This document shows, in pieces, positions 1 to 64,000 of a DNA stretch of 64,000 nucleotides (the stretch's first letter is position 1; the number at the start of each line of letters is the position of its first letter). The notes under the pieces were generated by a model. That model saw only the letters and a list, made by a program, of their open reading frames with translations, was not told the origin of the DNA and searched no databases. A program made the position numbers and the translations under genes. The DNA lies in the NCBI RefSeq assembly GCF_020405225.1, contig NZ_CP084472.1:496001-560000 (forward strand). The letters run 5' to 3'. This stretch comes from Natrinema sp. DC36 (GTDB taxonomy: Archaea; Halobacteriota; Halobacteria; Halobacteriales; Natrialbaceae).

Positions 1-183
1 ATCAACGGCGCCGGCGAGTTCGACGACGCCACGCTGCTCGGCCGCTCGAGCGTCTACGATCCCTGGGGCGTCTCGCTGGCCTCGAGCGGCGACGAGCCGG
101 CGCTGGTCACGACGGATATCGACCCCGGAACGGTCGGGAGGGTCCGAGCGGAGTTCCCGGCGCTGCGGGATCGGCGGCTGTGA
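1..183 (+). CDS. Carbon-nitrogen hydrolase (nitrilase family), C-terminal fragment
   Basis: The window opens inside this gene; 60 residues plus a TGA stop remain. The stretch with GRSSVYDPWG followed by a closing beta-strand and short helix matches the end of nitrilase/omega-amidase family hydrolases, which cleave C-N bonds of amides and nitriles. The catalytic Glu-Lys-Cys residues lie upstream of the window, so the substrate cannot be judged. The last codons fall within the first unit of a 24-bp tandem repeat (167-238) that runs past the stop, so the C-terminus may have been shaped by repeat expansion. Confidence 0.75.
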   Translation: MNGAGEFDDATLLGRSSVYDPWGVSLASSGDEPALVTTDIDPGTVGRVRAEFPALRDRRL

Positions 184-238
184 CTGCTGTGTGATCGGTA
201 GCTGTAACTGTTCCGTGATCAGCGGCTGTGAGCGCTGG
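167..238. repeat. 24-bp tandem repeat, three imperfect copies
   Basis: Units at 167-190, 191-214 and 215-238 share the core GATCGGCGGCTGT with a few substitutions per copy. The first unit contains the last codons and stop of the nitrilase gene. The unit length is a multiple of three. Confidence 0.7.
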
Positions 239-544
239 AGGACTCCCACCCGTGACCGCTTTGACAGCACGGACACCACGGGCACCGACCGCTGACTTTT
301 TATTTCATCAGGTCATTCGTTTGGATGCCGGTACAGGCGCTTTTCACGTCTACCCGGCATAGCGCGTCGCTCCGGCCCGTCGCACGCTCGGTTTCCCGCG
401 GGAACCGAGCGACCACGTCCGCACCCGCCTCGTCCCACCTTTCGCCTCCCACCTTCCATCTCAGTTTCGTGCCCGTTCGCTCGAGGGAGAGTCAGTTCGA
501 CCGACGTGAGCCCTTTCGCAGAACCTGAATACAGCGCACAGTTT
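239..544. other. Intergenic region without recognised gene
   Basis: About 300 bases between the tandem repeat and the insertion-sequence remnant. Short open frames here (for example 325-528 on the plus strand) have Arg/Ser/Pro-rich translations and no family resemblance. A T-rich stretch near 297-306 could act as a terminator or promoter element. Nothing else is supported. Confidence 0.5.
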
Positions 545-548
545 ACGG

Positions 549-592
549 AAAATCAGGGGGAAAGCCCGCCCTGTAGGGCGGGGAGGATGTCA
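549..592. mobile_element. IS200/IS605 (IS1341-type) right-end remnant
   Basis: A perfect 7-bp stem CCCGCCC/GGGCGGG (565-571 and 576-582, loop TGTA) is followed directly by GGAGGATGTCAA. From memory, this GC hairpin plus GGAGGATGTCA tail is what ends many archaeal TnpB-encoding IS1341/IS605 elements. No tnpB reading frame is present nearby, so only the end remains. The tail overlaps the stop codon of the convergent nucleotidylyltransferase gene. Alternatively the hairpin is simply that gene's terminator. Confidence 0.5.
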
Positions 593-1777
593 ACGGTCTC
601 GCTCGATGGTTTCGCCGGACCTCGTGGTCGCTCCGGTCTCGAGTTTCAGTCCGGGTGTGAGACTCGTGTTGATCCCGGTTTTGACCTCGTCGCCGGCGAC
701 GACGCCGAACTTCCGTCGGTTCGTCGAGACGCGATCGCCTTTGACCGTAAACCGAATGTCTGCGTCGTCGTGGCGGAGGTTCGCCACGTTCGTCCCCGCT
801 CCGAAATTGACGTCGCGGCCGAGGACGCTGTCGCCGACGTAAGAGAGGTGACTGACTGACGTTCCGCGGGAAACGACGCTGTTTTTGATCTCGACCGAAT
901 GGCCAATTTCGGCGTCCGGGCCGACTAAGGTCGCGCCGCGGACGTATGCGTTTGGTCCGATCTCAGCGCCCTCGCGGATCAGTGCCGGCCCCTCGATCAC
1001 GACGCCGGGTTCGATCGTCGCGCCGTCTTCGACGACGACCGCTCCCTCGAGCCGTGCATCCTCGCTCACATCGCCGTCGATCCGGCGCTCCATCTCCGCG
1101 AGTTTCCACTCGTTGGCCTCGAGCAGCTCCCAGGGTCGGCCGACGTCGAGCCACCGCTCGAGGGTGATCGGCGTTACGTCGTACTCGTCGATCACCCGCG
1201 CGACGACGTCGGTGATCTCGTGTTCGCCGCGCTCGCTCGCGGGGACCTCGAGCCACTCACGGGCTTCGGCGGGGAAGGCGTAGGCCCCGGCGTTGGCGAG
1301 GTTCGTCGGCGGATCGGCGGGCTTTTCGACGATCTCCGTTATCAGGCCGTCCTCGCCGTCGGTACTGAGGACGCCGTAATTGCTCGGTTCGTCGACCTCG
1401 ATCGCGCACACGGCCGGGCAGGCGTCGAACAACCGGTCGATCGCGGCCTGATCGTAGAGATTGTCGCCGTTGAGCACGGCGAAGGGACCCTCGATATGGT
1501 CTCGAGCGGCGTTGACCGCGTCGGCGGTCCCCGCCTGTTCTTCCTGAACGGCGTAGGAAACGGGGACGCCGCGGTACTCGGTACCGAAGTGAGTCCGAAC
1601 CGTTTCGGCTTCGTAGCCGATTACGAGGACGATTTCGTCGGCTCCGGCGTCGACTGCCGCGTCGACGGTGTGGGCCGCGAGCGGTCGATCGGCGACCGGT
1701 AGCATGGGTTTCGGAACCGATTCTGACAACGGTCGCATCCGCGTCCCTTGACCCGCCGCGAGAACGACTGCCTTCAT
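590..1777 (-). CDS. glmU: GlmU-like sugar nucleotidylyltransferase with left-handed beta-helix
   Basis: This 395-residue protein begins with the nucleotidyltransferase signature LAAGQGTRMRP...KPMLP (residues about 7-25). It ends in a hexapeptide-repeat beta-helix (about 240-380), the layout of archaeal bifunctional UDP-GlcNAc diphosphorylase / glucosamine-1-phosphate acetyltransferase and of related glucose-1-phosphate thymidylyltransferases. It would activate a sugar-1-phosphate with UTP or dTTP for glycan synthesis; sequence alone does not fix the sugar. The ATG has a clear ribosome-binding site, GGGAGGAG, a few bases upstream, unusual among the mostly leaderless genes here. Its stop lies inside the insertion-sequence end at 549-592. 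Confidence 0.85.
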   Translation of the reverse strand: MKAVVLAAGQGTRMRPLSESVPKPMLPVADRPLAAHTVDAAVDAGADEIVLVIGYEAETVRTHFGTEYRGVPVSYAVQEEQAGTADAVNAARDHIEGPFAVLNGDNLYDQAAIDRLFDACPAVCAIEVDEPSNYGVLSTDGEDGLITEIVEKPADPPTNLANAGAYAFPAEAREWLEVPASERGEHEITDVVARVIDEYDVTPITLERWLDVGRPWELLEANEWKLAEMERRIDGDVSEDARLEGAVVVEDGATIEPGVVIEGPALIREGAEIGPNAYVRGATLVGPDAEIGHSVEIKNSVVSRGTSVSHLSYVGDSVLGRDVNFGAGTNVANLRHDDADIRFTVKGDRVSTNRRKFGVVAGDEVKTGINTSLTPGLKLETGATTRSGETIERDR

Positions 1778-1910
1778 GTACTCCTCCCTTCCACGAATCC
1801 CCGGATAAGCGATTCGTTCGGAGGTAGAAAATGAAAGTGGAGTGGTTCGTTGCTACTGGTGGGGAAGCGAGCGACGTATCGGTGCGGCGCTGACAGTTCG
1901 CCGACTGTTA

Positions 1911-3536
1911 TCAGTCCTCAGTCGTCTTGATATCGGCCGACAACCCCTGTGCCATCTCGATCTCTCTGGAGTTGTTCATCGTCCACGCCGTCCGCTCGGT
2001 GACGGCTTCGATGGCCTCGCGGGCGCTCGGGTAGCCGTTACCGGACTTCTTGACGCCGCCGAAGGGAAGCTGGACCTCCGCGCCGATACACGGCAGGTTC
2101 GCGTACGCGAGCCCGATTTCGGCGCGGTCTCGGAAGTAGTTGAGCTGGCGGTAGTCCTCCGAAATGATCGCGCCCGCCAGTCCGTAGGGGGTGTCGTTGT
2201 GAATCTCGACTGCGTCCTCGATATCGCCCGAGTACTCGATGAGGGCGACGTGGGGGCCGAAACACTCCTCGTTCAGACAGCGCAGGTCGGACTCGTAGTC
2301 GATCTCGTAGACGAACGGGCCGACCCAGTGGCCGTTCGCGTAGCTAGCGCGACGCTCACCATCGGCGGCAGTGGCCGCCCCGTCTTCGGAGCCGTCCGGA
2401 ATCTCCTCGTCCGCGAGTTCGAATCGATCGACGAGGACGTTCGCACCCTCCTCGCGGGCGAGGTCGTTGTGCCGGCGGATCTTCTCGACGTGGTCGGCCT
2501 CGATCGCCGGTCCCATGAACGTGTCTTCCGCGAGCGGATCGCCGACCGCGATGTCCTCGGCGATGTCGACGAATCGGGCTTTGAACTCGTCGTAGACATC
2601 CTCGTGAACGATCAGGCGCTCGCTCGAGACGCAGCGCTGGCCGGTCGTCTTGAAACTCGACATGATCGCGGCGTGGACGGCGATGTCGAGATCCGCCTCC
2701 TCGGTGATGACGATTCCGTTCTTGCCGCCCATCTCGCAGGCCGCGAGTTTGCCGGGTTCGCCGCCGACTTTGCCGGCGATCTCGTGGCCGACCTCGGCGG
2801 AACCGGTGAAGAGGACGGTATCGACGCGCTCGTCGTCCGCGATCGCCGCGCCGGCGTCGCCGAAGCCCTGGACCATGTTGAAGACGCCGTCGGGGATCCC
2901 GCTCTCCTCGAACATTTCGGCGATGATCTGCCCGCACCACGGGGTCTGCTCGGCGGGCTTCCAGACGACGGTGTTGCCCTCGACCAGGGCGATGGCCATG
3001 TGCCAGAACGGGATCGCGACCGGGAAGTTCCACGGCGTGATGCAGCCGACGACGCCGCGCGGCTTCCGGCGCATGTAGGCGTCCTTGCTGCCGATCTCGC
3101 TCGGGACGACGTCCCCGTGCGGGTGGCGCGCGTTGCCCGCCGCCCACTCGACCATGTGCCAGGCCTCGGTGACGTCGGCTTTTCCCTCCGAGATTTCCTT
3201 GCCGCACTCCTTCGAGACGATTTCCCCCAACTCGTCGTGGCGGTCCCGAAGTTCGTGGTAGATGTCCCAGAGATACTCCGCGCGGTCGATGTAGGACAGG
3301 GAGCGCCACGCTTCGGCGGCCGATTCGGCGGCCGCGAGGGCCGCATCGACGTCGGCCGCCGTCCCGCGCTGGAAGGTCGCCAGCGGCTTCCCGGTCGCGG
3401 GGTTCTCGCTCTCGAACGTCCGTTCGCCGTCGGACTCTGTCCGATCGCTCGCGGGGCCCTGTTCCGCGCCGTTCCCGTCGGTCCACTCGCCGCCGATGTA
3501 GTGGCCGCGTCCCCGTTCGGTGCGTTGCTGGCTCAT
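1911..3536 (-). CDS. NAD(P)-dependent aldehyde dehydrogenase
   Basis: A 541-residue member of the aldehyde dehydrogenase superfamily, oxidising an aldehyde to the acid in the cytoplasm. Visible motifs are the cofactor-binding TPWNFP and FTGS regions, the general-base Glu in ACEMGGKNG, and the nucleophile Cys in TTGQRCVSSE. A haloarchaeal insertion rich in acidic residues sits near residues 380-410. I chose the ATG giving MSQQRTERGRG; an ATG seven codons upstream (3557) is possible. The gene stands alone between oppositely oriented genes, so its substrate is not indicated by context. Confidence 0.88.
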   Translation of the reverse strand: MSQQRTERGRGHYIGGEWTDGNGAEQGPASDRTESDGERTFESENPATGKPLATFQRGTAADVDAALAAAESAAEAWRSLSYIDRAEYLWDIYHELRDRHDELGEIVSKECGKEISEGKADVTEAWHMVEWAAGNARHPHGDVVPSEIGSKDAYMRRKPRGVVGCITPWNFPVAIPFWHMAIALVEGNTVVWKPAEQTPWCGQIIAEMFEESGIPDGVFNMVQGFGDAGAAIADDERVDTVLFTGSAEVGHEIAGKVGGEPGKLAACEMGGKNGIVITEEADLDIAVHAAIMSSFKTTGQRCVSSERLIVHEDVYDEFKARFVDIAEDIAVGDPLAEDTFMGPAIEADHVEKIRRHNDLAREEGANVLVDRFELADEEIPDGSEDGAATAADGERRASYANGHWVGPFVYEIDYESDLRCLNEECFGPHVALIEYSGDIEDAVEIHNDTPYGLAGAIISEDYRQLNYFRDRAEIGLAYANLPCIGAEVQLPFGGVKKSGNGYPSAREAIEAVTERTAWTMNNSREIEMAQGLSADIKTTED

Positions 3537-3847
3537 ACGAGAGAGAACGGCGGGCATCGTGAAAATCCTGATGGTGGTTCACATATCGCGAATGGACTGG
3601 AGCATTCGGCACCCGAAACGCCGCTGTTCGTTCACTCGAGTCCATCCGTGGTAGACGCGTGAACACCGACGGCGCTCCGGCGTTCGACCCACCGTGCCAG
3701 TCGGTCGATAGCTGACGAAGAGAGCTGATTGAGCCACACGAAGCCCTGAACTGGCCAATAACGTGTAAATTCCAGTCGGCGAATTTCCCGACAGGTGCAG
3801 GCACGCACGTTTTGCTCGAAAGGCCGCTACCTTCGAGTGAGTAACAA

Positions 3848-4282
3848 ATGAGTGACACACCGAACACCGAAACCGGCCGCGATACCCGGACCGATTACAA
3901 CTCACTGAATACGGACGCGATGCAGTGGCTGAGCGCCCTCGTCGCGCTGCTCGGGCTCTACCTCGTCGCCTCCCCATTCCTCTTCGAGGCCACGGACGCG
4001 GCGATCTGGAACGACACCCTCGTCGGAACGGCGATTTTCCTCGCCGCGGGCTACAACTTCGTCCGCCTCTCGAGGGATCGATTGGCGAGCGTCGGCGTCG
4101 CATCGCTCGCGGTCCTGCTCGGGCTGTGGGCACTCGTCTCGCCCTCGTTCATCGAGATGGGAAGCAACGAGCTCGCGACCGGGACCGCGATCACCGGCCT
4201 GCTCGTCGCCGCCCTCTCGGCCTACAACGCCTACGCCAACAACAAGGCCGACACGCCAGAACAGACGCGAGCCCGCGCCTGA
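3848..4282 (+). CDS. SPW-repeat membrane protein
   Basis: A 144-residue protein with an acidic, polar N-terminus of about 28 residues followed by four hydrophobic helices. Two similar halves contain the S-P-(F/S) signature (LYLVASPFLFE and LWALVSPSFIE), typical of the SPW-repeat family (two repeats of two membrane helices). The biochemical role of the family is unknown. It is monocistronic; a dispersed repeat follows it. Confidence 0.8.
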   Translation: MSDTPNTETGRDTRTDYNSLNTDAMQWLSALVALLGLYLVASPFLFEATDAAIWNDTLVGTAIFLAAGYNFVRLSRDRLASVGVASLAVLLGLWALVSPSFIEMGSNELATGTAITGLLVAALSAYNAYANNKADTPEQTRARA

Positions 4283-4407
4283 ATTCGAACGACGCTTTTT
4301 CGCGTTCGGTCGGGAGAACGCTCGAGGACCGATAGCCTACAACTCTCGTTTTTCAAGACGGCCGGATGCAGTAAGGAGAGAGATTTGAGATCACTTCGGA
4401 TCGATCA

Positions 4408-4552
4408 ACCGGCGTGCGGTGGCGCGCGCTGTGCCGCGGTGAATGCCAATGAAGCGCGGCGAAACGTCGTGCGAGGGATGAGCGAACGCTAGTGAGCGAA
4501 TCGGCTGGGGAGGGCGTGGCGATTCCCTGTTGCCACGATAGCAGAATGCGTC
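4408..4552. repeat. Dispersed intergenic repeat, copy A
   Basis: The left part matches copy B near 60664 (TGCGGTGGCGCGCGCTG). The right 50 bases (4498-4547 region, GGCTGGGGAGGGCGTGGCGA and on to TTGCCACGATAGCAG) match copy B at roughly nine of ten positions. The interior differs. The right part can fold as a GTGGC/GCCAC hairpin. A block ATGAGCGAACG..AGTGAGCGA (4478-4499) recurs in the insert at 44156-44217. Short minus-strand frames over it encode a WQxGIATPS peptide in both copies, which I regard as spurious. Confidence 0.7.
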
Positions 4553-4600
4553 CGTTTCCTTCCAAGTCCCCTCGAACACCTGCTCCATAGCCACTCACAA

Positions 4601-5122
4601 TTATCGATCCTCGTCCTCGCCGCGGTCTTTCGTAACCGTCCGGTCTCCCTCCGGCGGGGCCTCCTCGGTATCCGGATGCCGCTCGTCGCCCGCTTCCGTC
4701 ATTCCCTCGGTCGACGGCTCGAGGCCCTGTCCCGTCCGACCCTCCTCGCTCGAGGCCGGCTCGTCGGGCGCACCCGGTTGCGAACCCAGCGTCCGCTGCT
4801 CGTCGCTATCGTCTCGCCCCTCGGTACGCTCGTTGCGCTCGATGACCGGGTCGGTACCTTCCCCGGCCGGTTCCGCCGGCGACGAGCGCTCGTCCTCGAG
4901 CCGGATCGCGGTCTCGGTGATCTCGCTAACGGCGCTCTCGTCCATCGGAACGATCTCCTCGTCGGTCTCCCACTCGAGGATCGCCCGGATCGTCCCCGTC
5001 GCCCCTTCGTTCGCGTCGACGTAGGCCGTTTCGGCCTCGGTCATCCGAACGGTTCCCAGCAGGTCGCCGCCGGCGGTTTCGACCCGCTTGCCGACGTCGT
5101 CGTCGGTGAACGTCGCGCACAT
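4601..5122 (-). CDS. PRC-barrel-like haloarchaeal protein with acidic tail
   Basis: A 173-residue protein. The first 75 residues (CATFTDDDVGKRVETAGGDLLGTVRM) form an all-beta segment resembling the small PRC-barrel-like domains of haloarchaea. The remaining 100 residues are low-complexity, rich in Glu, Gly, Pro and Asp, and probably disordered. Function is unknown. It runs in the same direction as the kinase-like gene upstream with a 141-base gap, so co-transcription is possible. Confidence 0.75.
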   Translation of the reverse strand: MCATFTDDDVGKRVETAGGDLLGTVRMTEAETAYVDANEGATGTIRAILEWETDEEIVPMDESAVSEITETAIRLEDERSSPAEPAGEGTDPVIERNERTEGRDDSDEQRTLGSQPGAPDEPASSEEGRTGQGLEPSTEGMTEAGDERHPDTEEAPPEGDRTVTKDRGEDEDR

Positions 5123-5263
5123 GCGTCGGCGTAGCGCCAGGTTGCGAAAACTCGTGGTGCCTGCACTGGCCGGTCCGCCGGCGATGGGGCTCCAGTCCTC
5201 AGCGATCGGCGACGGCCGGATCCCGATCGCCGACGGTCTCGAAACGGACTCGAACGCGGGCCA

Positions 5264-6070
5264 CTACTCGCCGAGATCGGCCGCCTTCTCGAGTTCGCTG
5301 CGGAGCGTCGTCGAGTCGAACTCGTGGTCGGGGCGCAGGCGGACGAAATCGAGGAACTCCCGCGCCGAGAGCAGTCTCGCCGGGTCGTAGACCGTCGCGG
5401 CCGCGTCGACGGCGTCTCGGGAACCGATTCGGGGCTCGAGGACGGCCAGCGCGCAGGCCAGATCGTACGCGGTCGTTTCGTCAACGCGGTCCTCGTGGAC
5501 GCTGGTCGCATCGATGAAGTAGAACTCGCCGTCACAGAGCAGGATGTTTTCGGCCCGCAGATCGCCGTGGGCGAGCCCGTGCTCGTGGAGGGTGGCGAGC
5601 ATCGCGAACAGTTCGGGGGCTCGCTCGGTGACGACGTCGTCCGGGACGTCATCGAGCGACTCGAACTCGGGGAGATACTCGAGGACGAGCACGCCGAGCC
5701 CGTTGACCTCGAAGGCGTCGATCGGGCGAGGCGCGTTGACGCCGATCTCCTGCATGCGCTCGGTCGCATCGTACTCGTGTTCGACCATTTCGCGGGGGGT
5801 GTCGAACCGGTCGAAAAAGCCCTCAGTCCCGGAGGAGAACGCGCCGACGTTCCGACCGGTCGTCAACACCGCGTGGACCAGCGCGTTCTGCCGGGAGACG
5901 ATCTTGACGAACCACTCGTCGTCGATAACGCACGGGGTCGAGAGCCAGTTGTCGGCCTCGAGGAACTCCACGCGGACGCACTCGCGGTCGTAGCGGTCCG
6001 CCAGCGTCCGGACGACGCGCTCGATGCGGCTCCACTCGACGGTCCCTCGTGCGAGCCGGCGGATGTCCAT
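5264..6070 (-). CDS. RIO/Bud32-like protein kinase
   Basis: A 268-residue kinase-fold protein. The catalytic-loop motif HGDLRAENILL lies near residue 170 and the metal-binding segment FIDATSVHED shortly after, so IDA replaces the canonical DFG, as in RIO and Bud32 kinases. An ATP-anchoring Lys is plausible in WFVKIVS near residue 75. A glycine-rich loop is not obvious, again like RIO-type enzymes. It probably phosphorylates a protein or small molecule in the cytoplasm; the target is unknown. It precedes the PRC-barrel-like gene and is divergent from the membrane-protein gene at 6290. Confidence 0.75.
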   Translation of the reverse strand: MDIRRLARGTVEWSRIERVVRTLADRYDRECVRVEFLEADNWLSTPCVIDDEWFVKIVSRQNALVHAVLTTGRNVGAFSSGTEGFFDRFDTPREMVEHEYDATERMQEIGVNAPRPIDAFEVNGLGVLVLEYLPEFESLDDVPDDVVTERAPELFAMLATLHEHGLAHGDLRAENILLCDGEFYFIDATSVHEDRVDETTAYDLACALAVLEPRIGSRDAVDAAATVYDPARLLSAREFLDFVRLRPDHEFDSTTLRSELEKAADLGE

Positions 6071-6289
6071 ACGTTTCAGTCAGGAGCGTCGGCGTTAAAT
6101 GCGTCCCGAACTGATATCGGTCGGACGTGTCCCGCGTTGGCGGTCGGCGTCCCATGCGCGGATTCCGGGCCTGTGTGGGAGTTCCGGGCCCGGAGCACGG
6201 ATTCCGAACTCGGAGCGCGATTCGACGCCGACGGCGCGACTATTGACAGAACAACAAGATTATCACTCGAGACAACCTATTCGAAGGCA

Positions 6290-7447
6290 ATGTTTGCGAT
6301 CGACGATCTAAGTGGCGCTATCGACGTGACTCGAGACTTCCTGACGCCAGTCCGTCCCTGGACGTGGCTCAAATTAGCGCTCATTGCCTTCTTCGTCGGT
6401 GGTACCGGATTCGGCGGATCGTCGTTCTCCGGTGGTTTCGGCGGCGGAACGCCGTCGGAGACGGGAACCGACCCGGTGACGAGCGTCGATTTCGCCGAGT
6501 GGGTGCCGATACTGATCGCAATCGGGGTGATTCTTCTCGTCGTCGGGCTCGGATTCCTCTTCCTGAGCTCGCTGTTCGAGTTCACGCTGCTCGAGTCGCT
6601 GCGTTCGGGCGAGGTGCACGTTCGTCGCTACACGTCGCGCAACGTCGGCCGCGGTGCCCGGCTCTTCGGATTCCGGGTTGCAGTCGGGCTGATCACGTTG
6701 CTTCTCCTCGGTGGTCCCCTCGCCGCGATCGTGCTGTCGACCTCGGAGGGGATCGCGTGGGGATTGATCGGCCTGCTAGCACTGTTCGCGATCCCGGTCG
6801 TGCTCGGCTTTGTCATCGTCGATCGGTTCACCACCGTCTTCGTCGCACCGACGATGCTCGAGCGAGATCTCGGCGTCCTCGCCGCCTGGAAACGGTTCTG
6901 GCCGACACTAACCAGCCACTGGACGGAGTACGTCGTCTACCTCCTGCTCGTCTGGGTGCTCCAGTTGGTCATCGGCTTCGCGACGATGATGCTCCTCTTC
7001 GTGCTGTTGATTCCGTTCCTGATTCTCCTCTTCATCCTCCTGTTTATCCCGTTCGTGAACCTGCTCATCCTGCTGTTCCTCCCGATTCTCATCCTGCTGT
7101 TCATCCTTCTCAGCGCACTGATTCAGGTGCCGATCGTCACGTATCTGCGATACTACGCGCTGTTGGTCCTCGGAGACACGGATGCAGAACTCGATCTGAT
7201 CCCGGAGCAGCGAGCGGCGGTCCGAGGCGACGGGTCGGACCGTACCGGCGGAGCGAGCGGTGGCTGGGACTCCGGTGGTGACGGTCCCGACGGGGACGGG
7301 CGCGGTTGGGACGACGAGTCCGATCCGTGGGGCTATGATCGGTCTCGAGACGACGGGCGGAACGATACGGACGACACCGACTCGCAGGACGACACCGGTT
7401 GGGACGACACCGACTCGAGCGAGTCGGACGACGACCGCGGCTGGTAA
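6290..7447 (+). CDS. Glycine-rich-loop multi-pass membrane protein (DUF7544-type)
   Basis: A 385-residue membrane protein beginning MFAIDDLSGAIDVTRDFLTP. It has about six hydrophobic segments, a glycine-rich loop (GGTGFGGSSFSGGFGGG, residues about 38-55), and a strikingly Leu/Ile/Phe-repetitive helix pair near residues 235-280. The last 90 residues are a hydrophilic Gly/Asp/Ser-rich tail. It resembles a haloarchaea-restricted family of unknown function. The start was chosen because the frame upstream overlaps the divergent kinase gene and has no coding character. Confidence 0.75.
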   Translation: MFAIDDLSGAIDVTRDFLTPVRPWTWLKLALIAFFVGGTGFGGSSFSGGFGGGTPSETGTDPVTSVDFAEWVPILIAIGVILLVVGLGFLFLSSLFEFTLLESLRSGEVHVRRYTSRNVGRGARLFGFRVAVGLITLLLLGGPLAAIVLSTSEGIAWGLIGLLALFAIPVVLGFVIVDRFTTVFVAPTMLERDLGVLAAWKRFWPTLTSHWTEYVVYLLLVWVLQLVIGFATMMLLFVLLIPFLILLFILLFIPFVNLLILLFLPILILLFILLSALIQVPIVTYLRYYALLVLGDTDAELDLIPEQRAAVRGDGSDRTGGASGGWDSGGDGPDGDGRGWDDESDPWGYDRSRDDGRNDTDDTDSQDDTGWDDTDSSESDDDRGW

Positions 7448-7505
7448 CGGTCGGCCCGTTCGCGGTCGGCGGTGCGTTTATTCCTCAGCCCGGCAAGTAT
7501 TGCGT

Positions 7506-8648
7506 ATGCCCGTCGAGCTACCCGACGAACACCGGATGATCCGGGAGACCGTCAGGGACTTCTGCGAAACCGAGGTCGAACCGATCGCCCAGGAAATCGA
7601 GGACGAACACCGGTTCCCCGCGGAAATCTTCGACCAGCTCGCCGACCTCGATATGATGGGCGTCCCGATCGACGAATCGTACGGCGGTCTCGGCGGCGAT
7701 ACGCTCATGTACGCGATCGTCGCCGAAGAGCTCGGCCGCGTCTCCGGCGCGATCGGGCTCTCCTACGTCGCCCACACCTCCCTCGCCTCGAAACCCATCG
7801 AACTGTTCGGAACGAGCGCACAGAAAGAGCGCTGGCTGCGCCCGCTCGCGGAGGGCGAGTACCTCGGCGGCTGGGCGCTGACCGAACCCGACAGCGGCTC
7901 CGACGCATCCGACATGGATACCCGAGCGAGGAAGGAGGGCGACGAGTGGGTACTCGACGGGACCAAACAGTTCATCACGAACGCCTCCGAGGCCGGCTCG
8001 ATCCTCGTCAAGGCGGTCACGGATCCCGACGCGGGCTACGACGGCATCTCGACGTTCATCGTCGATCCCCGCGAGGACGACGGTTTCGAGGTGACGACGA
8101 CCTGGGAGAAGATGGGGCTCAACGCCTCGCCGACCTGCGAGATCTCGCTCGAGGCCGTTCGGCTCCCCGACGACCGCCTGCTCGGCGAAGAGGGCGACGG
8201 CTGGGAACAGACCAAGAAGACCTTAGACGGCGGCCGCATCTCGATCGCCGCGCTCTCGACGGGGCTCGCACAGGGTGCCTACGAACACGCGAAGGCCTAC
8301 AGCAAAGAGCGCGAGCAGTTCGGTCAGCCGATCTGCGAGTTCGACGCGATTCGGGACACGATCGTCGATATGTACCGCAAGACCGAACGGGCGCGACTGC
8401 TCACCCGCCAGGCCGCCCGGAAATACGACCGGGGCGATCCGGTTACCAAGGAATCGGCCCTCGCGAAACTCGACGCCAGCGAGGCCGCCCGCGAGGTCGC
8501 TGAGGACGCCGTCCAGGTGCTCGGCGGCTACGGCTACACCACCGATTTCGCCCCCCAGCGGTTCTACCGCGACGCGAAGCTCATGGAGATCGGCGAGGGA
8601 ACCAGCGAAATTCAGCATCTGGTGATCGGTCGAGAACTCGGGCTCTGA
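7506..8648 (+). CDS. Acyl-CoA dehydrogenase
   Basis: A 380-residue FAD enzyme that introduces a trans-2,3 double bond into an acyl-CoA, passing electrons to electron-transfer flavoprotein. FAD/substrate-binding segments WALTEPDSGSDAS and the C-terminal YGYTTDFAPQRFYRDAKLMEIGEGTSE are present; the catalytic base is Glu364 by analogy with medium-chain enzymes. A TTTATT box about 26 nt upstream of the ATG fits a leaderless mRNA. A paralogue lies at 32037. Chain-length specificity cannot be told from sequence. Confidence 0.93.
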   Translation: MPVELPDEHRMIRETVRDFCETEVEPIAQEIEDEHRFPAEIFDQLADLDMMGVPIDESYGGLGGDTLMYAIVAEELGRVSGAIGLSYVAHTSLASKPIELFGTSAQKERWLRPLAEGEYLGGWALTEPDSGSDASDMDTRARKEGDEWVLDGTKQFITNASEAGSILVKAVTDPDAGYDGISTFIVDPREDDGFEVTTTWEKMGLNASPTCEISLEAVRLPDDRLLGEEGDGWEQTKKTLDGGRISIAALSTGLAQGAYEHAKAYSKEREQFGQPICEFDAIRDTIVDMYRKTERARLLTRQAARKYDRGDPVTKESALAKLDASEAAREVAEDAVQVLGGYGYTTDFAPQRFYRDAKLMEIGEGTSEIQHLVIGRELGL

Positions 8649-8737
8649 GGGGGACGCGATCAGCTAGTCACACGCGTCGCGGGTACCGGCCGACCGACCG
8701 TCTCGAGGCTGTATAGAAACTCTCGCTCGAGACGGCG

Positions 8738-9517
8738 TTACCCGAGGACGCCGTCGTCGCTTTCGTTGTCGCCGCTGCCGTCGTCACTTTTGTCGGCGTC
8801 GCTGCCGTCATCACTTTCGTTCGAGCCGCCGTTCCCGCCGTCCCCGGAACCGCCGGATGAGTCGTCCGGATCGACGTCGGTGGTCACCGATTCGGTGAGC
8901 GTCGTGATATTCGGCCGCTCCTGGCTCTGCAGGTCCTGGGGGTAGACGCCGATGGTCACGAGCAGGTCGTCGTCGGCCTCGACGGCCTCGGTGATGTGGA
9001 TATCGACCGCGAGTTCCTGTCCATCGAACGTCGCGTCGGCGGTGAACCGCGACTGGGTCGTCGACTGGTCGAGGATCGTGACGTCGCTATCTTCCTCGTG
9101 GGAGATGTCGTTGATCCCGTCGTAGTTGCTCCTGACGAGGTCGATGAGTTCCTGCGTCGACATCTCCCCGACGGGGTTGAGTTCCCGCCCGAAGATGCTG
9201 ACCTGCGGGGTCGTTAACACGTTGTAGATGGCGGCGCGCCGCTCGCCGAGACCCAGGATACTCACCTGTTTTTCGTGTTTGGTCATGTGGTTGAGGACCG
9301 TGACGGTCTCGTTCGTGGGACCGACATCGCGCTCGATGGGGAGCTCCTCGATTTCGGTCTGCTCGTAGCCGGTTTCCTCGCGGGCGGCGGCTTCGACGCC
9401 CGCGGGCGAGGACTCGTGTTCGGCCATTCCGATCAATCCCAGACAGCCCGACAGACTCGCGAGGCCGGCGACCCCGAGACCCGCGATGACGCTCCGTCGA
9501 TTCAGTTGTCGATCCAT
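8738..9517 (-). CDS. DUF6517-type lipoprotein
   Basis: A 259-residue exported protein. The N-terminus NRRSVIAGLGVAGLASLSGC is a twin-arginine signal ending in a lipobox Cys, so it should be a membrane-anchored lipoprotein outside the cell. The central domain (about 40-210) matches a haloarchaeal family of unknown function (DUF6517 by recollection). The last 45 residues are a Gly/Ser/Asp/Asn linker. A perfect 12-bp palindrome CACCATATGGTG sits just upstream of the start (9522-9533) and could be a regulator site. Confidence 0.8.
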   Translation of the reverse strand: MDRQLNRRSVIAGLGVAGLASLSGCLGLIGMAEHESSPAGVEAAAREETGYEQTEIEELPIERDVGPTNETVTVLNHMTKHEKQVSILGLGERRAAIYNVLTTPQVSIFGRELNPVGEMSTQELIDLVRSNYDGINDISHEEDSDVTILDQSTTQSRFTADATFDGQELAVDIHITEAVEADDDLLVTIGVYPQDLQSQERPNITTLTESVTTDVDPDDSSGGSGDGGNGGSNESDDGSDADKSDDGSGDNESDDGVLG

Positions 9518-9751
9518 TTCCCACCATATGGTGATTCAGGTGGTAAGTGTTTATTGGAACGACGACAGTCTGTCAATATGAAATGATTTCCCAGTAACGT
9601 TCGCCACGAATACGGGTGGTTGGAGATCCCTGAGTCGAACGTATCGGACCATTTCGGCAGACCTCCGCGGAGAGAAAGAGTCGACGGAACGGACGGGAAA
9701 GCGCTCGCCGAAACTACTGCCCGAGTCGCGCAAACGGCCATCGAACCCGGG

Positions 9752-11005
9752 TTAGGGCCAGCTTCCGGCTTCCGCGAAGGCGTCAGCGACGCGCTGGATC
9801 GCGACGACGTAGGCCGCGGTCCGGGGGTTCTCGAGGTCGTGTCGTTCGTAGGTGTCGACCAGCGCGTCGAAGGCGTCGACGATGACCGTCTCGAGTTCCT
9901 CGTTGACGCGCTCCTCCGACCAGTAGAAGCGCTGGCGGTTCTGCACCCACTCGAAGTAGGAGACGGTGACGCCGCCGGCGTTCGCGAGGATGTCCGGGAT
10001 GACGAAGACGTCCTTCTCCTCGAGGACTTCGTCGGCTTTCGGGGTCAGTGGCCCGTTCGCTGCCTCCGAAATGACGTCCGCCTTGACGTCCTCGGCGAGG
10101 TCGGCATCGATAGCGTTCTCGAGTGCGGCCGGAATCAGCAGGTCGACGTCGAGCGTGAGCACGTCCTCGTTCGTGATCTCCTCGCGTCCCCCGAAGCCGA
10201 CGACGCTGCCCGTCTCGTTCTTGTGGTCTTTCGCCGCGACCGGATCGAAGCCGTCGGGGTCGTAGATACCGCCCGACGAGTCGCTGGCAGCGACGACGGT
10301 CGCACCCATCTCGTCGATCAGTTTGGCGGCGATCCAGCCCGCGTTGCCGTAGCCCTGCACGGCGACGGTCGCGCCCTCGAGGTCTTTATCGAGGTAGTCG
10401 AACGCCTCGCGCGCGGCGATAACCGTCGAGCGGCCGGTCGCCTCGACGCGGCCCTCGCTGCCGCCGGAGTCGAGCGCCTTGCCCGTGATGACGCCCGGTT
10501 CGGTCGTGTTCTCGAGGGTCTCGTAGGTGTCTTTGATCCAATTCATCTCCCGCTGGCCCGTGTTCACGTCGGGCGCGGGGATATCGCGGTCTTCGCCGAT
10601 CAGGGGGCGCAGTTCTTTCGCGAACGAGCGGGTGAGCCGCTCGAGTTCCGCTTCGGAGTAGTCGTCAGGGTCGATAATAATGCCGCCTTTACCGCCGCCG
10701 AGGGGGATGTCGACGATTGCGGTCTTGTAGGTCATCCAGCCCGACAGCGCCCTGACCTCGTCGCGGGAGACCTGCGGGTGATACCGGATGCCGCCCTTGT
10801 ACGGGCCGCGGTCGCCGTTGAACTGCGAGCGGAACGCCGTGAACCGCTCGAGCGTTCCGTCGTCGCGTTCGATCGTGAGGTTGGTCTCGAGGACACGTTC
10901 GGGGTGTTTGAGCCGCTCGATCACGTCGTCGCCCACGTCGAGAACGGCTGCGGCATCGTCTATCTGCGATTGCAGGCTCTCGAACGGGTTGACATCCTCG
11001 CTCAT
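9752..11005 (-). CDS. gdh: Glutamate dehydrogenase (Glu/Leu/Phe/Val family)
   Basis: A 417-residue enzyme interconverting glutamate and 2-oxoglutarate plus ammonia. The active-site stretch [11 protein letters not shown] contains the conserved substrate/catalytic lysine region, preceded by [10 protein letters not shown]. The Rossmann motif [11 protein letters not shown] lies near residue 205. It belongs to the haloarchaeal hexameric GDH class. I chose the ATG at 11005 ([10 protein letters not shown]); the frame continues 22 codons upstream without coding character. It ends a minus-strand run with the CitE-like lyase, linking amino-acid and C4/C5 acid metabolism. Confidence 0.93.
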
Positions 11006-11113
11006 ACACGGATGATTTCGGCGACCGGGGGATAAGCGTAGCGAATGTCTATCACGGAATGCGTCGTTCATCCAATCGGCGCGGCGTAATTGCCTTTTAT
11101 ATTGGCCATTCGG

Positions 11114-11980
11114 TCACCGATTCCCGGCCGCCTCGCCCCGATCTCGGATTCGCTCGGCGCGTGCGATCAGCGGCGCGTCGATCATCTCGCCGTCGACCGC
11201 GAAGACGCCCCGTCCCTCGGCGTCGGCCTCGCGTTTGGCTTCGAACACGCGGTCGGCCCACTCCCGTTCCTCGGCCGACGGCGTGAACGCCTCGTTGATC
11301 GGCCCGATCTGTGCGGGGTGAATCGCCAGCTTGCCGTCGTAGCCGAGTCGAACGGAGCGGTCGGCGTCTTCGCGGAGTTGCTCCTCGTTCTCGAAGTCGG
11401 TGACGAGGGTGTCGATCGCCGTGCAGTCGTTCGCGGCCGCGGCGATGACGACCCGCTCGCGTGCGTAGAGTACCTCGAGACCCTCCGCGGACCGCGTCGC
11501 ACCGATGTCCGCCGCGAGGTCCTCCGCGCCGAACGCGAGCGCGTCGGTCGCGGGCACGGCCGCGATCTCGGGCGCGGCGAGGATCCCGGCCGCGCTCTCG
11601 AGCAGTGCGAAGACGGGCAGGGACGCGTCGTAGTCGTCGAGTTCGTCGACGAGCGCACGGACGTCGTCGGGCGAGTCGACTTTCGGGAGCATGAGGCTCT
11701 CGAGGGCGCCCTCGCTGTCTCCGAGCAGCCCCTCGAGATCGTCCGCTACGGCTGTCCCTGCAGCCGCGTCGATCGCGTTGACCCGAACGCAGACCTCGCA
11801 GTCCGGATCGAAGTCGGGATCCGACAGCACGTCTCGAACAGTCTCGCGGGCCTCGGCCTTGCGTTGTGGGGCGACGGCGTCCTCGAGATCGAAGATGATG
11901 ACGTCCGCGCCGGAATCGGGCGCTTTTCGGCACATTTCGGGGCGATCGCCGGGGGTGAACAGGACGCTTCTGCGGGCCAT
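11114..11980 (-). CDS. HpcH/HpaI aldolase / CitE-like acyl-CoA lyase
   Basis: A 288-residue TIM-barrel lyase of the citrate-lyase beta-subunit type. Visible are RSVLFTPGDRPEM (CoA binding), IFDLEDAV with a metal-binding acid, MLPKVDSPDDV, and LLESAAGI with the second metal ligand. Such enzymes split malyl-CoA, beta-methylmalyl-CoA or citramalyl-CoA. Its length resembles CitE/RipC and bacterial citramalyl-CoA lyases more than the longer malyl-CoA lyases. It lies 108 bases upstream of gdh on the same strand and near a MaoC hydratase. The long frame upstream of 11980 is not coding. Confidence 0.85.
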   Translation of the reverse strand: MARRSVLFTPGDRPEMCRKAPDSGADVIIFDLEDAVAPQRKAEARETVRDVLSDPDFDPDCEVCVRVNAIDAAAGTAVADDLEGLLGDSEGALESLMLPKVDSPDDVRALVDELDDYDASLPVFALLESAAGILAAPEIAAVPATDALAFGAEDLAADIGATRSAEGLEVLYARERVVIAAAANDCTAIDTLVTDFENEEQLREDADRSVRLGYDGKLAIHPAQIGPINEAFTPSAEEREWADRVFEAKREADAEGRGVFAVDGEMIDAPLIARAERIRDRGEAAGNR

Positions 11981-12143
11981 ACCGCTCGGTCGGTCGTCCA
12001 CGGCCAAAGTCGTTGGCTCGAGCGCGAGCGGCGAGAGAAAATGGACGAGTGAGACCAGAAAACGGACGAGCGAGACGGAACGGCCGGGGAAGGGACGAGT
12101 GGGGCGGGATGACCGGGACGGGAGCGAGTGGGGTGGACTCGAG

Positions 12144-12362
12144 CTACGTCGCTTCGAGGAGGTCGGAGCGGGATCGCGACCGCCGGTCGACGGTCGTTCC
12201 GCAGTCGGGGCAGACGAGCAGTCGATCGCTTCCGGTCGTCGTGACATCCCAGTCGTCAGAGAGGGGACCCTCGTGACTGCACTCGGGGCAGAAGAGGACC
12301 ATCTTTTGCCGCTCGGGCGGCGGGTGTGAGTCGTCGCGGTACGTGTAGGTTGACATTGTCAT
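12144..12362 (-). CDS. Small double zinc-ribbon protein
   Basis: A 72-residue protein with two CxxC pairs, LFCPECSH and LVCPDCGTT, about 25 residues apart, forming a zinc ribbon. It ends in a basic RRSRSRS stretch. An internal ATG two codons downstream (MSTYTYRDD, 12356) may be the true start. Small zinc ribbons of this kind are common in haloarchaea and mostly uncharacterised. It is divergent from the semialdehyde dehydrogenase gene. Confidence 0.75.
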   Translation of the reverse strand: MTMSTYTYRDDSHPPPERQKMVLFCPECSHEGPLSDDWDVTTTGSDRLLVCPDCGTTVDRRSRSRSDLLEAT

Positions 12363-12475
12363 CGCTAGGGGCTCGACGTCAATAGGAGTTGTGTGAGACG
12401 AACGACCGTGACGAACTGTGACGCCCGTAGTGGGCAGCCCTACGTACTAAGCGGTTCGTCGTGGTCGGTCGTCAC

Positions 12476-13876
12476 GTGTCCATCGAGAGTACCAATCCGG
12501 CGACGGGAGACGTGGTCGATAGTTTCGAGGAGACGTCGAACGAGGAGCGAGACGAACACGTTCGGCGGGCGAGCGAGACCTTCGAGGAGTGGAGCGAGAC
12601 GCCGATCGAGACGCGCCAGCGACTCCTGGCGAAAGCGGCTGAGGTCTTGCGGGAGAACGAAGAGGACTACGCCGAACTGATGACCGAAGAGATGGGGAAA
12701 CCCATCGGCCAGGCCCGCGACGAGGTCGAAAAGTGCGCGTGGGTCTGTGACTACTACGCCGAGACCGCCGCCGAACACCTGCAGGACGAGGTGATCGCGA
12801 GCGACGAGAGCGCGCGCACGGTCGTCGCCTACCAGCCGCTGGGGCCGGTGCTGGCGATCATGCCCTGGAACTTCCCCTTCTGGCAGGTGTTCCGCTTCGC
12901 CGCCCCCAATCTCGCCGCGGGCAACGTCGGCCTGCTGAAACACGCCTCGAACGTCCCCGGCTGCGCGCGGGCCATCGAGGACATCTTCGAGCAGGCGGGA
13001 TTCCCCGAGGGCGCGTTCACGTCGCTCCTGATCAGTTCCGACGAGATCGATACCGTGATCGAGGACGACCGCATCGCCGGCGTCACCCTCACCGGCAGCG
13101 ACGGCGCGGGCCGGGCCGTCGCCGAGACCGCCGGCAGCCAGCTCACGAAGAGCGTCCTCGAGCTGGGCGGGAGCGACCCCTTCGTCGTCCTCGAGGACGC
13201 GCCGATGGACGAAACCGTCGAGACGGCGGTGCAGGCCCGACTCATCAACAACGGCCAGTCCTGTATCGCGGCCAAGCGCTTCATCGTGGTCGACGACGTC
13301 TACGACGAGTTCCTCGACCGGTTCGCCGACGAGATGGCGGCCCAGACCGTCGGTGATCCGATGAACGAGGACACCGACATCGGCCCGCAGGCCCGCGAGG
13401 ACCTCATGGAAGACCTCCACGGACAGGTCGAGGAGACGCTCGAGCAGGGCGGCGAACTCGAACTCGGCGGCGAACCGATGGATCGCGACGGGGCGTTCTA
13501 CCCGCCGACGGTGCTCACCGACGTTCCCGAAAACGCGCCCGCGGACCGGGAGGAACTGTTCGGCCCCGTGGCTACGGTCTTCCGGGTCCCCGACGAGGAA
13601 GCCGCCATCGAGAAGGCCAACGACACCCGATTCGGACTCGGCGCGAGCGTCTGGACGGCGGACGTAGAGCGCGGCGAGCGCGTCGCCCGGCAGTTCGAGT
13701 CGGGGCTGGCGTTCGTCAACGAACTCGTGAAGTCCGATCCCCGACTCCCCTTCGGCGGGGTGAAAGACTCGGGCTACGGGCGAGAACTCGCGCAACACGG
13801 CATTCGGGAGTTCGTCAACACGAAGACGATCTGGGTCCAGCAGGACGCTGGCGAGGAGTCGGAGATGGTCGAATAA
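12476..13876 (+). CDS. NAD(P)-dependent succinate-semialdehyde-type dehydrogenase
   Basis: A 466-residue aldehyde dehydrogenase, likely converting succinate semialdehyde or a similar short aldehyde to the acid. Motifs are MPWNFPFW, LTGSDGAGR, the general base in LELGGSDPF and the nucleophile Cys in NNGQSCIAAKRF. SSADH-like features include the short N-terminus SIESTNPATG. The GTG at 12476 is favoured over the GTG at 12461 because a TATA-like TACTAA lies about 26 nt upstream, fitting a leaderless transcript. It differs clearly from the dehydrogenase at 1911. Confidence 0.88.
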   Translation: MSIESTNPATGDVVDSFEETSNEERDEHVRRASETFEEWSETPIETRQRLLAKAAEVLRENEEDYAELMTEEMGKPIGQARDEVEKCAWVCDYYAETAAEHLQDEVIASDESARTVVAYQPLGPVLAIMPWNFPFWQVFRFAAPNLAAGNVGLLKHASNVPGCARAIEDIFEQAGFPEGAFTSLLISSDEIDTVIEDDRIAGVTLTGSDGAGRAVAETAGSQLTKSVLELGGSDPFVVLEDAPMDETVETAVQARLINNGQSCIAAKRFIVVDDVYDEFLDRFADEMAAQTVGDPMNEDTDIGPQAREDLMEDLHGQVEETLEQGGELELGGEPMDRDGAFYPPTVLTDVPENAPADREELFGPVATVFRVPDEEAAIEKANDTRFGLGASVWTADVERGERVARQFESGLAFVNELVKSDPRLPFGGVKDSGYGRELAQHGIREFVNTKTIWVQQDAGEESEMVE

Positions 13877-13952
13877 CGTCGCGCTAAACAGTAGTTCGAT
13901 GTCGATTTTCGAACAGGCTCGAGAACTGGCGCGGATACAGCCTCCTCCTCGC

Positions 13953-14339
13953 TTACTCCGCGCGGGTGTCGCGGTAGCTGGCGATCGTTTCGGTGACGAG
14001 ATAACTACTGACGGCAAGCGCCATAACCGCGATTCCGATCGTATTGAGTGTAACGGCCGCGATCGTTCGGTCGCCGCCGTAGACGAGCACTCCGCCACCG
14101 AGTAGCCCGCCGAGCATCGCCACATAGCGCCATCGTGCCTCGACCGGAATCATCCCGTCGTCGCCTCGAAGGGCGAGATAGAGGTGTGCACCGCCGAAAA
14201 CAAGACCGTTGAAAAGCAGGGCCACCGCGACCGCAGCCGGTCCCGTCCCGACTCCCACATCGAAGTACGCGGCGACGAGCAATACGAGGAACGCGACGGA
14301 AATTGTGCCGATCTGGGCGGACAGCTCTCGAGAGACCAT
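13953..14339 (-). CDS. Four-helix membrane protein, function unknown
   Basis: A 128-residue protein with four hydrophobic segments (about 8-28, 33-58, 68-88 and 93-115) and short charged ends. The ATG at 14339 (MVSRELSAQIG) fits the onset of membrane topology; the longer upstream frame crosses AT-rich intergenic DNA. No family is recognised. It sits convergent to the semialdehyde dehydrogenase gene. Confidence 0.65.
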   Translation of the reverse strand: MVSRELSAQIGTISVAFLVLLVAAYFDVGVGTGPAAVAVALLFNGLVFGGAHLYLALRGDDGMIPVEARWRYVAMLGGLLGGGVLVYGGDRTIAAVTLNTIGIAVMALAVSSYLVTETIASYRDTRAE

Positions 14340-14571
14340 ACTGGATACTGATCCGTAAATAACATTAGTCTTGTGTGAAAATAAGATAATTCCAAACCGG
14401 TCGCTCAGATGTCGGAGAAACGGAACTGCGTACGTTTGCAGGAACCACAAATGTTCGAATTTACACACGTTCGACTCCGCGGACCACTCGAGCGCCGAAC
14501 GGATCGTGTTTAGCCGCACATCGCTCGAGCCCGACACCACGCTTTTGTAGGTACTGTGTGACTCCGGACCT

Positions 14572-15057
14572 ATGACGGGACTGTACTACGAGGAGTTCGC
14601 CGTCGGCGAGACCATCGCCCACGATCGCCGGCGGACGATCTCCGAGAGCGACAACCAGCGCTTTTGCGATATGACGATGAACCAGCAGCCCCTCCACCTC
14701 GACGGGGAGTTCGCGGCCGACACCGAGTTCGGCGAGCGGCTGGTCAACGGCCTCTACACGATGAGCCTGGCCGTGGGCGTCTCGATTCCGGAGACGACCG
14801 ACGGAACGATCGTCGCGAACCTCTCATACGATAACGTTGAACACCCGAACCCGGTCTTTCACGGCGATACGATCCGCGCCGAGTCGACGGTCACCGACAA
14901 GCGCGAGACCAGCGACGGCGAGCGCGGGATCGTCACGATGCACGTCGAGGCGTTCAAAACGAACGATCCGGACGAACCCCTCGTCTGCGAGTTCGACCGG
15001 ACCGTGCTCTCGCTGAAACGCGAGCGCGCGGCCGACGACGGGGAGGACGCACGATGA
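14572..15057 (+). CDS. MaoC-family (hot-dog) enoyl-CoA hydratase
   Basis: A 161-residue single hot-dog-domain protein. The catalytic motif region DxxxxNQQPLHLD (N-x-x-P-x-H) near residues 38-50 corresponds to the Asp/His hydratase pair of MaoC enzymes, followed by VNGLYTMSLAVG. It would hydrate a 2-enoyl-CoA or a branched mesaconyl/itaconyl-type CoA. Two-domain mesaconyl-CoA hydratases are about twice this length. It starts a three-gene operon: its stop overlaps the next start (ATGA at 15054-15057). The CitE-like lyase is 2.6 kb away. Confidence 0.85.
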   Translation: MTGLYYEEFAVGETIAHDRRRTISESDNQRFCDMTMNQQPLHLDGEFAADTEFGERLVNGLYTMSLAVGVSIPETTDGTIVANLSYDNVEHPNPVFHGDTIRAESTVTDKRETSDGERGIVTMHVEAFKTNDPDEPLVCEFDRTVLSLKRERAADDGEDAR

Positions 15058-15722
15058 GCGCCGGAATCGAAACCGACGGCGTCGACCCCGCCGACCTCGA
15101 GTGGCTCTCGCTGGACGGCGACGAAGAAATCGTCTGGGCCGGCGGTCCGGACCGCCGAACCCTCATCCCGGCGTTTGCGATCGGAATCCCGCTCGCGATC
15201 GTCCTGATCGGGATCGTCATCATCGCGAGCGAGTACCTCCGCGTGACCAACACCCACTACGTCGTGACGAACCGCGCGCTGTACGCGAAGACCGGCGTGC
15301 TCTCCCGAGACGTCAAGCGGATCGAACACGAGAAGGTACAGGACATCTCCTACAGCCAGAGCGCCCTCGGAGCCCACTTCGGCTACGGGAACGTCGAGGT
15401 CAGCACTGCCGGTGGCTCGGGCGTCGAAATGGCCTTCAAATCCGTGCCGGACCCGAAAGCCGTCCAACGAACTATCAGCGAACGGGTCGACCGCAACCGC
15501 GGCGAGCCCGCGGACGGCCACTCGAGCGAGGACACGCTCGCGGCGATCCTCACCGAACTGCGAGCGATTCGGGAGGCCGTCGGGGACGACCGATCCGTTC
15601 GAGCGAACGGTGGTGACGCCGACCGGAGTAACGATGGAACGGCCGGCCGGAGCGACGATCGAACGGCCGATCGGAAAGACGATCGACGGAGAAACGAGTA
15701 TGACACGGACGAATCCGTCTGA
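15054..15722 (+). CDS. Bacterial-type PH-domain membrane protein (YdbS-like), first copy
   Basis: A 222-residue protein. Two adjacent hydrophobic helices (about residues 36-60) precede a bPH2/DUF304 domain with the typical YVVTNRALYAKTGVLSRDVKRIEHEKVQDI segment. A hydrophilic, repeat-like Asp/Arg tail follows residue 170. The family is membrane-associated and of uncertain function. Its start overlaps the MaoC stop, and its end overlaps the second PH gene by 23 bases, so all three are translationally coupled. Confidence 0.85.
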   Translation: MSAGIETDGVDPADLEWLSLDGDEEIVWAGGPDRRTLIPAFAIGIPLAIVLIGIVIIASEYLRVTNTHYVVTNRALYAKTGVLSRDVKRIEHEKVQDISYSQSALGAHFGYGNVEVSTAGGSGVEMAFKSVPDPKAVQRTISERVDRNRGEPADGHSSEDTLAAILTELRAIREAVGDDRSVRANGGDADRSNDGTAGRSDDRTADRKDDRRRNEYDTDESV

Positions 15723-16335
15723 TTCGGCGGCGGAGTCGGTGGAGTCGTCCGACGCGACGGCCGCTTCCGGCGATCCGACGGCGGTCCCGGACTGGCTCCC
15801 GCTCGAGTCCGCGGACGGCGAGCGGATCCGCTGGCACGGTAGCCCGCGAATCCAGACCGTCCTGCCGTGGGCGGCGTTCGCACTCGTCGGAACGCTGGCG
15901 GTGCTGGCCGCAGTCGTCACCGAGGTGCTCCCGGCCCTCGTAGCCGTCGGGATTCCGATCATCGTCGCGCCGGCGCTGTGGCAGTACGCCCGCGTCTCGC
16001 GGACGGCGTTCGTCGTCACGAATTCGGTGGCCGCGACCCGCCACGGCGTTCTCGGGATCCGGGTTCGAACCGTCTCCCTCGAGCGGATCCAGAACACGAC
16101 CGTCGAACAGGACCCGATCGGCCGGCTCGTCGGCTACGGCACCGTCACGATCGAGACGGCCAGCGGCTCGGAACTCGCCTTCTGGAACGTCGAGGAGCCG
16201 GCGCGGATTCGCGAGCGACTCGAGGCCGAACGAGAGCGCCTGACGGGCGGCGAGATTCCGGGTCGGCCCGAGCAGTGGGACGCGATCCTCGAGGAGGTAC
16301 AGGAGTGGCGACGCGTCGCAGAGCGGAGTTCGTGA
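15700..16335 (+). CDS. Bacterial-type PH-domain membrane protein (YdbS-like), second copy
   Basis: A 211-residue paralogue of the preceding gene: two hydrophobic helices (about 52-90) and a bPH2 domain with FVVTNSVAATRHGVLGIRVRTVSLERIQNT. In other organisms YdbS and YdbT are encoded as pairs, suggesting that the two proteins work together in the membrane. I chose the ATG giving MTRTNPSD; an earlier in-frame ATG at 15634 would overlap the first gene further. Confidence 0.82.
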   Translation: MTRTNPSDSAAESVESSDATAASGDPTAVPDWLPLESADGERIRWHGSPRIQTVLPWAAFALVGTLAVLAAVVTEVLPALVAVGIPIIVAPALWQYARVSRTAFVVTNSVAATRHGVLGIRVRTVSLERIQNTTVEQDPIGRLVGYGTVTIETASGSELAFWNVEEPARIRERLEAERERLTGGEIPGRPEQWDAILEEVQEWRRVAERSS

Positions 16336-16419
16336 TCACGAGGGATCGGCAGCCGACCGGCCGTCCACAGCCACGAACGGGCGACAGTGTGCCGACGGCA
16401 TCGATCCGTCCGATTTGGG

Positions 16420-17520
16420 TTAGTAAACCGCGATCGTTCCCGTCGTACCGTCCGGCCCGCAGCTGTACGCTGCCATCTCTTCGGTCGCAGTGAATTCGAA
16501 CCACCGTTCGCCGTCTCGCCCGTGGATCCGCTTAGTTGCGAGATCGCCGACGACAGTACCGTCTGCATCCACGATCTCGAGATTGTGTGTTCCGCCGTCT
16601 CCCGCAGCCCACCCGATTTCGTAGGATTCTCCCGCCTCGAGTGCGAACGGCGGGTTCTCGAACCCTTCGATTTTCGACGGCGCGATGCCGACCCAGTCGG
16701 TGGTCTGTGCCTCGAGTTCGATCCGCGTTCCCGGCTCGATCACCTGATAGCCGTCCGGCCCGACCGCTTCGACCCCCGCGGGTTCTTCGACGGTCGTCTC
16801 TCCGAACCGACCGAATTCGAACTCGATCCCGAGTTCCATCGCGATCTCATCGTTTTGCCCGCTCTGTGTCGTCCGATATCGATGGATGCGCCCCTTCTCG
16901 TCGACGAGAACGAGTCCGTCACCGTCGGTCTCGCCGTCCGGAAACTCTCGCGGGATCCGCTCGGAATCGATCCCCGAGAGACGGTACTCGTGAAGGGGGC
17001 CCGTCTCGTTCGATCGCGTTCCACGGTATTCAGCGACGGCCTCGAGCAGCCAGTCACCGATCGGCTCGAGCGAGTCCTCGATGAGGCTCTCGGCCGAGCC
17101 CTGCGTGAGGGGACCCGGATGATCGGTCGCTCGATAGTCGCCGTCGATGTAGATCACCCGCTCCAGCGAGGGGGTGGGGCCGCCGCCGCGCCGTGATCGC
17201 ACGACGCGTTCTGCGCTCGGTTCGGCTCGGATATCGAACGCATCCATCGTCACCGGTGACTCTCTGGAGTCGTCGACCTCCGGGACGTCCACGGAGAGTT
17301 GACGGTCGTATTCGCCGGTAAAAGACGTCGCTGTCACGGCCTCTCCGTGCGCCTCGAGAAGCGCGTCGGGGTCGTCGACGCCGTCGGAGGTCAGCCCGGG
17401 TGGAAATTCGATTCCCGTCGAGTCAGCGAACGGATTCAGACAGCCTGCCAGACCGACGAGGCCGAGTGACGTCCCGCGACGGAGCCACTGTCGTCGAGTC
17501 GACGTTCGAGAGCGAGCCAT
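16420..17520 (-). CDS. Tat lipoprotein with degenerate cupredoxin-like C-terminal domain
   Basis: A 366-residue exported protein. TRRQWLRRGTSLGLVGLAGC is a twin-arginine/lipobox signal. The middle (about 30-250) resembles haloarchaeal LppX/LprG-like lipoproteins. The last 90 residues look like a blue-copper fold, with THNLEIVDADG (first His ligand position) and YSCGPDGTTGTIAV at the end. The Cys (354) is kept, but the usual following His is Asp and the axial Met is missing, so copper binding by the normal geometry is doubtful. Function is unknown. Confidence 0.7.
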   Translation of the reverse strand: MARSRTSTRRQWLRRGTSLGLVGLAGCLNPFADSTGIEFPPGLTSDGVDDPDALLEAHGEAVTATSFTGEYDRQLSVDVPEVDDSRESPVTMDAFDIRAEPSAERVVRSRRGGGPTPSLERVIYIDGDYRATDHPGPLTQGSAESLIEDSLEPIGDWLLEAVAEYRGTRSNETGPLHEYRLSGIDSERIPREFPDGETDGDGLVLVDEKGRIHRYRTTQSGQNDEIAMELGIEFEFGRFGETTVEEPAGVEAVGPDGYQVIEPGTRIELEAQTTDWVGIAPSKIEGFENPPFALEAGESYEIGWAAGDGGTHNLEIVDADGTVVGDLATKRIHGRDGERWFEFTATEEMAAYSCGPDGTTGTIAVY

Positions 17521-17628
17521 AGCGTCACTTCTGCCGGTATCCCGTATAAACTCGGAGACGCGTGGAACGAACGAGCGCGGTTCGTCCGCGTCGCAGCCGC
17601 CGGCCGCTCTTCACCGGTGGTCGAGCGA

Positions 17629-17979
17629 TCAGAGAACGATCGAAATCATGTACAGGTTCACCATCGCGGCGACCAGCCACGGCACCGCGAGCCCCGCCGG
17701 GACGATCGGACGGTACGCCTGTTCGAGGAGCGGGCGACAGACGAGGCCGACGCCGATCGCAAACGCCTTCAGCGTGAGCATCCCGGCCAGGCCGTAGCCT
17801 TCGATCGCTCCGCGGGCGGCCGGGTTCGACTCGGACAGTCCGAGATGGAGGCCGACAAAGGTCGTCACGACGTCCGCGATCAGGGCAAGCGCGACGAGCG
17901 CCCAGCACAGTCGCTCGAGGTCGACCGGCGTGACGTCGCCGGGCAGGCGGCGGCGAAAGAACGCGCCCTCGGAACTCAT
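17629..17979 (-). CDS. DUF5658-type small membrane protein
   Basis: A 116-residue protein with three hydrophobic helices and the segment ADVVTTFVGLHLGLSESNPAARG, matching haloarchaeal DUF5658 proteins (assignment from memory). Role unknown. It is the middle of three minus-strand genes with clear gaps and is probably transcribed alone. Confidence 0.75.
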   Translation of the reverse strand: MSSEGAFFRRRLPGDVTPVDLERLCWALVALALIADVVTTFVGLHLGLSESNPAARGAIEGYGLAGMLTLKAFAIGVGLVCRPLLEQAYRPIVPAGLAVPWLVAAMVNLYMISIVL

Positions 17980-18285
17980 AGCCTCCCTCCCGGAGTCGAA
18001 CCGGAGCCGTGCCGCTGGGAGTACGCTCCAGTTCCAGCGTTCGATGTATTGTTATGTCAGTCATAGGCCGGCAACCGCCATCGGTAAGGCGTCGTAACTG
18101 TCGGTCGACCTCGAGAGAGAGAGAGAGCGGGGCCGCGAGCGAGTACAAACTGATGGACGAGCGGTTCACTGGACGGTATCCGTGTCAATCACGGCCTACC
18201 CGACACCGTGAATCGCCGTCCGACGCGAGAAGCGAACGGATACCGTTTGGAACGATTCGTCAACGGAACCGTTTCGAGCGATTCG
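17980..18285. other. Intergenic region with GA microsatellite and small inverted repeat
   Basis: No gene is supported in these 306 bases. It contains a GAGAGAGAGAGAG run near 18113-18128, the inverted pair CGGTATCCG/CGGATACCG (near 18174 and 18236), and a repeated CGATTCGTC close to the end of the DoxX-like gene. Confidence 0.5.
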
Positions 18286-18678
18286 TCAGTTCTCGCGTGC
18301 GCGCTTGAAGAAGGCGACCGCAGCGCCGAGTAGTGCGAGGTTCTGCAGGAAGGACGTGAGTTCTTCACCGCGCGACTCGGAGTCGACGTTCCAGAAATCG
18401 TGCATGACGGGCGTGACTCCCGCGAAGAACGCGATCACACTTCCGGCAGACAGCTTCGGAAGCCGCCAGAGACCGATTCCGATGCCCCCGCCGAGCAGGA
18501 GCCCGCTCGCCGCCGGGACGAGCGAATTCGCGGCCGGAACGCCCTTCGCGTCCGCGTAGGCGACCCGACCCTCGAGGTTCGTGAGATTGCGAACCGCGAG
18601 GGCGACCAGCGCGCTCCCGAAGAGGAAGCGGCCCAATCGTGACGGTACACTATCGTCGGCAGCGTCCGAGTCAGACAT
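18286..18678 (-). CDS. DoxX-like membrane protein
   Basis: A 130-residue protein with about four hydrophobic segments. It includes GLLLGGGIGIGLWRLPKLSA and TPVMHDFWNVDSE...EELTSFLQNLALLGAAVAFF, which matches the DoxX/DoxD-like family of four-helix membrane proteins. The motif HDFW followed by an FLQNLALLG helix is characteristic. Some relatives take part in quinone-linked or thiosulfate oxidation, but many have no known role. Confidence 0.78.
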   Translation of the reverse strand: MSDSDAADDSVPSRLGRFLFGSALVALAVRNLTNLEGRVAYADAKGVPAANSLVPAASGLLLGGGIGIGLWRLPKLSAGSVIAFFAGVTPVMHDFWNVDSESRGEELTSFLQNLALLGAAVAFFKRAREN

Positions 18679-18813
18679 CGGTGGATCACAGGGAGAGAAG
18701 AGGGATAATTGCTGGCTTTCTCGACGCAGTTGCCGTGATCTCGGTCACCCGACGCGACCGGCGGTGCCCTTGAGCCGAGGGTCAAATCCGTCGGGATCGA
18801 ACCGATCGCCGGC

Positions 18814-20703
18814 TCAGAGAATCGTCCCGTGTTTCTTGTCCGGCAGGGACTTCTCGACGTCGGCGTAGAAATCGAAGCGAGCGGCCAGTTCCTCGCGCAG
18901 CGTGCTCGGCGGGACGAGTTCGTCGATAACGACCTCGCTGGCCATCCGATGGACGTCGATGTCCTCGCGGTACTCCTCGCGGAGCCGTTCCTCCGTCCGC
19001 TCGCGCTCCTCGGGGTCGTCGATTTCGGCCAGTTTGCGTGCATAGACCGCGTTGACCGCCGCTTCGGGACCCATGATGGCGATCTCGCCCGACGGGAGGC
19101 CGATGACGCTCTCGGGATCGTAGGCCGGGCCGCCCATCGCGTAAATTCCCGCGCCGTAGGCCTTGCGGACGACGACGGTCTGTTTGGGGACCGTCGCCGA
19201 CGAGGTCGCGTAGATCAGCTTCTTTCCCTGCTCGAGAATGCCGTCCTTCTCGACCTGTGAGCCGGCCATGAAGCCGGGGGTATCACAGAGGTAGAGTAAG
19301 GGGATATTGAACGCGTCCGACTTCCAGACGAACTCCGCGGCCTTCTCGGCCGCGTCGGGGAAGATAGCGCCGGCGCGGTGGGCGGGCTGATTGGCGACGA
19401 TACCGACCGGACGGCCGTCGATCCGGGCGTAGGCCGTGATGATCTCCGGGCCGTAATCGGGCCGTAATTCGAAGTACGACCCTTCATCGACCAACCGGTC
19501 GATGACGTCGGTCATGTCGTATCCTTTGTTCGGCTGCTGGGGAACGATCGCGTCGATTCCAGCGGGAGACTTCGCCGGGGGCGTCGGCTCCCGTTTCGGC
19601 GGTTTCTCGTCCGCGTTGTCCGGCAAGTAGGTGATCAGTTGGGCCACCAGTTCGCGCGCGTGTTCCTCGTCCCTCGCGATCAGGTCCGCCGAGCCCGACT
19701 CCCGCATGTGGACCTGCGGGCCGCCGAGTTCCTGCAGGTCGATCTCCTCGCCGGTGACCATCCGCACCATTCGCGGGGAGGCGATCGCCATCGCGGACAT
19801 CCCCTCGACCATGATCGTGAAGTCCGCGAAGACCGGCGTGTAGGCCGCACCGGCGATAGAGGGGCCGTAGAGCACGCAGATCTGGGGCACCCGGCCGGAG
19901 AGCATCGAGTGATTGTAGTAGTACTTCCCGATCCCCTCTCGGTTCGCGAAGAAGCCGGTCTGCTGATCGATCCGGCCGCCCGAGGAGTCCATCAGGTAGA
20001 ACACCGGATTGCCCGTCTTGAGCGCGCGCTGTTGCATCCGGAGGAACTTCTCGACGCCCTTGGCGGCCATGCTGCCCCGTTTGACGGTGTAGTCGTTAGC
20101 CATGACGTGGACGTCCCGGCCCTCGAACGTCGCCGCGGCCGTGATGAGCCCGTCCGCCGGCAATCGGTCGCCGTCAGCAGCGGCTCCGTCATCGCTGTCC
20201 CCGCCAGCGTCGGGTCCCTCCCCGCCATCGCTGTCCCCGCTCTCATCATCCCCGACATCGTCGGTCCCCGCACCGCTGGGATGCCAGTCGTCGAACGCCG
20301 CGAATTTGCCGTCCTCGAATCGTATCTCGCTGTCCTCGCCGGAGAACCACAGCTCGAGCCGGTCGCGGACGAACAGCTTTCCCTGCTCGGGGAGCTGGTC
20401 CCTGTACTTCTCGGGACCCCCCTCGAGGATATCGTCGATCTCGTCCCACAACCGCTCCTCGCGTTCGGTCGGCCCGAGATCGGCGTCACCGCGATCGGCG
20501 TCGGGTCGATCACGCTCGTCGTTCCACGCGGTCGGACCGCCGTCGGTCGGGGCGACCGCGTCTTCCTCGAAGTCGTGGACCGCCGTGGGCTCCGGTTCGT
20601 CGCCGACGTACACCGAGACCGATTCGTCGAGGTACTCGGCGAGAGCGGTGGCGATCGCCACCGCCTCGTCGTCGTCGGCACCAGCCGCGATACGAACTCG
20701 CAT
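18814..20703 (-). CDS. Acyl-CoA carboxylase carboxyltransferase with N-terminal epsilon-like extension
   Basis: A 629-residue biotin-dependent carboxyltransferase that would carboxylate propionyl-CoA or acetyl-CoA. The core (about 190-629) carries MDSSGGRIDQQTGFF, GPSIAGAAYTPVF, CDTPGFMAGSQVE and the C-terminal HGTIL. About 110 residues longer than usual beta subunits, it has at its N-terminus MRVRIAAGADDDEAVAIATALAEYL, resembling the small epsilon/PccX subunits (EEAAAIAAAL-type motif). An acidic Asp/Gly/Ser linker (about 145-185) also interrupts it. No biotin carboxylase gene lies next to it. Confidence 0.88.
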   Translation of the reverse strand: MRVRIAAGADDDEAVAIATALAEYLDESVSVYVGDEPEPTAVHDFEEDAVAPTDGGPTAWNDERDRPDADRGDADLGPTEREERLWDEIDDILEGGPEKYRDQLPEQGKLFVRDRLELWFSGEDSEIRFEDGKFAAFDDWHPSGAGTDDVGDDESGDSDGGEGPDAGGDSDDGAAADGDRLPADGLITAAATFEGRDVHVMANDYTVKRGSMAAKGVEKFLRMQQRALKTGNPVFYLMDSSGGRIDQQTGFFANREGIGKYYYNHSMLSGRVPQICVLYGPSIAGAAYTPVFADFTIMVEGMSAMAIASPRMVRMVTGEEIDLQELGGPQVHMRESGSADLIARDEEHARELVAQLITYLPDNADEKPPKREPTPPAKSPAGIDAIVPQQPNKGYDMTDVIDRLVDEGSYFELRPDYGPEIITAYARIDGRPVGIVANQPAHRAGAIFPDAAEKAAEFVWKSDAFNIPLLYLCDTPGFMAGSQVEKDGILEQGKKLIYATSSATVPKQTVVVRKAYGAGIYAMGGPAYDPESVIGLPSGEIAIMGPEAAVNAVYARKLAEIDDPEERERTEERLREEYREDIDVHRMASEVVIDELVPPSTLREELAARFDFYADVEKSLPDKKHGTIL

Positions 20704-21170
20704 GCTCCCACCTGTGTCGGGCGGCGGGATACCGTTTTCGCCGCGGCGGGTCGAGTTGCGGGCCGATCAGCTCGGGAACGCTGACGACACAGTCGGAGGA
20801 GAGAGCGGTTCGCGCCGGGTCGATCGCCACCGATCCGGAGGTCGCCGCGAGCGGATGAGGAGGAGACTCGCGGTCGCGGCGCGAACCGATCGAGAGTGCG
20901 TCGCGTCTCCGCGGTCACCAACACGGAGACGGACAGTACTGATCGGCCGCGTGTCACGAACGCTCGCGTTTAGTCGTGCAGCCATTATATCCGGCTGCCG
21001 TCGCCGACGGCGGCGGCAGTTCCGGCGGCGGCACCTGCAGGCAGAATCCCTTTGCTCGATTTCGACGTGTATTCCGACGGTTACCGATTCCGATCCGCGA
21101 CGCCTGCGGTCGGTCCGTTCGACGGATTGCAGTGGCGGAACGGGACAGTAGCGAGGATCAGTATCGCGAT
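20704..21170. other. Intergenic region with GC hairpin, upstream of protease-like gene
   Basis: No gene is supported in these 467 bases. A TATA-like CATTATATCC lies near 20982-20990. Right after it, 20995-21019 can fold into an 11-bp stem (CTGCCGTCGCC/GGCGGCGGCAG, one G-T pair) with loop GAC. If that TATA drives the plus-strand protease-like gene, its mRNA would have a leader of about 160 nt that starts near the hairpin. Confidence 0.45.
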
Positions 21171-22343
21171 ATGTCTGAGGCGCACACCGAGCAGTCAGCC
21201 CAGCGACTCGCAACGGTTCGAGACCGAATCAATCGCGGAATGGACAGGCGTTCGTTCCTTCGGACCCTCGTCAGCGGCGGGTACGCCCTCGGAATGGCCA
21301 CGTGGCTCGGCGTCGACGACTTCCTCGCGGCGGACGACGGCGAGGTGCCCGTGGTCACGGCCCTCGTCAGGGAGGACCCCGACGACCCGTGGTCGATACG
21401 GGAACGAACCCGGACGGTCCCCGCGGAGTGGTACGCCGCCGTCGAGTCCGCCTTCGAACTGAATCAACGGCTGGCCCGGATCGCCTTTACCGGCTATCTC
21501 GGCAGCGCAGTCGTTCCCGGCGACCACGAAAGCGGGACCGCCACCGTCTCCGTCGGCGTCTCGGGCGACGGCCACTCCGTCTCCGAGATGGTCGGCGAAC
21601 TCGCCGAGGGAATCGATATCAAGGCCGAAACGATCATCGACGTCGACGAAATTCAGAACGGTCCGGAGCACCGCGAACCGCGATTCGCCGATTCCATCTT
21701 GGACGGCGGAGTCCCGAGCGGCGTCGCCTGCGAAACCCCCTCAAGCATGGCGACGCTCGGGCCGGCGCTGTATCACCCCGACGGGCAGCGCCAGTTTTTC
21801 GTGACGGCCGAACACGCGTTCATGGACGACCACGACACAACCGACGGCACACTCCACCTTCCTCGCGAGGAGCGAGACGCCATCGAACTGGGCACCGTCG
21901 CACGCTACCATCCCGCCGAGGACGTCGCCGCCGTCGAGCCGACCGGCCGAGTCGAGCCCACCAGCCGGATCGAGACGCCGAGACAACCCCGAGTTCGGGG
22001 CCAGTTTACCAAGTTCGGCCTCGCCGATCTCGTCGCCCAGGACGCGGAACTCGAGAAAGTCGGCGCGCTGTCCGGCCACACGACGGGGAAGATCCAGGGG
22101 GTCGACGCGGTGACCTGTTTCACCGACGAGTTCTGTCGCCGCGGACAGATCCGCTGGGGCGGCGAGATGGACCTGACCGACGGCGACAGCGGCTCCGTGA
22201 GCTATCACCGCGACCCGGAGGGCGAGGACGACGACGTCCTCATTGCGGGCTTCAACAACGCCCGCACCTGGTGGCCCGGACAGAGCTACGTCTGGGGTGT
22301 CGGGGCCTATCGACTGACCGAACAACATGGCTACCACTTCTGA
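21171..22343 (+). CDS. Tat-exported trypsin-fold (S1-like) serine protease homologue
   Basis: A 390-residue protein. DRRSFLRTLVSGGYALGMATWLG (about 25-47) is a twin-arginine signal without a lipobox. A chymotrypsin-like triad can be placed at FFVTAEHAFM (His), HPAEDVAAVE (Asp) and LTDGDSGSVSYH (Ser within GDSGS). Residues 50-190 form an additional N-terminal region with no clear family. It is probably a secreted protease, or a trypsin-fold protein; triad assignment is by motif only. The small membrane gene at 22388 follows after 44 bases. Confidence 0.72.
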   Translation: MSEAHTEQSAQRLATVRDRINRGMDRRSFLRTLVSGGYALGMATWLGVDDFLAADDGEVPVVTALVREDPDDPWSIRERTRTVPAEWYAAVESAFELNQRLARIAFTGYLGSAVVPGDHESGTATVSVGVSGDGHSVSEMVGELAEGIDIKAETIIDVDEIQNGPEHREPRFADSILDGGVPSGVACETPSSMATLGPALYHPDGQRQFFVTAEHAFMDDHDTTDGTLHLPREERDAIELGTVARYHPAEDVAAVEPTGRVEPTSRIETPRQPRVRGQFTKFGLADLVAQDAELEKVGALSGHTTGKIQGVDAVTCFTDEFCRRGQIRWGGEMDLTDGDSGSVSYHRDPEGEDDDVLIAGFNNARTWWPGQSYVWGVGAYRLTEQHGYHF

Positions 22344-22387
22344 TCGCCGACGAACCGCACCGCGCCGATACGACCGACCGACGCAGC

Positions 22388-22648
22388 ATGAGTAACGATA
22401 CCCCTCGCACCTCGAGAACCGGACGCGCTCGACGGGGCCTCAACGCCGTCACGAGCGGTGCCCTACGCATTCTCGTGGACCTGCTCGCCGTCTCGCTGTG
22501 GGTCCTGTTCCTGACGCTGTGGTTCCTCGAGAACGGGTGGCCCCGCTGGGCGTTTTACGGCCTCCTGCTCGGCGGAGTCGGCCTCTACGTCGCCCTCACC
22601 GCGGCCTGGATCGACGGGGAAGGCGAAAATCGAGGCGAGTCGAAGTGA
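22388..22648 (+). CDS. Small two-helix membrane protein
   Basis: An 86-residue protein with a basic N-terminus (RTSRTGRARRG) and two hydrophobic helices (about 27-47 and 54-74) containing Trp-rich WPRWAFYGLLLGG. No functional family is recognised. It follows the trypsin-fold gene closely on the same strand and may be co-transcribed with it. Confidence 0.7.
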   Translation: MSNDTPRTSRTGRARRGLNAVTSGALRILVDLLAVSLWVLFLTLWFLENGWPRWAFYGLLLGGVGLYVALTAAWIDGEGENRGESK

Positions 22649-22676
22649 GTTGTGACGCCCCCGCTCCGCTCGCCGG

Positions 22677-23546
22677 CTACGCGAGCGCGTCCTCGAGCCG
22701 GTCGATCAGCTCCCCGTTGCCGATGTGAACCGGCGTCCGGTCGTGGAGGTCGTCGGGTTCGACGGACAGTAGCGACTGCGCACCGTTCGAGGAGCGCCCG
22801 CCGGCCCGCTCGACGACGTAGCCGATCGGATTCCCCTCGAACTGCAGCCGAAGCTTGCCCTCCGGCCGGGACTCGAGGCCCGGATAGCCGAAGGTGCCGC
22901 CGTAGGTGAGCACCTGATTAACGTCGCCAATTAGCGCGCCGCCGTAGCGGAGTTTGAGCTCCGATTCGATCTCGCGGGCGTACTCCCGGAAGTCGTCGGG
23001 CCAGTCGGGGACCCGGCCGCCGAAGCCGTAGACGACTGGCTCATCGGGCAAGGCGAGGTCGCGGTCGACGATCGTCCGCTCGCCGCCGGAGAGTTCGTAC
23101 TCGGTGACGATGTCGTCGGTCGCGATCACCATCGTCGTGATCGGCCCGTAGAGGACGAAGCCGGCGGCGACGAGCGTGTCACCGCGAGCCGGAAGCGCGG
23201 CGTCGTAGACGCCGAAGATCGTTCCCATCGTGTTGTTCGATTTGAGGTTCGAGGAGCCGTCGAGTGGGTCCACCGCGACCGCGTACGCGTCGCTCGCAGC
23301 CGGATCCGAACCGCAGTCGACGACTTCGGCTCGTTCCTCGCTGGCGTACTGGCCGACACCGTCGATTGCGGCGAGCCGATCGCCCAGCAACTCGTCGGCC
23401 CAGACGTCGGCCTCGGCCTGGGTCTCGCCGCTGGGGTTCTCCTCGTCGACCGTCCCGCGGCGGCCGATCAGTCCCTGCCGGATTTCGGTCGCCGAGCGGC
23501 TGATCGTGGCCACGACATCCTCGACGACCGGGTCTGACACCGTCAT
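22677..23546 (-). CDS. fbp: Class 1 fructose-1,6-bisphosphatase
   Basis: A 289-residue enzyme that removes the C1 phosphate of fructose-1,6-bisphosphate in gluconeogenesis. The metal/active-site motif DPLDGSSNLKSNNTMGTIF (about 93-111) and the sugar-binding LRYGGALIGDVNQVLTYGG and GKLRLQFEGNPIGYVVERAGG segments are clear. Its ATG begins immediately after the aldolase stop (23547), so the two are one operon, consistent with joint gluconeogenic use. Confidence 0.93.
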   Translation of the reverse strand: MTVSDPVVEDVVATISRSATEIRQGLIGRRGTVDEENPSGETQAEADVWADELLGDRLAAIDGVGQYASEERAEVVDCGSDPAASDAYAVAVDPLDGSSNLKSNNTMGTIFGVYDAALPARGDTLVAAGFVLYGPITTMVIATDDIVTEYELSGGERTIVDRDLALPDEPVVYGFGGRVPDWPDDFREYAREIESELKLRYGGALIGDVNQVLTYGGTFGYPGLESRPEGKLRLQFEGNPIGYVVERAGGRSSNGAQSLLSVEPDDLHDRTPVHIGNGELIDRLEDALA

Positions 23547-24341
23547 CTATTCGGTGGCCTCGAGGGCGGCGTCGGCGGTCGCCTCCTCGTAGATGACCTC
23601 CTCGAGCGCGTCGAGGATCCGCGTCGGGTTCTCGCGCTGCCAGACGTTGCGGCCGACGGCGAGCCCGCTCGCGCCGGCGGTGACGGCGGACTCGACGGTC
23701 GAGCAGAAGTCGTAGTCGGAGGTCTTCGAGCCGCCGCTCATGACGACCTTCATGTCGCCCGCGGCCTTGCAGGCGTGTTCCATCGCGTCCGCGCTGCCGG
23801 GGTACTTGACCTTCGCGATGTCTGCGCCGACCTCGAGGGCGATGCGCGTGGCGTAGGAGATCGTGCTCGGCTTGGTGTCGTTCTTGAGCCCCTGTCCGCG
23901 CGGATAGGACCACATGACGACGGGGAGGTCGTACTCGCGGGCCTTCTCCTGGACCCGGCGGAACTCCTCGTACATCTCGACTTCGTGGTTCGAGCCGCTG
24001 TACACCGTAAAGCCGACGGCGTCGGCACCGATCTCGGCCGCGTAGTCGACCGAGCAGTTAATCGCCGAGTCGGGCTCGCCCATCCACATGTTCGAGGTCC
24101 CGTTGAGTTTCACGAGGAGGTTGACGTCGTCCTCGTAGCTCGGGTAGTAGCCCTCCGCGATCCCCTTCTGAACGGCGATCGACGTGACGGCGTCGTGCGT
24201 CGCCGTCTCGAAGACCGTCGACGGATCGAGTTTCTCCGGGACCGCCTCGAAGTCGACGGGTCCGTGCTCGAGCCCGTGGTCCATCGCCAGAATCAGTGAC
24301 TTGCCGTCGCGAACGATCGGAGAGTCGTCGATCGGAATCAT
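23547..24341 (-). CDS. fba: Class I fructose-bisphosphate aldolase (DhnA type)
   Basis: A 264-residue archaeal-type class I aldolase that condenses or cleaves fructose-1,6-bisphosphate through a Schiff base. MDHGLEHGP near the N-terminus, the catalytic lysine in DIAKVKYPGSA and the phosphate-binding VMSGGSKTSD / GLAVGRNVWQRE are visible. It is first in the operon with fructose-bisphosphatase. A TATA box GATTTATAGC lies about 28 nt upstream of the ATG (leaderless), and an inverted repeat lies above it (24395-24417). Confidence 0.92.
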   Translation of the reverse strand: MIPIDDSPIVRDGKSLILAMDHGLEHGPVDFEAVPEKLDPSTVFETATHDAVTSIAVQKGIAEGYYPSYEDDVNLLVKLNGTSNMWMGEPDSAINCSVDYAAEIGADAVGFTVYSGSNHEVEMYEEFRRVQEKAREYDLPVVMWSYPRGQGLKNDTKPSTISYATRIALEVGADIAKVKYPGSADAMEHACKAAGDMKVVMSGGSKTSDYDFCSTVESAVTAGASGLAVGRNVWQRENPTRILDALEEVIYEEATADAALEATE

Positions 24342-24363
24342 CTGTTAGAGGGTCCAACAGACC

Positions 24364-24417
24364 GCTATAAATCTCTGATGATCCGGGTTATAGAAATTAC
24401 GTACAAAAGTAGTAATT
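24364..24417 (-). promoter_or_regulatory. Promoter and candidate operator of the aldolase-FBPase operon
   Basis: On the minus strand a TATA box (24364-24373) sits about 28 nt before the aldolase ATG. Further upstream is the inverted repeat AATTAC-N11-GTAATT (24395-24417), in an AT-rich patch that stands out in this GC-rich DNA. This is the position where archaeal activators bind; a sugar regulator such as TrmB is a candidate, but that is inference. Confidence 0.5.
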
Positions 24418-24485
24418 AGACTGGTATTCGACCAGTGGTCGTGTCAAAAGCGTGCAGTTCGTTTCGACGATACAGCCGAAACGGT

Positions 24486-25193
24486 TTACTTGAGCAGTTC
24501 GCGCGCGTTGTGACGCCACGTTCGGACGTGCAACACGTTCAGATCCAGGAGGCGTGCGACCGTCATCGCGTTCACCGTCGCCAGTCGTTCCGCCGAGCGG
24601 ACGCCGGCCTCGGCCAGCACGTCGGCGTCGTCGGGGCCGACCCCCGCCACCGCCGTGATCGGCGTCGGCGCCGGATACGGACGCTCCGACGGTCGCTCCC
24701 GTCCGACCGAGATCGGCTCCGTGTGGTCGTACTCGAAGGCTTGCCAGTCCTCGTCACCGCTGACGGCAATCCACTCGCGCTCGGCGTCGCCGAGCCCGCG
24801 TACTTCCGTCGAGCGCCGCTCGAGGTCACCGTCGGACTCGAACGACCACGGCAGCGAGAATCGCCGTCGGAGGGAATCTGCAACCGATTCGTCTACCCCC
24901 TCGTCCAGTAACAGGCGATAGGAGTACTCCTTCGCCGCGACCGCGTCGGGGTCGATATCGACGGCTTCGAGGGCCTCGCGTTCGGCGGGCTCGAGCGCGG
25001 AATCGGGTACCGTCCCGGGCTCGGGGGCCGCTTCGGCCGACTCGGCCGTCTCGTCTCCCATTCCCTCGTCGAACTCGAGTTCGATGGCGTCGTCGTCGCC
25101 ATCGATACTCGAATCGTCGCCGCTGACGTCGACGGTGATACCGATATCGACGACGCCGGTCTCGTCGGTCGTGTTCTCACTCGTTGTCCCCAT
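24486..25193 (-). CDS. Helix-hairpin-helix domain protein with acidic N-terminus
   Basis: A 235-residue protein. The first 90 residues are acidic and low in complexity. The C-terminal 60 residues contain PITAVAGVGPDDADVLAEAGVRSAERLA, a helix-hairpin-helix motif like those in DNA-binding and topoisomerase tails, ending with TWRHNARELLK. I chose the ATG at 25193 (MGTTSENTT); GTG at 25235 is an alternative. A role in DNA transactions is plausible but unproven. Confidence 0.7.
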   Translation of the reverse strand: MGTTSENTTDETGVVDIGITVDVSGDDSSIDGDDDAIELEFDEGMGDETAESAEAAPEPGTVPDSALEPAEREALEAVDIDPDAVAAKEYSYRLLLDEGVDESVADSLRRRFSLPWSFESDGDLERRSTEVRGLGDAEREWIAVSGDEDWQAFEYDHTEPISVGRERPSERPYPAPTPITAVAGVGPDDADVLAEAGVRSAERLATVNAMTVARLLDLNVLHVRTWRHNARELLK

Positions 25194-25382
25194 TCCCGCG
25201 TCGTTGGCGACGTTTTCCTTGTTCACGCGATTCACCGGTTATCCGTAGCTCACACTCTCGCGTCTTGAAACTTATCCTCGGTTGTCAACCCGAAAACTCG
25301 TTCGTTCTGTCCGGACGAGTTCTCCACGGCGCAACGCGCCTTTCACCGGCACGCTTACGGCTCCGACGGCGGAAGCGTCCGT

Positions 25383-26237
25383 ATGGTTCGCGAACGGATC
25401 GACCGGATCGGCGTCGTCGGCGCGGGCACGATGGGCAGCGGTATCGCACAGGTCGCAGCCACGCACGACTACGACGTGGTGATGCGCGACATCGAATCGG
25501 AGTTCGTCGCGAACGGCTTCGACACCATCGACGACAGCCTCGGACGACTCGCAAACCGGGGCGATCTCGAGGCGGATCCCCAGACGATCCGTGATCGGAT
25601 CGAGGGGACGACGCTCCTCGAGGACCTCGCGGAGTGCGATCTCGTGGTCGAAGCCGCGCTCGAGGAGTTAGACGTCAAGCGAGAGATTTTCGCCGATCTC
25701 GAGCGGGTCTGTGACGAGGACGTTTTGCTGGCGACGAACACGAGCACGATCTCGATCACCTCGATCGCGGCCGACCTCGAGCACCCCGAGCGCGTGATCG
25801 GCCTGCACTTCATGAACCCCGTCCCGATCATGGAGGGCGTCGAGGTCGTGGTCGGCGAGAAGACGACCGAGGCGGCGACCGCGCTGGCCCACGAGATCGC
25901 CGAGGACCTCGAGAAGACGACCTGGGAGTCCGACGACAAACCGGGCTTCGTCACCAACCGGATTCTGATGCCGTGGATCAACGAGGGGATCCGGGCCTAC
26001 GACGAGGGCGTCGCGACGAAGGAGGATATCGACGCGGGGATGGAACTCGGAACGAACGTCCCGATGGGGCCGCTCACCCTCGCGGATCACATCGGGCTGG
26101 ACGTCTGCCTCCACGCCACCGAAACGCTCCACGGTGAGTTGGGCGACCGCTACAAACCCGCCTACCTCCTCAAGCGGAAGGTCGAGGCGGGTGACCTCGG
26201 CAAGAAGACGGGGACGGGGTTCTACGAGTACGACTGA
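25383..26237 (+). CDS. 3-hydroxyacyl-CoA dehydrogenase
   Basis: A 284-residue NAD-dependent enzyme oxidising 3-hydroxyacyl-CoA to 3-ketoacyl-CoA. The Rossmann motif GVVGAGTMGSGIAQVAA is at residues about 10-26. The catalytic dyad region HFMNPVPIMEGVEVV, the substrate-binding PGFVTNRILMPWINEG and the C-terminal helical domain with KTGTGFYEYD are complete. The short length is like HbdA-type enzymes without a hydratase domain. It stands alone but belongs functionally with the acyl-CoA genes in this window. Confidence 0.93.
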   Translation: MVRERIDRIGVVGAGTMGSGIAQVAATHDYDVVMRDIESEFVANGFDTIDDSLGRLANRGDLEADPQTIRDRIEGTTLLEDLAECDLVVEAALEELDVKREIFADLERVCDEDVLLATNTSTISITSIAADLEHPERVIGLHFMNPVPIMEGVEVVVGEKTTEAATALAHEIAEDLEKTTWESDDKPGFVTNRILMPWINEGIRAYDEGVATKEDIDAGMELGTNVPMGPLTLADHIGLDVCLHATETLHGELGDRYKPAYLLKRKVEAGDLGKKTGTGFYEYD

Positions 26238-26397
26238 CCGAACCGCAGTCGTCCCGCGGTGTCGTCGATCAGGCATCGTATCGTCCGGCGGTATCGTCGG
26301 TCCGGAGCCGTATCGTCCGGCAGAGAGTCCGCAGGTATCGCCAGTTCGTTTCAAACCGTCATAACGTATTTGCAGTTGACACGCGTCCGTCGAATCG

Positions 26398-27705
26398 ATG
26401 CGCCTCGCTCGCCTCGCCGTCATCGCCCTCTGCTGTAGCTTCGTCGGCGTGGCCGGCGTCACCGCCGTCGCCGGCGCACCCCCACCATCGCAGCTCTGTG
26501 GCGTCTGCGGGCCCGGCGTCGCGAACGATGCCAAAATCGCGGGTGCGACGGGGCACGGAACGCTCGACGTGTACGTCGACGAGGCCGGCGATTCCCAGTG
26601 GGTGGCTCGAGTCCCGGTCAACGCATCGGCCGCCGAGCGCTACCGGAGCAACGCGACCGCCCTCGAGGCCGCGGTCGACGACGCCTGGGCGCGTTCGCAC
26701 GTCGCCGACGGCGACGTCCGGGCCGTGGAATCGCGGCTCGACGACGAGACCGTCGTCGTGAACTACGCGGTCGATGACGTGGCCAGACGCGGCGTCGGCG
26801 AACACTGGATCGTCGACTACTTCGCGACCGGCACGTCGCCGACGCGCTACCAGCTGGCGGCCGACCGGATGACGATCCACGCGCCCCACGGGACCGAGAT
26901 CACGAACCGAATCCCCGGCGCCGAGATCGACGGCAACGCTGCGACGTGGACGAACGGAAACGAACGCGGCGCGAGCGGCGACTTCGGCGAGCAGACGCGC
27001 GTCACGTACGGCAGCGGTGGCGTCCTCGGAACGGCGAGCGGCTACGCGACGATCGGCCTCGATGTCGGCCCGACGGCGCTCTCTCACGGCGTCAGCGGCG
27101 GGCTCGTTCCCGGACTGCTGATCGGAATCGTGGGAATCGCGATCGGTCGCATCGAGTGGGGAGTTACCGACTTCGATGCGACGACGCTCGAGCGGCTGAT
27201 CGTCGCCGTCGGGTCGATCGGGGCGGTCGGTTTCCTCGTCATCGGCGCGGTCACGATCGGTGCCGGCTTCGCGCCCGGAGCCGTCGCGCTGGCTTCCCTC
27301 GGGGTCGGCTACGCGCTACTGGGAATCGCGGCACGTCGGTTCGGCGATCGGCTCGAGACTCGCGGGCTCGTCGGTCTGTCGGTGCTCGCGACGGTCGCCG
27401 CCGCAGGGGTCTCCCTCCTGCTCGCCGGGCCGCCGGTGTACGCGTTTCCCGCGCTGTTCGGCCTGGCGACCGCGCTCTGTCTCCCGATCGGTCACGCCGC
27501 CGAACGCGGGCGGACGGCGATCGCGCTCGTTGCAGTTGCCGCACTCACGCCGATCGCCGCGATCGCGGCCGTCGCTCCCGTTTCCGTCTTCGGATACGGG
27601 CCGGCCGTCTACGGCCTCTTGTTGCTCCCGTGGGTCGCCAGCGTCGCCGTGTTCGGCTACCCGCTCGCGCTGCTCGGTCGACGGCTGGCTATCGATACCG
27701 ATTGA
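26398..27705 (+). CDS. Exported/multi-pass membrane protein, haloarchaeal
   Basis: A 435-residue protein. A signal-like N-terminal helix with CGVCGPG just after it precedes an extracellular domain (about 40-225). About eight hydrophobic helices follow, rich in Ala, Gly and Ile. The mixed layout suggests a soluble outer domain anchored by a membrane bundle. No family of known function is recognised. Upstream, the sequence CGTATCGTCCGGC is repeated (near 26276 and 26310). Confidence 0.7.
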   Translation: MRLARLAVIALCCSFVGVAGVTAVAGAPPPSQLCGVCGPGVANDAKIAGATGHGTLDVYVDEAGDSQWVARVPVNASAAERYRSNATALEAAVDDAWARSHVADGDVRAVESRLDDETVVVNYAVDDVARRGVGEHWIVDYFATGTSPTRYQLAADRMTIHAPHGTEITNRIPGAEIDGNAATWTNGNERGASGDFGEQTRVTYGSGGVLGTASGYATIGLDVGPTALSHGVSGGLVPGLLIGIVGIAIGRIEWGVTDFDATTLERLIVAVGSIGAVGFLVIGAVTIGAGFAPGAVALASLGVGYALLGIAARRFGDRLETRGLVGLSVLATVAAAGVSLLLAGPPVYAFPALFGLATALCLPIGHAAERGRTAIALVAVAALTPIAAIAAVAPVSVFGYGPAVYGLLLLPWVASVAVFGYPLALLGRRLAIDTD

Positions 27706-27732
27706 ACCGCAAATCGGAGACTCATCCCCGTC

Positions 27733-28158
27733 TCACTCGAGAAACCGAGCGTTCACGTCCACGTCCGCCGGCGGCATGGCACACTGGTCCTTTTTGCCGA
27801 ACCAGCGATAGCGGCGCGCAGCGACGAAGTCGTAGGCCCAGTCCCGGAGCCGGCGCGGCAGGAATCGAGTCGGTCCGAGAAGCGCGTAGACGCCGCCGAG
27901 GAGCCGCGCGATGCGAATGACTGCGGACGACTTCACGTAACAGTCGTCGCCCTCGATCAGCACGATCGACTCGAGTTCGTCGGTCGGCAGCCCGTGTTCG
28001 GCGAGCAACTCCGTGCCGATATCGGACTGGAGCGAGGCGAAGTGAAACGTTCCGTCGGTATCCCGGGGCAGGATGAACTGGACGAACCCGTTACAGAGGT
28101 TGCAGACGCCGTCGAAGAGAACGATCGGCCCGTCCGGGATATCCGAACTCATTGTCAT
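27733..28158 (-). CDS. DCC-family thiol-disulfide oxidoreductase
   Basis: A 141-residue member of the DCC (DUF393) family, named for the D-x-x-C-x-x-C motif seen here as FDGVCNLCNGFV (about 15-26). The thioredoxin-like segment with FHFASLQSDIG and the conserved Tyr/Trp-rich C-terminal region are present. The enzyme's partner is unknown. It is on the same strand as the squalene synthase gene, 67 bases downstream of its stop, so co-transcription is possible. Confidence 0.85.
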   Translation of the reverse strand: MTMSSDIPDGPIVLFDGVCNLCNGFVQFILPRDTDGTFHFASLQSDIGTELLAEHGLPTDELESIVLIEGDDCYVKSSAVIRIARLLGGVYALLGPTRFLPRRLRDWAYDFVAARRYRWFGKKDQCAMPPADVDVNARFLE

Positions 28159-28225
28159 TCGATCGTTAGAACTGGTCCGAAGTCAACATGTCGGTCCTCG
28201 GCCGCTCGCGTCTCATCGGTCGCTA

Positions 28226-29272
28226 CTACTGGTGGAGCGGCTGCTCGGCCATCTTGGCGCGAAGCTCGTCCAGTCGCGATTGGGAGACGCCGTTCTCGAA
28301 CTGCTGAAGGAGCGCGTACACCTCCGCTCGAGACACCTTCACGTCGCCCTCGCGAACGACGTCCTCCGGGCGTTCGCGCAGTTCGCGGAGGGTCCCGACC
28401 GCGAGCAGGTAGGGGATCGCCCACGCAGAGAGCCGGTTGCCGTGGTGTTCGGGCACGACCTCGAGATAGCGATGGGCGTCGTCGAGGTAGCGTTCGGCGC
28501 GGCTCGTCACCCGCTTGATGACGTTCGTGACGCCGCTGTGGTGGTCCTCGTCGGTTACCGATTCGATATCGACGTCCTCCGCCGCGAGCCACTCGGCGGG
28601 GAGATAAACGTTGTTCTCGTCGTGGTAATCGGACTCGACGTCCTTCGCGATGTTGACCAGCTGGAGGAGGAGCGCGAACGAGCGCGCGTTCCCCCGCATC
28701 TCATCGGCCCGTTCCTGCGAGGTGCCGCGAGCGACCAGCCCGGTAATCAGGGTGCCGACGGTGCCGGCGGCGTACCAGCAGTATTCCTCGAGTTCCTCGA
28801 TCGTCTGGAGGCGCAATCCGCCCTCGCTCGCGTAGCGATCGGTGAACATCGCCATTCCGTCGACGAGTTCGCGGACCGGTTCGCGCATGATTTCGCGAGG
28901 CTCCTCTTCGAACGATTCGAACGTCCGCAGGACGCGGGGCGTCTCGGCGACGACTTCCCAGTCGTCGGTTCGCTCCTCGGGAATCCACGGCTCGACGTCG
29001 TCCATGAACGCCGAAACGGAGCGGTCCGCGTTCGGATCGAGCAGTCGATCGTACGTCGCGAGCAGTTCGGTCTGTGCGTCCGGCGGAATATGGCCCGCAT
29101 CCTCGATCGTATCGGCAATTCGACAGAGAAGATAGCCGACACAGATGTGTCTCGACATCGGCTCCTCGAGCCGGTCGATCGTAATCGAGAAGGTCCGCGA
29201 AACGCCGTGAACCGCGTCATAACACCACTCGAGGTCGGCGTCAGTTGGGGATTCGGGCTGGCCCGTAGTCAT
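28226..29272 (-). CDS. Squalene/phytoene synthase family, likely squalene synthase
   Basis: A 348-residue head-to-head prenyl synthase. The first Asp-rich motif is LLCRIADTIED (about 50-60) and the second is VNIAKDVESDYHDENNVYLP (about 205-225). YCWYAAGTVG matches the conserved Tyr-Cys-x-Tyr-x-Ala-Gly motif. The N-terminus SRTFSITIDRLEEPMSRHICVGYLLCR is closer to squalene synthases than to haloarchaeal CrtB. It would join two farnesyl diphosphates for membrane squalenes. A perfect 8-bp stem (29307-29324) lies upstream. Confidence 0.85.
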   Translation of the reverse strand: MTTGQPESPTDADLEWCYDAVHGVSRTFSITIDRLEEPMSRHICVGYLLCRIADTIEDAGHIPPDAQTELLATYDRLLDPNADRSVSAFMDDVEPWIPEERTDDWEVVAETPRVLRTFESFEEEPREIMREPVRELVDGMAMFTDRYASEGGLRLQTIEELEEYCWYAAGTVGTLITGLVARGTSQERADEMRGNARSFALLLQLVNIAKDVESDYHDENNVYLPAEWLAAEDVDIESVTDEDHHSGVTNVIKRVTSRAERYLDDAHRYLEVVPEHHGNRLSAWAIPYLLAVGTLRELRERPEDVVREGDVKVSRAEVYALLQQFENGVSQSRLDELRAKMAEQPLHQ

Positions 29273-29435
29273 CTACTCGAGTTAGTTTCGTGACCATCGG
29301 GGAAAAACGCCGCGGTCGCGGCGTACTCTTCCGATCGGTGGCCAAACGAAGGAGCTATCGACTGCGGACGCGATCCACTTCGACCCGGCGACTCCCGACA
29401 AAACCGGTATCACGGAGCGACGCGAAGCCGGGGTC

Positions 29436-30077
29436 GTGACCGAATCCGTACTCATCGCCGGCGCGCACGGGCAGGTCGGACAGCACGTGACGGAACTACT
29501 CGGCGAGAGCGATCGCACCGCTCGAGCGATGGTCCGCGACGAGTCCCAGACCGACGAGATGGCGGAACTGGGCGGCGAGCCGGTCGTGGCGGACCTGACC
29601 GAGGATGTCGACCACGCTGTCGAGGGCTGTGACGCCATCATCTTCGCGGCCGGCTCCGGCGGCGAGGACGTCTACGGCGTCGACCGCGACGGCGCGATCA
29701 ATCTGATCGACGCGGCGAGCGAGGCGGGCATCGACCGATTCGTCATGCTCAGTTCGATGGGTGCCGACGACCCGGAATCGGGGCCCGAGGCGCTTCGGGA
29801 CTATTTGATCGCCAAGGCCGAGGCCGACGAGTACCTTCGAAACAGCGGCCTCGACTACACGATCGTTCGGCCGGGCGAGCTGACCACCGACCCCGGAACC
29901 GGCGAAATTCGAGCGGGGGAAGGGCTCGAGCTGGGTGACGGTGATATCCCTCGCGAAGACGTCGCCCGAACGCTGGTGGCCGCGCTCGACTTCGGGCCCC
30001 TCTCCGGCGAGACGTTCGAAATATTGTCCGGTGACGAGTCGATCGAGGCCGCGCTCGAGACGATCGGCTCGAGTTGA
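29436..30077 (+). CDS. NAD(P)-binding atypical short-chain dehydrogenase (SDR_a5-like)
   Basis: A 213-residue Rossmann protein with the N-terminal motif LIAGAHGQVGQHV and the segment IIFAAGSGGEDVYGVDRDGAINLIDAA. YLIAKAEADEYLRNSGLDYTIVRPGELT is characteristic of the atypical SDRs related to NmrA and plant PSB/HCF173-like proteins. A classical catalytic Tyr-x-x-x-Lys is replaced by YLIAK. The GTG start at 29436 is the only reasonable one. Substrate unknown. Confidence 0.85.
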   Translation: MTESVLIAGAHGQVGQHVTELLGESDRTARAMVRDESQTDEMAELGGEPVVADLTEDVDHAVEGCDAIIFAAGSGGEDVYGVDRDGAINLIDAASEAGIDRFVMLSSMGADDPESGPEALRDYLIAKAEADEYLRNSGLDYTIVRPGELTTDPGTGEIRAGEGLELGDGDIPREDVARTLVAALDFGPLSGETFEILSGDESIEAALETIGSS

Positions 30078-30119
30078 GCGACTGACCGATCCGGCTCGCC
30101 GAATCGACCGGCGTGGCGG

Positions 30120-30770
30120 TTACAGGACCGTCCGTATGATGCGCGACTCCGCCTTCTGGAGGTGCTCAGCCGCGGTACTCCTCGCACATCCCAGATCCGT
30201 CGCTACGTCCTCGATCGTCGCCCGACGCGGCGTCTCGTAGTAGCCCGCCGCCAGCGCGGTGCGGACCGCCTCGCGCTGTCGCGAGGTGAGGGCGGCGTCG
30301 ACGGTTTCACGCGGCGCGTCGTACTCCCCGACGCGTTCGACCGCGACGTCGACTCCGTCGGGAACGCACGCCAGCGCAGTTCTGAGCGCGTCGGACTCGC
30401 CGACTACTTCGAAGCGGACCCCGCCGTCGTCCCCGTACGTCAACGGCGGAAGGACGACGAGCCCGTCGCGAGTGAACGCGTCGTACAGCGTTCGCTCGAT
30501 TTCGGTCGTCCGTCCCTGCGTGTAACAGTACAGTCGACGGTCGTCGATACGCGTGATGGAGAACGTCTCGATCTCGGGGATCGACTCGAGCGCGTCCGCG
30601 AGCCGTTCGGCGTCGCCGACGATATAGAACAGGATGGCGGGGATGTCGATGTCTACGATGTTCCAGTGGAGCATCTGCACGCGGTCGACGAACGCTCGCT
30701 CCGTCATGGCCGTATGCACCGGGTGGATTTCGCGGTCCGTCGGTCGAACGGTCAGGCGGAGATACCGCAT
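30120..30770 (-). CDS. Bat-type transcriptional regulator (HTH_10)
   Basis: A 216-residue regulator. The N-terminal 150 residues are a sensor-like domain, and the C-terminus carries the bacterio-opsin-activator HTH: LTSRQREAVRTALAAGYYETPRRATIEDVATDLGCARSTAAEHLQKAE. Such proteins control many haloarchaeal operons. A TATA box (30791-30802) about 27 nt upstream of the ATG indicates a leaderless mRNA. It is divergent from the NuoH-like gene with only 39 bases between the two frames, suggesting it regulates that gene. Confidence 0.88.
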   Translation of the reverse strand: MRYLRLTVRPTDREIHPVHTAMTERAFVDRVQMLHWNIVDIDIPAILFYIVGDAERLADALESIPEIETFSITRIDDRRLYCYTQGRTTEIERTLYDAFTRDGLVVLPPLTYGDDGGVRFEVVGESDALRTALACVPDGVDVAVERVGEYDAPRETVDAALTSRQREAVRTALAAGYYETPRRATIEDVATDLGCARSTAAEHLQKAESRIIRTVL

Positions 30771-30790
30771 GGCTCGGCGTTCGGTCTTGC

Positions 30791-30802
30791 TTGATATAAA
30801 AG
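30791..30802 (-). promoter_or_regulatory. Shared TATA element between Bat regulator and NuoH-like gene
   Basis: TTGATATAAAAG reads as a TATA box on both strands. On the minus strand it is 27 nt from the regulator's ATG, the standard leaderless spacing. On the plus strand, transcription would start near 30825, downstream of the first NuoH ATG (30810), which would favour the internal ATG at 30855. Confidence 0.55.
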
Positions 30803-30809
30803 TCCGAAT

Positions 30810-31913
30810 ATGTCTCGCAGAATCGACGTTCGGGAACAGTTCGAACCGTCGCACATGACGCTCCTTCCCGAGGCGGTCGCTCGAGCGATATTCGGCGGCT
30901 CGCCGACCGTCCTCGAGCAGACCGTCGCCGCGGTTGCAGCCGCTGTTCTCGTCGCATCGGTCCCGCTGGGCTGTGCAGCGGTCGTCGTCTGGGCGAAGCG
31001 CAAAGTGACGGCCGCGTTCACCGACCGGATCGCCCCGAACCGAATCGGCCCGTTCGGGGTGCTCATTATCGTCGCCGACGTCGTCCGGCTGCTCAGTAAG
31101 GAGCTGATCGTTCCGGACGGCGTCGACCGTCCCGCGTACGACCTCGGTCCAGTCCTCGTCGTGTTCTCGGCCGTCGTCGGGTTCGCGGTCGTACCGATGG
31201 GATCGATTTTCGGCGTCGACGTGCAGCTCGCTGACCCCGAGACGGGACTCGTCTACGTCTTCGCGGTCGCGTCCCTCGCCACGATCGGACTCACGATGTG
31301 TGGCTACGCGTCGAACAACAAGTATTCGCTGCTCGGCGGACTGCGAGCGGTCGCACAGAATCTCGCCTACGAGATCCCGCTGCTCGTGACCGCCGCGTCG
31401 GTCGTTCTCTTCGCGGGCTCGCTGCAGACGAGCGAGATCGTCGCCGCCCAGCGGACGACGCTTCTCGAGATCGGCGGGCTGTCCGTCCCGTCGTGGTACG
31501 CGATCGTCAACCCCTTCGCCTTCGCGTTGTTCCTGACCGCGAACCTCGCGGAAGTGGGCCGCAACCCCTTCGACACGCCGGAGGCGCCGACCGAAATCGT
31601 CGCCGGCTACCAGACGGAGTACTCCTCGGTCTACTTCGTGCTCGTCTACATGGGCGAGTTCGTTCACGTCTTCCTGGGCGGGGCGATCGTCGCGACGGTC
31701 TTCCTCGGCGGATCGGCTGGCCCGTTCCTACCCGGCTTCGTCTGGTTCCTCGTCAAAATCTGGGCCGTGTTCCTGTTCACGCAGTGGGCGCGCTCCGCAC
31801 TGCCGCGGGTTCGGATCGACCAGCTGATCGAGATCGGCTGGAAGGGACTGCTCGTACTCTCCTTCGCCAACCTGCTCATCACCGCGGTCATCGTCGGTCT
31901 GCTGGCCGCGTGA
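30810..31913 (+). CDS. nuoH: NuoH-like complex I membrane subunit, orphan
   Basis: A 367-residue membrane protein with about eight helices. The quinone-site signatures APNRIGPFGVLI and NLAEVGRNPFDTPEAPTEIVAGYQTEYSSVYF are clear. In complex I this subunit lines the quinone chamber and links it to proton pumping. No other nuo gene is adjacent, so it is either a second copy or belongs to a different membrane oxidoreductase. It has its own divergent Bat-type regulator. The start could be 30855 (MTLLPEAVAR) rather than 30810. Confidence 0.85.
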   Translation: MSRRIDVREQFEPSHMTLLPEAVARAIFGGSPTVLEQTVAAVAAAVLVASVPLGCAAVVVWAKRKVTAAFTDRIAPNRIGPFGVLIIVADVVRLLSKELIVPDGVDRPAYDLGPVLVVFSAVVGFAVVPMGSIFGVDVQLADPETGLVYVFAVASLATIGLTMCGYASNNKYSLLGGLRAVAQNLAYEIPLLVTAASVVLFAGSLQTSEIVAAQRTTLLEIGGLSVPSWYAIVNPFAFALFLTANLAEVGRNPFDTPEAPTEIVAGYQTEYSSVYFVLVYMGEFVHVFLGGAIVATVFLGGSAGPFLPGFVWFLVKIWAVFLFTQWARSALPRVRIDQLIEIGWKGLLVLSFANLLITAVIVGLLAA

Positions 31914-32004
31914 GCCGGTCGAGATGGCGCTTCGACGAGCGTTCGTTCGGCCGTCCGGTGGCCCCGCTGTCTGAATCGGGTGATTTCGCTATCGGAAGAG
32001 CGAA

Positions 32005-32012
32005 CTATAAAG
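32005..32012 (+). promoter_or_regulatory. TATA box of the second acyl-CoA dehydrogenase
   Basis: CTATAAAG centred about 28 nt upstream of the ATG at 32037, the spacing of leaderless haloarchaeal transcripts. Confidence 0.55.
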
Positions 32013-32036
32013 GAGCGAGGTCCCGAATTCCGAGAT

Positions 32037-33182
32037 ATGGACTTTGCGCTCTCGGCCGAGCAGCAACAAATTCGGGAGATGGTCTCGGAGTTCGTCGACG
32101 AGGAGGTCGTCCCCGTCGCCGACGAGATCGACCACGAAGACGAGTTCCCCGCCGATCTCGTGAGCGAGATGGGCGAACTCGGGCTGATGGGGATGCCCTT
32201 CCCCGAGGAGTACGGCGGTGCCGGACTCGACTACCACTCCTACGCGATCGGCCTCGAGGAGATCGCCCGCGGCTCGGGCGGCCTCGGCACGATCGTCGCG
32301 GCCCACACGTCGCTGGCGGGCAACATGCTCTACGAGTTCGGTGACGACTCCCAGAAAGAAGAGTACCTGACGCCGCTGGCCGCTGGCGAGGACATCGGCG
32401 CGTTCGCGCTCTCGGAGGCTGGTGCGGGGAGCGACGTCCCCGCGATGGACACCACCGCAGAGAAAGAGGGCGACGAGTACGTCGTCAACGGCGGCAAGCT
32501 CTGGATCTCGAACGGCTCCGTGGCCGATACGGTCACCCTGTTCGCGAAAACGGATCCGGAGGCGGGCAACAAGGGGATCTCCTCTTTCATCGTTCGGCCC
32601 GAGGAGGACGACGGCTTCATCGTCGAGGGGACGGAGGACAAGCTCGGCGACAAGGGCTGTCCGACCGCAGAGCTCCGATTCGACGACCTTCGGATCCCGG
32701 AATCGCGCCGGCTCGGCGAGGAGGGCGAGGGCTTCGTCCACGCGCTGAAGACCCTGAACGGCGGCCGGATCACGATCGCCGCTCGCGGCGTCGGCATCGC
32801 CCGCGCGGCCTTCGAGGAGGCCCGCGACTACGCCAACGAGCGCGAGCAGTTCGGCCAGCCCATCGGCGAGTTCCAGTCGATCAAACACAAGCTGGCGGAC
32901 ATGGACACGAAGATTCAGGCCGCCAAGATGCTGATGCACAAGGCCGCGGACAAGAAGATCCGCGGCGAGGACTACATCAAGGACGCCTCGCAGGCGAAGC
33001 TCTACGCCTCCGAAGTGAGCCGCGAGGTGGCGAACGAAGGTATCCAGATCCACGGCGGCTACGGCTACACCAAGGACTTCGCCGCCCAGCGGTTCTACCG
33101 CGACGCCAAGCTCAACGAGATCTACGAGGGCACCAGCGAGGTGCTGCGGAACACGATCGGCGATCAGTTGCTCGAGGAATAG
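32037..33182 (+). CDS. Acyl-CoA dehydrogenase, second copy
   Basis: A 381-residue FAD enzyme of the same family as the gene at 7506. FALSEAGAGSDVPAMDT and YGYTKDFAAQRFYRDAKLNEIYEGTSE are present, with catalytic base Glu364. The two window copies align over their full length but differ enough to suggest different acyl substrates (for example straight versus branched chain, which is inference). It is monocistronic with its own TATA box. The next gene downstream is a broken membrane protein. Confidence 0.93.
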   Translation: MDFALSAEQQQIREMVSEFVDEEVVPVADEIDHEDEFPADLVSEMGELGLMGMPFPEEYGGAGLDYHSYAIGLEEIARGSGGLGTIVAAHTSLAGNMLYEFGDDSQKEEYLTPLAAGEDIGAFALSEAGAGSDVPAMDTTAEKEGDEYVVNGGKLWISNGSVADTVTLFAKTDPEAGNKGISSFIVRPEEDDGFIVEGTEDKLGDKGCPTAELRFDDLRIPESRRLGEEGEGFVHALKTLNGGRITIAARGVGIARAAFEEARDYANEREQFGQPIGEFQSIKHKLADMDTKIQAAKMLMHKAADKKIRGEDYIKDASQAKLYASEVSREVANEGIQIHGGYGYTKDFAAQRFYRDAKLNEIYEGTSEVLRNTIGDQLLEE

Positions 33183-33366
33183 CGGTCGACCGTCGACTCG
33201 GTACTCCTCGCATTACCAGTTGTTCGTAATACTCGTTCTTCCTTCGGAGCGCGTTCCTGGAACTGAATCGTCGAATTCGGTCGGTGCACGGACGGATTAA
33301 GCGAAACGAGAACGGTCGCATAGAACCAATCAGTAACTGAACTGACCGTACTCACCCTGTGCCTTA

Positions 33367-33767
33367 TTATCTGAGTTTGAGTTCGAAACCGCTCGCCAGA
33401 CACGCAAGAGCAAGCACACCGACCCAAAGCAAGATGTACACACCGAAACCTGACGGCGTGCCACGCGGGGCACCTATCGGATGCACCCGCCACGAATCGA
33501 ATACTGAGACGATCAGTAGTATAGAGACGATTAGAAGAGGCGAAATAGTCTTCCGACTCGTGTAGAGCATCACCGGGACGAATCCGAGAGCGAACACTCC
33601 CACAATCAGATACGACCCCGTGAAATAATTCGACAGCAGAACCCCCTGTAGATCATCAAAGAAATAATTCCAGAGAAAAATAGCGACACCCGCATGGAGA
33701 AGACCGGCAACTAAACCGCCGACGGCCGAAGTCTTCGATACGAGCGGTTGCCTGAGTCTTCATTCAT
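33367..33767 (-). pseudogene. Frameshifted four-helix membrane protein
   Basis: On the minus strand a frame with strong membrane character runs from about 33750 to its stop at 33367 (for example GLVAGLLHAGVAIFLWNYFF, then three more helices ending ACLASGFELKLR) but has no good start codon: a TGA lies just upstream. An ATG at 33767 (MNEDSGNRSYR) is in a different frame and would join after a one-base change near 33735-33750. The intact ancestor would be about 133 residues. A GTG at 33603 could give a 78-residue remnant. Base composition is lower in G+C than the neighbours. A sequencing error is possible. Confidence 0.6.
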
Positions 33768-33881
33768 CTCACGCAGTAAGAGCCACCTCTACATAGTAGT
33801 TCTTTTGAGCCGACACTCTACAAAGCGTACACAATCCGCATCGATCACACAGATCGATATCCCCAAAATAACGGGACTGAG

Positions 33882-34169
33882 CTACTGTTCCTCGAGACAC
33901 TCCCGAACCCACTCGCCGTGCTCCCGCGTCCGCCGTTCGCCGCCCTCGGTCAGCGCGTAGACATCGTGCAGCCCCTCGGTTCGTTTCTCGACGAAGCCCG
34001 CCTCGACCAGCGCCGACAGCGAGCCGTAGAACGATTTCGGATCGAGTCGGTCGTCGTAGTGGGACTCGAGGCGCGATTTCAGCTCTTGGCCGCGTCGCTC
34101 GCCTTCCTCGGCCGCCGCGAGCAGGAAACAGATGTCCCGACGGCGACCGCTCCGGAGCCACTTGCTCAT
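33882..34169 (-). CDS. PadR-family winged-helix regulator
   Basis: A 95-residue DNA-binding protein: RRRDICFLLAAAEEGERRGQELKSRLESHYDDRLDPKSFYGSLSALVEAGFVEKR is a PadR winged helix, followed by the wing DVYALTEGGERRTREHGEWV. The short form lacks the C-terminal dimerisation helix of PadR-s2 proteins. I chose the ATG at 34169 (MSKWLRSGRR). It may control the DUF3267 gene upstream on the same strand (stop at 34231). Confidence 0.82.
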   Translation of the reverse strand: MSKWLRSGRRRDICFLLAAAEEGERRGQELKSRLESHYDDRLDPKSFYGSLSALVEAGFVEKRTEGLHDVYALTEGGERRTREHGEWVRECLEEQ

Positions 34170-34230
34170 GTCTCGAGGTGCGTCCGTGAGACGCTCGAGC
34201 GTTACGGTTTTCTCCCGGTCGCACTCCGGC

Positions 34231-35136
34231 TCAGTCGCGCTCGAGGGACTGGCGGACGGTCGCGACGAGCGTCCACGCGATCCCGCCGAACGCGGCCGCG
34301 GCGAGCAGCGCTCGGTCACCGATCTCGAGGAGCGCGGTGCCGTCAGGGTGGCGGTCGTGACGGAAGAGCAGCCAGCCTCCCTCCGGATCGCCGAGGACGA
34401 CGTCGCCGGAGCCGACCGCGAGCGAAAGGAGGACGGCGACCAGCGCGTAGATCACGATTGCGGCGAGGGTTCCGACGCTCCCGGTCAGAAATCGTGCGAG
34501 AAGCGGCGTGCCCGAAAGTCGGCTGACGGAGCGATCGTTCGCTCCGTAGATTCCGAACCCCTGCACGCCGCCGGGCGGGTCACCAACGCGGACGTCCGCG
34601 GGGTACTGACAGAGAACGGCGGCCATCCACAGGTCGCCGATCGAGCCGGCGGCGTTCGCCGCCAGCGGCACGATCAACAGGGGTGACGGAACGACGATCA
34701 TCGCGGCGAGTCCGAGGGTCGTGATCACCGCGAACGGCGCGAGCAGGGCGACGAGCAACTGGTTCCGGGTGTAGTTCGCGCCGCTCGTTTCGGCGTAGGC
34801 GTACGGCAACACGAAGTACGAGAAACCGATGCCGTAGTTCGGATCGTCGCCGTAGCGAGCCATGAACACGCCGTGGAGCAGTTCGTGGGGGACGACCACG
34901 CAGACGAGCAGCCCGACGGAGACGGCGACCGCACCGACCACCGTCGGCGGCGAAGATGGCGCGATCACGATCGGCTCGAGCGACGTTCCGCGAATCCACG
35001 CGAGGACGTGTCCGAAGCCGTACGCAAAGCAGAAAAACCCGACCGCGGAGACGACGAGCCACTGCAGCGCGACCGCTCGCGTGAGTCGAAACGTCGCGAG
35101 CGGACGCGGGACCGAGGCGGATTCCGATCGGCTCAC
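34231..35136 (-). CDS. DUF3267 putative membrane metalloprotease
   Basis: A 301-residue membrane protein with about six hydrophobic helices. The VVPHELLHGVFMARYG motif (HExxH form, near residue 85) lies at the start of a helix, as in DUF3267/site-2-protease-like proteins, giving two zinc-ligand His residues and a catalytic Glu. NYTRNQLLVALLAPF supplies the conserved downstream region. It uses a GTG start at 35136 (MSRSESASV); further upstream the frame lacks coding features. The substrate is unknown. Confidence 0.8.
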   Translation of the reverse strand: MSRSESASVPRPLATFRLTRAVALQWLVVSAVGFFCFAYGFGHVLAWIRGTSLEPIVIAPSSPPTVVGAVAVSVGLLVCVVVPHELLHGVFMARYGDDPNYGIGFSYFVLPYAYAETSGANYTRNQLLVALLAPFAVITTLGLAAMIVVPSPLLIVPLAANAAGSIGDLWMAAVLCQYPADVRVGDPPGGVQGFGIYGANDRSVSRLSGTPLLARFLTGSVGTLAAIVIYALVAVLLSLAVGSGDVVLGDPEGGWLLFRHDRHPDGTALLEIGDRALLAAAAFGGIAWTLVATVRQSLERD

Positions 35137-35244
35137 GAGACGGACCTCGAAGTCGATTGAAAAATCGGTGTCGATGTCCGCTGCCCCCGCGGGTTGCCGA
35201 CCGGAACCGACAGCTTCCCGGTGGTCGCCCCGCGAGGTATCGGC

Positions 35245-35544
35245 ATGACCGACGATCGGACGGCCGAGGCCGACGGCATCAGGGCCACCTACGACGAAAC
35301 CGAGACGGAACGCATCCTCTCGTTCGAGCGCGTGAGGGCCGACGGTGGTGGGGCCGGCCCCACGGCTGCGATCGCCCAGAACCGCGAAGGGTACGCGATG
35401 TTGAAAGTCCGACCGACGGCCGAGGGCGACGAACTCGAGCGCTACTACGGGTTCGATATGGCCCTCGATCACGCCGGTGAGTTGCTCGGCGTCTCACCAC
35501 GCGACCTCCCGGTTCCGGACGCGGCCGACGATATGGGGATGTAA
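35245..35544 (+). CDS. Small haloarchaeal protein (DUF7111-type)
   Basis: A 99-residue acidic, alpha/beta protein starting MTDDRTAEADGIRATYDETETERILSFE. It lacks membrane segments or metal motifs. It resembles a conserved haloarchaeal family of unknown role (name from memory). It faces the zinc-finger gene at 35629, with a long palindrome between the two stop codons. Confidence 0.72.
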   Translation: MTDDRTAEADGIRATYDETETERILSFERVRADGGGAGPTAAIAQNREGYAMLKVRPTAEGDELERYYGFDMALDHAGELLGVSPRDLPVPDAADDMGM

Positions 35545-35632
35545 CTCATACGGACTGCTGTCAGTCATTTCCAGAGCAACCGCGAACCGTCCTGCGGTTG
35601 CTCCGTAAAATCGTTACAGCAGACCGTATCAG
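35545..35632. repeat. Palindromic element between convergent genes (MITE-like or bidirectional terminator)
   Basis: The arms CTCATACGGACTGCTGT (35545-35561) and, inverted, CTGATACGGTCTGCTGT (35616-35632) differ at two positions. Inside is a perfect 10-bp stem GAGCAACCGC/GCGGTTGCTC (35574-35583 and 35594-35603). The element fills the whole gap between two convergent genes and provides the last bases of the minus-strand stop. Confidence 0.7.
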
Positions 35633-35955
35633 ACGACGAACGCGGCGACGATCAACAGTCCGAAGTACAACAGGACCAGGACGCCGAGCGCGTACAACCG
35701 AAAGCGTCGCGTCTCCGCGCGTTCCTCGCGGACGGCCCGCTCGACGGTCGCGCGTTCGCGCTCCGAGAGTCGGTCGGGGTGCTCGAGACCGCGGTGGAGC
35801 GACTCGTAGCGCGCTCGCCGAAACGGTCGGTCACAGTAGGGACAGCGGGCCGGCGGCTCGTCGTCACGGTCGGTGGTCGTGGACTCCCCGGTAGTGACGG
35901 TCGTCGTGGCGGGGCTGTCATCCGTAGGCGCGTAACCGCGCGGTTCGCCGGGCAC
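35629..35955 (-). CDS. C2H2-type zinc-finger protein with C-terminal membrane helix
   Basis: A 108-residue protein. ARCPYCDRPFRRARYESLHRGLEH (about 36-59) is a C2H2 finger. A basic/acidic coiled region follows, then a single C-terminal hydrophobic helix (LYALGVLVLLYFGLLIVAAFVV), so the finger would face the cytoplasm on a tail anchor. This combination recurs in haloarchaea (DUF7410, from memory) without known function. Palindromic elements lie on both sides (35545-35632 and 36023-36108). Confidence 0.78.
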   Translation of the reverse strand: MPGEPRGYAPTDDSPATTTVTTGESTTTDRDDEPPARCPYCDRPFRRARYESLHRGLEHPDRLSERERATVERAVREERAETRRFRLYALGVLVLLYFGLLIVAAFVV

Positions 35956-36022
35956 GGTAACCGCTACGACCGCGACCCGGATTGTTTTTTGGTCGGCTCG
36001 AGCGCGATGGGACCGCCCGCCG

Positions 36023-36108
36023 CTATAGTAGCCACTGAAACGATTTACACACTGATCGCAACGCAGTCGTGCGATCAGGTGTCCATTGACTTTCAGTGGC
36101 TACTATAG
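36023..36108. mobile_element. 86-bp MITE-like element with perfect 18-bp terminal inverted repeats
   Basis: The ends CTATAGTAGCCACTGAAA (36023-36040) and TTTCAGTGGCTACTATAG (36091-36108) are exact inverted copies. The interior also pairs (ACTGATCGCA against TGCGATCAGGT), so the whole element can form one hairpin. There is no coding capacity. No target-site duplication is evident in the flanks. It is probably a non-autonomous derivative of a haloarchaeal insertion sequence. Confidence 0.8.
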
Positions 36109-36189
36109 TTGACGGTGCGATGGCACTCCGTATGGGAAAAAGCGGGAGCCCTAAATACGCGGAGTCGAAGGGTGTAGACGAGAAAAGCC

Positions 36190-37617
36190 GTGGCAACAGA
36201 GTCGTTTCCCCGCCCGATCGGCACGCGACGCCGCTTCTCCGCACTGCTCACAGCGACCGCGCTGGGCGTCTACCTGCTGTTGATCGTCGGCGCGACGACG
36301 TCGCTGACGAACGCGGCCGCGTCGTGCTCGACGTGGCCGACCTGTCACGCACCCGTCGACCCGCTGAGCCAGACCGAGCTCGCCATCGCGTGGGCCCACC
36401 GACTCACGGCCGTCGTCGTCGGCCTGCTCGTCACCGCGACGGCCCTCGCCGCGATATTCGGAGACGCCTCGAGTAAGGTCCGAGCGGTGCTGGTCGTCGC
36501 CACCCTCCTCTACATCGTTCAGGTCGGCGTCGGGGCCGTCACCGCGACGATCGGCCCCGCTGCGATCCTCCCTGGACTCCACCTCGCGCTCGGCCTCGTG
36601 ATCTTCTCGGGGATCGTCCTCGCACTCGCGTGGGACCTCGAGATCGCGACCGGGAGCGACGACGATGCCATCGACTCACCGGAACCGCTTGCGGACCTCG
36701 AAGAGGACGTTCCGACCGCGTCCGAGCGCACGCTGCCCTCGAGTCGTTTCGCTCGCGCCCGACTCACCGCCTTCGCCTACTTCCAGATGATGAAACCGCG
36801 GCTGATGTGGCTGCTCTGCCTCGTCGCTGCCGCCGGCATGGCGCTGGCGGCCGGCCCCGGACTCGAGATCTATACCATCGTCGCGACGCTCGGCGGCGGC
36901 GTCCTCGCGATCGGTGCCTCGGGGACGTTCAACCACGTCCTCGAGCGCGACGTCGACCAGAAGATGTCCCGCACCGCGGATCGACCGCTGGCGGTCGACC
37001 TGATCCCGGTTCGAAACGCGCTCGCGTTCGGACTCGGGCTGACCGCGCTGTCGCTCGGAGCGTTTCTGACGATCAATCGGCTCGCGGCGGCGCTCGGACT
37101 TGCCGCGATCATGTTCTACAGCGTCGTCTACACACTGGTACTCAAACCGAACACGGTCCAGAACACCGTCATCGGCGGCGCTGCGGGCGCGCTTCCCGCG
37201 CTGATCGGCTGGGCGGCCGTGACGAACGAGATCGGCTGGCCCGGGCTCGCGCTCGCGGGCGTCATCTTCCTCTGGACGCCGGCGCACTTCTACAACCTCG
37301 CGCTGGCGTACAAGGACGACTACGCTCGCGGCGGCTTTCCCATGATGCCGGTCGTCCGGGGCGAGACCGTCACCCGCAAACACATCCTCTACTACATCGC
37401 CGCGACGTTCGTGAGCACGATCGCCCTGGCGTGGATCACCGAACTCGGCGCGCTGTACGCCGGCACGGTCGTCGTCTTCGGCGGGATTTTCCTCTGGGCC
37501 GCCGTTCGCCTCCACTTCGAACGGACCGAGGCCGCCGCGTTCCGGTCGTTCCACGCCTCGAACGCGTTCCTCGGTGCGGTGCTCGTCGCGATCCTCGTGG
37601 ACGCGCTCGCGTTCTGA
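36190..37617 (+). CDS. ctaB: CtaA-like / haem O synthase (CtaB) fusion protein
   Basis: A 475-residue membrane protein in two parts. Residues about 1-155 resemble half of haem A synthase: GATTSLTNAAASCSTWPTC with the Cys pair, then AWAHRLTAVVVG and GLHLALGLVIFSG with candidate haem-ligand His residues. Residues about 195-475 are protoheme IX farnesyltransferase with FNHVLERDVDQKMSRTADRPL (first Asp motif) and the YKDDYARGGFPMMP loop. It would farnesylate haem B, and perhaps interact with the next oxidation step, for cytochrome oxidase. GTG start. Confidence 0.87.
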   Translation: MATESFPRPIGTRRRFSALLTATALGVYLLLIVGATTSLTNAAASCSTWPTCHAPVDPLSQTELAIAWAHRLTAVVVGLLVTATALAAIFGDASSKVRAVLVVATLLYIVQVGVGAVTATIGPAAILPGLHLALGLVIFSGIVLALAWDLEIATGSDDDAIDSPEPLADLEEDVPTASERTLPSSRFARARLTAFAYFQMMKPRLMWLLCLVAAAGMALAAGPGLEIYTIVATLGGGVLAIGASGTFNHVLERDVDQKMSRTADRPLAVDLIPVRNALAFGLGLTALSLGAFLTINRLAAALGLAAIMFYSVVYTLVLKPNTVQNTVIGGAAGALPALIGWAAVTNEIGWPGLALAGVIFLWTPAHFYNLALAYKDDYARGGFPMMPVVRGETVTRKHILYYIAATFVSTIALAWITELGALYAGTVVVFGGIFLWAAVRLHFERTEAAAFRSFHASNAFLGAVLVAILVDALAF

Positions 37618-37846
37618 ATCGGCTGTCCCTCCCGTCGCGTGCAACGGCCTCCGTGATAACTGTTAAAAGCGGCCTGCTGAATACAGAGGACGAGTTCAGC
37701 ATGGCGGATTTGTTTGTTTCACCCCAGAGGCAATGAATCAGCCGTTCAGTAGATATGCGTCCTGATAGTTTGAAACAATTGCATAGCTACGAAATACCGT
37801 TAATTAATGGATAGGGATATGACCGATATTCGTACGTCGTGTCGTT

Positions 37847-39361
37847 ATGTGGAAACGACGATCTGTGCTGGCGACTGGTGCAGCGCTGTCGATCGGGACC
37901 GGACTCACTTCGGTGGGAGCCGCCGAGGCTGACATCGACGAACTTCCGGATGGAGGCGCGGACTTCACGCGCCCAGACGGGGTCGCCTGGCGGTACGACG
38001 GTCCCCGCGACACGCGTTCTGCGACCGTCGAGGGCGACCGGCTCTACACCGAGAGCGACGGCACCGTGTACGCGATCGATACGGCGGACGGCTCGCTAGT
38101 GTGGGAGACCGGTGACATCGGGGCCGACGGGCCGCCCGTGGTCGAAGGGGGGATTGTCTACGTCGCCGGCGAGCCGGTCCAGGCGATCGACGCCGAGACG
38201 GGGGAGGTCAATTGGGAAAGCGAATTCGAGAGCTTCGAGATGGCGGTCGGCCACGGGATGGTCTACACCTCCGAGGACGGGACAGTCCACGCTCTCGACG
38301 CCGAGGACGGCTCCATCGAGTGGGAACGCAACGAGCTGACGGTCGAGTGGGAGATCAGCGGCGAAACCGAAGAGTTCACCGTAGATAGCCTGGTGGCTGG
38401 GGACACTGACGACGACCTAGTGTACGTGTCCGGCGACGTCGAAACAGGGATGTTTACCGTTGCCGGACTCGATCCGACGACCGGCGAGCTGGAAATGACC
38501 ATGGGTAGAACGGAGCAAGTCGCTGGGCTTGCCGCAGAATCCGGATACATGGGTATCCAACCCACCTTTGATTACAGCTTTCTATACGACATATCGACCA
38601 AGGAACGCGTCGGTAGTGTGTATCCGTCAGTCGGATACACGTTCAGCGGCGACGGCTTCTTCGGTGCCAACCGTTACGGCGACGTCTCGGCATACGATCT
38701 CTCGGCTGGCGGCGAACTGGCGTGGGAGATGGAATACGCCCAAAGCCTCCCGCAGGTCGTCGGAGACACGGCTATCGTGCTCTACGGACCGAGTTCCGTC
38801 AAACACACTCCCGAGGAGAGCGAAGACGAAGATAGGGTGGTTGCTTACGACCTCGCGACCGGTGAGGAGCAGTGGCGCTACGTCTTCGACGAGCGCGAGT
38901 GGACGCATGGTAGCATGAGTGCGATCGCGGTCGATGACGACACAGTCTATCTCGAGCGTGACGGCGAGCTGCTGGCGCTTCGGTCCGAGACCGAAGCGCC
39001 CGACGATCCAGAGGATAGCGATCCTGGAGACGACGAGCAGGACGAATCCGACGAGCAAGACGAGGACCAGCAGGGCGGCAAGGACGACAGCGATCCTGGA
39101 GACGGCGACAGCGGCAACGGCGGATCCGGTAGCGATAACGGCGGATCCAGTGGCGATGACGATGACGGCGATGTCGGGAACGGAAACGACGGAAATGGGG
39201 ACGCTGGAAACGAGACGAACGCCGAGAACAACAGTGACGCCGACAACGTGCCCGGCTTCACGGCCGGTGGCGGACTTCTCGGCGGGGCGCTCGGCCTCGA
39301 GTGGCTTCGCCGAAAGGCCGGCGTCGACGAATCGACCAGCGTGAACGACCCGTCTGAGTAA
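37847..39361 (+). CDS. PQQ-type beta-propeller surface protein with PGF-type C-terminus
   Basis: A 504-residue exported protein. The N-terminus KRRSVLATGAALSIGTGLTSVGA is a twin-arginine-like signal. Residues about 45-370 hold beta-propeller repeats with the PQQ-like pattern VYAIDTADGSLVWE, VQAIDAETGEVNWE and VHALDAEDGSIEWE. A long Asp/Ser/Gly/Asn linker (about 385-470) leads to VPGFTAGGGLLGGALGLEWLRRK, a PGF-CTERM-like signal for archaeosortase anchoring. The repeats probably bind no cofactor and mediate contacts. The stretch 38500-38640 has lower G+C than the neighbours. Confidence 0.85.
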   Translation: MWKRRSVLATGAALSIGTGLTSVGAAEADIDELPDGGADFTRPDGVAWRYDGPRDTRSATVEGDRLYTESDGTVYAIDTADGSLVWETGDIGADGPPVVEGGIVYVAGEPVQAIDAETGEVNWESEFESFEMAVGHGMVYTSEDGTVHALDAEDGSIEWERNELTVEWEISGETEEFTVDSLVAGDTDDDLVYVSGDVETGMFTVAGLDPTTGELEMTMGRTEQVAGLAAESGYMGIQPTFDYSFLYDISTKERVGSVYPSVGYTFSGDGFFGANRYGDVSAYDLSAGGELAWEMEYAQSLPQVVGDTAIVLYGPSSVKHTPEESEDEDRVVAYDLATGEEQWRYVFDEREWTHGSMSAIAVDDDTVYLERDGELLALRSETEAPDDPEDSDPGDDEQDESDEQDEDQQGGKDDSDPGDGDSGNGGSGSDNGGSSGDDDDGDVGNGNDGNGDAGNETNAENNSDADNVPGFTAGGGLLGGALGLEWLRRKAGVDESTSVNDPSE

Positions 39362-39577
39362 GGGGATCCCGGGTCGAGCAAATTCGGACGAGATCACCGA
39401 ACAACGTATCAGAATCCACTATTTCACTGGAAAGGTCGCACACTACTTGCTCTGTACTGAGCGATCACCACCTTCGCAAATCGAGCTGAATCTCGTGCAG
39501 TATTCGCGGCTTCTATTCAGCACGGCGCTCCGGACAGCACTCCTTTTCCAAACAACTGTGCCACCGTCTTCGGTCGC

Positions 39578-41197
39578 TTACCACAGCAAGTGCGGCCAGA
39601 CGAACGTAAAGAGGAACCAGATGAGCCCCGTCAGGATGGCGGTCATAATTGCGTTCAGAACGAGCCCCGTCCGGAGCATGTGGCGCTGCTTGACGTAGCC
39701 GCTGCCGAACACGATGGCGTTCGGCGGCGTCGCGACCGGGAGCGCGAAGGCGAAGCTCGCGGCGATCGCACCGGCGACCGAGAGGAAGAGCGCGGTCGAG
39801 AAGTCGGTCAGCCCGAGCGTCGCCGAGAAGACGCTCCCCAGGCTGATCAGGATGGGAACGATGATACTGGTCGTCGCGGAGTTCGACGTCATCTCGGTCA
39901 GGAAGATGACCACCAGGACGACCGCACCGATGACGAGTACGATCGGGGCACCGACGAGGCCGCCGAACACCGTATCCGCGATCCACTCCGTCGCGCCCGT
40001 GTCCGCGAGGGCGTTCGCGAGCGAGATACCGCCGCCGAACAGCAACAGCGTTCCCCAGTCGATGTCGACCAGTTCGTCCCACTCCATCGTATCGGCCAGC
40101 ACGAGCGCGGGAATCGCGGCGACGCCGACCATCACGTAGTAGAGCAGCCCCTGATGGCCCTCGACGCCGAAGACCGTCATCCCGTCCCCGCCGAACAGCG
40201 TCGTCAGCCAGACGCTCGAGAGGTACGGCTCGAAGAACTCGCCGAGCCCGCCGAGCATCCAGAGGCCGGCCGTCACGGCGAAGATCGCCGCCACTCGTTT
40301 CCCACGGGGATCGAGTTCGCCCATGGCCTCGAGTTGGTCGCGGGCGGTGGCTCGAGCCCCCTCGACTTCCGGAATCTTTGGCGGATACAGCACGTATGTC
40401 AGGACGAACCAGACGATCGGGAGCGTCACGACGACGATCGGGAAGCCGATGAGGAACCAGTCGGTGAACCCGATTTCGTAGTCCAAAATCGCGTTGAGTT
40501 GGCCGACGAGGATCGCGTTCGGTGGCGTACCGATAATCGTCCCGACGCCGCCGACGCTCGCGGCGTAGGCGGTCCCGAGGAGCATCCCGATCTGGAGGTT
40601 CGTAAACTCGGCCGTCCGTTCGACGGCCCCGCCGTCGGCGGCCGTTTCGGCCGCCTCGGGATCTCGAGCCGATTCCCCTGCGGACGCGAGGTCGTCCCGG
40701 TCGAGCACCTGCGTGAGGACGCCGATCGCGATGGGCGTCATCATCGCGGCCGTCGCGGTGTTCGAGACCCACATCGACAACACGGCGGTCACGACCATGA
40801 TCGCGAGGATCAACCGGCGCGGTGAGCTTCCCATCCTGGCGATGGCGTACAGCGCGATTCGTCGGTCGATGTCGTACTTTTGAATCCCGTTCGCCAGCAT
40901 GAACCCGGCCAGAAATAGGAAGATGATGTGGTCGGCGAACCCGACGAGAGCGGCGTCCATGGTGTCGTAGACGCCGGTCCCGGTCAACAACACCGGAATC
41001 GTCAGTGCGGTGACCGCAAGCGGGAGCGCGCCGCTCACCCAGAGAAAGCCGGCGAAGAACATCGTCGCGATGGCGTACTGCCCCGTCATCGAGAGCCCCG
41101 ATGGGGAGGGTGCGGCCGCGATCGCCACCAACCCGATCCCCGCCAGGAGAAACTGTATTATTCGGCCATTTGAGCCACCCAACAGTCTATGTATCAT
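39578..41197 (-). CDS. SLC13/DASS-family sodium-coupled anion transporter
   Basis: A 539-residue integral membrane protein with about 11-12 helices. Two inverted halves each carry the Ser-Asn-Thr-type motif: WVSNTATAAMMTPIA and MTSNSATTSIIVPIL. GTPPNAILVG and ATPPNAIVFGSG are the paired re-entrant hairpin tips. The family imports di- or tricarboxylates, sulfate or phosphate with Na+. Given the organic-acid enzymes in the window, a dicarboxylate substrate is likely but inferred. A charged loop (about 170-195) separates the halves. Confidence 0.9.
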   Translation of the reverse strand: MIHRLLGGSNGRIIQFLLAGIGLVAIAAAPSPSGLSMTGQYAIATMFFAGFLWVSGALPLAVTALTIPVLLTGTGVYDTMDAALVGFADHIIFLFLAGFMLANGIQKYDIDRRIALYAIARMGSSPRRLILAIMVVTAVLSMWVSNTATAAMMTPIAIGVLTQVLDRDDLASAGESARDPEAAETAADGGAVERTAEFTNLQIGMLLGTAYAASVGGVGTIIGTPPNAILVGQLNAILDYEIGFTDWFLIGFPIVVVTLPIVWFVLTYVLYPPKIPEVEGARATARDQLEAMGELDPRGKRVAAIFAVTAGLWMLGGLGEFFEPYLSSVWLTTLFGGDGMTVFGVEGHQGLLYYVMVGVAAIPALVLADTMEWDELVDIDWGTLLLFGGGISLANALADTGATEWIADTVFGGLVGAPIVLVIGAVVLVVIFLTEMTSNSATTSIIVPILISLGSVFSATLGLTDFSTALFLSVAGAIAASFAFALPVATPPNAIVFGSGYVKQRHMLRTGLVLNAIMTAILTGLIWFLFTFVWPHLLW

Positions 41198-41266
41198 TGA
41201 TACAGTCGAGAATTATCACTAGTATTGTTAAGCTCTTTCATTCGCAAGCGCGCCGTACCGTAACAG

Positions 41267-41512
41267 CTAGAAGTGGTCGACGATCGCTCGCACCTGGTCG
41301 TCAGTGAGTTCGGAGCCGTAGAGTTCCAGGAGCGTTCGTCGGCGGGAGCGAGACAGGGACCGACTCCCGCTCTCGAGCATCGAGAGATGGGCCTGCACGA
41401 GTTCGTCGATTTCCCGTTCGACCGCCCGCTGGTCGTATCCGGCCGCGACCCGGAGGAGTCGCCACGCGAGCGGAGAGACCGCGTCCGGATCCGGACCGTC
41501 GGAAACGTCCAT
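41267..41512 (-). CDS. Small helical haloarchaeal protein
   Basis: An 81-residue, all-helical, charged protein ending RTLLELYGSELTDDQVRAIVDHF. No metal motif, signal or membrane helix is seen. Basic SRSRRRT residues in the middle suggest possible nucleic-acid contact. No family is recognised. Confidence 0.6.
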   Translation of the reverse strand: MDVSDGPDPDAVSPLAWRLLRVAAGYDQRAVEREIDELVQAHLSMLESGSRSLSRSRRRTLLELYGSELTDDQVRAIVDHF

Positions 41513-41703
41513 GATAGTCAGGTACGAGTGAAATAAGAGGCGTCGTTGAAATGTGCTTCGTCAGGCACCGCCGATACTCGCCGCACTCGTCGCCCCGAAC
41601 GGATCGAACCATTTCGAGCCGTCGACGCCGCCACCGCTCGCCGTGCGTCTCCAGCTGGGACGGCGGTGGACGGGCCGTCGCGACCGCTCGCGTCCGAGCC
41701 AGC

Positions 41704-42771
41704 TTAGAGGGTGTAGTCGTACTCCCCGTCTTCGGTCGCCAGAAACGCCTCGAGCAGGTCGATCGTCGCCGCGACGTCGTCGACGTGGGCGGTCTCGGTC
41801 ACGGTGTGGAGGTATCGCGTCGGAATCGAGATCGCACCGACGGGTTTCGCGCCGGACGCCTGCTGGAAGCCCGCCGTGTCGGTGCCGCCCGCGGGGAGGA
41901 TCTCGAGTTGGTAGTCGATTCCCGCCTCGTCGGCGATCGACTGCAGGCGACCGTGGAGCTTCGGGTTGGTAATCACGCTCGAGTCCTTGAGCTTGATCGC
42001 GGTGCCGTCGCCGAGTTCGGTGACGCGCTCGCCGGCGTCGAAGCCGGGGATGTCGTTGGCGACGGTAACGTCCATCGCGAGCGCGAGATCGGGGTCGATA
42101 TCGACGCCGAGGGTGCGTGCGCCCCGCAGGCCGACTTCCTCCTGGACGGTCGCACAGAAGTGGACCGTCACCGCGGGGTCGGTCAATCGGCGGGCGGCCT
42201 CGAGCATGGCGAACAGGCAGACCCGATCGTCCAGCGCCTTGCCGGTAATCGTCTCGCCGACGCGCTCGGTGGTCTGGGCCATCGTGACGAGGTCGCCGGG
42301 AGAGACGCGTTCCTCGAGGTCCTCGTAGGGGAGGCCGGGATCGACGACGACGTCCTCGACCTCGGGGGTCTTCTCCGCCTCTTTCTCGTCGAGCGTGTGC
42401 GGCGGCGGCGAACCGATGACCGCGGGGATATCCTCCTCCTCGGCGTGGATCGTCACCCGCTGGGCTTTGAGCACGCGCGCGTCCCAGCCGCCGAGCGCGT
42501 CGAGTTCGACGAAGCCGTACTCGTCCTCGCTCCCGCGGACGTGGCGCACCATGAATCCCACTTCGTCCATGTGGGCCGCGACGGCCACCGAATAGTCGCT
42601 CTCGCCCTCGAGCGTTCCGACGACGTTGCCCATCGCGTCGGTGCGGATGCGGTCGACGGATTCCTCGAGTTCTCGGACGACGAGGTCGCGAACGCGATCC
42701 TCGTAGCCGGGGACGCCGCTCGTCTCGGTGAGTTCCGTCAGGAGATCCAGATCGAACGGAACGGTTGTCAT
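41704..42771 (-). CDS. M42-family aminopeptidase (TET-like)
   Basis: A 355-residue metallopeptidase. Zinc/cobalt ligands can be placed at VAAHMDEVGFMV (His), GKALDDRVCLFAML (bridging Asp), TVQEEVGLRGA (catalytic Glu plus ligand Glu), ALAMDVTVAND (Asp) and HTVTETAHVDD (His). It follows the M42 pattern of large self-compartmentalising aminopeptidases that degrade peptides from the proteasome. It is monocistronic. Confidence 0.92.
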   Translation of the reverse strand: MTTVPFDLDLLTELTETSGVPGYEDRVRDLVVRELEESVDRIRTDAMGNVVGTLEGESDYSVAVAAHMDEVGFMVRHVRGSEDEYGFVELDALGGWDARVLKAQRVTIHAEEEDIPAVIGSPPPHTLDEKEAEKTPEVEDVVVDPGLPYEDLEERVSPGDLVTMAQTTERVGETITGKALDDRVCLFAMLEAARRLTDPAVTVHFCATVQEEVGLRGARTLGVDIDPDLALAMDVTVANDIPGFDAGERVTELGDGTAIKLKDSSVITNPKLHGRLQSIADEAGIDYQLEILPAGGTDTAGFQQASGAKPVGAISIPTRYLHTVTETAHVDDVAATIDLLEAFLATEDGEYDYTL

Positions 42772-42992
42772 ACCCGTCCGTGAGGCGCGATATCATATAA
42801 GCTCGCGGAAACGGCGACCGCACTGCGACGGACCGGTATCCGAGAGCGGTCATTGGGCCGTCGGCCGGTCGGACGCGATCGTCAGTCCAAGCTATCAACG
42901 GACGGAATAATCGCTGATCGCGACGTGTCATCTGTCGTGAGATCGGATCCGCAACCGCGGAGTATTAACGGATCCGACCGCTAGCTGTGTCT

Positions 42993-44159
42993 ATGAGTGA
43001 CGTACGTGTAGCAGGAACAGGGCTGACGCCGTTCGGAAACAGCCCCGAACGGACCGGCCGCGACCTCTTCGCCGAAGCGAGCATCACGGCCTTCGAAGCG
43101 AGCGGCGTCCCTCGAGACGACGTCGAGGCCGTCCTCTACGGCAACTTCATGGGTGAACTCTCCGAACATCAGGGCCATCAGGGACCACTGATGGCCGAAG
43201 CAGCGGGCGTACGGGCCCCCGCGACCCGCTACGAATCCGCGTGTGCCTCGAGCGGCACCGCGGTCCGCGAGGCCGTCAAACGGATCCGTAACGGGGAGAA
43301 CGACGTGTTGCTCGTCGGCGGCGCGGAACGGATGACCAACCTCGGTACCGCGGGCGCGACCGAAGCGCTCGCGATCGCCGCGGACGACCTCTGGGAGGTG
43401 CGGGCCGGCGTGACTTTCCCCGGCGCGTACGCGCTGATGGCCCAGGCCTACTTCGACGAATTCGGCGGCGAGCACGAGGATCTCGCCCATATCGCGGTCA
43501 AGAACCACGCGAACGCCCTGAACAACGACAAAGCTCAGTACCAGCGCGCGATCGAGGTCTCGGACGTCCTCGAGGCCCCGCCGGTCTCCGAACCGCTCGG
43601 ACTGTACGACGCCTGTCCGATCTCCGACGGCGCGGCCGCGCTCGTGTTGACGAGCGAATCCTACGCCGAAGAACACGACCTCGAGGCGCCCGTTGCGATC
43701 ACGGGCACCGGACAGGGCGGCGACCGGATGGCGCTGCACGACCGCGAGCATCTCGCCCGCTCGCCCGCCGCACGCGCGGCCGGCGAGGAGGCCTACGCCG
43801 ACGCCGGCGTCGACGCGGGCGACGTGGACCTCGCGGAAGTCCACGATTGCTTTACGATCGCCGAAGTGCTCGCGCTCGAGGCCCTGGATCTCGAGCCGAT
43901 CGGCGAGGGGATCTCGGCGGCCCGCGACGGGCGGACGACCGCGGACGGCGAGACGCCGATCAACCTCTCGGGCGGGCTCAAGGCCAAGGGTCATCCCGTC
44001 GGCGCGACCGGCGCGTCCCAGATCGCCGAAGTCACCGACCTGCTGGCCGGCGAGCATCCCAACAGCGAACACGTCGATGGCGCGACGACTGGCGTCGCCC
44101 ACAACGCGGGTGGCACGGTCGCCAGTGCGACCGTTCACGTGCTGGAGGTGGTCGCATGA
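42993..44159 (+). CDS. Thiolase-family acetyl-CoA C-acyltransferase
   Basis: A 388-residue thiolase. The nucleophile Cys is in YESACASSGTAV (near residue 88), with the second-site residues in INLSGGLKAKGHPVGATG (His) and TGVAHNAGGTVAS, where the usual C-terminal Cys-Gly-G is Asn-Ala-Gly, as in archaeal/SCP2-type thiolases. Such enzymes work with a DUF35 OB-fold partner, encoded next door, often in acetoacetyl-CoA formation for isoprenoids or in fatty-acid breakdown. I chose the ATG at 42993 over a GTG two codons upstream. Confidence 0.9.
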   Translation: MSDVRVAGTGLTPFGNSPERTGRDLFAEASITAFEASGVPRDDVEAVLYGNFMGELSEHQGHQGPLMAEAAGVRAPATRYESACASSGTAVREAVKRIRNGENDVLLVGGAERMTNLGTAGATEALAIAADDLWEVRAGVTFPGAYALMAQAYFDEFGGEHEDLAHIAVKNHANALNNDKAQYQRAIEVSDVLEAPPVSEPLGLYDACPISDGAAALVLTSESYAEEHDLEAPVAITGTGQGGDRMALHDREHLARSPAARAAGEEAYADAGVDAGDVDLAEVHDCFTIAEVLALEALDLEPIGEGISAARDGRTTADGETPINLSGGLKAKGHPVGATGASQIAEVTDLLAGEHPNSEHVDGATTGVAHNAGGTVASATVHVLEVVA

Positions 44160-44221
44160 GCGAACGAAGTGAGCGAATGCGGGTACGCCAGAGCTTCGCT
44201 CTGGAGGTGACGGAGCGATGA
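44156..44221 (+). CDS. Inserted 21-codon micro-ORF between thiolase and OB-fold genes
   Basis: ATG at 44156 overlaps the thiolase stop (ATGA), and the frame ends in a TGA that overlaps the OB-fold start (ATGA, 44218). The peptide starts MSERSERMRV and is basic. GGAGGTG ribosome-binding sites precede both starts (44144-44150 and 44203-44209). The 62-nt segment is bounded by direct repeats ATGAGCGA (44156-44163, 44218-44225) and contains the hairpin CCAGAG-CTTCG-CTCTGG (44188-44204). It looks like an inserted or duplicated start region; whether the peptide is made is unknown. Confidence 0.5.
   Translation: MSERSERMRVRQSFALEVTER
44203..44210 (+). promoter_or_regulatory. Perfect Shine-Dalgarno site of the OB-fold gene
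   Basis: GGAGGTGA, fully complementary to the 16S rRNA 3' end, lies 7 nt before the ATG at 44218. Its first two bases lie in the stem of the hairpin at 44188-44204, so pairing could partly mask it. Confidence 0.65.
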
Positions 44222-44610
44222 GCGACGCCGAATCCGTCGCCGACGCCGGCTTCGACGAGTGGCTCGAGGCTGCCGCGGACGGCGAGGCCTACTTCCTCGA
44301 GTGCGCCAACGGCCACGGCTCCCTGCCGCCGCGACGGGTGTGCCCCGACTGCGGCTCGACCGACCTCGCGGAATCGGAGCTGCCCGATACTGGGAATATC
44401 CAGACGTTTACCGTTACGCACGTTCCGACACCCGCTTTCGAGGAGGACGCTCCGTACGCGAATGCCATCGCCGACTTCGGCTCCGTGGGAATCACGGGAC
44501 AGGTTATCGGTGTGGACCCCGGAGACGTCGAGACCGGCATGACGGTCGAACTCGAGATCGCGATCTCCGAGACGACCGCCGAGCGAGTCATCGGATTCCG
44601 GCCGGCGTAA
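44218..44610 (+). CDS. DUF35 zinc-ribbon/OB-fold partner of thiolase
   Basis: A 130-residue protein: a rubredoxin-like zinc ribbon FLECANGHGSLPPRRVCPDCGSTDL (about 25-50) and an OB-fold (about 60-128). DUF35 proteins bridge acetoacetyl-CoA thiolase and HMG-CoA synthase in archaea, or assist other thiolases, binding the acyl-CoA pantetheine arm. It is coupled to the thiolase gene through the inserted micro-ORF. Confidence 0.88.
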   Translation: MSDAESVADAGFDEWLEAAADGEAYFLECANGHGSLPPRRVCPDCGSTDLAESELPDTGNIQTFTVTHVPTPAFEEDAPYANAIADFGSVGITGQVIGVDPGDVETGMTVELEIAISETTAERVIGFRPA

Positions 44611-44708
44611 CCGGTTCCTATTCGATCGGGGCCGTCGCGACGATCGCTTGACGCGCGGTTTCTTTCGGTCGCCAGAGGCTATTTTTACTTCGGCGAGTAC
44701 ATCACGCT

Positions 44709-45365
44709 ATGACTCTCTCATCTCGTGTCAAGAGCAGCTTCGTCGCCGGGCTGATCCTGGTCGCGCCGCTCGCGGTCACGCTGTACATTCTTCGATTCCT
44801 CGTCAACTGGTCGTTGCAGTTCGTCACGCCGGTCGTTCGCGCCGCGGGACTGGCGCAGTACACGAGAAACGTCGAAGTCGTCGCACAACTGTTGGCCGTC
44901 GTTCTGATCGTCGCCGCGATCGTCGTGCTGGGCTTTCTCGCCCAGCAGAGCGTCGGTCGACACCTGTTCGGCAATATCGGTCGACTCGTCAACGTCGTGC
45001 CGCTGGTCAGCACGATCTACGGGAGCGTTCGCCAGGTCGCCGACTCGCTCGTCGAGCGGAAGACGAGTTACGAGAGCGTCGTCCTGGTCGAGTACCCTCG
45101 CGAGGGCGTCTACACGATCGGTCTCGTCACGGGCGAAAGCCCGCGGGCGGTCGAGGACGTGGCCGGGCAGGACGCCTACAACGTCTTCCTGCCGAACAGT
45201 CCGAACCCGACCGCCGGCCGATTGGTGTTGCTTCCGGAAGATCAGGTTCACGAGATCGACATGAGCGTGCGCCGCGGGATGCGCCTCATCGTCACGACCG
45301 GCATGGGCGACGATCGAGAGGAAGAAGCCGTCTCACCGACGGTGATCGAGAACGTCCCGAAGTAA
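44709..45365 (+). CDS. DUF502 membrane protein
   Basis: A 218-residue protein with two N-terminal membrane helices (about 8-32 and 55-82). A cytoplasmic domain with VPLVSTIYGSVRQVADSL and VFLPNSPNPTAGRLVLLPEDQVHEIDM is typical of the widespread DUF502 family. Its function is unknown; plant relatives (LCV/COV) affect cell patterning. Monocistronic. Confidence 0.88.
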   Translation: MTLSSRVKSSFVAGLILVAPLAVTLYILRFLVNWSLQFVTPVVRAAGLAQYTRNVEVVAQLLAVVLIVAAIVVLGFLAQQSVGRHLFGNIGRLVNVVPLVSTIYGSVRQVADSLVERKTSYESVVLVEYPREGVYTIGLVTGESPRAVEDVAGQDAYNVFLPNSPNPTAGRLVLLPEDQVHEIDMSVRRGMRLIVTTGMGDDREEEAVSPTVIENVPK

Positions 45366-45392
45366 GAGATCGAAGCCAGCGGAGACGGCCGG

Positions 45393-46337
45393 CTACTCGT
45401 CGACGCCGATACCGGTCCGCGGGAGTTCCGCGCTCAGGTACTCGACGAACGTGTCGGGGTGTTCGGCGTGTGGCAGTTGGGTCGCGTAATCGATGACGAC
45501 CAGATCGAGGTTGGCTGCCTCGGCGAGATCACGTCCCTCCCGGAGCGGGACGAGTTCCGCATCGCGACCCCAGACGAGCGTGGTCGGCGTCTCGAGGGCG
45601 GCCAGTTCCGTCGCGAGGTCGAACTCGGGGTCGAGGGTGCCCGCGACGAAGGAAGCGGGGGCGTAGCGCGCGCCGGGCTGGTGGGCGCTGTCCCAGGCGT
45701 ACTGGACTTCGTCGGCGTCGATGCGGTCGGAATCGTAGTAGCCGTCGCGGTCGTAGAAGTACCGGATCGACGGCTTGCTCGCGAACAGGTTGTACAGCGT
45801 CGTTCCGACGATGGGCGTCCGAAGGAGGGTGCGGACCCACGGCCGCGCATCGCTCGTCTCCTCGGTAGGGCAGATCAACACCAGCCGTTCGATATCGGTC
45901 TCACCGGCGGCGTCGACGGCGAACGCGCCGGTCAGCGAGGACGCGACGACGATCGGCTCATCGGTGACGTCGGCCGCGAAGTCGCGGATAAACTCGGCGT
46001 AGAGAGAGGCCGAGTAGATCAGCGGCGGCCGCTCCGATCGGGCGAAGCCGGGGAGGTCGACCGCGTAGACGTGGTAATCCTCTGCCAACTGTTCGATGAT
46101 GGGCTGGAACTCGTTGCTGCTCGCACCGGTGTGGACACCGTGGAGCAAGAGCATGTCGGGATCGTTCGGATCGCCGGCGACGGTGTAGGTCGTCTCGATT
46201 CCTCGCCACCGATACGTTCGCTCGATACCGGGGAGCGGGCTCTCGAGGTCGCCGGCACGCCGTTTCAGGAGGCGGTTTCCGAGGACCGCGCCGCCGACGG
46301 TTCCGAGCGCTGCACCGAGGACTGTTCGGGCTTTCAT
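45393..46337 (-). CDS. Alpha/beta-fold hydrolase
   Basis: A 314-residue hydrolase. A short N-terminal hydrophobic helix (VLGAALGTVGGAVLGNRLL) suggests membrane association. The oxyanion region LLHGVHTGASSNEF, the nucleophile elbow in VVASSLTGAFAV (Ser-Ser-Leu variant of G-x-S-x-G), the acid in VWGRDAELVP and the His in LPHAEHPDTF fit an esterase or C-C hydrolase. Substrate unknown. Confidence 0.82.
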   Translation of the reverse strand: MKARTVLGAALGTVGGAVLGNRLLKRRAGDLESPLPGIERTYRWRGIETTYTVAGDPNDPDMLLLHGVHTGASSNEFQPIIEQLAEDYHVYAVDLPGFARSERPPLIYSASLYAEFIRDFAADVTDEPIVVASSLTGAFAVDAAGETDIERLVLICPTEETSDARPWVRTLLRTPIVGTTLYNLFASKPSIRYFYDRDGYYDSDRIDADEVQYAWDSAHQPGARYAPASFVAGTLDPEFDLATELAALETPTTLVWGRDAELVPLREGRDLAEAANLDLVVIDYATQLPHAEHPDTFVEYLSAELPRTGIGVDE

Positions 46338-46418
46338 ACGGGACCGTAAGACGGCAACGGCCTTAGACCTCGGGTTCGGGTTCAGAACGTGTTGGGGACG
46401 GTAATGCGAGCGAGTGCT

Positions 46419-47513
46419 CTATCGCGGGTTCACGTCCGCGTCGGTCTCGAGCTCCTCGAGGCAGGCTTCGACGGGGTCGAGAACGTCGCTGGCAATCGAG
46501 TAAGGGTCGGTCTCGCCTTGCCGGACGGCCTCGGCGAGGTCGTCGATCCCGCCGGCGTCGGCGAGTTCGTCCTCGAGCATCGCGTGGACGTCCTCGCGCA
46601 GCAGGGTGCGAATCTCCTCGGCGTATCGCGTGCGAACTTGTTCGGCGTGCTCGCCGGAGTCGACGAGGTACTCCCGGTGGGCCGCGAGTTCGTCGATGAA
46701 CTCGTCGACGCCGGTGCCGTGGATGGCGACGGTCTCGACGATCGGCGGCGTCCAGCTCTCGTCGTTCGCGTCGCCTTCGTCGGACTCGCCGTCCCAGTCG
46801 TCGTGGGCGTCGATGACCTCCTGACTGTGGTGGCCGCCGCCACCGTCGAGGTCGCTTTCATCGCCGAGCTGAACCATGTCACGCAGCTCCTGGACGGTCC
46901 GGTCTGCACCGTCGCGGTCGGCCTTGTTGACGACGAAAATGTCGGCGATTTCGAGGATACCGGCCTTCAGCGTCTGGATGTCGTCGCCGGAGCCAGGTGG
47001 CACGAGTACGGCGACGGTATCGGCGGTACGGACGATGTCGATCTCGTTCTGGCCCGCGCCGACGGTCTCGATGATAATCTTGTCCTTGCCGAAGGCGTCC
47101 ATCGCCTTCACGGCGTCCGCGGTGGCCGTCGAGAGACCCCCGAGGGTACCCCTGGCGCTCATCGACCGGACGAAAACGTCCATGTCGCCGACGGTGGAGG
47201 CCATCCGGATCCGGTCGCCGAGGACGGCCCCGCCGGTGAAGGGCGAGGAGGGATCGATCGCGATGATCCCGACGGTCTCGCCGCGGTCGCGGTAGGACTC
47301 CGCCAGCTTGTCGACCAGCGTCGACTTGCCCGCGCCGGGGCTGCCCGTGATCCCGATCACGTCGGCGTTGCCCGTGTGGGCGTAGAGTTCCGAGACGAGA
47401 TCTCGATAGCCCGGCGAGCGGTTTTCGATCTTCGAAATGGTCCGGGCGAGCGCGCGGTGTTCCCCCGCCAGCAGCGCCTCAAGCAGCGCCCGGTCGTCGG
47501 GGTCCACGCTCAT
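46419..47513 (-). CDS. meaB: MeaB, methylmalonyl-CoA mutase G-protein chaperone
   Basis: A 364-residue GTPase that protects and reloads adenosylcobalamin in methylmalonyl-CoA mutase. The P-loop ITGSPGAGKSTLVDKL is near residue 55; IIETVGAGQNEIDI and VVNKADRDGADR are the other G motifs. A His/Asp/Gly-rich insertion (about 235-270) is unusual. Its ATG overlaps the TGA of the B12-binding subunit upstream, so the two are translationally coupled and act in the same complex. Confidence 0.92.
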   Translation of the reverse strand: MSVDPDDRALLEALLAGEHRALARTISKIENRSPGYRDLVSELYAHTGNADVIGITGSPGAGKSTLVDKLAESYRDRGETVGIIAIDPSSPFTGGAVLGDRIRMASTVGDMDVFVRSMSARGTLGGLSTATADAVKAMDAFGKDKIIIETVGAGQNEIDIVRTADTVAVLVPPGSGDDIQTLKAGILEIADIFVVNKADRDGADRTVQELRDMVQLGDESDLDGGGGHHSQEVIDAHDDWDGESDEGDANDESWTPPIVETVAIHGTGVDEFIDELAAHREYLVDSGEHAEQVRTRYAEEIRTLLREDVHAMLEDELADAGGIDDLAEAVRQGETDPYSIASDVLDPVEACLEELETDADVNPR

Positions 47514-47926
47514 CGCTGGGGCGCGTTCTCGCGGACGAACTCGATGGTCTCCTCGATCGAGGTGCCGGGGCCGAAGATCGCCGCGACGCCCGCTTCCTCG
47601 AGTCCCGCCCGATCCTCGTCGGGGATGACGCCGCCGGCGAGGACGAGCGTGTCGTCTTTGGCACCGTACTCTTCGAGGCCGTCCATGATCTTCGGAACGA
47701 GGGTGTCGTGCGCCCCCGAGAGGATGGAGATGCCGAGGACATCGACGTCCTCCTGAACCGCGGCCTGAACGATTTCGTCGGGGGCTTTGTGCAGTCCGGA
47801 ATAGATGACCTCGAAGCCGGCGTCTCGGAACGCGCGGGCGATGACGTGAGCCCCGCGGTCGTGGCCGTCGAGGCCGACTTTGGCGACGAGACACCGAATC
47901 GACTCCGCTTCCTGTTCGCTGCTCAT
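47510..47926 (-). CDS. Methylmalonyl-CoA mutase cobalamin-binding small subunit
   Basis: A 138-residue B12-binding domain. KVGLDGHDRGAHVIA contains the D-x-H-x-x-G motif whose His coordinates cobalt; ILSGAHDTLV and LAGGVIPDED complete the fold. In archaea the mutase catalytic subunit is encoded separately and is not in this window. The ATG at 47926 is preferred over a GTG at 47932. Coupled to meaB. Confidence 0.92.
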   Translation of the reverse strand: MSSEQEAESIRCLVAKVGLDGHDRGAHVIARAFRDAGFEVIYSGLHKAPDEIVQAAVQEDVDVLGISILSGAHDTLVPKIMDGLEEYGAKDDTLVLAGGVIPDEDRAGLEEAGVAAIFGPGTSIEETIEFVRENAPQR

Positions 47927-48161
47927 ACCCACACCTTCCCGAGCCGACCGTTTGACTTTAACGGAAAATAATCCGTATCCGAGGGCGCAGCGATGGAATT
48001 CCGATTCGGGAGCGATTCGGAGAGTGCGGCGGTCGATCGCCTGTTTGTTCGCGCCGTGACTATCACGTTATCCCGAAACCGTTCCGAACCAAAGGCTAAA
48101 GAGCGAAACGACCGAACATTCCGGTAATGACTATCATTCGTCTGCTGCGGAGGGATCTCTC

Positions 48162-48833
48162 GTGGGCGTTGAAATAAAAGAAACGCGAGTGGCCGACGCC
48201 GAGTTCGAGGCGATGAAAGGCTTCGTCTTCGAGTATCTAGCCGCGAGCGTCGAGAAAGAAGACGAGGGCGGCCGGATGCGCTGGTACCCCTGGCACTCCG
48301 CCGAATACCGGCACAACCACATCCTCAACGTGGTCGATCTCGCGGTCGAGATCGCCGAGAAGGAGGGCGCGGACACCGACGTCACCCGCGTCGCCGCCCT
48401 CTTCCACGACGTCGCCAAACTCGAGACCGATCAGGAACTCCACGCGGAGGCCGGCGCTCGCGTCGCCCGCGAGTACCTCGAGTCGCGCGGAGAGTACCCC
48501 GAATCGTTCGTCCAGCAGGTGTGTCGCGCCATCGAACACCACTCCCATCAGGGCGATCTGTCCGATCTCGCGCTGGAGACGCAGTGTCTCATCGAAGCCG
48601 ACCTGCTCGACAAGGTCGGCGCGAACGGCACCGCCCTCATGCTCCTCCGGATGGGCTACGAGGCCCGCACCCACATGGAGTGCGACGAGATGATCGAGCG
48701 CGTCCTCGAGCGCGGCTACGACGCCGCCTCGCGGGTCGAGAGCGATACCGCCGAAAGCATCGCCCACCAGCGCCTGAAACGCGTCAAGTGGTTCAGCGAG
48801 TGGCTCGAGGACGAGATCGCCGCGCTGGGTTAG
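48162..48833 (+). CDS. HD-domain phosphohydrolase
   Basis: A 223-residue metal-dependent phosphohydrolase. YRHNHILNVVDLAVEIAEKE supplies the first His; VAALFHDVAKLETD is the HD pair; AIEHHSHQGD gives further ligands and a downstream Asp closes the site. The family cleaves nucleotides or cyclic nucleotides; the substrate is unknown. It has a GTG start. Confidence 0.87.
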   Translation: MGVEIKETRVADAEFEAMKGFVFEYLAASVEKEDEGGRMRWYPWHSAEYRHNHILNVVDLAVEIAEKEGADTDVTRVAALFHDVAKLETDQELHAEAGARVAREYLESRGEYPESFVQQVCRAIEHHSHQGDLSDLALETQCLIEADLLDKVGANGTALMLLRMGYEARTHMECDEMIERVLERGYDAASRVESDTAESIAHQRLKRVKWFSEWLEDEIAALG

Positions 48834-48843
48834 TAGCCCGTTT

Positions 48844-49557
48844 TCAGACGAGCTGAACCGCGCCCATCGCGAGGAACACCAGTCCGAACCCGACGAGGAC
48901 GACGGCGCTCAGCGCGGCGACCGCGGGTGCGAAGGCGTCGACGCGTCGTCCCGCCGCGACCAGCGCCGCCGGATAGGCGACGATCCAGCACGCGACGCCG
49001 CCGAAGAAGCCGACCAACAGCGCCGGTGACCCGGTCTGGACGACCAGCGCGCCCTCAAGTGCCTGCCCGACCGCCGGGGCGTGCGCGAGCACGTCCAGCG
49101 TCCCCGGCTCGAGCAGGCCGACGCCGACGGTGAGCCAGAAGCCGATCTGGTAGGGGTTGGTCAGCGAGAGCACGAACGTCTTTCGGAACCCCGAGGCGGC
49201 GGCTCGACCGGCGTCGGTGAACGACGTGGCGGTTCTGGCCTCGCTGATCGCGCCGATCGCGAAATACAACATAAGACAGCCGCCCGCCAGATAGAGCGCG
49301 GGACGGACGCCCGAAAGGCGGTCGATCACGGCGACGATACCGGCCAGCGTAAGGACGAAGAAGAGCACGTCCGCGACCATCGCACCGAGACCGGCTCGAA
49401 AGCCGGCCGTCCAGCCGCGGACGACGCTCTCCTCGGCGATTATCGCGTTCATCGGTCCCGGCGGAGCGGCGAGCGCGAGCCCGAAGCAGACGCCGGCCAG
49501 GACTGTGACGACGACTGAGGTCACGGTTTCGATCACGAGTGAGCGATACAGGCGCAA
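48844..49557 (-). CDS. LysE-family exporter
   Basis: A 237-residue membrane protein with six helices. The N-terminal signature GLALAAPPGPMNAIIAEESVVRGWTAGFRAGLGAMVADV is that of LysE/RhtB exporters. They export amino acids or similar small molecules. Its stop is close to the end of the convergent HD gene. Confidence 0.85.
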   Translation of the reverse strand: MRLYRSLVIETVTSVVVTVLAGVCFGLALAAPPGPMNAIIAEESVVRGWTAGFRAGLGAMVADVLFFVLTLAGIVAVIDRLSGVRPALYLAGGCLMLYFAIGAISEARTATSFTDAGRAAASGFRKTFVLSLTNPYQIGFWLTVGVGLLEPGTLDVLAHAPAVGQALEGALVVQTGSPALLVGFFGGVACWIVAYPAALVAAGRRVDAFAPAVAALSAVVLVGFGLVFLAMGAVQLV

Positions 49558-49786
49558 AAGCTCAGCGAACTACCGTCGGTGAATTCGCTCGAATTACTCT
49601 CCGCCCCGCCTCGAACGGCCCCACTCCTTGCACGTCCGTAGATGGCCCTCACAGACCGCTGCGCCCGTGTCTACTACCGTACGGTTCAATTCGGTAACTA
49701 GTTACATCTTAGTTTCTGACGCCCGTCGCGTCTCGTATGGAGAACTATCGGTCTCGATCGCGTTCCGTCCGAACGGTGGGACGGCT

Positions 49787-50428
49787 ATGAGACGCCGAGA
49801 AATTATCGCCGGACTCGGGAGCGTCGGCGTCCTCGCCGGCGCAGGGGGGCTCTTCCTCGGAGGCGTTCCCTCGTTCGAGGCCGTTCCCTCCTTCGAGGCC
49901 GACAGCGCCGAATCGGAACGCGAGGGCGGCTCCGACGGCCCCATCACGATCGAGACGATCGACGCTCGAGGGAGCGAGGCCGGCGCGGTCACCGTCCCCA
50001 ACGGCGACGTCATCGTCGTCGAACTCTTCGTCACCGGGTGTGGCAACTGTCAGGCGCAAATGTGGAAGCTCGCCGAGGCGCACTCTCGACTCGCCGCGGA
50101 GTACGGCGATGGTCTCACGTTCCTGGGGGCTACTTACCAATCCACCGACAGCAAGCCGCCGGCCGAACTGCGGGAGTGGTGGCGCGGTCACGGCGGCAAC
50201 TGGCCCGTCGGCTACGATCCGACGGGGAATATCTCGGCCCGCTACGGCGCCGTCGGCTATCCCGTAACCATGGTCATCGACGAACGGGGCGAGAAACGCT
50301 GGGAGAAACTCGGCTTCGCGCCGCCCGAAACCATCGTCGAGGCCGTCCAACCCGTTCTCGAGGCGAACGACGGGACGGAACCCAACGAATCGACTACAGC
50401 CGGAGCGAACGAGTCACAGACCGCGTGA
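49787..50428 (+). CDS. Exported TlpA/thioredoxin-fold protein
   Basis: A 213-residue protein. MRRREIIAGLGSVGVLAGAGG is a twin-arginine-like signal; a linker with PSFEAVPSFEA repeats precedes the thioredoxin domain (about 55-195). The redox motif is VTGCGNCQAQMW (CxxC with Gly-Asn), and the cis-Pro is in AVGYPVTMVID. It would carry out extracytoplasmic thiol chemistry such as cytochrome maturation or disulfide handling. Confidence 0.85.
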   Translation: MRRREIIAGLGSVGVLAGAGGLFLGGVPSFEAVPSFEADSAESEREGGSDGPITIETIDARGSEAGAVTVPNGDVIVVELFVTGCGNCQAQMWKLAEAHSRLAAEYGDGLTFLGATYQSTDSKPPAELREWWRGHGGNWPVGYDPTGNISARYGAVGYPVTMVIDERGEKRWEKLGFAPPETIVEAVQPVLEANDGTEPNESTTAGANESQTA

Positions 50429-50841
50429 GAGAGTCGATCGATCACAGCAGCGTTCCCCCAAAGATCGCTGAAGCCGACCGCTCGAGCGCGTCGGCGACCG
50501 TGAGAGAGGGGTCGGTCAGAATCGGCCGGCGACCGGGATCGGTCGGTGCGACGCCGGTTTGCTATGGAACCGGATAACGGACTCGGAACCGACTCCTTCC
50601 GCGGACCCCACGGGTGAAGAGATCCGCCGGTACTGATCGGTCGTCGGAGCGTGTTTTGACGGCCCAGAGACCGTATCAGGCCCGACAAAGGCACGGGCGT
50701 TCGTCGGTGGTGACCCCATCAGATGCAGGCCGACCGCACACTGTCACCCGGCACTAAAGGGTCGACGAAGCGATCTCGACAACGAGTGCGATCGGACCCG
50801 ATCACGAGACGACAGCAGCCGACCACTGGACTGTGAGACGG
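50429..50841. other. Intergenic region upstream of the solute-binding protein gene
   Basis: No gene is supported in these 413 bases; short frames on both strands are Arg/Ser-rich without family resemblance. A TATA-like ACTAAAGG near 50753-50760 would place a start site about 60 nt before the solute-binding protein start. Confidence 0.45.
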
Positions 50842-52500
50842 ATGGACGACGGAACGACCGATCGAGTGAACGAGGCGGTACAGCGCGATAACGAGACGAC
50901 GACGGACGAGAACGGGACGGCGCAACGCGAAGGCGAGACGACGCGACGCGCCCTGCTCGCCACGTTGGGCGGTTCGGGCGTCGCGGCCACGGCCGGGTGT
51001 TCGACGATGCTCGAGACGGATTCGAGGTCGCGGTTCCGACTCGGGACGCTCCGTCCGCCGATCACGCTCGATCCGATCGCCGCGAAATCGATCGGCTCCG
51101 AACAGATCATCGGGCGGGTGTTCGACGGGCTCTACGAGTACGGCGAGGGAACAGACACCGTCCCCAAAATCGCGGCCGGCGAGCCGCAGTTCGAGAACGA
51201 CGGCCGGGCGGCCGTCGTCGAACTCGACGACGACGCGCGGTTTCAGAACGATCGGGCGGTGATCGCCGACGACGTCGTCTACTCCTATTCCGCGCCGCTC
51301 GAGGAGGACGCGCCGACGGCGTGGTGGGTGAGCCCGTTCGACTCGGTCGAGGCCGTCGACGATCGCACCGTCCGCTTTTCGCTCGAAGATCCGTATCCGG
51401 CGTTCGACCACGCGCTCACGCGGCCGATCGTCCCCCGGCAGGAGCGAGAAGACGACAGAGAGGCGTTCGCGACGGAGCCTGTCGGAGCCGGTCCGTTCGA
51501 GCTGGCGTCGTTCAGCGCCGAGAAGAAAGCGACGCTGCGCCGGTGGGACGACTACTGGGACGAGCCGATGCCCGAAATCGACCGATTCACCGCGGCGTTC
51601 GTCGAGTTCCCGATGACCCAGCTGACGAGTCTGCGGACGAACCGCAACGACGCGATCGAGCCGGTGTCGCCGATGATCGTCGATCACGTCAGTGACGTGG
51701 CGAACGCGTCGGTGAAGCGCCGGCGGGGTTTCACCTCGTTTTACTTCGGCTTCAACCTGAATCAGGGGCCGACGACCGATCCCCGCGTACGAGAGGCGAT
51801 CAGCTACTGTCTCGACCTCGAGAAAGCGGTCGCCGAGTTCGTCGAGCCGATGGGGCAACGCCAGTACGGTCCGCTCCCGCCGCAGGTCGCCAACGAGTGG
51901 GACATGCCGACCGACGAGTGGGCCGACCTCGCGAACGAGACGAACCCCGAACGGGCCCGCCAGCTGTTCCGCGAGGCCGACGAAGCGAGCGGTCAGCTCC
52001 GCATCCTGACCTCGACGGACCCGAAACACAAGGAGTTCGGCGAGGCGCTGGCTGGCGGTCTCAGAGACGCCAGCCACGGCGCGCTCGTCGTCTCCAAACC
52101 GGAATCGACGTTCCTCGAGCGATACGTCTCCGGCTCCGAGCGCGATTACTCGGTGTTCGTCGGGGAAATCAGCGGGACGCCCGACCCGGACTCCCACCTC
52201 TACCCGACGTTCCACGAAAACATGGCGGGCGTGACAAACGGGACCTTCTACCGCGAGGACGCGGTCATGGAGCGGCTCACGGCGGCTCGCAGGACCGAGA
52301 ACCGCGAGCGGCGACGCAGACTCTACGAGGAGGCGATCACCCGGCTGCTCGAGGACCGGGTCTGTCTCCCCATCTGCTCGTTCGAGAACAGCTTCGCGGT
52401 GGCCGCCGACGTGCAGAACTTCCGCGTCCACCCGATCGCGCAGGTCAATCCGCGGCTCGCGGCGGGTGACGAGGTCGTCACGGTGGGGTCGGAATCATGA
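50842..52500 (+). CDS. Tat-exported extracellular solute-binding lipoprotein (family 5)
   Basis: A 552-residue peptide/opine-type solute-binding protein. TTRRALLATLGGSGVAATAGC is a Tat signal with lipobox. The mature protein shows IIGRVFDGLYEY, WVSPFDSVEAVDDRTVRFSLEDPYPAF and VREAISYCLDLEKAV, typical of SBP_bac_5. Such proteins normally serve an ABC importer, but no ABC permease or ATPase gene follows; instead the stop overlaps the start of an APC permease gene (ATGA, 52497-52500). I chose the ATG at 50842; a GTG lies three codons upstream. Confidence 0.88.
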   Translation: MDDGTTDRVNEAVQRDNETTTDENGTAQREGETTRRALLATLGGSGVAATAGCSTMLETDSRSRFRLGTLRPPITLDPIAAKSIGSEQIIGRVFDGLYEYGEGTDTVPKIAAGEPQFENDGRAAVVELDDDARFQNDRAVIADDVVYSYSAPLEEDAPTAWWVSPFDSVEAVDDRTVRFSLEDPYPAFDHALTRPIVPRQEREDDREAFATEPVGAGPFELASFSAEKKATLRRWDDYWDEPMPEIDRFTAAFVEFPMTQLTSLRTNRNDAIEPVSPMIVDHVSDVANASVKRRRGFTSFYFGFNLNQGPTTDPRVREAISYCLDLEKAVAEFVEPMGQRQYGPLPPQVANEWDMPTDEWADLANETNPERARQLFREADEASGQLRILTSTDPKHKEFGEALAGGLRDASHGALVVSKPESTFLERYVSGSERDYSVFVGEISGTPDPDSHLYPTFHENMAGVTNGTFYREDAVMERLTAARRTENRERRRRLYEEAITRLLEDRVCLPICSFENSFAVAADVQNFRVHPIAQVNPRLAAGDEVVTVGSES

Positions 52501-53912
52501 GTGAGAACGACGGCAGCGAGAACGCCGGTGGCGGAAACGAAGGCAGGGGGAACGGCGGCGGTGAGGGCGGAAACAGTGAAAACGGAGACGACGGAAACGG
52601 AGACGACAAGTTCGGGGTCGGAACAGCCGTCGCACTGGGCGTGGGTGGCATCGTCGGCGGCGGCATCTACGCGGCGATCGGGATCGTCGTCGCCGCGGCG
52701 GGCATCCTGACGTGGTTCGCCTACTCGCTGGCGACCGTCGTCGTCTGCTGCTGCGCCTACTCGTACATCAAATTGAACGACGCGACCGACAGCGACGGCG
52801 GCTCGGTCACGTACATCGAAGAACTGACCGGGAGATCGACGGTCGCCGGCGTCGTCGGCTGGACGCTCGTCGTCGGCTACATCGGGACGATGGCGATGTA
52901 CGCCTACGCGTTCGGGATGTACGGCCAGATGCTGATCGGCTACGAGTACGTCTGGGGCCTCCCGATTCGGCAGTTCCTCTCGGTCGGCGTACTCGCGGTC
53001 TTCGTCGGGATCAACCTCCTCGGCGCGGGCTCGTCGGCGGCGGTCGAACGGTACCTCGTGTTCGTCCAGGCGGGGATCATCGCCGCGTTCGGCCTGATCG
53101 GACTCTGGTTCGGCGCGGCGAACTACCAGCTACGGCTTGGCTTCGCCGAACTCGGCCTCAATCCGATCCTCGCCGCCTCGGTCGGGTTCGTCTCGTTCGA
53201 GGGCTGGCAGCTGCTGTTTTACGATCAGGAGCAGTTCGACGATCCGGACGAGACCCTCGCGAAGGGGGTGTCCATCTCGATCCCGATCGCGGCGGCCATC
53301 TACATCCTCGTCGGGTTCGTGATCACGACGCTGTTGCCCGAAGAAGTGGTCGCTGCCCAGCCCGAACCGTCGCTGCTCTACGCCGCGTTGACCATCTCGA
53401 AGTGGCTCGCGCTCGCCGTCGGGCTCGCCGGCCTCATCTCGACGGCCAGCGCGATCAACTCGACGCTGTTCAGCGAGGCTATCTTCGCGAAGAACCTGAT
53501 CAGCGACGACATCCTCCCCGACGAGATGGGCGATGCGGACGCCGACGCCGCACCGGCGCGAACCGTGATCGTCATCGGCCTCCTGACGGCCGCCTTCACC
53601 GTCCTCGGGAGCCTCGAGGCCGTCGTCGAATTCGCCTCGCTGGCCTTCATCGTCGTCTTCGGCGCGATGAGCGCGCTCGCGCTGACGGTTCGCGATTCCG
53701 ACGACGTCGACGTCAACCCCGTGCCGCCGCTGCTGGGCGTCGCCGGCTCGGCGGCCTTCTTCGTCATGCTAACGTGGTACCTCTACTCGCAGCTCCCCGC
53801 CGTCTTCTGGCTGGTCGTCGCCATCGCGGCGGTGGTCTTCGCGGTCGAAGCGATGTACTTCAAACGTGAGACGCTCTCCGAAGGCGTTCGACAGGTCGAA
53901 AAACGGGTCTGA
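52497..53912 (+). CDS. APC-superfamily amino-acid permease
   Basis: A 471-residue membrane protein. The first 38 residues are a Gly/Asn/Glu/Asp-rich, probably disordered tail. About 12 helices follow; the first carries GVGGIVGGGIYAAIG, the unwound substrate/Na+ site of APC transporters. GLISTASAINSTLFSEA is another conserved region. It probably transports amino acids or a related compound. Translational coupling to the solute-binding lipoprotein is notable because APC carriers do not usually need one. Confidence 0.9.
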   Translation: MSENDGSENAGGGNEGRGNGGGEGGNSENGDDGNGDDKFGVGTAVALGVGGIVGGGIYAAIGIVVAAAGILTWFAYSLATVVVCCCAYSYIKLNDATDSDGGSVTYIEELTGRSTVAGVVGWTLVVGYIGTMAMYAYAFGMYGQMLIGYEYVWGLPIRQFLSVGVLAVFVGINLLGAGSSAAVERYLVFVQAGIIAAFGLIGLWFGAANYQLRLGFAELGLNPILAASVGFVSFEGWQLLFYDQEQFDDPDETLAKGVSISIPIAAAIYILVGFVITTLLPEEVVAAQPEPSLLYAALTISKWLALAVGLAGLISTASAINSTLFSEAIFAKNLISDDILPDEMGDADADAAPARTVIVIGLLTAAFTVLGSLEAVVEFASLAFIVVFGAMSALALTVRDSDDVDVNPVPPLLGVAGSAAFFVMLTWYLYSQLPAVFWLVVAIAAVVFAVEAMYFKRETLSEGVRQVEKRV

Positions 53913-53942
53913 AACGGCCGACGGACGAAACCGAGTCTACTC

Positions 53943-56423
53943 CTACGCCTTCGCCTGCCAGCTCCGGACGCGGTCGGCGCTGACGCCCTCGACGTCCGAC
54001 GCGACCGCGTCGGGATCGGCGTCGGTCAGGTCCTCGAGGTCCTCGATCCCTGCGTCGGCCAGTTTCTCGACGGTCTTCGCGCCAACCCCGTCGAGCGCCT
54101 CGAGGTCCGAGCCCGTCTCGCTCTCGCGGGCCTGGAACTCCTGGTAGTTACAGATCGGACAGCCCAGTTCCCAGGGCTCGTCGCCGCTGTGGACGACGAG
54201 TTCGGGCAGCTCGTGCTCGTCGCAGTACTCGTCGGTGACCTCGATCTCGCCGCGCCGGGGCAGGGGGAGCGAGTACTCGCAGTCGGGATAGCGCGTACAG
54301 CCCACGAGACGTGAGCCGCTCTGGAGCGTTTTGACTGCCAACTCGCCCCCGTGTTCCTCGCCACAGTCAGGACACTCTCCGAGAATCGGTCCCTCGCCGG
54401 CGTCTTCGGCCTTACAGAGCGGGCAGCCGTGGACGAACGTCTGCCGACCGGCGAGCATCTTGACCTCGTTCAGGCCGTGGTCCTCGCACTCGTCCTCGAG
54501 GATGAGCGGCTTGCCCGTCGAGGGCAGCGGCAGCGTGTTCTCGCAGTCGGGGTAGCCGTCACAGCCGATGAAGTACGAGCCGTGGCGGCTCCGGCGGACG
54601 AGCAGGTCCTCGCCGCACTCGGGGCACGGCCCGAGGCGCTTGTCGTCTTTCAGCGACTTGCGGAGGTGGTCGCCGATCTCGTCGCGCGAGTCCGCGAGGT
54701 TTTCGAAGATTTCCTCGAGCATCTCCCGAGACTCGTCGGTCACGTCGTCGAGCGTCGCCTCGCCGTTTGCGATGGCGTCCATATCGGCCTCGAGCTGGGC
54801 GGTCATCTCCTCGCTGACGACGCGGTCGGCGTAGTTCTCGGCCGCGTCGACGACGGCCATCGCGAGCTTCGTCGGCCGCGGCGGATCGCTCTCGATGTAG
54901 CCCCGATCGTACAGCTTCTCGAGGGTGTTGTGTCTGGTCGACTTCGTCCCGATTCCCATTTGCTCCATGGTCTCGATGAGCCGCGACTGGCCGTATCGTC
55001 GGGGCGGCTGGGTCTGTTTGTCCTCGAGTTCGACGTCGGAAAGCGCCAGTTCCTCGCCCTCGTCGACGTCGGGAACGAAGTTCTCCGTCGTCGAGAAGTA
55101 CGGGTAGACGTCGTGGTAGCCGGGCTCGACGAGGCGCTTGCCGTTGGCCTTCAGCCGGCAGTCGTCGACCTCGGCGACGACCTTGAGGTGTTCCCAGACC
55201 GCGGCGTCGGCGACGGTCGCGTAGAACCGCCGCACGACGAGTTCGAACACCTCCCACTCGTCGTCGCTCACGTCGCCGCGGGTCGGAATCTCTCCGGTGG
55301 GGTGAATCGGCGGGTGATCGGTCGTCTCCTCGTCCCCTTCCGTCGGACTGATCTCGTCGGCCTCGAGCAGCGATTCGGCGGAGTCGCCGAGCGAGGGGTG
55401 GCCGACGAACTCGTCGAGGAGATCCTCGGGCTCGAGATCGTCGGGGTAGACGGTGTTGTCGGTCCGCGGGTACGTGATGTAGCCGGCGGTGTAGAGGTCC
55501 TCGGCGATCGACATCGCTCGTTTGGCCGAGTAGCCGATTGCACCCGCGGCGCGGATGAACTGGGTCGTGTTGAACGGCTCGGGCGGCGTGTCGGTCCGGG
55601 TCCGCCGGTTGACGTCGACGACGGTCGCCGCGTCGCGGCTCGAGAGCGTGTCGTAGACGTCCTCGGCGACGGCCTCCTCCCAGACGCGTTCGGCCTCGTT
55701 GTCGTCCTCGTCGCGGTAGAAGTACTGGGACTCGAAGGCCGTGTCGTCCTTCTGGAGGTCAGCGAACAGCTCCCAGTAGTCCTCCGGATCGAAGGCTTCG
55801 ATCTCGCGCTCGCGGTCGACGATCAGCTTCAGCGTCGGCGACTGCACCCGGCCGACGGAGATGAAGTCGTTACCCAGTTGTCCCGAGGACAGCGAGAGAA
55901 AGCGCGTGAGCGCGGCCCCCCAGACGAGGTCGATGATCTGGCGCGCTTCGCCGGCGGCCGCGAGGTCGAAGTCGAGTTCGTCGGGCTCGTCGAACGCGTT
56001 TTGCACCTCGTTTTCCGTGATCGAGGAGAACCGCACGCGTCGAATAGGGACGTCCTCGTCGACCTCGCGGACGATATCGTAGGCCTCCTTGCCGATCAGC
56101 TCTCCCTCCCGGTCGTAGTCCGTCGCGATCGCCACGCGATTGGCGCGACGGGCCAGCAGGCGCAGCGTCGCCACGATGTTCTCCTTCGTGGCCGTCTTCT
56201 CGACGCTCGCGTCGATCAGCTCCACGGGCTCGACGTCCCGCCAGTCGGAGTACTCCGAGGGGAAGTCCACGCCGACGACGTGGCCCGACAGCCCCACGCA
56301 GCGCTTGCCGCCCCACTCGTAGACGTTGACCCCGTTCTCGCGACTCGAGTCGTAGGTCCCGCCGCTCAGGATGTCGGCGATCCGGCGGGCTGCGTTGTCC
56401 TTCTCCGTGATGATCAGCTCCAC
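53943..56423 (-). CDS. topA: DNA topoisomerase I (type IA)
   Basis: An 826-residue enzyme that relaxes negative supercoils. The Toprim domain begins MELIITEKDNAARRIADIL with IATDYDREGELIG (about 98-110). The catalytic Tyr318 is in AGYITYPRTDNT. GIGTKSTRHNTLEKL is near residue 490. The C-terminus carries several four-Cys zinc modules (GPCPECGEDLL onwards) and ends in a helix-hairpin-helix (LDGVGAKTVEKLADAGIEDLEDL). Start is GTG at 56423, supported by a perfect ribosome-binding site. Confidence 0.95.
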   Translation of the reverse strand: MELIITEKDNAARRIADILSGGTYDSSRENGVNVYEWGGKRCVGLSGHVVGVDFPSEYSDWRDVEPVELIDASVEKTATKENIVATLRLLARRANRVAIATDYDREGELIGKEAYDIVREVDEDVPIRRVRFSSITENEVQNAFDEPDELDFDLAAAGEARQIIDLVWGAALTRFLSLSSGQLGNDFISVGRVQSPTLKLIVDREREIEAFDPEDYWELFADLQKDDTAFESQYFYRDEDDNEAERVWEEAVAEDVYDTLSSRDAATVVDVNRRTRTDTPPEPFNTTQFIRAAGAIGYSAKRAMSIAEDLYTAGYITYPRTDNTVYPDDLEPEDLLDEFVGHPSLGDSAESLLEADEISPTEGDEETTDHPPIHPTGEIPTRGDVSDDEWEVFELVVRRFYATVADAAVWEHLKVVAEVDDCRLKANGKRLVEPGYHDVYPYFSTTENFVPDVDEGEELALSDVELEDKQTQPPRRYGQSRLIETMEQMGIGTKSTRHNTLEKLYDRGYIESDPPRPTKLAMAVVDAAENYADRVVSEEMTAQLEADMDAIANGEATLDDVTDESREMLEEIFENLADSRDEIGDHLRKSLKDDKRLGPCPECGEDLLVRRSRHGSYFIGCDGYPDCENTLPLPSTGKPLILEDECEDHGLNEVKMLAGRQTFVHGCPLCKAEDAGEGPILGECPDCGEEHGGELAVKTLQSGSRLVGCTRYPDCEYSLPLPRRGEIEVTDEYCDEHELPELVVHSGDEPWELGCPICNYQEFQARESETGSDLEALDGVGAKTVEKLADAGIEDLEDLTDADPDAVASDVEGVSADRVRSWQAKA

Positions 56424-56429
56424 CGCGGT

Positions 56430-56437
56430 TCACCTCC
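56430..56437 (-). promoter_or_regulatory. Perfect Shine-Dalgarno site of topA
   Basis: On the minus strand GGAGGTGA lies 6 nt before the GTG start. It decides the start codon and indicates a leadered mRNA. Confidence 0.7.
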
Positions 56438-56721
56438 CGGTCCTCGAGCGTCCGGCCGTCGTCGCGGACGAATATCGGTCATCGTCGCTCGGTACGGCTG
56501 AGTATCTGATAACGTTTTCGCCGAAACCGACCGACAGCGCGGGTGTGCGCGCCGCGCGGGCTCGCGTGAGTGCGGTCGCGCGTGCCAAGGACCGTGCGGG
56601 GTCGGCAGTCTGAGCGCGGAGTCGGCAACCCGAACCCGGAGCTGCATCCCGTTGCCACGCCAAAGCGACACTGACTTCCCCCACTGTTCTATCGCCTCGA
56701 GAAACCCTCACGAACGTTGAT

Positions 56722-56772
56722 TTATCACCGCTAGCGACGACGACAGACTTATCACCACTCTGTGTTACCACC
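56722..56772 (+). promoter_or_regulatory. Repeated TTATCACC boxes upstream of thi4
   Basis: TTATCACC occurs at 56722-56729 and 56749-56756, with a variant TTACCACC at 56765-56772, all in the last 60 bases before the thi4 ATG (56780). They are on one strand. Direct repeats here are candidates for binding by ThiR, encoded in the same window; this is inference. Confidence 0.45.
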
Positions 56773-56779
56773 TAGTTGT

Positions 56780-57709
56780 ATGAGCGAATTCGAGCAGTTT
56801 AGTCAGGTCGGCGAAGCAGACGTCACCCGCGCGATCGGACAGGAGTGGACCGAGGAGTTCATGGACTTCTCGGACTCGGACGTCATCATCGTCGGCGGCG
56901 GTCCCTCGGGGCTGACGGCGGCGAAGGAACTCTCCGAACGGGGTGTGAAGGTGATGGTCGTCGAGAAGAACAACTACCTCGGCGGCGGCTTCTGGCTCGG
57001 CGGCTTCCTGATGAACAAGGTCACGGTCCGGGATCCCGCCCAGCAGGTCCTCGACGAACTCGAGGTCGACTACAAGCGGTCCCAGGACAGCGAGGGACTT
57101 TACGTCGCGAACGGGCCGGAAGCCTGTTCCGGGCTGATCAAGGCCGCCTGCGACGCGGGCGCGAAGATGCAGAACATGACCGAGTTTACCGATATCGTCA
57201 TCCGCGAGGACCACCGCGTCGGCGGCATCGTGATGAACTGGACGCCGGTCCACGCGCTGCCCCGCGAGATCACCTGCGTCGACCCGATCGCGGTCGAGGC
57301 CGATCTGGTCATCGACGCGACCGGCCACGACGCGATGGCCGTCAAGAAACTCGACGAGCGCGGCGTCCTCGACGCGCCCGGCATCGCCGACGCCGAGGAA
57401 TCGGCGACGGGCATGGACCAGACCGGCGACGACTCCTACGGCGCGCCCGGCCACGACTCCCCCGGTCACGACTCGATGTGGGTCGGCAAGTCCGAGGACG
57501 CCGTCGTCGAGCACACCGGCCTCGTTCACGACGGACTCATCGCGACCGGGATGGCGACCGCGACAACCTACGGCCTCCCGCGGATGGGGCCGACCTTCGG
57601 TGCCATGCTCGTCTCCGGGAAGCGCGCCGCACAGGTCGCGCTGGACGAACTCGAGGTCGACGCCGAGCCCGTCGAGTTGACCTCCCGGGCCGCACCGGCC
57701 GACGACTGA
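56780..57709 (+). CDS. thi4: Thiamine thiazole synthase (Thi4)
   Basis: A 309-residue FAD/NAD-binding protein making the thiazole precursor of thiamine from NAD and glycine. The dinucleotide motif [18 protein letters not shown] is at 34-51. Cys166 in [11 protein letters not shown] aligns with the sulfur-donor Cys of yeast Thi4 and the Cys reported essential in Haloferax Thi4, so this is probably a single-turnover (suicide) enzyme rather than a His-type sulfide-using one. It likely belongs to the ThiR regulon. Confidence 0.93.
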
Positions 57710-57721
57710 CCGATTCCGCAA

Positions 57722-58014
57722 TCAGTCACCCCCGCTTCTGACCACCAGCGTTCCCGTCGTGCCGGGCTGGAACTCGAGGGAACATCCCCGTCGGTCCACG
57801 CGGTGGCCGTCGGCTTCGAGGGCCTCGCCGACGGTCGATGAACGCCGAACGCGTTCGATCAACCGACGCCAGCGGAACGTCCTGCACTTCCCTCGCGACC
57901 CGACGCAACTCTTCTACGGCGGCCTCGTGCGCTAACAGTTCTCGCCGGTTGTCGTCGCGGAACGGAAAGTTCGACGACGGTCGCTTGCACCGGGTCGTCA
58001 CCGCCGGCAGTCAC
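57722..58014 (-). pseudogene. Small gene broken by two frameshifts, downstream of the Tat hydrolase
   Basis: A GTG at 58014 overlaps the stop of the upstream hydrolase (GTGA), the usual coupling. Coding-like sequence then moves through three frames: MTAGGDDPVQATVVELSVP, then DDNRRELLAHEAAVEELRR...VDRTRS, then SSTVGEALEADGHRVDRRG...LEFQPGTTGTLVV, ending in TGA at 57722. Joined, it would be about 96 residues. The straight 91-codon frame (57726-58001) loses sense after the second break. It could be decay, or sequencing errors. Confidence 0.5.
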
Positions 58015-59597
58015 TCGCCGATCGGCGAGTCGGCGGCGCGTTTCCGGAGGTCCCTCGCGTCACTCGGGAGCAGGTGGCCGCGCCTGACGGCCGCCGCACT
58101 CGCCGTCCTGATCGCCGTGACGTAGGCGTCGTGGGACGGGTAGAGCCGGTCGAGCGTCGCCGCGTCGAAGCGGTCGGTCCGGCCGGTCAGGTCGCAGCTC
58201 GCGGCGTCGTAGGTCGCCACCGGCACGTCCAGCACGGGGAGCCGGAGACCGCCCTCGGCGTTGCCGAAGCGGTCGCGCTCGAGGGTCACGCCCCCGTCGT
58301 CGATGGTGCGCTCGATGCGGTCGGCGCGAGGCGGCCGGCCGCCGCGGGCGATCCACTCCCGGAGCTGTTCGAGGGCGGCTCGCCAGGCGTACCGCGCCGG
58401 GAAGTAGTTGTAGCCGCACTCGCCGTAGGTGCCGTCGGGCTGCTGGCCGTAGTCACCGGCGGCTTCGGGGTCCCAGTTCGGCTCGAGCCCCTGGAAGTCC
58501 CGCCGGCGGACCGCCTCGGTCCACCGCCTGAGCCAGTTGTTCACGTGCGAGGCCCCCGCGACCTCCCAGAGCACGAAGTAGGCCTCGTCGTCGCGGGGCC
58601 CGATGGACATCTCGTCGAGGCGGAGCCCCGACGTCGGGATGTCGATCTCCGGCGCGTCGCCGTTCCCCGAGAAATCCCCGAAGCCGGCGGCCTCGTCCTC
58701 GCTGTTGAACCACAGAATCGGCGCCTGGTCGGTCCGGGCCGTCGTGAGCGGGCTCCCCGCGGGCAGGAACCCGTCGACGACGCCGTACGCCGGCGCGGCC
58801 AGGTTGATGTACCGTAGCAGGAAGAAGGCCGACTGCGAGTGGCCGGTCGCCAGGGCGTTGTCGGGCCGGAGCCGCCCCAGCGGATCGGTCTCGAAGTCCC
58901 AGCGGTCCCAGCCGCGCGGCTTGAGCGCGGTGATCGCCTGGGCGAAGATGTCGAGCGCGTATCGGTCGCCGGGATGGTGGAGGCTCCCGTACCGCTCGGG
59001 GTCCCAACTCACCAGGTCCTGGTCGGTCTGAGAGTCGTCGACCCCGACCTTCTGTGCCGAGACGAGCGCGACGGCGGTCCCGTTGCGCATCAGCGAGTCG
59101 TAGGCGTTCGGCCACGCGACCGGCGCGTCCATCTGCGTGCTGACGTTCAGCCACTCGGCGGTAACGGTGCCGTTGAAATCCCTGCGGCATTTCGGTCGGT
59201 AGACGAGGACGCGCGTCTTGTACTCGCTCGTCTCCCTCGCCTGTTCCCCGTCGACGAAGGAGTCGTCGTGGCGCGCTTCGCCCGCGATGAAGTACTCCTC
59301 TTCGACGTAGCCGTACGACTCGAGGTCGTGGGGCGCCGCGAGCAGCGGCCCGCCGGTCCGACTCCCGCCCTCGATCGGTCCTTCGACGGTCGGACTCGAG
59401 ACCGACGACGAGAACGTGGCGGTCACCCCTGCGCTCCCGACGCCCGCCGCTGTCAGTCCCGCCACACTCCCGAGAACGGCCCGTCGGGAGGCCCTGTGGC
59501 CGTAACTCGGTTTGGTCGATCGATCGCTCGAGTCGGTTCGGTCGATATCGTTCGTATCGTCTACCATGGTCCGCCCAGCCATACCACGATCGGACAT
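58011..59597 (-). CDS. Tat-exported alpha/beta hydrolase (Abhydrolase_10-like)
   Basis: A 528-residue protein. ASRRAVLGSVAGLTAAGVGSAGV (about 36-58) is a twin-arginine signal. The hydrolase domain has ATGHSQSAFFLLRYINLAA (G-H-S-Q-S nucleophile elbow) and WEVAGASHVNNWLRRW with the catalytic His. It resembles a family of long esterase-like alpha/beta hydrolases of unknown substrate. Start could be 59603, 59597 or the internal ATG at 59567. A broken gene is coupled downstream. Confidence 0.82.
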   Translation of the reverse strand: MSDRGMAGRTMVDDTNDIDRTDSSDRSTKPSYGHRASRRAVLGSVAGLTAAGVGSAGVTATFSSSVSSPTVEGPIEGGSRTGGPLLAAPHDLESYGYVEEEYFIAGEARHDDSFVDGEQARETSEYKTRVLVYRPKCRRDFNGTVTAEWLNVSTQMDAPVAWPNAYDSLMRNGTAVALVSAQKVGVDDSQTDQDLVSWDPERYGSLHHPGDRYALDIFAQAITALKPRGWDRWDFETDPLGRLRPDNALATGHSQSAFFLLRYINLAAPAYGVVDGFLPAGSPLTTARTDQAPILWFNSEDEAAGFGDFSGNGDAPEIDIPTSGLRLDEMSIGPRDDEAYFVLWEVAGASHVNNWLRRWTEAVRRRDFQGLEPNWDPEAAGDYGQQPDGTYGECGYNYFPARYAWRAALEQLREWIARGGRPPRADRIERTIDDGGVTLERDRFGNAEGGLRLPVLDVPVATYDAASCDLTGRTDRFDAATLDRLYPSHDAYVTAIRTASAAAVRRGHLLPSDARDLRKRAADSPIGE

Positions 59598-59880
59598 ATT
59601 CATCCGTTGGTCCCAGACTAATTTGACCCTATGAAAATTAATTTGAAGATGGGTTTTTAACGTAAAGTACTAGGTTGTGAAGTGAGCGTGTTTTTACTGT
59701 GGACGGCGTCCGGGCCAGAATTGTGGCGTCGTGACTACGCCAGGGCCGACAGTATCGCCGAACGACCGGTCTCGTCTACCGTGACAAATATAATTTATAT
59801 ACGTGTTGGATCGTCAGTTCGATCGTCGCGAACCGCGTCCGATCGTAACTGTTTCACTCGGTGGTACCACGCGTTAGTAT

Positions 59881-60645
59881 ATGGTCGAGCGAGTTATTTG
59901 CTACCGCGGGCCGTCGACGGTCGCCGATGTCGACGAGCTAGCCGATTGGTTACGGGCGCGGGTCGACGCCGACGTGCGCGTTCGGGACCGATTCCTCGAG
60001 GCCCACCGCACAGACGACCTCCCAGAGAAATTCGCCGAGGCGCGGGTTCCCTCGCCGTACGAGCGCGAGACCGGCAACACGATGCTGGGGACGATCCGCT
60101 ACGAGGAGCGCGCCCTCGAGCACCCGGAACGCGAAGGCGGCGTCCTCTACGACGGCGCGGCCGTCCAGCGGGCGCTCAACGCGGCGCTCCCCGCCGAGGA
60201 ACGGGGCCTCGAGACGCTCCACGTGGCGATCCTCGACCGCGCGATCGGGACGTGGGGCGACCACGACGGTCGCTGGCACAAGCGCGTCAACGTGCTCGGA
60301 CAGCCGGCGCTGGTCTCGGTGCCGGGTCTCTACGAAGCCCCGGCGAAACCGGAGGCGTACTACAAGGAAAAGCAGCGCCACGCGCTGCTGTCGGGCGATG
60401 CGCCGCCGCGGGAAGTCCTCGAGAACCAAGTCGACGGCGAGTTCCTGATCGAGGACGACCCGCGAACCACCGACGCGCTGAAGGGGTACGCCCTGCAGGC
60501 GTTCCACTACCTCGAGACCGGCGAACCCTTTTGCGACCGGGAAGGCTGTCGGCTATTCAACGCCCACTATCACGAGGACCTGATCGACGCACAACTGCGC
60601 GAACCGGCGTTCTGCAGTGAACACGCACAATCGTATGAGATGTAA
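59881..60645 (+). CDS. Conserved haloarchaeal protein with C-terminal Cys/His cluster
   Basis: A 254-residue cytoplasmic protein. It lacks a signal or membrane helix. The C-terminus holds FCDREGCRLFNAHYHEDLIDAQLREPAFCSEHAQ, whose Cys, His-x-His and Cys-x-x-His residues could bind zinc. The middle has a WGDHDGRWHKRVNVLGQPALVSVPGLYEAPAKPE segment. It may be a metallopeptidase-like family, but I cannot place it. AT-rich TATA-like sequence lies at 59788-59800, about 80 nt upstream. A dispersed repeat follows. Confidence 0.7.
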   Translation: MVERVICYRGPSTVADVDELADWLRARVDADVRVRDRFLEAHRTDDLPEKFAEARVPSPYERETGNTMLGTIRYEERALEHPEREGGVLYDGAAVQRALNAALPAEERGLETLHVAILDRAIGTWGDHDGRWHKRVNVLGQPALVSVPGLYEAPAKPEAYYKEKQRHALLSGDAPPREVLENQVDGEFLIEDDPRTTDALKGYALQAFHYLETGEPFCDREGCRLFNAHYHEDLIDAQLREPAFCSEHAQSYEM

Positions 60646-60663
60646 GTCCCACCGCTGGCGCTC

Positions 60664-60860
60664 GGCATGCGGTGGCGCGCGCTGAATCGCGGCGAGCGAC
60701 TAGCGAGCCGCGAGTCGACATTGCGCGAGGTCTTTGCGAACGGAGTGAGCAACGGCTCGGAAGACGCGTACGCGTCTTCCGTTGGATGAGCGAGTGACCA
60801 GCGGAAACGAGCGAATCGGCTGAGGAGGGCGTGGCGATCCCGTGTTGCCACGGTAGCAGG
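60664..60860. repeat. Dispersed intergenic repeat, copy B, with strong palindromes
   Basis: It shares its left (TGCGGTGGCGCGCGCTG) and right (GAGGAGGGCGTGGCGATCC...TTGCCACGGTAGCAG) ends with copy A at 4408-4552. Between them lie a stem TCGCGGC/GCCGCGA (60685-60711) and a perfect 22-bp palindrome (60759-60780, half-site GGAAGACGCGT). The right end forms a GTGGC/GCCAC hairpin. The rest of the 327-base gap up to 60972 holds nothing recognised except the promoter of the thioesterase gene. Confidence 0.72.
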
Positions 60861-60972
60861 ACGTTTTCTCGCACAGAACGCGAGTCGGATGCATCACTTA
60901 CTGCCCACTCTGTCCAATTCGATTGTCGGAATCGGTGCGTACTTTTGTCTCAGCCGACTCCGAAAACGTACA

Positions 60973-61389
60973 ATGAGTGCCGAGTTTACCGTCGACGTTC
61001 CCGTTCGCTACCGCGATCTGGATCCGATGAACCACGTCAACCACGCCGTCTACGCGAGCTACCTCGAGGCCGGTCGGACCGCCTACCTCGAGGATGTGGC
61101 CGGGCTCGAGCCCGAGGAGATCTCGTTCGTCATCGTCGACCTCCAGCTCTCCTACGAGCGGCCGATCACCAAGGGCGACGAGCCCACGGTCGCGCTCTCG
61201 GTGACGCGGCTGGGCGACTCGAGTTGCACCATGTCCTACGAGATCCGCGTCGACGGCGACGTCGCGGCGACGGCCGAAACGACGATCGTTCACATTGATC
61301 CCGACACGGAACGACCGAGCCCGGTCCCCCATGCGATAGCACAGCGCATTCGGGAGCACGACGGACTCGAGGCGGTGGCCAGTAGATAG
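60973..61389 (+). CDS. Hot-dog acyl-CoA thioesterase (4HBT type)
   Basis: A 138-residue thioesterase. VRYRDLDPMNHVNHAVYASYLEAGRTAYLED contains the catalytic Asp in the DxxxHVN(H) motif near residue 17. It would hydrolyse an acyl-CoA in the cytoplasm. It is a YbgC/FcbC-type protein of usual length and stands alone. Confidence 0.9.
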   Translation: MSAEFTVDVPVRYRDLDPMNHVNHAVYASYLEAGRTAYLEDVAGLEPEEISFVIVDLQLSYERPITKGDEPTVALSVTRLGDSSCTMSYEIRVDGDVAATAETTIVHIDPDTERPSPVPHAIAQRIREHDGLEAVASR

Positions 61390-61482
61390 AACGAGTACCG
61401 AACACCGGCGTTACATCGGTTCGAGTAAGAGACGGCGAGTTCGAATGGAGATATCGTCCTCTTGTCCGAAACGGTTCGGTCG

Positions 61483-62196
61483 CTAGTCGAGTCGCCCGCC
61501 CGTCAGTCGGACGACGCCGAAGATGTGGGTCTCGTCCGCGACGGCGACCGCACGCTCGCGGAGGCGGGCGTGTGCGGCGTCGATTTTCTCGTCGAGCCGG
61601 ATGTGGGGATCGCTCTCGTATCTGAGTTGCATCGTCGGCGGCGTCGAGAGGACGACGATCGCCCGGAAGACGGCGTTAACCGGCGGCGCATACCACTCCC
61701 GGCTCCGGGCGGCGTTAGCGAGCACGACGGTGCCGTCGGAGCCGACGAGGTCACACCAGTCGTCGACCGCACCCGCTGAATCCTCGAGCATCCCGACGAC
61801 GAACGTCGCGAGGACGGCGTCGACCCCGTCGTCGTCCGTCCCTGGGACTCCTTCGTCGTCCTCGAGCGCAGCCCTCACCGGCGGCTGCGTCGCGTCCCCC
61901 TGTAGGACGTGGACGTTGTCGTACGCCGCGGTGGCCGCGCGGGCCCGCTCGAGCACGGGTCGCGTGAAGTCGATCCCGATCACGGTCCCCGCGGGACCGA
62001 CCCGCTCGCGCAGAAACGGCAGGTTTGCGCCCGTCCCACAGCCCATCTCGACGACGGTGTCGCCGGGCTCGAGCCGGCAGGCGGCCGCCGCTCGCTTTCG
62101 GAGTCGTGCGATTCCGGGCGTTCGACGCGCGATCAGGTCGTAGAGGCGCGCCCAGCGGCCGTAGAACTCCTGTGCGGAGTCGGATTCGGTCGCCAT
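61483..62196 (-). CDS. Class I SAM-dependent methyltransferase
   Basis: A 237-residue methyltransferase. The SAM-binding motif VVEMGCGTGANLPFLRERVG is near residue 48, and VIGIDFTRPVLERARAA supplies the ribose-binding acid. QEFYGRWARLYD resembles UbiE/COQ5-type enzymes. A quinone or small-molecule substrate is possible. It lies just downstream of ThiR on the same strand (4-base gap), probably co-transcribed. Confidence 0.87.
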   Translation of the reverse strand: MATESDSAQEFYGRWARLYDLIARRTPGIARLRKRAAAACRLEPGDTVVEMGCGTGANLPFLRERVGPAGTVIGIDFTRPVLERARAATAAYDNVHVLQGDATQPPVRAALEDDEGVPGTDDDGVDAVLATFVVGMLEDSAGAVDDWCDLVGSDGTVVLANAARSREWYAPPVNAVFRAIVVLSTPPTMQLRYESDPHIRLDEKIDAAHARLRERAVAVADETHIFGVVRLTGGRLD

Positions 62197-62200
62197 CTGC

Positions 62201-63100
62201 TCAAACGAGCGATCGAATCGTGTCGGCGACCGACTCCGCGTCGGTGCCGAGGACGTAGATCAGCGGCTCGATCCCCATCCCGCCGGTCTGGTAGAGCACC
62301 GTCGCCTCGGGTTCCTCTTCGATCGCCGCGCCGACGCTCGAGGAGACGTCGCCCGATTCGTCGAACTCCGCGGCGACGCGGCCCTGTTCGGCCAGTTCGT
62401 CGAGCAGTTCCGGCTCGTAGGTGACGTTGATCCCCGCCGAGACGTTCGCGCCGTGACGGCGCGCGGCCAGCAGGACGCGCGCGACGTGTTCGGAGACGCC
62501 GAACTCGGGATCCGCGGGGACGGTCGCCCGGCCTTTCACGTCGAATATTCGGCCCGGAACGCCCGCCACGTCGTCGACGTCGTCGGCGTCGGGCGTGCAC
62601 GCGACGAGGTTCGAGCCGACCGCGGGAATCAGCGCGGTGAACCCGCCAGTCGTCTCGAGGATGCGCAGCCCTCGTCGGACCGACGAGAGGATCCGCTCGC
62701 TGGTCCGGAGGTCGCTCTCGGGATCGTGCACCCGAAAGCCCGAGCCGTGGTCGGCCAGCGCCGGGACAGCCGCCTCGTGAAGTTGGGCGAGGAGGTCCCC
62801 GCCGGCCTCGAGTTCGCGGATCAGCACCTCGAGCTCGATCAGGGCCTGCATCGGGGAGATTTCGTCGGCCGCCAGTCCCGTTCCGAGTTCCTCGACGAGT
62901 TCGCGGACGCGCTCGTCAGTGGCGATGCGATCGTTGACGGTCACGTCGCCGTGGGCGTACTTCGAGACGGCGCTCTGGCTGATGCCGAGTACCTCTGCGA
63001 CCTCGCTCTGCGTGAGGCCGCGCTCTCGGAGATCGCCGGCCAGCAGCGATCGGACGGTGGGCAGGAACTCGTCCACGACGATTTCTTCGACGAATTGCAT
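62201..63100 (-). CDS. thiR: ThiR-type regulator (HTH + ThiN domain)
   Basis: A 299-residue protein. The helix-turn-helix LTQSEVAEVLGISQSAVSKYAHG (about 29-51) is followed by a helical linker. A C-terminal thiamine-phosphate synthase-like ThiN domain (about 130-299) contains RILETTGGFTALIPAVGSNLV and GIEPLIYVLG. In archaea such fusions are thiamine-phosphate-sensing repressors (ThiR) of thiamine genes. Thi4 is 5.5 kb away with repeated boxes in its promoter. The catalytic use of the ThiN domain is thought to be lost in regulators. Confidence 0.85.
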   Translation of the reverse strand: MQFVEEIVVDEFLPTVRSLLAGDLRERGLTQSEVAEVLGISQSAVSKYAHGDVTVNDRIATDERVRELVEELGTGLAADEISPMQALIELEVLIRELEAGGDLLAQLHEAAVPALADHGSGFRVHDPESDLRTSERILSSVRRGLRILETTGGFTALIPAVGSNLVACTPDADDVDDVAGVPGRIFDVKGRATVPADPEFGVSEHVARVLLAARRHGANVSAGINVTYEPELLDELAEQGRVAAEFDESGDVSSSVGAAIEEEPEATVLYQTGGMGIEPLIYVLGTDAESVADTIRSLV

Positions 63101-63182
63101 TCGTTGTGCAGGGTACGGGCGGCTGACGGGAGAAACTGTTGGTCCGTTCGGTGAACCGACTCGCGTCGCCGACTCGAGTCGC

Positions 63183-63785
63183 TCACAGGATCGGCACGAG
63201 CATCGCCGCGAACTCGTAGTCGTAGACGTGATTGAGGAGGACGTAGGTGACCACGCCGAGGAAGAGACTCAGAATCCACGCGCCGGCGGCGATGCGACCG
63301 ATTCTGGCGTGGGGCGTCTGCCGGAGCTCTGCGGGCGTGTGGGTCAGTCCGAGGATCAGCGCGTAGAGGACGACCGGCACCGAGACGATCGAGAGGATGA
63401 TGTGGATCGCCAGCATGACGAGATAGGCGTAGTAGATCCCCTCGGGGCCGACGAACTCCTTCGTTCCGCCGCCGCCGACCTTGAGCAGGTAGACGACCAG
63501 AAAGCCCAGGATCAGGACGAACCCCGAGACCATCGCTAGCCGGTGTTTCTCGACATCGCCGGCGCGGATCCAGTACCAGCCCGACAGCAGCACTACCGTC
63601 GCTGTCGTGTTGATGACCGCGATCACGTGAGAGAGCAGGTTGACCTGCGCGTTCGTCAGATCGGGATAGATCGGCACGTCGAGCAGGAACGTCCCGAGCA
63701 CCAGCGCGTAGCCGACGATCGTCAGGAGGACCGTTACGCCAATCGGGCGCTCGCGGAGCCGGCGTCTCGCGTCAGCGGTTGCCAT
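63183..63785 (-). CDS. DUF420 membrane protein, cytochrome oxidase assembly-like
   Basis: A 200-residue protein with about five helices. LTNAQVNLLSHVIAVINTTATVVLLSGWYWIRAGDVEKHRLAMVSGFVLIL and the conserved His residues in LVMLAIHIILSIVS and PHARIGRIA fit DUF420 (CtaM-like), which assists cytochrome oxidase/haem-copper oxidase assembly. The CtaA-CtaB fusion at 36190 belongs to the same process. Confidence 0.87.
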   Translation of the reverse strand: MATADARRRLRERPIGVTVLLTIVGYALVLGTFLLDVPIYPDLTNAQVNLLSHVIAVINTTATVVLLSGWYWIRAGDVEKHRLAMVSGFVLILGFLVVYLLKVGGGGTKEFVGPEGIYYAYLVMLAIHIILSIVSVPVVLYALILGLTHTPAELRQTPHARIGRIAAGAWILSLFLGVVTYVLLNHVYDYEFAAMLVPIL

Positions 63786-63907
63786 TATCGGACGTTCGGA
63801 GCACCGCCGTATCACGTTTGCTGTTCCAGCACGGCTCGCACACGCCCAGCACGCGAGTCGGCGCTCGAGGCTCGGTCTCGAGCGAACGAGCCTCGAGAAC
63901 CAATTTT

Positions 63908-64000
63908 TCAGTCTCGAGCGAACGGGAACCGATTTAACCGCTCGCGGACGAGCGGCTTCAGCTCGAAGAGGTAGCGCTCCGTGTCCGCGATCCCATCGGA
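63908..64000 (-). CDS. C-terminal fragment of an unidentified gene
   Basis: The window ends inside a minus-strand gene; the last 30 residues (ADTERYLFELKPLVRERLNR, ending FPFARD) and a TGA stop are visible. The helical, charged segment is insufficient for a family call. Confidence 0.5.
   Translation of the reverse strand, partial: SDGIADTERYLFELKPLVRERLNRFPFARD

Follow-up and report, generated by a model that had tools for sequence, protein, structure and literature searches.

A dispersed two-hairpin repeat that probably relays translational coupling between haloarchaeal genes

Results and discussion

At the junction of a thiolase-like gene and its OB-fold partner, the window (the whole stretch of 64,000 nucleotides from Natrinema sp. 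DC36 that was analysed) carries a short insert which, as judged from sequence comparison, is one member of an order-wide dispersed repeat family. We consider it quite probable that this repeat, itself probably mobile, relays termination-reinitiation coupling through itself. The evidence comes from the anatomy of the insert, its presence and absence between close relatives, its spread over unrelated gene junctions and, above all, the conservation of its reading frame.

The insert between the thiolase and OB-fold genes

All features of the junction lie on the forward strand. The thiolase-like open reading frame (42993..44159, with an alternative GTG start at 42987; Pfam Thiolase_N and Thiolase_C_1) ends in VHVLEVVA, with its TGA at 44157-44159. 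Its partner, a ChsH2-like, DUF35-type OB-fold/Zn-ribbon gene (44218..44610; Pfam OB_ChsH2_C and zf-ChsH2), follows after a gap of 58 nt. The canonical unit of the cassette (44144..44209), which the closest relatives lack and which matches the family model R1 with 88.4 bits, has the order SD1, H1, H2, SD2. SD1 (GGAGGTG, 44144..44150; its core GGT is invariant in 41 aligned units) stands 5' of a micro-ORF of 21 codons plus stop (44156..44221, MSERSERMRVRQSFALEVTER). The ATG of the micro-ORF at 44156 overlaps the thiolase stop, and its TGA at 44219-44221 overlaps the OB-fold ATG at 44218; both overlaps are 4 nt. In hairpin H1 the 5' arm GTCGCAT (44151..44157), i. e. the spacer and the first two bases of the micro-ORF start, faces the 3' arm ATGCGGG (44177..44183) across a loop formed by a dispersed 19-nt motif (44158..44176, GAGCGAACGAAGTGAGCGA). 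Folding gives the second hairpin H2, CCAGAGC-TTC-GCTCTGG (44188..44204), and SD2 of the OB-fold gene (GGAGGTG, 44203..44209; in the window the full GGAGGTGA) equals the single SD of insert-free relatives. The folding z-score is -2.36 for H2 alone and -3.06 for the 64-nt element, and none of 200 shuffles was equally stable.

A sequence-only reading of this DNA had described a 62-nt insert that repeats the initiation region and encodes a 21-codon ORF with ATGA overlaps at both ends. The ORF and the repeated region, with a second SD and a second ATGA, are confirmed. The two copies of CTGGAGGTG lie at 44142-44150 and 44201-44209, those of ATGAGCGA at 44156 and 44218. The 62 nt hold as the start-to-start distance; the SD-to-SD distance, like the net insertion relative to insert-free Natrinema relatives, is 59 nt. 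The 9-bp CTGGAGGTG lies on both flanks of the insert, as a target-site duplication of a MITE might, but in every unit it doubles as the functional SD. Comparison of the junction with insert-free relatives showed no terminal inverted repeat, and a search of 43800-44700 with 4227 Rfam models gave no match up to E = 1.

Presence and absence at the orthologous junction

The comparison of the orthologous junction covered some 30 genomes from within the genus and the family. Most of them have one SD and one ATGA or TAATG/TGATG; seven have the insert. The closest insert-free relative (G018, CTGGAGGTGACGGATCGATGAGCGACGCC) is one base off the second SD-start of the window, and the net insertion against it is 59 nt. 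The thiolase tree requires at least three gains or losses on well-supported Natrinema branches: G000 stands next to the insert-free G018, G014 next to the insert-free G025, and five genomes with the insert form a clade. Among the named records the insert is found in Haloterrigena sp. H1, Natrinema hispanicum and N. limicola, whereas N. zhouii is without it. Outside the genus, Halostella pelagica has a near-copy of the window insert at its thiolase/OB-fold junction and Natrarchaeobius chitinivorans AArcht7 has two tandem units there.

A repeat family across Halobacteriales

The first search pattern was blind to reading frame (SD, RTGA, 30-60 nt, SD, RTGA). It was followed by TGAG..ACGCCRG..CYGGAGGTG, in which again nothing fixed the frame. 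The pattern search found the cassette in 60 of 392 genomes, belonging to 32 of 95 genera; the reversed control gave about 25 matches in total, and a fair share of the listed matches is evidently due to chance. With the covariance model R1, built from 41 units taken from junction copies, 167 of 293 Halobacteriales genomes matched at E <= 0.01, and more than 80 matches lay below 1e-9. In a sample of the phylum all 12 R1-positive genomes belonged to Halobacteriales. The taxonomic census combined pattern and model searches and used one genome per species and strict filters.

Strong R1 copies occur in many genera of the order at more than 20 kinds of gene pair. Besides thiolase/OB-fold pairs these are LeuC/LeuD, an aconitase-like pair, EtfB/EtfA, the two halves of glycine dehydrogenase (GcvP), HAD/aldolase, GFO/IDH pairs, ribosomal L18e/L13, an RPA-like pair, V-type ATPase C/F (AtpC/AtpF), PTS EIIA/HPr, COX1 with a small partner, ABC ATPase/permease, two MacB-like permeases, phosphonate-type ATPase/amidohydrolase, TetR/MatE, FeS subunit/EB_dh subunit and DUF58/transglutaminase. 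The flanking genes at these family junctions mostly encode subunits of one complex; PMC10666635 says the same of gene pairs with -4 overlaps in general. The bridged junction copies found by this search are all sense to both genes. Weaker R1 matches include two-hairpin copies outside junctions that have neither SD nor ORF.

Copies are more alike within a genus across gene pairs (0.564) than at the same gene pair across genera (0.503), a difference reached in none of 5000 permutations of the genus labels. This fits movement inside lineages, and conversion between copies would give the same. From the distribution alone, the element appears to move between junctions. The core of the earlier proposal, a mobile translation-coupling element, is well supported by the cassette at many unrelated Halobacteriales junctions with the bridge nearly always kept, and by a presence that varies between sister species at one site. 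Since haloarchaeal genomes carry the insert at many other gene junctions, its occurring nowhere else is excluded. Of 21 viral contigs that matched a loose pattern, the best reached 22 bits with the model, so that none counts as a member of the family. In the open-access literature we found no earlier description of the motif or of such a haloarchaeal repeat.

Two genomes (G036 and G288; L314, L315, L321 and L322) have 8-11 model matches each; those inspected belonged to a related two-hairpin form (GGTGTCCCCGTGAGCGAGCCTGCGAGCGAACGGGGGCTCGTCGGAGCTTGCTCCGACGGTG) and bridged no gene pair. At junctions of the FeS-subunit/EB_dh type (L294, L220, L324, L313), -8 overlaps (ATGNNTGA) replace ATGA at one or both ends.

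The 19-nt motif

The 19-nt block GAGCGAACGNAGTGAGCGA has 19 exact copies in the 5.1-Mb genome and its reversed control has none. It forms the H1 loop of the long form of the element and lies mostly in intergenic DNA of its own genome (L001-L030). The sequence-only reading had noted that the insert shares a block with a repeat at 4478. The shared block is indeed far above chance, but that both are the same element is not supported. The 4478 copy is related only in part: it lacks a second SD, contains one additional base, runs into a TAG after four codons, and matches R1 at positions 13-35 only, with 11.5 bits. The motif is often the loop of hairpins with differing complementary arms (GCGGTTC/GAACCGC, GCAGTTC/GAACTGC), sometimes in tandem. 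At 4478-4530 in the window and at L003 (G000:C1:3291602) a longer common block, GAATCGGYTGGGGAGGGMGTGGYGATTCCCTGTTGCCACGATAGCAG, lies 3' of it; this block is a separate dispersed repeat without the relay ORF.

Two covarying hairpins

In the family H1 pairs the spacer and micro-ORF start (GTCGCAT) with ATGCGAN, and H2 (CCRG..CYGG) lies 5' of SD2. In 41 distinct units 90.2% of the cells pair, compared with 78.8% after shuffling, and pairing drops to 27-41% in slid controls. Double-change cells number 73 against 19.8 in shuffled units, and none of 500 shuffles reached 73; the double changes fall on six of the seven H1 pairs and four of the seven H2 pairs (94.8% of H2 cells are paired). Both helices thus covary strongly, which could partly stem from palindrome correction at the DNA level.

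A possible interpretation is that the hairpins and the micro-ORF form an attenuator-like switch that would set the subunit ratio through translation rate or a bound factor, with the H1 loop as the putative binding site. The strong covariation of both helices, the conserved H1 loop and the many junctions between subunit genes agree with this. Yet the stems could also be preserved by palindrome correction, presence differs between sister species, and SD2 is computed to be as accessible as at insert-free junctions (0.32 vs 0.35, p = 0.40), so that we regard such active regulation as unlikely. The same figures give no support to a specific occlusion of SD2 by H2. The hairpin that the sequence-only reading described as overlapping the ribosome-binding site is real; its 3' arm overlaps SD2 by only 2 nt, and the upstream hairpin H1 had been missed. 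A general two-state switch, in which the H1 3' arm would pair with the downstream start, is not supported either, as the upstream spacer fits better (135 vs 99 pairs in 27 elements with differing spacers). As weaker copies sit off junctions without SD or ORF and the 19-nt motif is mostly intergenic, hairpins of this type did not evolve for coupling alone.

Conservation of the reading frame

By automatic scoring, one or more chained ORFs connect the co-directional genes in 82 of 86 distinct junction strings, mostly by -4 and in some cases by -8 or -1 overlaps. Three of the other four (L298 and L323, which are of the same junction type, and L311) have an in-frame N-terminal extension of the downstream gene from the upstream ATGA. 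The fourth, L206, was rejected as a false positive of the pattern. Four junctions (L312, L328, L286, L308) that automatic scoring had missed or misread proved to be bridged on inspection.

Among 54 distinct units, differences in the length of the 5' part are offset modulo 3 by those of H2 (35:0 vs 1:18; Fisher 2e-13, which overstates independence because many members are related), i. e. H2 length is adjusted so that the exit frame stays. One unit alone departs from this, and it is joined in frame to the unit that follows. Despite the kinship chance is implausible, since over 20 different types of gene pair are represented and changes are seen inside one genus. For example, G000 and G014, of the same genus, differ by two loop changes that cancel, +1 in H1 and -1 in H2; their peptides are MSERSERMRVRQSFALEV and MSERSDANATTPELALEV, and the exit is unchanged. 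The compensating indels keep the end frame and alter the peptide; thus it is the continuity of translation that is conserved and not the peptide. We infer that selection acts to preserve the bridge. The chain is retained in tandem arrays, which comprise 2, 3 or 5 units, with spacings of 50 or 59 (2 mod 3, as required for chained ATGA) or of 51 or 54 (0 mod 3, fused) and none of 1 mod 3.

These findings bear on three other explanations. The insert might simply separate the two genes, the OB-fold gene then starting independently from the strong SD2 and the micro-ORF being incidental. A full-length SD2 in the window and the frequency of independent starts among haloarchaeal genes are in line with this, but the near-universal bridge at many gene pairs, the modulo-3 compensation and the tandem spacings make it distinctly improbable. 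Still less probable is that slippage copied the initiation region in tandem on the spot, without any dispersed element. SD and ATGA are repeated at both ends and identical tandem units exist, yet the interior (the 19-nt loop, the H1 3' arm and GTACGCCRG) is no duplicate of the sequence at its junction and turns up again between unrelated genes as well as in other families. Slippage can plausibly explain no more than the tandem arrays. Retention of the cassette for the sake of a functional Arg-rich micropeptide can practically be dismissed: although the 20-aa forms are alike (MSERSERMRVRRSFAPEVVA), conservation lies in nucleotides and length, and members differ in which of two frames they use for the central nucleotides GCGAATGCGAGTACGCC, so that unrelated peptides of the MRVRR or ANAST type (MSRANASTPVLALEVVA) result; on this ground the reading was rejected.

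A probable relay through the micro-ORF

In Haloferax volcanii, according to PMC10666635, reinitiation is about halved at 13-14 nt between genes and near zero at 22-23 nt. Hence a 58-nt gap without a bridge should uncouple the two genes. In the relay which we propose, the two-hairpin repeat would insert at the ATGA overlap of a translationally coupled pair and supply a start overlapping the upstream stop, an open frame that runs into the old junction, and an SD. A ribosome terminating on the thiolase gene would reinitiate on the micro-ORF, translate through both hairpins, terminate at the second ATGA and then reinitiate on the OB-fold gene. Because the insert brings all these parts with it, coupling would be relayed and not lost; because the relay would pass through the micro-ORF, the frame would be kept but not the peptide. 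On the strength of the frame pattern, ribosomes are expected to translate the micro-ORF.

As to the benefit, we favour harmless or mildly tuning hitch-hiking of the element; control of the protein ratio, which the sequence-only reading considered, is hypothetical. More speculatively, it may represent an order-wide class of mobile archaeal translation relays that arose independently of the mycobacterial MIRUs and in which the hairpins and a frame-constrained, peptide-free micro-ORF actively tune reinitiation between complex subunits; we hold this as a tentative possibility.

Relation to known systems

In organisation the element resembles the MIRUs of Mycobacterium, although it belongs to an archaeal order and no sequence relation is expected. 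Both are short dispersed repeats found inserted at start codons, with an internal ORF that overlaps the flanking genes by 4 nt at DTGA/ATGA, and both have tandem copies at some loci (here 2, 3 or 5 units). MIRUs are also found in tandem and in one orientation inside operons; their units are reported to have been originally described as without dyad symmetry. In contrast, the haloarchaeal element has two covarying hairpins, an SD inside the unit and compensating indels. We treat it as working like a MIRU but set apart as a variant and not a member. According to a 2025 review (PMC12548453), MIRUs are repeats that seem to be mobile, enter at start codons and have their internal ORF coupled at -4. 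The harmless hitch-hiking proposed for MIRUs may, by analogy, apply here.

Termination-reinitiation in Haloferax volcanii (Huber et al. 2019, 2023; PMC6728339, PMC10666635) concerns the same -4/-1 junctions, complex subunits and the same clade. At the family junctions likewise, each step has a -4, -1 or -8 start-stop overlap. However, the accessible portions of these papers treat direct gene overlaps and mention no inserted relay element. Rickettsia palindromic elements, ERIC and other open-frame bacterial MITEs (PMC2229807) are also palindromic dispersed repeats tolerated by means of an open frame, but they fuse inside protein genes, whereas the haloarchaeal ORF lies in between two genes and overlaps them by its start and stop. 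A possible exception is L305 (G227:C6:71866-71933), a copy that apparently continues the frame of a Nif3-like ORF close to its N-terminus, much as a palindromic insertion inside a gene would. REP elements, tagged with GTAG/CGTC, are likewise dispersed hairpins in intergenic DNA. Their families conserve tag and stem, whereas in the present family conservation lies in the H1 loop and the stem shows compensating variation, and no GTAG or CGTC tag was seen in the junction units. Haloarchaea are not mentioned in the available text of the REP paper PMC3733652.

The element would be an archaeal parallel to MIRUs and would explain MSERSER-type micro-ORFs in haloarchaeal operons; as a compact component it also lends itself to the construction of coupled archaeal operons. 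Natural insertions of it are numerous and differ in presence between close relatives; they offer tests of chained termination-reinitiation over up to five micro-ORFs and of selection on reading-frame continuity alone. A natural test of serial reinitiation is provided by L231 (G261:C3:2636435-2636736), where five chained, nearly identical 59-nt units lie between the thiolase and OB-fold genes.
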